From positions 1-12,960 of the forward strand of contig JAJBTR010000179.1 in NCBI GenBank assembly GCA_020860745.1: a stretch of 12,960 nucleotides of DNA. Reading direction: 5' to 3'. The translations under genes were made by a program, and so were the position numbers. The DNA is from Lachnospiraceae bacterium. Lineage in GTDB: Bacteria; Bacillota; Clostridia; Lachnospirales; Lachnospiraceae. Below, in pieces: positions 1 through 12,960 of the stretch; positions within the stretch are counted from its first letter, which is position 1; every line of letters starts with the position of its first letter. Below the pieces are notes generated by a model, which saw only the letters and a list, made by a program, of their open reading frames with translations, had not been told where the DNA came from and did no database searches.

Positions 1-256
1 CCTGTAATACCGTTGCACTTAAAATTCTCAAAAAACAACTCACTGAAATCAAAAGAACCTGTCTTTACGGTTGTAATTCAATGAATTGCATACATACAAT
101 TTGTTGCAATTCAGGCAAGGTATTGGATCAGCAATCGCACAGGTGAAAAAAGTTTACCGGGCAAAGTACCCCGGACATTATCTTAACGGATGGGTGAGCA
201 GATAATTTTCTTCACGAAAACTTTATAAAAAAAGCGAAAACTTCACGCTTACAATA
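1..256. other. AT-rich non-coding region upstream of ftsH
   Basis: I see no convincing gene here. The base composition is clearly more AT-rich than the genes to the right. It contains a cluster of three copies of a TG(C/T)AATTCA word (72-80 forward, 82-90 reverse, 105-113 forward). The second and third copies form a perfect 9-bp inverted repeat with a 14-nt loop. A short CCGGG/CCCGG hairpin lies at 157-174 without a following T-run. A 9-bp direct repeat, CGAAAACTT, occurs at 215-223 and 235-243, just upstream of the promoter. A reading frame open from the left edge to a stop at 144-146 could be the tail of an upstream gene, but nothing in it is recognisable. Confidence 0.6.
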
Positions 257-285
257 TTGATTTCTATGTAAAATAAAACTATAAT
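257..285 (+). promoter_or_regulatory. Sigma-A type promoter of ftsH
   Basis: A -35 box TTGATT (257-262) and a perfect -10 box TATAAT (280-285) are separated by exactly 17 bases. Transcription would start near 292, giving a leader of about 76 nt before the ftsH ATG at 368. This is the best promoter match in the window. Two CGAAAACTT direct repeats sit immediately upstream and could bind a regulator. I found no CIRCE-like or CtsR-like heat-shock operator near it. Confidence 0.75.
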
Positions 286-334
286 ACTTTTTTGAACAGA
301 TATGGGGATTGTTGGGGAAGATTAGAGAAAGGAA

Positions 335-350
335 TGCGCGGAGACGTGCA
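335..350 (+). promoter_or_regulatory. Leader hairpin with GAGA tetraloop before ftsH
   Basis: TGCGCG (335-340) pairs with CGTGCA (345-350), with one G-U pair, around a GAGA loop of the GNRA type. The only Shine-Dalgarno-like word upstream of ftsH, AGGA at 350-353, abuts this stem and is about 14 nt from the ATG, which is longer than usual. The hairpin may therefore affect initiation. That role is inferred only from position. Confidence 0.35.
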
Positions 351-367
351 GGACAAGTAAGTATTTT

Positions 368-2302
368 ATGAATGAGAACAGACCTGAACATGATGGCAAC
401 AATAGTAATAATAAAAACGGGAGGAACGGGCAGAACCTCCTCTGGCTGGTGATGATCGTCGTGGTCGTTCTTCTGCTCGTGACGACTCTGACAAACCGGG
501 TCAGCAGTCTGACAAACAAGGAAATCACGTATTCAGAGTTTCTCTCAATGGTGGAGAACGGACAGGTGGAGAGCGTCATCATTACCTCAAGCGAGATCCA
601 GATTACACCGGTGACCAGTGAAAACGCGATGTACCAGGTCACGTATTATACGGTGAATCTGGGAGATGATAACTTATATGAGACACTGAATGAATATGAT
701 GTTGAGTATACCGGTAAGAACAGCAGCACCTCCAGCATGGTCTGGAGCATCCTGAGTCTGGTGATACCGCTGGTGATTATCTGGGGTATTTTCTATTTTG
801 CCATGCGCAGGACGGGCGGCGGCAGCGGCGGTAGCATGGGCGTTGGAAAATCGACAGCAAAGATGTATGTGGAAAAAACCACCGGAGTGACATTCAAGGA
901 CGTGGCCGGACAGGATGAGGCGAAGGAAACGCTGCAGGAAATGGTGGATTTCCTGAATAATCCCCGGAAATATACGGATATCGGCGCCAAACTGCCGAAG
1001 GGGGCTCTTCTCGTGGGACCTCCCGGAACCGGAAAAACTTTATTGGCGAAGGCTGTGGCAGGAGAAGCGGGGGTGCCGTTTTTCTCTTTGGCCGGTTCGG
1101 ATTTTGTGGAAATGTTTGTCGGCGTGGGCGCGTCCCGTGTCCGCGACCTGTTTAAGGAGGCGCAGAAGCAGGCGCCGTGCATTATTTTTATCGACGAGGT
1201 GGATGCTATCGGAAAGAGCCGCGACAGCCGCTATGGCGGCGGAAACGATGAGCGGGAGCAGACGCTGAATCAATTGCTGGCCGAGATGGATGGATTTGAC
1301 AGCTCGAAAGGCGTGCTGATTCTGGCAGCGACCAACCGGCCGGAAGTGCTGGACAAGGCGCTGCTTCGTCCGGGACGTTTTGACCGGCGGGTTATCGTTG
1401 ACAAGCCGGATCTGAAAGGGCGTGTGGAGACGCTGAAAGTGCATTCCAGACATGTTCTTATGGATGACACCGTGGATCTGGACGCGTTGGCGCTGGCTAC
1501 AGCGGGCTGTGTGGGATCTGATCTTGCCAACATGGTCAATGAGGCGGCAATCAATGCCGTAAAGCATGGCCGGAAGTATGTCACCCAGTCAGATCTTTTC
1601 GAGGCGGTGGAGGTAGTCATTGCCGGTAAAGAGAAAAAAGACCGGATCATGGGTCCGAAAGAAAAGCGTCTGGTTGCTTATCATGAGGTAGGACATGCGC
1701 TGGTCAGCGCCCTGCAGAAGGATTCGGAGCCGGTACAGAAGATTACGATCGTGCCGAGAACGATGGGGGCGCTGGGTTATACGCTGCAGACACCGGAGGA
1801 GGAAAAATATCTGGAGACGCAGGCGGAACTGGAGGCTCGCCTGGTCACTTATATGGGCGGCCGTGCCGCGGAGGAGATTAAGTGTGACTCTGTAACGACC
1901 GGCGCGTCCAACGATATTGAGATGGCGACGAAGATAGCCAGGACGATGGTGACGCGCCTGGGAATGTCGGATGAGTTTGGACTTATGGCGCTGGAGACGG
2001 TGGAGAGTCAGTATCTGGACGGCCGTCCTGTGGCGACGGTGGCGGAATCCACAATCGCTAAGGTGGATGAAGTGGTGAAAGCCATGCTCCAGAAAGCGTA
2101 TGATACTGCAAAGCAGATGATATATGCTAATCTTGATATTCTGGAGCGCATTGCGGACTACCTTTATGAGCACGAGACGATTTCCGGCAAGGAATTTATG
2201 GAAATCTTCAATGATATGAGACGGAGCCATACCCCGGTGGCGGTGGAAGCCGGTGCCGGTGTCCCGGCAGGCGCGATTGGGGACGAGGCGTTTGAGGACT
2301 AA
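368..2302 (+). CDS. ftsH: ATP-dependent zinc metalloprotease, FtsH family (divergent paralogue)
   Basis: Membrane-anchored AAA+ protease that would unfold and degrade misassembled membrane proteins and short-lived regulators at the inner face of the membrane. The 644-residue length is normal for the family. Visible parts in order: transmembrane helix about 24-42; an external domain about 50-122; transmembrane helix about 124-146; Walker A GPPGTGKT 217-224; pore loop with Phe250; Walker [10 protein letters not shown] 272-280; arginine fingers Arg334 and Arg337 in RPGRFDR; zinc site HEVGH 439-443; and probable third ligand Asp516. The zinc motif is HEVGH instead of the usual HEAGH. The usual TPGFSGADLAN is replaced by [11 protein letters not shown] (about 378-387), and the usual C-terminal glycine-arginine-(E/D)-I-S segment is altered. 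These changes suggest an additional FtsH paralogue, not the canonical copy next to tilS/hpt. No other in-frame start lies nearby, so 368 is chosen despite a distant Shine-Dalgarno. Confidence 0.95.
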
Positions 2303-2305
2303 GAT

Positions 2306-2342
2306 GTTCGTGAATTGCGCATGAGGAGTGAAGTTCGTGAAT
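2306..2342 (+). repeat. Short direct repeat GTTCGTGAAT
   Basis: The 10-mer GTTCGTGAAT occurs at 2306-2315 and 2333-2342 in the 59-nt spacer between ftsH and uvrC, a period of 27 nt. Its function is unknown. No terminator is seen in this spacer, so ftsH transcripts may read into uvrC. Confidence 0.4.
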
Positions 2343-2361
2343 AGTTACAGTAGGAGGGAGC

Positions 2362-4245
2362 ATGTTCAATATTCAGGAGGAATTGAAGAAGCTTCCGGAT
2401 CATCCGGGCGTTTATCTGATGCATGACGCGGGGGACGCGATTATTTATATCGGGAAAGCAATCAGTCTGCGGAACCGTGTCCGCCAGTATTTTCAGTCCA
2501 GCCGGAATAAGGGACCGAAGATTGAGAAGATGGTGACGCACATCGCGCGTTTTGAATACATTCTCACAGATTCCGAACTGGAAGCGCTCGTTTTGGAGTG
2601 TAATTTAATTAAGGAGCATCGTCCGAAATACAATACGATGCTGAAGGATGACAAGACATATCCTTATATCAAAGTGACTCTGGGAGAAAACTACCCCAGA
2701 GTTCTCTTTTCCCGTCAGATGAAAAAGGATAAGTCCCGTTACTATGGACCGTACACCAGCGCCGGCGCAGTCCGGGATACGATTGAACTGATCCGGAAAC
2801 TATATCAGCTCAGAAGCTGCAACCGCGTGCTTCCGCGGGACACCGGAAAGGAACGCCCGTGCCTGAACTATCATATTCATCAGTGTACGGGTCCCTGCCA
2901 GGGATATATCTCTCAAGAAGAGTACCGGGAACGGGTGCGGCAGGCGATGGAGTTTTTAAACGGAAAATATACTGCGGTCATGCAGGAACTGGAAACGCAG
3001 ATGACGCAGGCCGCGGCGGAACTGGATTTTGAGAAAGCCGCGGAAATACGTGATTTATTAAACAGTGTGAAGCAGATTGCACAGAAGCAGAAAATCACTG
3101 ATTTCGACGGGGAAGATCGGGATATCATTGCCCTGGCTATGAATGACCGGGACGCTGTGGTCCAGGTGTTTTTTGTTCGGCAGGGAAAGCTGATCGGTCG
3201 CGAACATTTTCATGTGACGATCGGAGCGGAGGACACGCCGCGGGAGGTGATGTCCACCTTTATCCGCCAGTATTATGCGGGGACACCGTTTATTCCCCGG
3301 GAGATTATGCTGCAGATGGAGATTGACGACGCAGATATTATCGGCCGCTGGCTTTCTTCCAGACGCGGACAGAAATGCACGCTGCGTGTCCCGAAAAAGG
3401 GAAGCCGGGAAAAGCTGGTTGAGCTGGCTGCGCAGAATGCACAGATGGTGCTGACACAGGATCGGGAGCGGATCCGCCGGGAGGAGGGGCGAACCATCGG
3501 CGCGGTCAAAGAGATCGCCGCGCTCCTGGGTATCGGCTATGTCCGCCGTATGGAAGCCTACGATATTTCCAATACAAACGGTTTCGAATCAGTGGGATCT
3601 ATGGTAGTATATGAAAAGGGAAAACCCTGCCGCAGCGATTACCGCCGTTTTAAACTTCGGACGGTAATTGGGCCGGATGACTATGCATCGATGCGGGAGG
3701 TGCTGACGCGCCGGTTTACCCACGGGATGGAGGAACGACAGAAAAACCATATCCGCGATCTGGGGGATGAGTACGGCAGTTTCACCCGTTTCCCGGATTT
3801 GATTCTGATGGATGGCGGAAAGGGGCAGGTCAATATCGCCCTGGCTGTGCTGGATGAGCTGGGACTTGACATACCGGTCTGCGGCATGGTAAAGGATGAT
3901 CATCACAGAACGCGCGGATTATATTATAACAATGTGGAGATACCGATTGATACTCATTCCGAGGGATTTCGCCTGATCACGCGGATCCAGGATGAGGCGC
4001 ACCGTTTTGCGATTGAATACCACCGCTCACTGCGCAGCAAAGAGCAGGTACATTCCGTACTTGACGATATTCCACTGATCGGTCCGGAGCGGAGAAAAGC
4101 CCTGATGCGGGAGTTTCAGTCGCTGGAGGCAATCCGGGATGCCGATGTGGAGGCGCTGAAGGCTGTCCCTTCCATGAATGAGCGGGCAGCGGTGTCGGTG
4201 TATGCATTCTTTCATCCACAGGTGGAAAGGGCAAAGGATATATAA
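2362..4245 (+). CDS. uvrC: Excinuclease ABC subunit C (UvrC)
   Basis: Dual-incision nuclease of nucleotide excision repair. It is recruited by UvrB to damaged DNA and cuts on both sides of the lesion. The 627-residue length is standard. An N-terminal GIY-YIG nuclease domain (about 13-92, with PGVYLM and IIYIGKA) makes the 3' cut. Four cysteines (153, 167, 175, 179) match the iron-sulfur cluster spacing reported for E. coli UvrC. A UVR domain for UvrB contact spans about 203-238. The RNase H-like 5' nuclease follows, with Asp401 in YDISNTNG, Asp440, Asp484 in MDGGKGQ and His547 aligned to the family catalytic residues. A helix-hairpin-helix region covers about 563-605. An AGGAGG (2352-2357) precedes the ATG by 4 nt. 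The gene seems intact and has no terminator after it, so transcription probably continues toward hprK through the 245-nt spacer. Confidence 0.97.
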
Positions 4246-4280
4246 TACATTGATGTAGTGATTCACAGAATATGTATATG

Positions 4281-4466
4281 GAAAACTGAACCTCATATCC
4301 AAGGCAGACGGTAGGAAGAGTTTCGTCATCTTTCCGAGCATAGTGTTTGCTGTTGGAGCACTGTTTGAGCCTGTTTACAGGCGAGTTTGCGGAAACAGCA
4401 AACGACAGGCGGCGGGGGAAAGATAGAAACTCGACGTGTCCGCATTGGATATGAGGTTTAGTTTTC
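4281..4466 (+). repeat. Structured repeat element, copy 1 (long imperfect hairpin)
   Basis: This 186-nt stretch folds back on itself at several nested levels. The outer arms 4281-4302 and 4445-4466 pair over all 22 positions, with one G-U. Inside, GAGTTTC (4318-4324) pairs with GAAACTC (4426-4432), ATCTTTCC (4328-4335) with GGAAAGAT (4417-4424), and GTTTGCTGTT (4345-4354) with AACAGCAAAC (4394-4403). The apical hairpin is GCCTG/CAGGC (4369-4382). The same core, in opposite orientation and with different stem sequences, recurs at 6890-7078. The element begins 35 nt after the uvrC stop and ends 24 nt before the hprK start. It could be a structured RNA, an mRNA processing site or a palindromic mobile repeat. 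I do not recognise the family. Confidence 0.85.
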
Positions 4467-4473
4467 TCTAAAC
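4456..4473 (+). promoter_or_regulatory. Small hairpin before hprK that competes with the repeat's outer stem
   Basis: GTTTAG (4456-4461) pairs perfectly with CTAAAC (4468-4473) around TTTTCT. Its left arm is also part of the 3' outer arm of the large hairpin (4445-4466), so the two folds exclude each other. The hprK Shine-Dalgarno GGGAGG (4479-4484) starts only 5 nt downstream. A switch affecting hprK translation is possible but inferred from geometry alone. Confidence 0.35.
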
Positions 4474-4490
4474 GATAAGGGAGGAACGTT

Positions 4491-5444
4491 ATGCAGAAAG
4501 TCAGTGTGGCGAAATTCGCAGAGCACATGCGCCTGGAATGTCTGACACCGGGGATTGATATAACAGAACGCTATATCACAAAATCAGAGGTTAACCGTCC
4601 GGCGTTGGAACTGACTGGTTTCTATGAGGGCTTTGCAAGTGAGCGCATTCAGGTGATCGGTAAAGTAGAATCCGCTTACATGGAGCTTTTACCGAAAGAG
4701 ATCAGTATGCTGCGTTTTCAGCAGCTTATGGAGCACGATATCCCCTGCCTGGTTCTCTGCCGGGGATACCAGCTGCAGAAAAAAGGATTTGAACTGGCGA
4801 TACAGCGCGGGATCCCTGTGCTGGGTACCAGGCGTTCCACGTCTGATTTTCTCTCAGAGGCAATTCATTACCTCAGCGGGGAGCTGGCGCCCAGCATTTC
4901 CATCCACGGCGTGCTGGTGGATGTTTACGGTGAAGGAATTCTGATCATGGGGGAGAGCGGCATCGGAAAGAGTGAGGCAGCTCTTGAACTGGTCAAGCGC
5001 GGTCACCGTCTGGTTACGGACGATGTGGTGGAAATCCGGAGGCTGAGCAACAACTCCCTGGTCGGGAGAGCGCCGGCAATCACACAGTATTTCATTGAAC
5101 TGAGAGGTATCGGAATCATTGATGTCAAAACATTGTTCGGCGTTGAGGCGGTGAAAGAAAAACAGACGATTGACCTGGTGATCAAGCTGGAAAACTGGGA
5201 AAAAGAGCATGAGTACGACCGTCTGGGGCTGGAGGAGGAATATACGGAAATCCTCGGTACACAGGTCGTCTGCCACTCGATTCCCATCCGGCCGGGACGT
5301 AACCTGGCGATTATCTGTGAGGCGGCGGCTGTCAATCATCGTCAGAAAAAGATGGGCTACAACGCGGCACAGGAGCTCTACCGCCGCGTGGAGAAGAATT
5401 TAAAAGAGAGCCGGGAAGCTGAGACCTGGCAGCAGAATGAATGA
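4491..5444 (+). CDS. hprK: HPr kinase/phosphorylase
   Basis: Bifunctional cytoplasmic enzyme that phosphorylates HPr on its regulatory serine and removes that phosphate by phosphorolysis. It thereby controls catabolite repression and sugar uptake in Gram-positive bacteria. The 317-residue length is normal. An N-terminal domain (about 1-130) precedes the kinase domain. Catalytic features align one position off the Lactobacillus casei numbering: His139, P-loop GESGIGKS 154-161 with Lys160, Glu162, Asp177-Asp178, Glu203 in the signature ELRGIGIIDV, and Arg244. All key residues are present. The start is fixed by GGGAGG 6 nt upstream of the ATG. The next gene starts 16 nt after this stop, so the two are almost certainly cotranscribed. 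Its HPr partner is not encoded in this window. Confidence 0.97.
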   Translation: MQKVSVAKFAEHMRLECLTPGIDITERYITKSEVNRPALELTGFYEGFASERIQVIGKVESAYMELLPKEISMLRFQQLMEHDIPCLVLCRGYQLQKKGFELAIQRGIPVLGTRRSTSDFLSEAIHYLSGELAPSISIHGVLVDVYGEGILIMGESGIGKSEAALELVKRGHRLVTDDVVEIRRLSNNSLVGRAPAITQYFIELRGIGIIDVKTLFGVEAVKEKQTIDLVIKLENWEKEHEYDRLGLEEEYTEILGTQVVCHSIPIRPGRNLAIICEAAAVNHRQKKMGYNAAQELYRRVEKNLKESREAETWQQNE

Positions 5445-5460
5445 ACAGGAGGATATGAAA

Positions 5461-6867
5461 ATGATCAGAAAAAATGCGTGGGAAAAATATACGGAAGAGG
5501 AGCGGGCGCAGGTGTTTGCTTTTGCGGAAGAGTATCGGAGCTTTCTTTCTTCCTGCAAGACGGAGCGCGAATGTGTGACACAGCTGAAAGCGCAGGCGGA
5601 AGCAGCCGGATTTACGGATATGGAGGAAGTGATGGCGCAGGGAATTACATTGAAGCCCGGCGACCGGGTCTACGCGGATAATAAGGGAAAAAATCTGGCC
5701 TTATTTGTCATCGGCAGCAAGCCCTTTGAGGAGGGGATGAATATCCTTGGCGCGCACATCGATTCTCCCCGGCTGGATCTGAAGCAGAATCCACTCTATG
5801 AGGATACCGATCTGGCTCTTCTGGATACGCATTATTACGGCGGCGTTAAGAAATACCAGTGGGTGACTCTGCCGTTGGCGATACACGGTGTGGTGGCGAA
5901 AAAAGACGGGACTGTGGTGACGGTCAATGTCGGTGAGGATCCGTCTGACCCGGTTTTCGGTATCAGCGATCTGCTGATTCATCTCTCCGCGGAGCAGATG
6001 ACGAAGAACGCGGCAAAGGTGATTGAGGGTGAGGATATGAATGTCCTTGTCGGCAGCGTTCCGCTGAAAGCCGACGATGCAGATGACGAGAAGAAAAAAG
6101 AAGAAAAGCGCAGAGTGTGCGCCAATGTACTGCAGATTTTGGGAGAAAAGTATGGGATTGAGGAGGAGGATTTCCTCTCCGCGGAGATCGAGATTGTTCC
6201 GGCGGGGGAAGCGAGAGATTATGGTTTTGACCGAAGCATGATCATGGGGTACGGTCATGACGACCGCGTCTGCGCATATCCCTCCTTTGCGGCGATGCTT
6301 GAGATGGATGTGCCGGAGCGGACCAGTGCCTGCCTTCTGGTAGACAAGGAAGAGATCGGCAGCGTCGGCGCTACCGGAATGGAGTCCCGCTTCTTTGAAA
6401 ATATCGTGGCCGAGATTATGAATGCCTGCGGAGATTACAGTGAACTGAAGCTGCGCCGCGCATTGCAGAATTCCTGTGCCCTGTCCTCGGATGTCAGCGC
6501 GGCGTACGATCCGAACTATCCGTCGGTCATGGAAAAGAATAATTCTGCATATTTCGGAAAAGGGCTTGTGTTTAACAAGTATACCGGATCCCGCGGAAAG
6601 TCCGGATCGAATGATGCGGGAGCGGAGTATGTGGCGCATGTCCGCAACGTGATGGATTCTTCCGACGTATATTTCCAGACGGCGGAGCTTGGCAAAGTAG
6701 ATGCGGGCGGCGGCGGAACGATCGCGTATATCCTTGGCAATTATAATATGCAGGTGATTGACAGCGGTGTGGCGGTGCTGAATATGCACGCGCCCTGGGA
6801 GATCATCAGCAAGGCAGATCTCTATGAGGCGAAGCGGGGATATGTGGCGTTTCTGAAGAATGCATAG
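5461..6867 (+). CDS. apeA: M18 family aminopeptidase
   Basis: Metalloaminopeptidase of the M18 (aspartyl aminopeptidase) family, expected to remove N-terminal residues from peptides in the cytoplasm. Residues below use the 468-residue form. Metal-site motifs run in the expected order: GAHIDSPRLD with His99 and Asp101; YGHDDRVCA with Asp267/268; DKEEIGSVGATGM with Glu297/298; SSDVSAAYDPN with Asp344; and LNMHAPWE with His443. A short charged run about 205-217 (DDADDEKKKEEKR) looks like a surface loop. The length fits the bacterial aminopeptidase 1 subgroup, for which apeA is the usual symbol. An ATG at 5437 overlaps hprK by 8 nt, but AGGAGG at 5447-5452 stands 8 nt before the ATG at 5461, so 5461 is preferred. 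Its place between hprK and murB is not the common Firmicutes arrangement. Substrate preference cannot be read from sequence. Confidence 0.92.
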   Translation: MIRKNAWEKYTEEERAQVFAFAEEYRSFLSSCKTERECVTQLKAQAEAAGFTDMEEVMAQGITLKPGDRVYADNKGKNLALFVIGSKPFEEGMNILGAHIDSPRLDLKQNPLYEDTDLALLDTHYYGGVKKYQWVTLPLAIHGVVAKKDGTVVTVNVGEDPSDPVFGISDLLIHLSAEQMTKNAAKVIEGEDMNVLVGSVPLKADDADDEKKKEEKRRVCANVLQILGEKYGIEEEDFLSAEIEIVPAGEARDYGFDRSMIMGYGHDDRVCAYPSFAAMLEMDVPERTSACLLVDKEEIGSVGATGMESRFFENIVAEIMNACGDYSELKLRRALQNSCALSSDVSAAYDPNYPSVMEKNNSAYFGKGLVFNKYTGSRGKSGSNDAGAEYVAHVRNVMDSSDVYFQTAELGKVDAGGGGTIAYILGNYNMQVIDSGVAVLNMHAPWEIISKADLYEAKRGYVAFLKNA

Positions 6868-6889
6868 AGAGGGTATACAATAACTATGG

Positions 6890-7078
6890 GAAAATCTGTG
6901 TATCGATTCCAATGCAGACACGGCAGAGATTTTCTACTTTTCTTCGCCGCTTATAGTCTGCTGTCTCCGCAAACTCGCACGTTCCGTGCTCAAACATGCT
7001 TCGACAGCAAACACTAGGCTCAGAAAACTTTCGAAAATCTGCCTAAAGTCTGCTTTTGGAATCGAACTACAGATTTTC
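6890..7078 (-). repeat. Structured repeat element, copy 2 (long imperfect hairpin, reverse orientation)
   Basis: This 189-nt hairpin lies in the spacer between the aminopeptidase and murB. GAAAATCTGT (6890-6899) pairs with ACAGATTTTC (7069-7078), TCGATTCCAA (6903-6912) with TTGGAATCGA (7056-7065), and GCAGAC (6914-6919) with GTCTGC (7048-7053). Further in, AGATTTTC (6927-6934) pairs with GAAAATCT (7033-7040), and GCTGTC (6960-6965) with GACAGC (7003-7008). The apical hairpin is GCACG-TTC-CGTGC (6977-6989). Read on the - strand it aligns along its whole length with the element at 4281-4466. The core words TAGTGTTTGCTGT, GTTTGAGC and GCGAGTTTGCGGA are shared, while most stem bases differ but still pair. 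It starts 22 nt after the aminopeptidase stop. Confidence 0.85.
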
Positions 7079-7131
7079 ATTACAGGTTTTCTATATAACG
7101 AAATGGAGCCTGGATGTAAATGGAGATAGTT

Positions 7132-7163
7132 CTTTCGTGGCGATTTGCGCCGCCAATCGAAAG
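7132..7163 (+). promoter_or_regulatory. Stable hairpin in the murB leader
   Basis: CTTTCG (7132-7137) pairs with CGAAAG (7158-7163), and TGGCG (7138-7142) with CGCCA (7151-7155). This gives an 11-bp stem with a 2-nt bulge and an 8-nt loop. It ends 10 nt before the murB Shine-Dalgarno GGAG (7174-7177). No T-run follows, so it is not a terminator. It could affect mRNA stability or translation of murB. Confidence 0.5.
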
Positions 7164-7183
7164 ACGGTGGGATGGAGATTAAC

Positions 7184-8089
7184 ATGAAAATATATGAAAC
7201 ATTATGTCGCCTTGCTGGGAGAGAATATGTCCTGCGGGATGAACCCATGAGCCGTCACACGACCTTTCGCGTGGGCGGACCGGCGGATTTCCTGGTGATG
7301 CCGGACAGAGGAACTTTGCCGCAGGTGATTGCCTGCTGTAAGGAGAATGCCGTTCCTTTTCTGGTGATCGGCAACGGCAGCAATCTGCTCTGCGGAGACG
7401 GCGGTGCGGACGGTGTGGTGATCGAGATCGGGAAGCGGATGGCGGACATCCGGGTTGAGGGGACTGTGATCACGGCGGAAGCCGGGGCGCTGCTCTCCGC
7501 GGTAGCTGCGCGGGCTGCGGCCGCCAGCCTGACCGGTCTGGAGTTTGCTGCCGGTATTCCCGGCAGTGTCGGCGGAGCCGCCGTCATGAACGCGGGAGCC
7601 TACGGCGGAGAGATGAAAGATGTTCTGACGGAGGTTACTGTGATCACGGCGGAAGGCGATATACGCACGCTGCCGAAGGATGGTCTGGATCTTTCTTACC
7701 GCCACAGCGTTATAGCTAAGCGGGGGTATATCGTACTCTCCGTGTCTATGGAATTGTCGGAGGGTGATCCGGATGCCATTTACGGACGAATGGCGGAATT
7801 AAAAGAAAAGAGAGTTTCGAAGCAGCCGCTGGAGTATCCCAGTGCGGGCAGCACATTCAAACGGCCGGAAGGGTATTTTGCGGGGAAGCTGATCGAGGAC
7901 GCCGGTCTGCGCGGTTTTTGCTGCGGCGGAGCGCAGGTGTCTGAGAAGCACTGCGGTTTTGTTATCAACCGGGGAAACGCCACGGCGGCGGATGTTCGCA
8001 CGCTTATGGAGCATATACAGCAGGTTGTAAAAGAACAGTCCGGAGTGATGCTGGAGCCGGAAGTGAAATTCGTGGGGAAATTTATGTAA
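7184..8089 (+). CDS. murB: UDP-N-acetylenolpyruvoylglucosamine reductase (MurB, type II)
   Basis: FAD enzyme that reduces UDP-GlcNAc-enolpyruvate with NADPH to UDP-N-acetylmuramate, the second committed step of peptidoglycan precursor synthesis in the cytoplasm. The 301 residues match the type II (Gram-positive) form. FAD-binding segments are HTTFRVGGPADF about 25-36, GNGSNLL 63-69 and GIPGSVGGAAVMNAGAYGG about 124-142. The catalytic set is Arg173 in SYRHS, Ser223 in AGSTFKRP (proton donor) and the Glu of EPEV (291-294). The start at 7184 is chosen because GGAG lies 6 nt upstream, giving the leader GGAGATTAACATG that resembles whiA's. A TTG at 7145 is in frame but lies in the loop of a hairpin. 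The gene is intact and 54 nt from whiA. Confidence 0.96.
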   Translation: MKIYETLCRLAGREYVLRDEPMSRHTTFRVGGPADFLVMPDRGTLPQVIACCKENAVPFLVIGNGSNLLCGDGGADGVVIEIGKRMADIRVEGTVITAEAGALLSAVAARAAAASLTGLEFAAGIPGSVGGAAVMNAGAYGGEMKDVLTEVTVITAEGDIRTLPKDGLDLSYRHSVIAKRGYIVLSVSMELSEGDPDAIYGRMAELKEKRVSKQPLEYPSAGSTFKRPEGYFAGKLIEDAGLRGFCCGGAQVSEKHCGFVINRGNATAADVRTLMEHIQQVVKEQSGVMLEPEVKFVGKFM

Positions 8090-8143
8090 GACGATCCTGT
8101 TTCCTGATTACGATGTGCTGTGAACAGCAGCATGGAGGTTAAC

Positions 8144-9286
8144 ATGTCTTTCTCGGGTGATATAAAAAATGAACTGGCGCGCCGTTTCCCTGACGAATAC
8201 CACTGTTTGCTGGCAGAGCTGGCCGCCATAATCCATTATGCGGGCAGTCTGTCGGGAAACGCGGATTGCGGATCCATTGTGGTGGAGACGGAGAATGTCG
8301 CGCTGGCAAAAAAGTATCTCCGCCTGATCCGAAGAGCCTTCGATATTACACTGAGCCTGGATATCCGGAAGCTCCCGTCGGGAAAGCGGAATCTCTATCG
8401 GATCGAGTTGTCCTCGGAGGAGGAACAGCAGGAATATGCCGATGGAAAATGCGGGCGAAAGCAGTTGGTGACTGTCCGTGATAGCAAAGATGGAAACAGA
8501 TCAGAATGCATAGCCGCTGAAAGTGCTGAGAAACGGTTCAAAGAGGAAAAGAGCGCTGGTTGCGATCCCGGTCGGGAAAGTGCCGGTGCGGAGGAAAATA
8601 GATTCGGAGATGCTGCTGCCCGGGACATAATCGGGACAGATTTTGCGGGCGACCGATTTAGCCGGGTCTGGCGGGAGACAGCGGACTGGGAGAAACCGGG
8701 GTTCAAAGAGTGCCTGCTGGAATACTCATGCTGCCGCAGAGCGTTTATCCGCGGTGCATTCCTGACATCGGGCTCCATGAGTGATCCGGGCAAATCCTAT
8801 CATTTTGAGGTGGTCTGCCGTACCCGGCAGGGGGCGGAGGAACTGTGTGCGGTTATGGAATCCTTTGACATTCATCCGAAGATTGTTCTGAGGAAAAGTA
8901 AACCGGTTGTCTATTTGAAGGACAGCGAGGTCATTGTGGATATCCTGAATGTCATGGGCGCCTCCGGTGCGCTGATGCGCCTGGAAAACGTGCGGATTAT
9001 CAAAGATATGAAAAACAGTGCGAACCGCCAGTCAAACTGTGACTCCGCGAATATCAATAAAATCGTCCGCGCCGCGGTGCGCCAGGTGGAGGATATCCGT
9101 CTTATTGAGCGGAAGATGGGCTTTTCCCAGTTGCCGCCGATGCTGCGGGAGATGGCGCAGATCAGGCTGGAACACCCGGAGGAATCCCTGCAGGAGCTCG
9201 GCACTTATCTGAATCCGCCGGTGGGAAAATCCGGTGTGAACCACAGGCTGAAAAAACTGAGTGAAATTGCAGAGACATTGCGATGA
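8144..9286 (+). CDS. whiA: DNA-binding protein WhiA with an enlarged linker
   Basis: WhiA is a DNA-binding protein with a homing-endonuclease-like (LAGLIDADG-fold) N-terminal half and a C-terminal helix-turn-helix. It acts in sporulation in actinomycetes and in division and chromosome segregation in Firmicutes. The N-terminal part (1-90) begins MSFSGDIKNEL as in the family. The second half resumes near 189 with ECLLEYSCCRRAFIRGAFLTSGSMSDP. The C-terminal part contains NCDSANINKIVRA about 298-310 and the helix-turn-helix about 330-372, including GKSGVNHRL. At 380 residues it is about 60 longer than usual (B. subtilis is about 316). The excess is a charged, low-complexity segment at about 92-188 with no recognisable domain. 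GGAGG at 8134-8138 with 5-nt spacing fixes the ATG at 8144; an upstream in-frame GTG at 8120 is rejected. rapZ and yvcK do not precede it here. Confidence 0.95.
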   Translation: MSFSGDIKNELARRFPDEYHCLLAELAAIIHYAGSLSGNADCGSIVVETENVALAKKYLRLIRRAFDITLSLDIRKLPSGKRNLYRIELSSEEEQQEYADGKCGRKQLVTVRDSKDGNRSECIAAESAEKRFKEEKSAGCDPGRESAGAEENRFGDAAARDIIGTDFAGDRFSRVWRETADWEKPGFKECLLEYSCCRRAFIRGAFLTSGSMSDPGKSYHFEVVCRTRQGAEELCAVMESFDIHPKIVLRKSKPVVYLKDSEVIVDILNVMGASGALMRLENVRIIKDMKNSANRQSNCDSANINKIVRAAVRQVEDIRLIERKMGFSQLPPMLREMAQIRLEHPEESLQELGTYLNPPVGKSGVNHRLKKLSEIAETLR

Positions 9287-9306
9287 TGTATCAATCAGAA
9301 TATTAT

Positions 9307-9326
9307 CGACAGATCCTTATCTGTCG
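9307..9326 (+). other. Perfect hairpin after whiA without a T-run
   Basis: CGACAGAT (9307-9314) pairs perfectly with ATCTGTCG (9319-9326) around CCTT. It lies 20 nt after the whiA stop. No T-rich tract follows, so a standard intrinsic terminator is unlikely. It may mark the 3' end of the operon transcript or a processing site. An extended -10-like TGGTATAAA at 9353-9361 lies downstream but has no -35 partner, so a separate promoter for the next gene is only a weak possibility. Confidence 0.5.
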
Positions 9327-9416
9327 GCGTGTGATATGCTGCCTGTGCTGGCTGGTATAAAGGAAGAGAATGGATATTGCTGTAGATTATGTTTCGAGGT
9401 GATGGAATAATCTGTT

Positions 9417-10394
9417 ATGGAAAAAAAGAAATTATGGTTTCTGTTTAATCCCACGTCCGGGAGAGGGCAGATTCACATTCATCTGGTGGAAATTATAGAC
9501 ACATTTGTGAAAGCCGGATATGAGGTTACGGTTTATCCGACGCAGGAGAAAGAGGACGCCATGCACCTGATTCCCCAGCAGGCGGGCAAGTATGATCTGA
9601 TTGTCTGCAGCGGAGGGGACGGCACCCTGAATGAGACGATTACCGGAATGATGCAGTGCAGAGCCGGGATACCGATCGGCTATATTCCCACCGGGACAAC
9701 CAACGATTTTGCGCAGTCCCTAAAGATTCCCGGGAATATGCTGAAAGCGGCGGATATTGCGGTGAACGGGACACCGTTTGCCTGTGATGTAGGAGAATTC
9801 AACGATCAGACGTTTATCTATATTGCGGCGTTTGGCATTTTTACGGATGTTTCCTATATGACAAACCAGAAGCTGAAGCGTGTGCTGGGACATGCAGCCT
9901 ATGTGATTGAGGGGGCGAAACAGATTGTGGATATTCCGTCTTATGTGATGGAGATCAGCGTAAACGGTGAGATTATCCGCGACGAGTTTGTTTATGGCAT
10001 GATTAGCAATTCCATCTCTGTGGGCGGTATGAAGAACCTCAACGGGAAAGAGGTGGAGCTGGATGACGGTCTGTTTGAGGTTACTCTGGTGAGACGGCCG
10101 AAAAATCCGATCCAGACCAGTGAGATTATGGCGAATCTGCTGATACCGCGGGATTGCGATACGCCCTACATTTATTCCTGTAAGACGGATCACATTGAGA
10201 TTCACTGTGAGGAAGCGGTACCCTGGACTCTGGATGGAGAATTCGGGGGAGATCAGAAGGACGTACGGATTATCAATCACCGTCAGCGGGTGACATTTAT
10301 GCTGAAGGATCCTGAGAAAGACGGGGCGGAAGACGAGCCGGACAACGAGGAAGAGGATAGCGATTCTGCTGCAGATTCCACAAAAAATACCTGA
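9417..10394 (+). CDS. Diacylglycerol kinase family lipid kinase (DgkB/YegS-like)
   Basis: Soluble lipid kinase of the diacylglycerol/sphingosine kinase-like family. In Gram-positives such enzymes (DgkB) return diacylglycerol from lipoteichoic acid synthesis to phosphatidic acid at the membrane face. Motifs seen in the 325 residues: NPTSGRG 11-17; nucleotide-binding GGDGTLNE 66-73; PTGTTNDFA 91-99; LDDGLFEV 215-222, whose aspartates match the DgkB metal-site region; and WTLDGEFGG about 270-278. No signal peptide or membrane helix is evident. The C-terminus (about 299-319) is an acidic, probably disordered tail beyond the conserved fold. A GAGGTGAT at 9396-9403 is 13 nt from the ATG, longer than ideal. 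An in-frame stop at 9408-9410 rules out an earlier start. Other members of this family use different lipids, so the exact substrate is uncertain. Confidence 0.92.
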   Translation: MEKKKLWFLFNPTSGRGQIHIHLVEIIDTFVKAGYEVTVYPTQEKEDAMHLIPQQAGKYDLIVCSGGDGTLNETITGMMQCRAGIPIGYIPTGTTNDFAQSLKIPGNMLKAADIAVNGTPFACDVGEFNDQTFIYIAAFGIFTDVSYMTNQKLKRVLGHAAYVIEGAKQIVDIPSYVMEISVNGEIIRDEFVYGMISNSISVGGMKNLNGKEVELDDGLFEVTLVRRPKNPIQTSEIMANLLIPRDCDTPYIYSCKTDHIEIHCEEAVPWTLDGEFGGDQKDVRIINHRQRVTFMLKDPEKDGAEDEPDNEEEDSDSAADSTKNT

Positions 10395-10417
10395 TTTTTG
10401 CGTGTTTCTTGTAAAAA

Positions 10418-10449
10418 AGAGAAAAAATGCTTTTGCCTCTTGCTTTTTT
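10418..10449 (+). terminator. Possible weak terminator after the lipid kinase
   Basis: AAGAG (10418-10422) can pair with CTCTT (10437-10441), with AAAA/TTTT inside, followed by GC and a run of six T (10444-10449). An alternative fold pairs GAAAAAA-T-GC with GCTTTTTTC. The stem is AT-rich and weak. It lies 24 nt after the lipid kinase stop. Confidence 0.35.
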
Positions 10450-10490
10450 CTTCAAATTGTACTATCGTTATCACATAAGCAACGAAGAAC

Positions 10491-10529
10491 AAGGGCGTTC
10501 CACTATCCTGGAATGCCCTTCTTTCGTTT
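10491..10529 (+). terminator. Terminator hairpin between the lipid kinase and glnN
   Basis: AAGGGCGTTCCA (10491-10502) pairs over 12 positions, with one G-U, with TGGAATGCCCTT (10509-10520) around CTATCC. The stem can be extended outward by AACGAA (10481-10486) with TTCGTT (10523-10528). The downstream CTTCTTTCGTTT is T-rich but interrupted. It most likely ends transcription from the lipid kinase. Placement upstream of glnN also leaves open an attenuator role. Confidence 0.65.
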
Positions 10530-10555
10530 ACGGCTTAGGGAACCTTATCAATGAG

Positions 10556-10577
10556 CAGGAAGATTTTATGTTTCCTG
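10556..10577 (+). other. Short inverted repeat in the glnN leader
   Basis: CAGGAA (10556-10561) and TTCCTG (10572-10577) form an inverted repeat around a 10-nt AT-rich centre, about 50 nt before the glnN start. It could be an operator or a small RNA hairpin. I found no convincing -35/-10 pair for glnN; only a -10-like TAAAAT at 10582-10587 stands out. Confidence 0.3.
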
Positions 10578-10628
10578 TGCGTAAAATAACTAGGGGATAT
10601 TTTTCAGAAAGAGAGGAAAGTTAAGAAG

Positions 10629-12743
10629 ATGAGTGAGAAATTCAATGTATCAGAAATCTTTGGCGAGTATGTGTTTAACGACACAGCCATGAAAGAACGC
10701 CTTCCCAAAAAAGCGTATCAGAAACTCCATCAGGTTATGGAGGAGGGCACAGAGCTTGATCTGGCGACGGCTGATATCATCGCCCATGAGATGAAAGAGT
10801 GGGCAATTGAGCAGGGCGCGACCCATTATACTCACTGGTTCCAGCCTCTGACCGGCGTCACGGCGGAGAAGCATGATTCCTTTATCACAGCGCCGGATGA
10901 CCATGGACAGGTGCTGATGAGTTTCTCCGGCAAAGAGCTGATCAAGGGCGAGCCGGATGCGTCTTCTTTCCCTTCCGGCGGACTTCGCGCTACCTGTGAG
11001 GCCAGAGGATATACCGCGTGGGACTGCACTTCTTATGCGTTTGTACGGCATGATGCCGCGGGTGCGACGCTCTGCATTCCGACCGCGTTCTGTTCCTATA
11101 CCGGCGAGGCGCTGGATCAGAAGACACCGCTTCTCCGTTCCATGCAGGCCATCAATGAGCAGTCCCTGCGTCTGCTTCGCCTGTTCGGCAACACCACGTC
11201 GAAGAAAGTGATTCCGTCCGTGGGACCGGAGCAGGAGTATTTCCTGGTAGACAAAGAAAAATATTTAAAGAGAAAAGATCTGATTTATACCGGCCGCACA
11301 CTGTTTGGCTCCATGCCGGCAAAAGGGCAGGAGATGGACGACCACTATTTCGGAGCGATCCGTCCCCGCATCGCGGCGTTCATGAAAGATGTCAATGAGG
11401 AGCTGTGGAAGCTGGGCGTTCCCGCCAAGACACAGCACAACGAGGTTGCCCCGGCACAGCACGAGCTGGCGCCGATCTATGAGACCTGCAACCTGGCGGT
11501 AGACCACAACCATATGGTGATGGAAGTCCTGAAGAAGACTGCAAACAAGCACGGCCTGGAGTGCCTGCTCCATGAGAAACCGTTCGCGGGTGTCAACGGT
11601 TCCGGTAAGCATAACAACTGGTCCATCACAACGGACGATGGTATTAATCTTCTGGATCCGGGCGACACACCGCATGAGAACCTGCAGTTCCTGCTGGTGC
11701 TGACCTGTATCCTGAAAGCGGTTGACCGTCATGCCGATCTGCTTCGCGAGTCTGCTTCCGATGTTGGAAACGACCACAGACTGGGTGCGAACGAGGCACC
11801 GCCGGCAATCATTTCCATCTTCCTCGGAAACCAGCTGGATGACGTGATCAATCAGCTGACCAGCGTGGGTACCGCGACCCATTCCCTGGAGGGTGAAGTC
11901 CTTCACACGGGCGTAGATACGCTGCCGGATCTGCTGAAAGATGCGACTGACCGGAACCGCACTTCACCGTTTGCGTTTACCGGCAATAAATTTGAGTTCC
12001 GTATGGTTGGCTCCCAGGATTCCATCTCTCAGCCGAACGTTGTATTAAACACGATCGTTGCCGAGGCATTCAAAGAGGCTTGCGATGAACTGGAAGCGGC
12101 TGACAATTTTGAGAGCTGCTTACATAACCTGATCAAGAGACAGGCCACCGAGCACCAGAGAATCATCTTCAACGGCGATGGCTATTCCCAGGCATGGGTG
12201 AAAGAGGCGGAGAGAAGAGGACTTCCGAACATCCCGAGTATGGTAGATGCCATCGGCTCCCTGACTACACCGAAAGCGATTGACCTGTTCGGTAAGTTTA
12301 ACGTATTTACCGAGGCGGAGCTTCGATCCCGTGCCGAGGTTCTGTATGAGAACTATGCAAAGAGTATCAACATTGAGGCGAGAGCCATGATTAATATCGC
12401 CAGCAAGACATTGATTCCTTCTGTGATTAAATATATTACCTCTCTGGCGGAGTCCATCAACGCGGTAAAGGCTGCATGCGACTGTGACATCAGCGTGCAG
12501 ACAGAGCTGCTGACCGAGAGTTCCGCACTTTTGTCCGAGGCAAAGGTGGCACTCTCCAAGCTGGAGGAAGCGACTGACAAGGGTCTCGCCATGGAAGAAG
12601 GAAAGGCACAGGCGGAATATTACAGAGATACCGTGAAAGCAGCGATGGCTGACCTGCGGGCACCCATCGACAAGCTGGAGATCATCGTTGACAAGAAGAT
12701 GTGGCCGTTCCCGTCTTACGGCGATCTGATTTATGAGGTATAA
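10629..12743 (+). CDS. glnN: Glutamine synthetase type III
   Basis: Catalyses ATP-dependent condensation of glutamate and ammonium to glutamine, the main entry of ammonia into metabolism. At 704 residues it has the large size of the type III (GlnN) class, unlike type I enzymes of about 450. Class-typical segments are FPSGGLRATCEARGYTAWD about 114-132; the metal/glutamate site PSVGPEQEYFLVD 196-208; KTQHNEVAPAQHELAP 267-282; the ATP/metal region HEKPFAGVNGSGKHNNWS about 315-332; NEAPPAI 388-394; and NRTSPFAFTGNKFEFRMVGS about 443-462. The C-terminal third (about 560-690) is helical and Ala/Glu/Lys-rich. The weak Shine-Dalgarno AGAGGAAAG (10612-10620) precedes the ATG. The gene is monocistronic, with hairpins before it and a strong terminator after it. 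No nitrogen regulator lies in the window. Confidence 0.97.
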   Translation: MSEKFNVSEIFGEYVFNDTAMKERLPKKAYQKLHQVMEEGTELDLATADIIAHEMKEWAIEQGATHYTHWFQPLTGVTAEKHDSFITAPDDHGQVLMSFSGKELIKGEPDASSFPSGGLRATCEARGYTAWDCTSYAFVRHDAAGATLCIPTAFCSYTGEALDQKTPLLRSMQAINEQSLRLLRLFGNTTSKKVIPSVGPEQEYFLVDKEKYLKRKDLIYTGRTLFGSMPAKGQEMDDHYFGAIRPRIAAFMKDVNEELWKLGVPAKTQHNEVAPAQHELAPIYETCNLAVDHNHMVMEVLKKTANKHGLECLLHEKPFAGVNGSGKHNNWSITTDDGINLLDPGDTPHENLQFLLVLTCILKAVDRHADLLRESASDVGNDHRLGANEAPPAIISIFLGNQLDDVINQLTSVGTATHSLEGEVLHTGVDTLPDLLKDATDRNRTSPFAFTGNKFEFRMVGSQDSISQPNVVLNTIVAEAFKEACDELEAADNFESCLHNLIKRQATEHQRIIFNGDGYSQAWVKEAERRGLPNIPSMVDAIGSLTTPKAIDLFGKFNVFTEAELRSRAEVLYENYAKSINIEARAMINIASKTLIPSVIKYITSLAESINAVKAACDCDISVQTELLTESSALLSEAKVALSKLEEATDKGLAMEEGKAQAEYYRDTVKAAMADLRAPIDKLEIIVDKKMWPFPSYGDLIYEV

Positions 12744-12820
12744 GAAAAATTATTTTCCAAAACAGAAAAGTGAACAGTCTGGATGATATCTATCTAATCC
12801 CCTTAGTTAGTATATACATC

Positions 12821-12865
12821 AAAAGAAAGCGGCCGGAGAGAAATCTCCGGTCTCTTTCTTTTTCT
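12821..12865 (+). terminator. Strong intrinsic terminator of glnN
   Basis: CCGGAGA (12833-12839) pairs with TCTCCGG (12844-12850) around a GAAA tetraloop. AAGAAAG (12823-12829) pairs with CTTTCTT (12854-12860) after a 3x3 internal loop. A T-rich TTTCTT tail follows. It starts 77 nt after the glnN stop. Confidence 0.9.
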
Positions 12866-12960
12866 TAACAGGGTCAAACTGTGTGTAAAACCAGGCGCAT
12901 GATTTTTTGCATTTGTAAAAGTGATTGTAAAAAAATCTGTTTACAGGATTGGAAAAAAAG
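12866..12960. other. AT-rich region at the right edge with TGTAAAA words
   Basis: No gene is seen. TGTAAAA occurs at 12884-12890, 12914-12920 and 12926-12932. TTTACA at 12940-12945 forms an inverted pair with the last of these and could also be a -35 box of a promoter cut off by the window edge. This is probably the upstream region of the next gene. Confidence 0.35.

Follow-up and report, generated by a model that had tools for sequence, protein, structure and literature searches.

Dispersed palindromic elements with a conserved multi-loop core, probably a new family of non-autonomous mobile DNA, in Lachnospiraceae

Results

Two copies of one hairpin

We analyzed a 12,960-nucleotide stretch of DNA from a Lachnospiraceae bacterium (contig JAJBTR010000179.1), which is called the window throughout. 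Its genes are arranged in the order ftsH, uvrC, hprK, an M18-like aminopeptidase gene, murB, whiA and a lipid kinase gene. The same ~190-nt hairpin was found in the uvrC-hprK and aminopeptidase-murB spacers, in opposite orientations, with the following features.

4281 to 4466, plus strand: copy 1, uvrC-hprK spacer; fold z -9.3; covariance-model core at 4304-4445, 146.4 bits
4281 to 4303, plus strand: outer left arm of copy 1, pairing with 4446-4466 in the fold; absent from the sister species G006, where the right arm is found
4336 to 4343, plus strand: conserved block GAGCATAG of copy 1, with most columns at least 90% conserved in 82 rows
4363 to 4370, plus strand: conserved block GTTTGAGC of copy 1, on the 5' side of the apical hairpin, from the sequence and the alignments
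4381 to 4393, plus strand: conserved block GCGAGTTTGCGGA of copy 1, on the 3' side of the apical hairpin, from the sequence and the alignments
4446 to 4466, plus strand: outer right arm of copy 1; G006 retains its counterpart without the core or the left arm
6890 to 7078, minus strand: copy 2, aminopeptidase-murB spacer; fold z -9.5; covariance-model core at 6912-7053, 126.4 bits
6869 to 7117 (approximate borders), no strand: stretch missing from the sister species G001 and G006, with the flanks joined in both

The first-pass annotation had described a single element present in both spacers in opposite orientations. Its positions were right, the two copies could be aligned end to end, and the fold z was about -9.4. 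Folding of copy 1 (4281-4466, plus strand) gave an energy of -86.9 kcal/mol (z -9.3), while the segment containing copy 2 (6880-7100, minus strand) gave -90.3 kcal/mol (z -9.5), and 0 of 200 shuffles were as good in either case. By blastn against the host genome, window positions 4275-4475 matched positions 6908-7056 with 76% identity (E 4.9e-22). Both copies contained the conserved blocks and the compensated stem changes that the annotation had pointed out. The conserved portion was a core of ~140 nt, at 4304-4445 in copy 1 and 6912-7053 in copy 2; outer arms varied among copies. A search of the whole window against Rfam with E up to 1 returned nothing at either copy and only two sub-threshold CsrC matches near 12.8 kb. 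The core likewise had no Rfam 15 match in the window (E up to 1) or at 11 further loci (E up to 0.1 or 1), and the Rfam check that the annotation had suggested thus turned up no named family.

Copy number and spread

A blastn search of the host genome with the element gave 15 matches, some of which were fragments of one copy or the complement of the query itself. A covariance model built from nine copies gave 12 hits in the host (G000), one of which was the palindromic C333 copy hit again on its other strand. The model found hits in 8 of 20 genomes of the genus and in 30 of 299 sampled Lachnospiraceae genomes, the host included in both counts, so that further copies do occur in the host and its relatives. 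Up to 10 candidates per genome were scored for the element in the family sample (up to 14 for the GA-cis RNA discussed below), so that per-genome counts are lower bounds, and two single-contig genomes had at least 10 element hits each. A pattern scan identified at least 115 stretches in named genomes and two in viral sequences. The covariance model, applied to 117 pattern loci, gave 50 hits within 77 loci, and none of the remaining 40 matched it. The two viral contigs were rejected as carriers since they fit the pattern and failed the model, and copy 1 matched nothing in plasmid or phage collections. Contigs with model-confirmed hits were titled Lachnospiraceae, Clostridiales, Blautia or Eubacterium. 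For the analyses below, 16 partial or second copies of one locus were removed by hand from 138 hits and 10 host copies were added, giving 132 copies with 122 distinct cores; the disrupted C362 copy of the host was left out of the 122.

Anatomy and covariation

The core consists of helices of variable sequence between the conserved blocks GAGCATAG, TGTYTGAGC, GCGAGTTTGCGGA, a CGGCG-rich stretch and ACGTGT. The outer arms are copy-specific, lengthen the palindrome by tens of bases and differ even between copies with similar cores. Wherever ends were defined, the element measured 240-547 nt. The Lapin MAGs, from rabbit gut judging by the name, carried 13 copies of a larger kind, 252-547 nt long, that had TTCGTGTWTAGT as terminal repeats and comprised several modules, and at two of five Lapin loci searched (L090 and L100) a full-length match to the Rfam GA-cis RNA lay on the other strand.

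Covariation held up when more copies were aligned. Among 82 distinct rows, 44 of 44 modelled pairs showed changes on both sides, and 93.4% of cells were paired as compared to 34-51% in slid and 66% in shuffled controls; this alignment was fitted to the covariance model and is therefore tilted in its favour. When 11 copies were aligned independently with MAFFT, 25 of 42 pairs showed changes on both sides. Columns at least 90% conserved made up 20 of 51 unpaired columns and 13 of 88 paired ones.

Mobility and comparison of sister species

In the genome G284 we found four copies of a 240-nt element with the terminal inverted repeat GACAAACGCATGAAT at different places, three of which had one to three changes at an end of the repeat. 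Three of the four had identical cores, and the arms travelled with the core. Two copies had shared flanking stretches of 10 and 11 nt, situated one to three bases outside the terminal repeat, while the longest stretch shared among 12 mismatched flank pairs was 5 nt. Judging from these repeats, the two copies fit target duplications of 9-10 nt. Flank sharing was 5 and 3 nt at the other two copies and 3-5 nt at the 13 Lapin copies, like mismatched flanks. Terminal inverted repeats with defined ends were seen in the G284 and Lapin lineages, which are not the lineage of the window copies. The Lapin-014 MAG had 67 matches, with up to one mismatch, to a terminal repeat other than GACAAACGCATGAAT. 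Terminal-repeat matches were found in G341.

We compared the host sites with those of the sister species. At the uvrC-hprK site the element was present in G001 and only the right arm remained in G006, while at the aminopeptidase-murB site both species lacked the element. The whole element was kept at C170 in both species and at C131, C25, C42 and C81 in G006. G001 had part of one arm at C131, one arm and part of the other at C25, a bare hairpin at C42 (both arms, a 3-nt loop and no core) and a poor alignment at C81. At C60, G006 had a different hairpin and no hairpin was seen in G001; at C333, both arms and core were missing in both species. Since several empty sites keep arms, they may be deletions, and leftover arms at sites lacking the full element are best read as deletion scars. 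The uvrC-hprK site had suggested that insertion always copies a target arm, an idea at odds with the aminopeptidase-murB and C333 sites. Orthologous Lapin MAG sites that were 93-95% identical in their flanks held elements with different shells (L090 and L078) or the same element inverted in place (L042 and L117). One G324 locus was compared with two relatives, both too diverged to define a junction.

The element is short, dispersed and multi-copy and has no internal transposase gene, as a MITE does, and it looks like a small mobile repeat more than an ordinary RNA gene. Both window copies are probably members of a new Lachnospiraceae family of dispersed DNA palindromes that are non-autonomous and MITE- or BOX-like, and in which a multi-loop core is conserved while the shells are specific to each lineage. 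The first-pass annotation had proposed an undescribed structured RNA, an RNase III processing site or a dispersed palindrome mobilised by a transposase whose gene lies elsewhere. The last of these fitted best: it is supported by many copies lying in either orientation, by terminal inverted repeats and some apparent target duplications seen in other lineages, and by presence or absence between sister species, whereas the search for a transposase, given below, found none. Against the mobile palindrome we also count the ordinary flanks of two G284 and all 13 Lapin copies, the sites that may be deletions, the G-T excess in some of the mismatch counts below, and a core kept family-wide in shells that are not, a combination unexpected for a plain MITE. 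It is conceivable, though we hold it only tentatively, that the 140-nt core is itself the mobile module, a loop-coded DNA hairpin that would be recognised by a factor common to Lachnospiraceae and taken up into transposon shells that vary with the genus, its stems co-evolving at the DNA level.

RNA-level or DNA-level pairing

Compensatory change is widely regarded as the best sign of functional RNA, and the annotation had also proposed an undescribed structured RNA. On that reading the conserved loops bind a protein or a ligand and the stems covary under selection for the RNA fold. The double-sided changes, the excess of paired cells over slid controls and the conservation of unpaired columns all speak for it. 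We counted helix-internal mismatches strictly in a strand-symmetric arm alignment. The 122 copies had 87 G-T and 67 A-C mismatches (p 0.13), which is nearly symmetric, whereas SRP RNAs of the same bacterial family (30 loci out of 38 genomes with a match) had 12 and 1, respectively. Loose counts gave a G-T excess for the element (320 versus 246, p 0.002) that would favour RNA, but the same counts were 20 versus 23 for SRP RNA, so the loose version does not discriminate. The model-fitted alignment also had a G-T excess, both in helices 1, 4, 7 and 8 (48 versus 16) and over all pairs (233 versus 29), the latter being driven partly by fixed columns and the fit favouring G-U. Wobble cells numbered 212 of 960 in the SRP consensus structure and 233 of 3449 in the element, the two structures being derived differently. 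The near-equal strict counts favour pairing at the DNA level, and an RNA, above all one made from either strand, is possible. The mixed orientation to genes (below), the differences in copies between sister species and the lack of an Rfam match to the core in the window and at the 11 further loci also count against a structured RNA. Taken together, we regard a structured RNA as unlikely.

The annotation had cautioned that template switching can homogenise palindrome arms, and this caution found support. The C333 apex folded as a perfect 26-bp inverted repeat closed by a 4-nt loop, and no other of the 122 copies had a perfect repeat of this kind of at least 16 bp around a loop of 0-6 nt. Together with the in-place inversion in L042/L117, the C333 apex is likely a footprint, not proof, of template switching. 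In the available text of two studies (PMC8604942, PMC8794818), this process homogenises arms, inverts spacers and makes multi-base compensations. Eight orthologous comparisons (three at C170, not independent) gave 35 compensated double changes against 6.5 expected if the sides were independent; 2 double changes broke the pair, and half of the 46 single changes were pair-breaking. We infer template switching in the element from the one homogenised copy, the one inversion and this excess, although selection for pairing would yield the same excess. With such footprints, covariation alone is not enough to infer an RNA function here. Stem evolution faster than neutral, suspected by eye at C170, was rejected: in the eight comparisons stems changed by ~11% per side, at or below the flanks, some C170 flank values (0.66-0.71) coming from poor alignments.

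Search for a driver

No driver transposase or autonomous copy emerged from 399 flanking ORFs or from a Y1_Tnp search. The 399 ORFs, taken within 2.5 kb, formed no clear element-linked family when clustered, the largest cluster covering 13 loci and the clusters being unannotated. Among the genomes of the genus, Y1_Tnp was detected in 5 of the 8 bearers and in 3 of the 12 without the element, which would suit a REP/BIME-type element that a REP-associated tyrosine transposase (TnpA_REP/RAYT) copies in the form of single-stranded DNA. The extragenic location, both orientations, the 3'-end bias and close inverted pairs in several genomes are likewise in keeping with REPs, as far as the available text on them goes (PMC8266576, PMC3116915). 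However, Y1_Tnp was not seen in three of the eight bearers (G001, G004 and G018, MAGs 92, 79 and 91% complete), and no element core occurred at the ten Y1_Tnp loci examined out of 17 matches, so a RAYT/HUH driver was dropped for want of a strict link. The available text of one study gives REPs as 20-50 nt, most often with GTAG in front (PMC8266576). The element, in contrast, is much longer (~190 nt with a 140-nt core) and has GTAG merely in an internal loop of some copies, TTAG in others, rather than a GTAG-type head. The flanking repeats of G284, the apparent target duplications of one lineage, do not fit either, and we think a REP-type origin improbable.

Position relative to genes

The 122 distinct copies lay in tandem (62), convergent (25), divergent (2) or unclear (24) spacers or overlapped an ORF call over 900 nt (9); these are raw counts from mechanical ORF calls, with related copies not independent and without a genome-wide baseline. 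Of the 89 copies that could be classified, 2 lay between divergent genes. The copies in tandem spacers had no fixed orientation, 34 being on the same strand as the genes and 28 on the opposite strand. The outer arms were usable in 94 of the 122 copies for counting T-tracts. Both hairpin feet had T-tracts in 20 of 94 copies versus 6 of 94 random window pairs, one foot in 28 versus 32, and neither in 46 versus 56. The rarity between divergent genes and the tracts at both feet are what a bidirectional transcription terminator or an mRNA 3'-end stabiliser, selected at gene ends, would show. On the other hand, 46 copies have no tract and 28 have one, both sister species dispense with copy 2, and a terminator has no need of a conserved 140-nt core with fixed loops. 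Terminator as well as RNA roles are possible for the element, but selection as a terminator or stabiliser is very unlikely to explain the family. Insertion of the core into the loop of pre-existing hairpins such as terminators, with arms of host sequence, is also very unlikely: the bare C42 hairpin of G001 and the different arms on like cores suggest it, but deletion explains the bare hairpin equally well, the arms move with the core in G284, and arms as well as core are missing from the two relatives at the aminopeptidase-murB and C333 sites.

Discussion

Our preferred reading is that the element is a non-autonomous mobile palindrome. It would be moved in trans by a transposase, probably of the DDE type, and would settle at the 3' ends of genes because insertion is tolerated there. 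Complementarity of the arms may be held mainly at the DNA level, by template switching between arms, by selection for a DNA hairpin or by both, and some copies may have incidental effects on transcript ends.

Among known systems, MITEs and the BOX and RUP repeats of Streptococcus pneumoniae come closest in kind. In the available text of PMC3049150 BOX and RUP are short and tightly folded, with paired terminal inverted repeats and MITE features, BOX being modular, and pneumococcal repeats are over-represented between convergent genes. Our element shares this description; unlike BOX and RUP, it belongs to another host and has a ~140-nt core recognisable family-wide in shells that differ by lineage. 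Hairpins maintained by template switching, as the accessible parts of PMC8794818 and PMC8604942 describe them, also show compensations of several bases, homogenised arms and inverted spacers, but those are in RNA genes and yeast coding DNA, whereas here a mobile repeat is concerned. The Rfam GA-cis RNA (RF02987) is structured, dispersed and multi-copy in some Lachnospiraceae and forms a module inside two of these elements, yet it is another family model with no match to the core. In the 299 genomes the element was found in 30 (up to 10 scored candidates each), GA-cis in 21 (up to 14) and both in 3, which is about chance. In the literature searched, with subscription papers mostly outside it, we found no description of this family.

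A repeat family with very strong covariation, the biology of which points to mobile DNA, is a case in which coupled changes in hairpin stems do not have to imply RNA function. The family is a natural data set for separating selection from template switching. It also prompts the question of whether GA-cis, a dispersed repeat in its behaviour here, is simply an RNA gene. If the core should be the mobile module, some RNA families defined by covariation alone, perhaps including GA-cis, may be mobile DNA hairpins. For the Lachnospiraceae themselves, the finding gives a label to an intergenic repeat of common gut bacteria.

Among the matches listed, six close pairs of cores (the ~140-nt conserved part of the hairpin element) lay in opposite orientation, at loci L217, L222, L225, L205, L177 and L221. 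The order along the record was minus, then plus, in all six, with gaps of ~190-530 nt, and in one pair the second member was a weak match. At another locus, L211, the outer palindrome lacked its right half and had other sequence in its place, downstream of the core at 1927-2063; this replacing sequence presumably resembles an insertion-sequence end. Two copies in a single genome, G272 (L405 and L406), had 140 nt of 5' flank in common, 140 nt being the stretch compared, and this common flank suggests that the element extends further here or that a segmental duplication took place.

Sub-threshold CsrC matches were returned by the Rfam search on both strands at 12822-12867 of the window; these are probably due to chance, the stretch there being palindromic.

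Two of the larger elements, at L090 and L100, were found to contain the Rfam family GA-cis RNA (RF02987) as an internal module:

L090:2578-2660, minus strand, GA-cis RNA module, Rfam match
L100:5483-5565, minus strand, GA-cis RNA module, Rfam match

In the family sample, GA-cis RNA was present in 21 of 299 genomes. Since seven of these 21 had at least 10-14 GA-cis matches each among the scored matches, and since matches fell on both strands and formed tandem runs in some genomes (G250, G304), GA-cis RNA behaves like a dispersed repeat in this sample.
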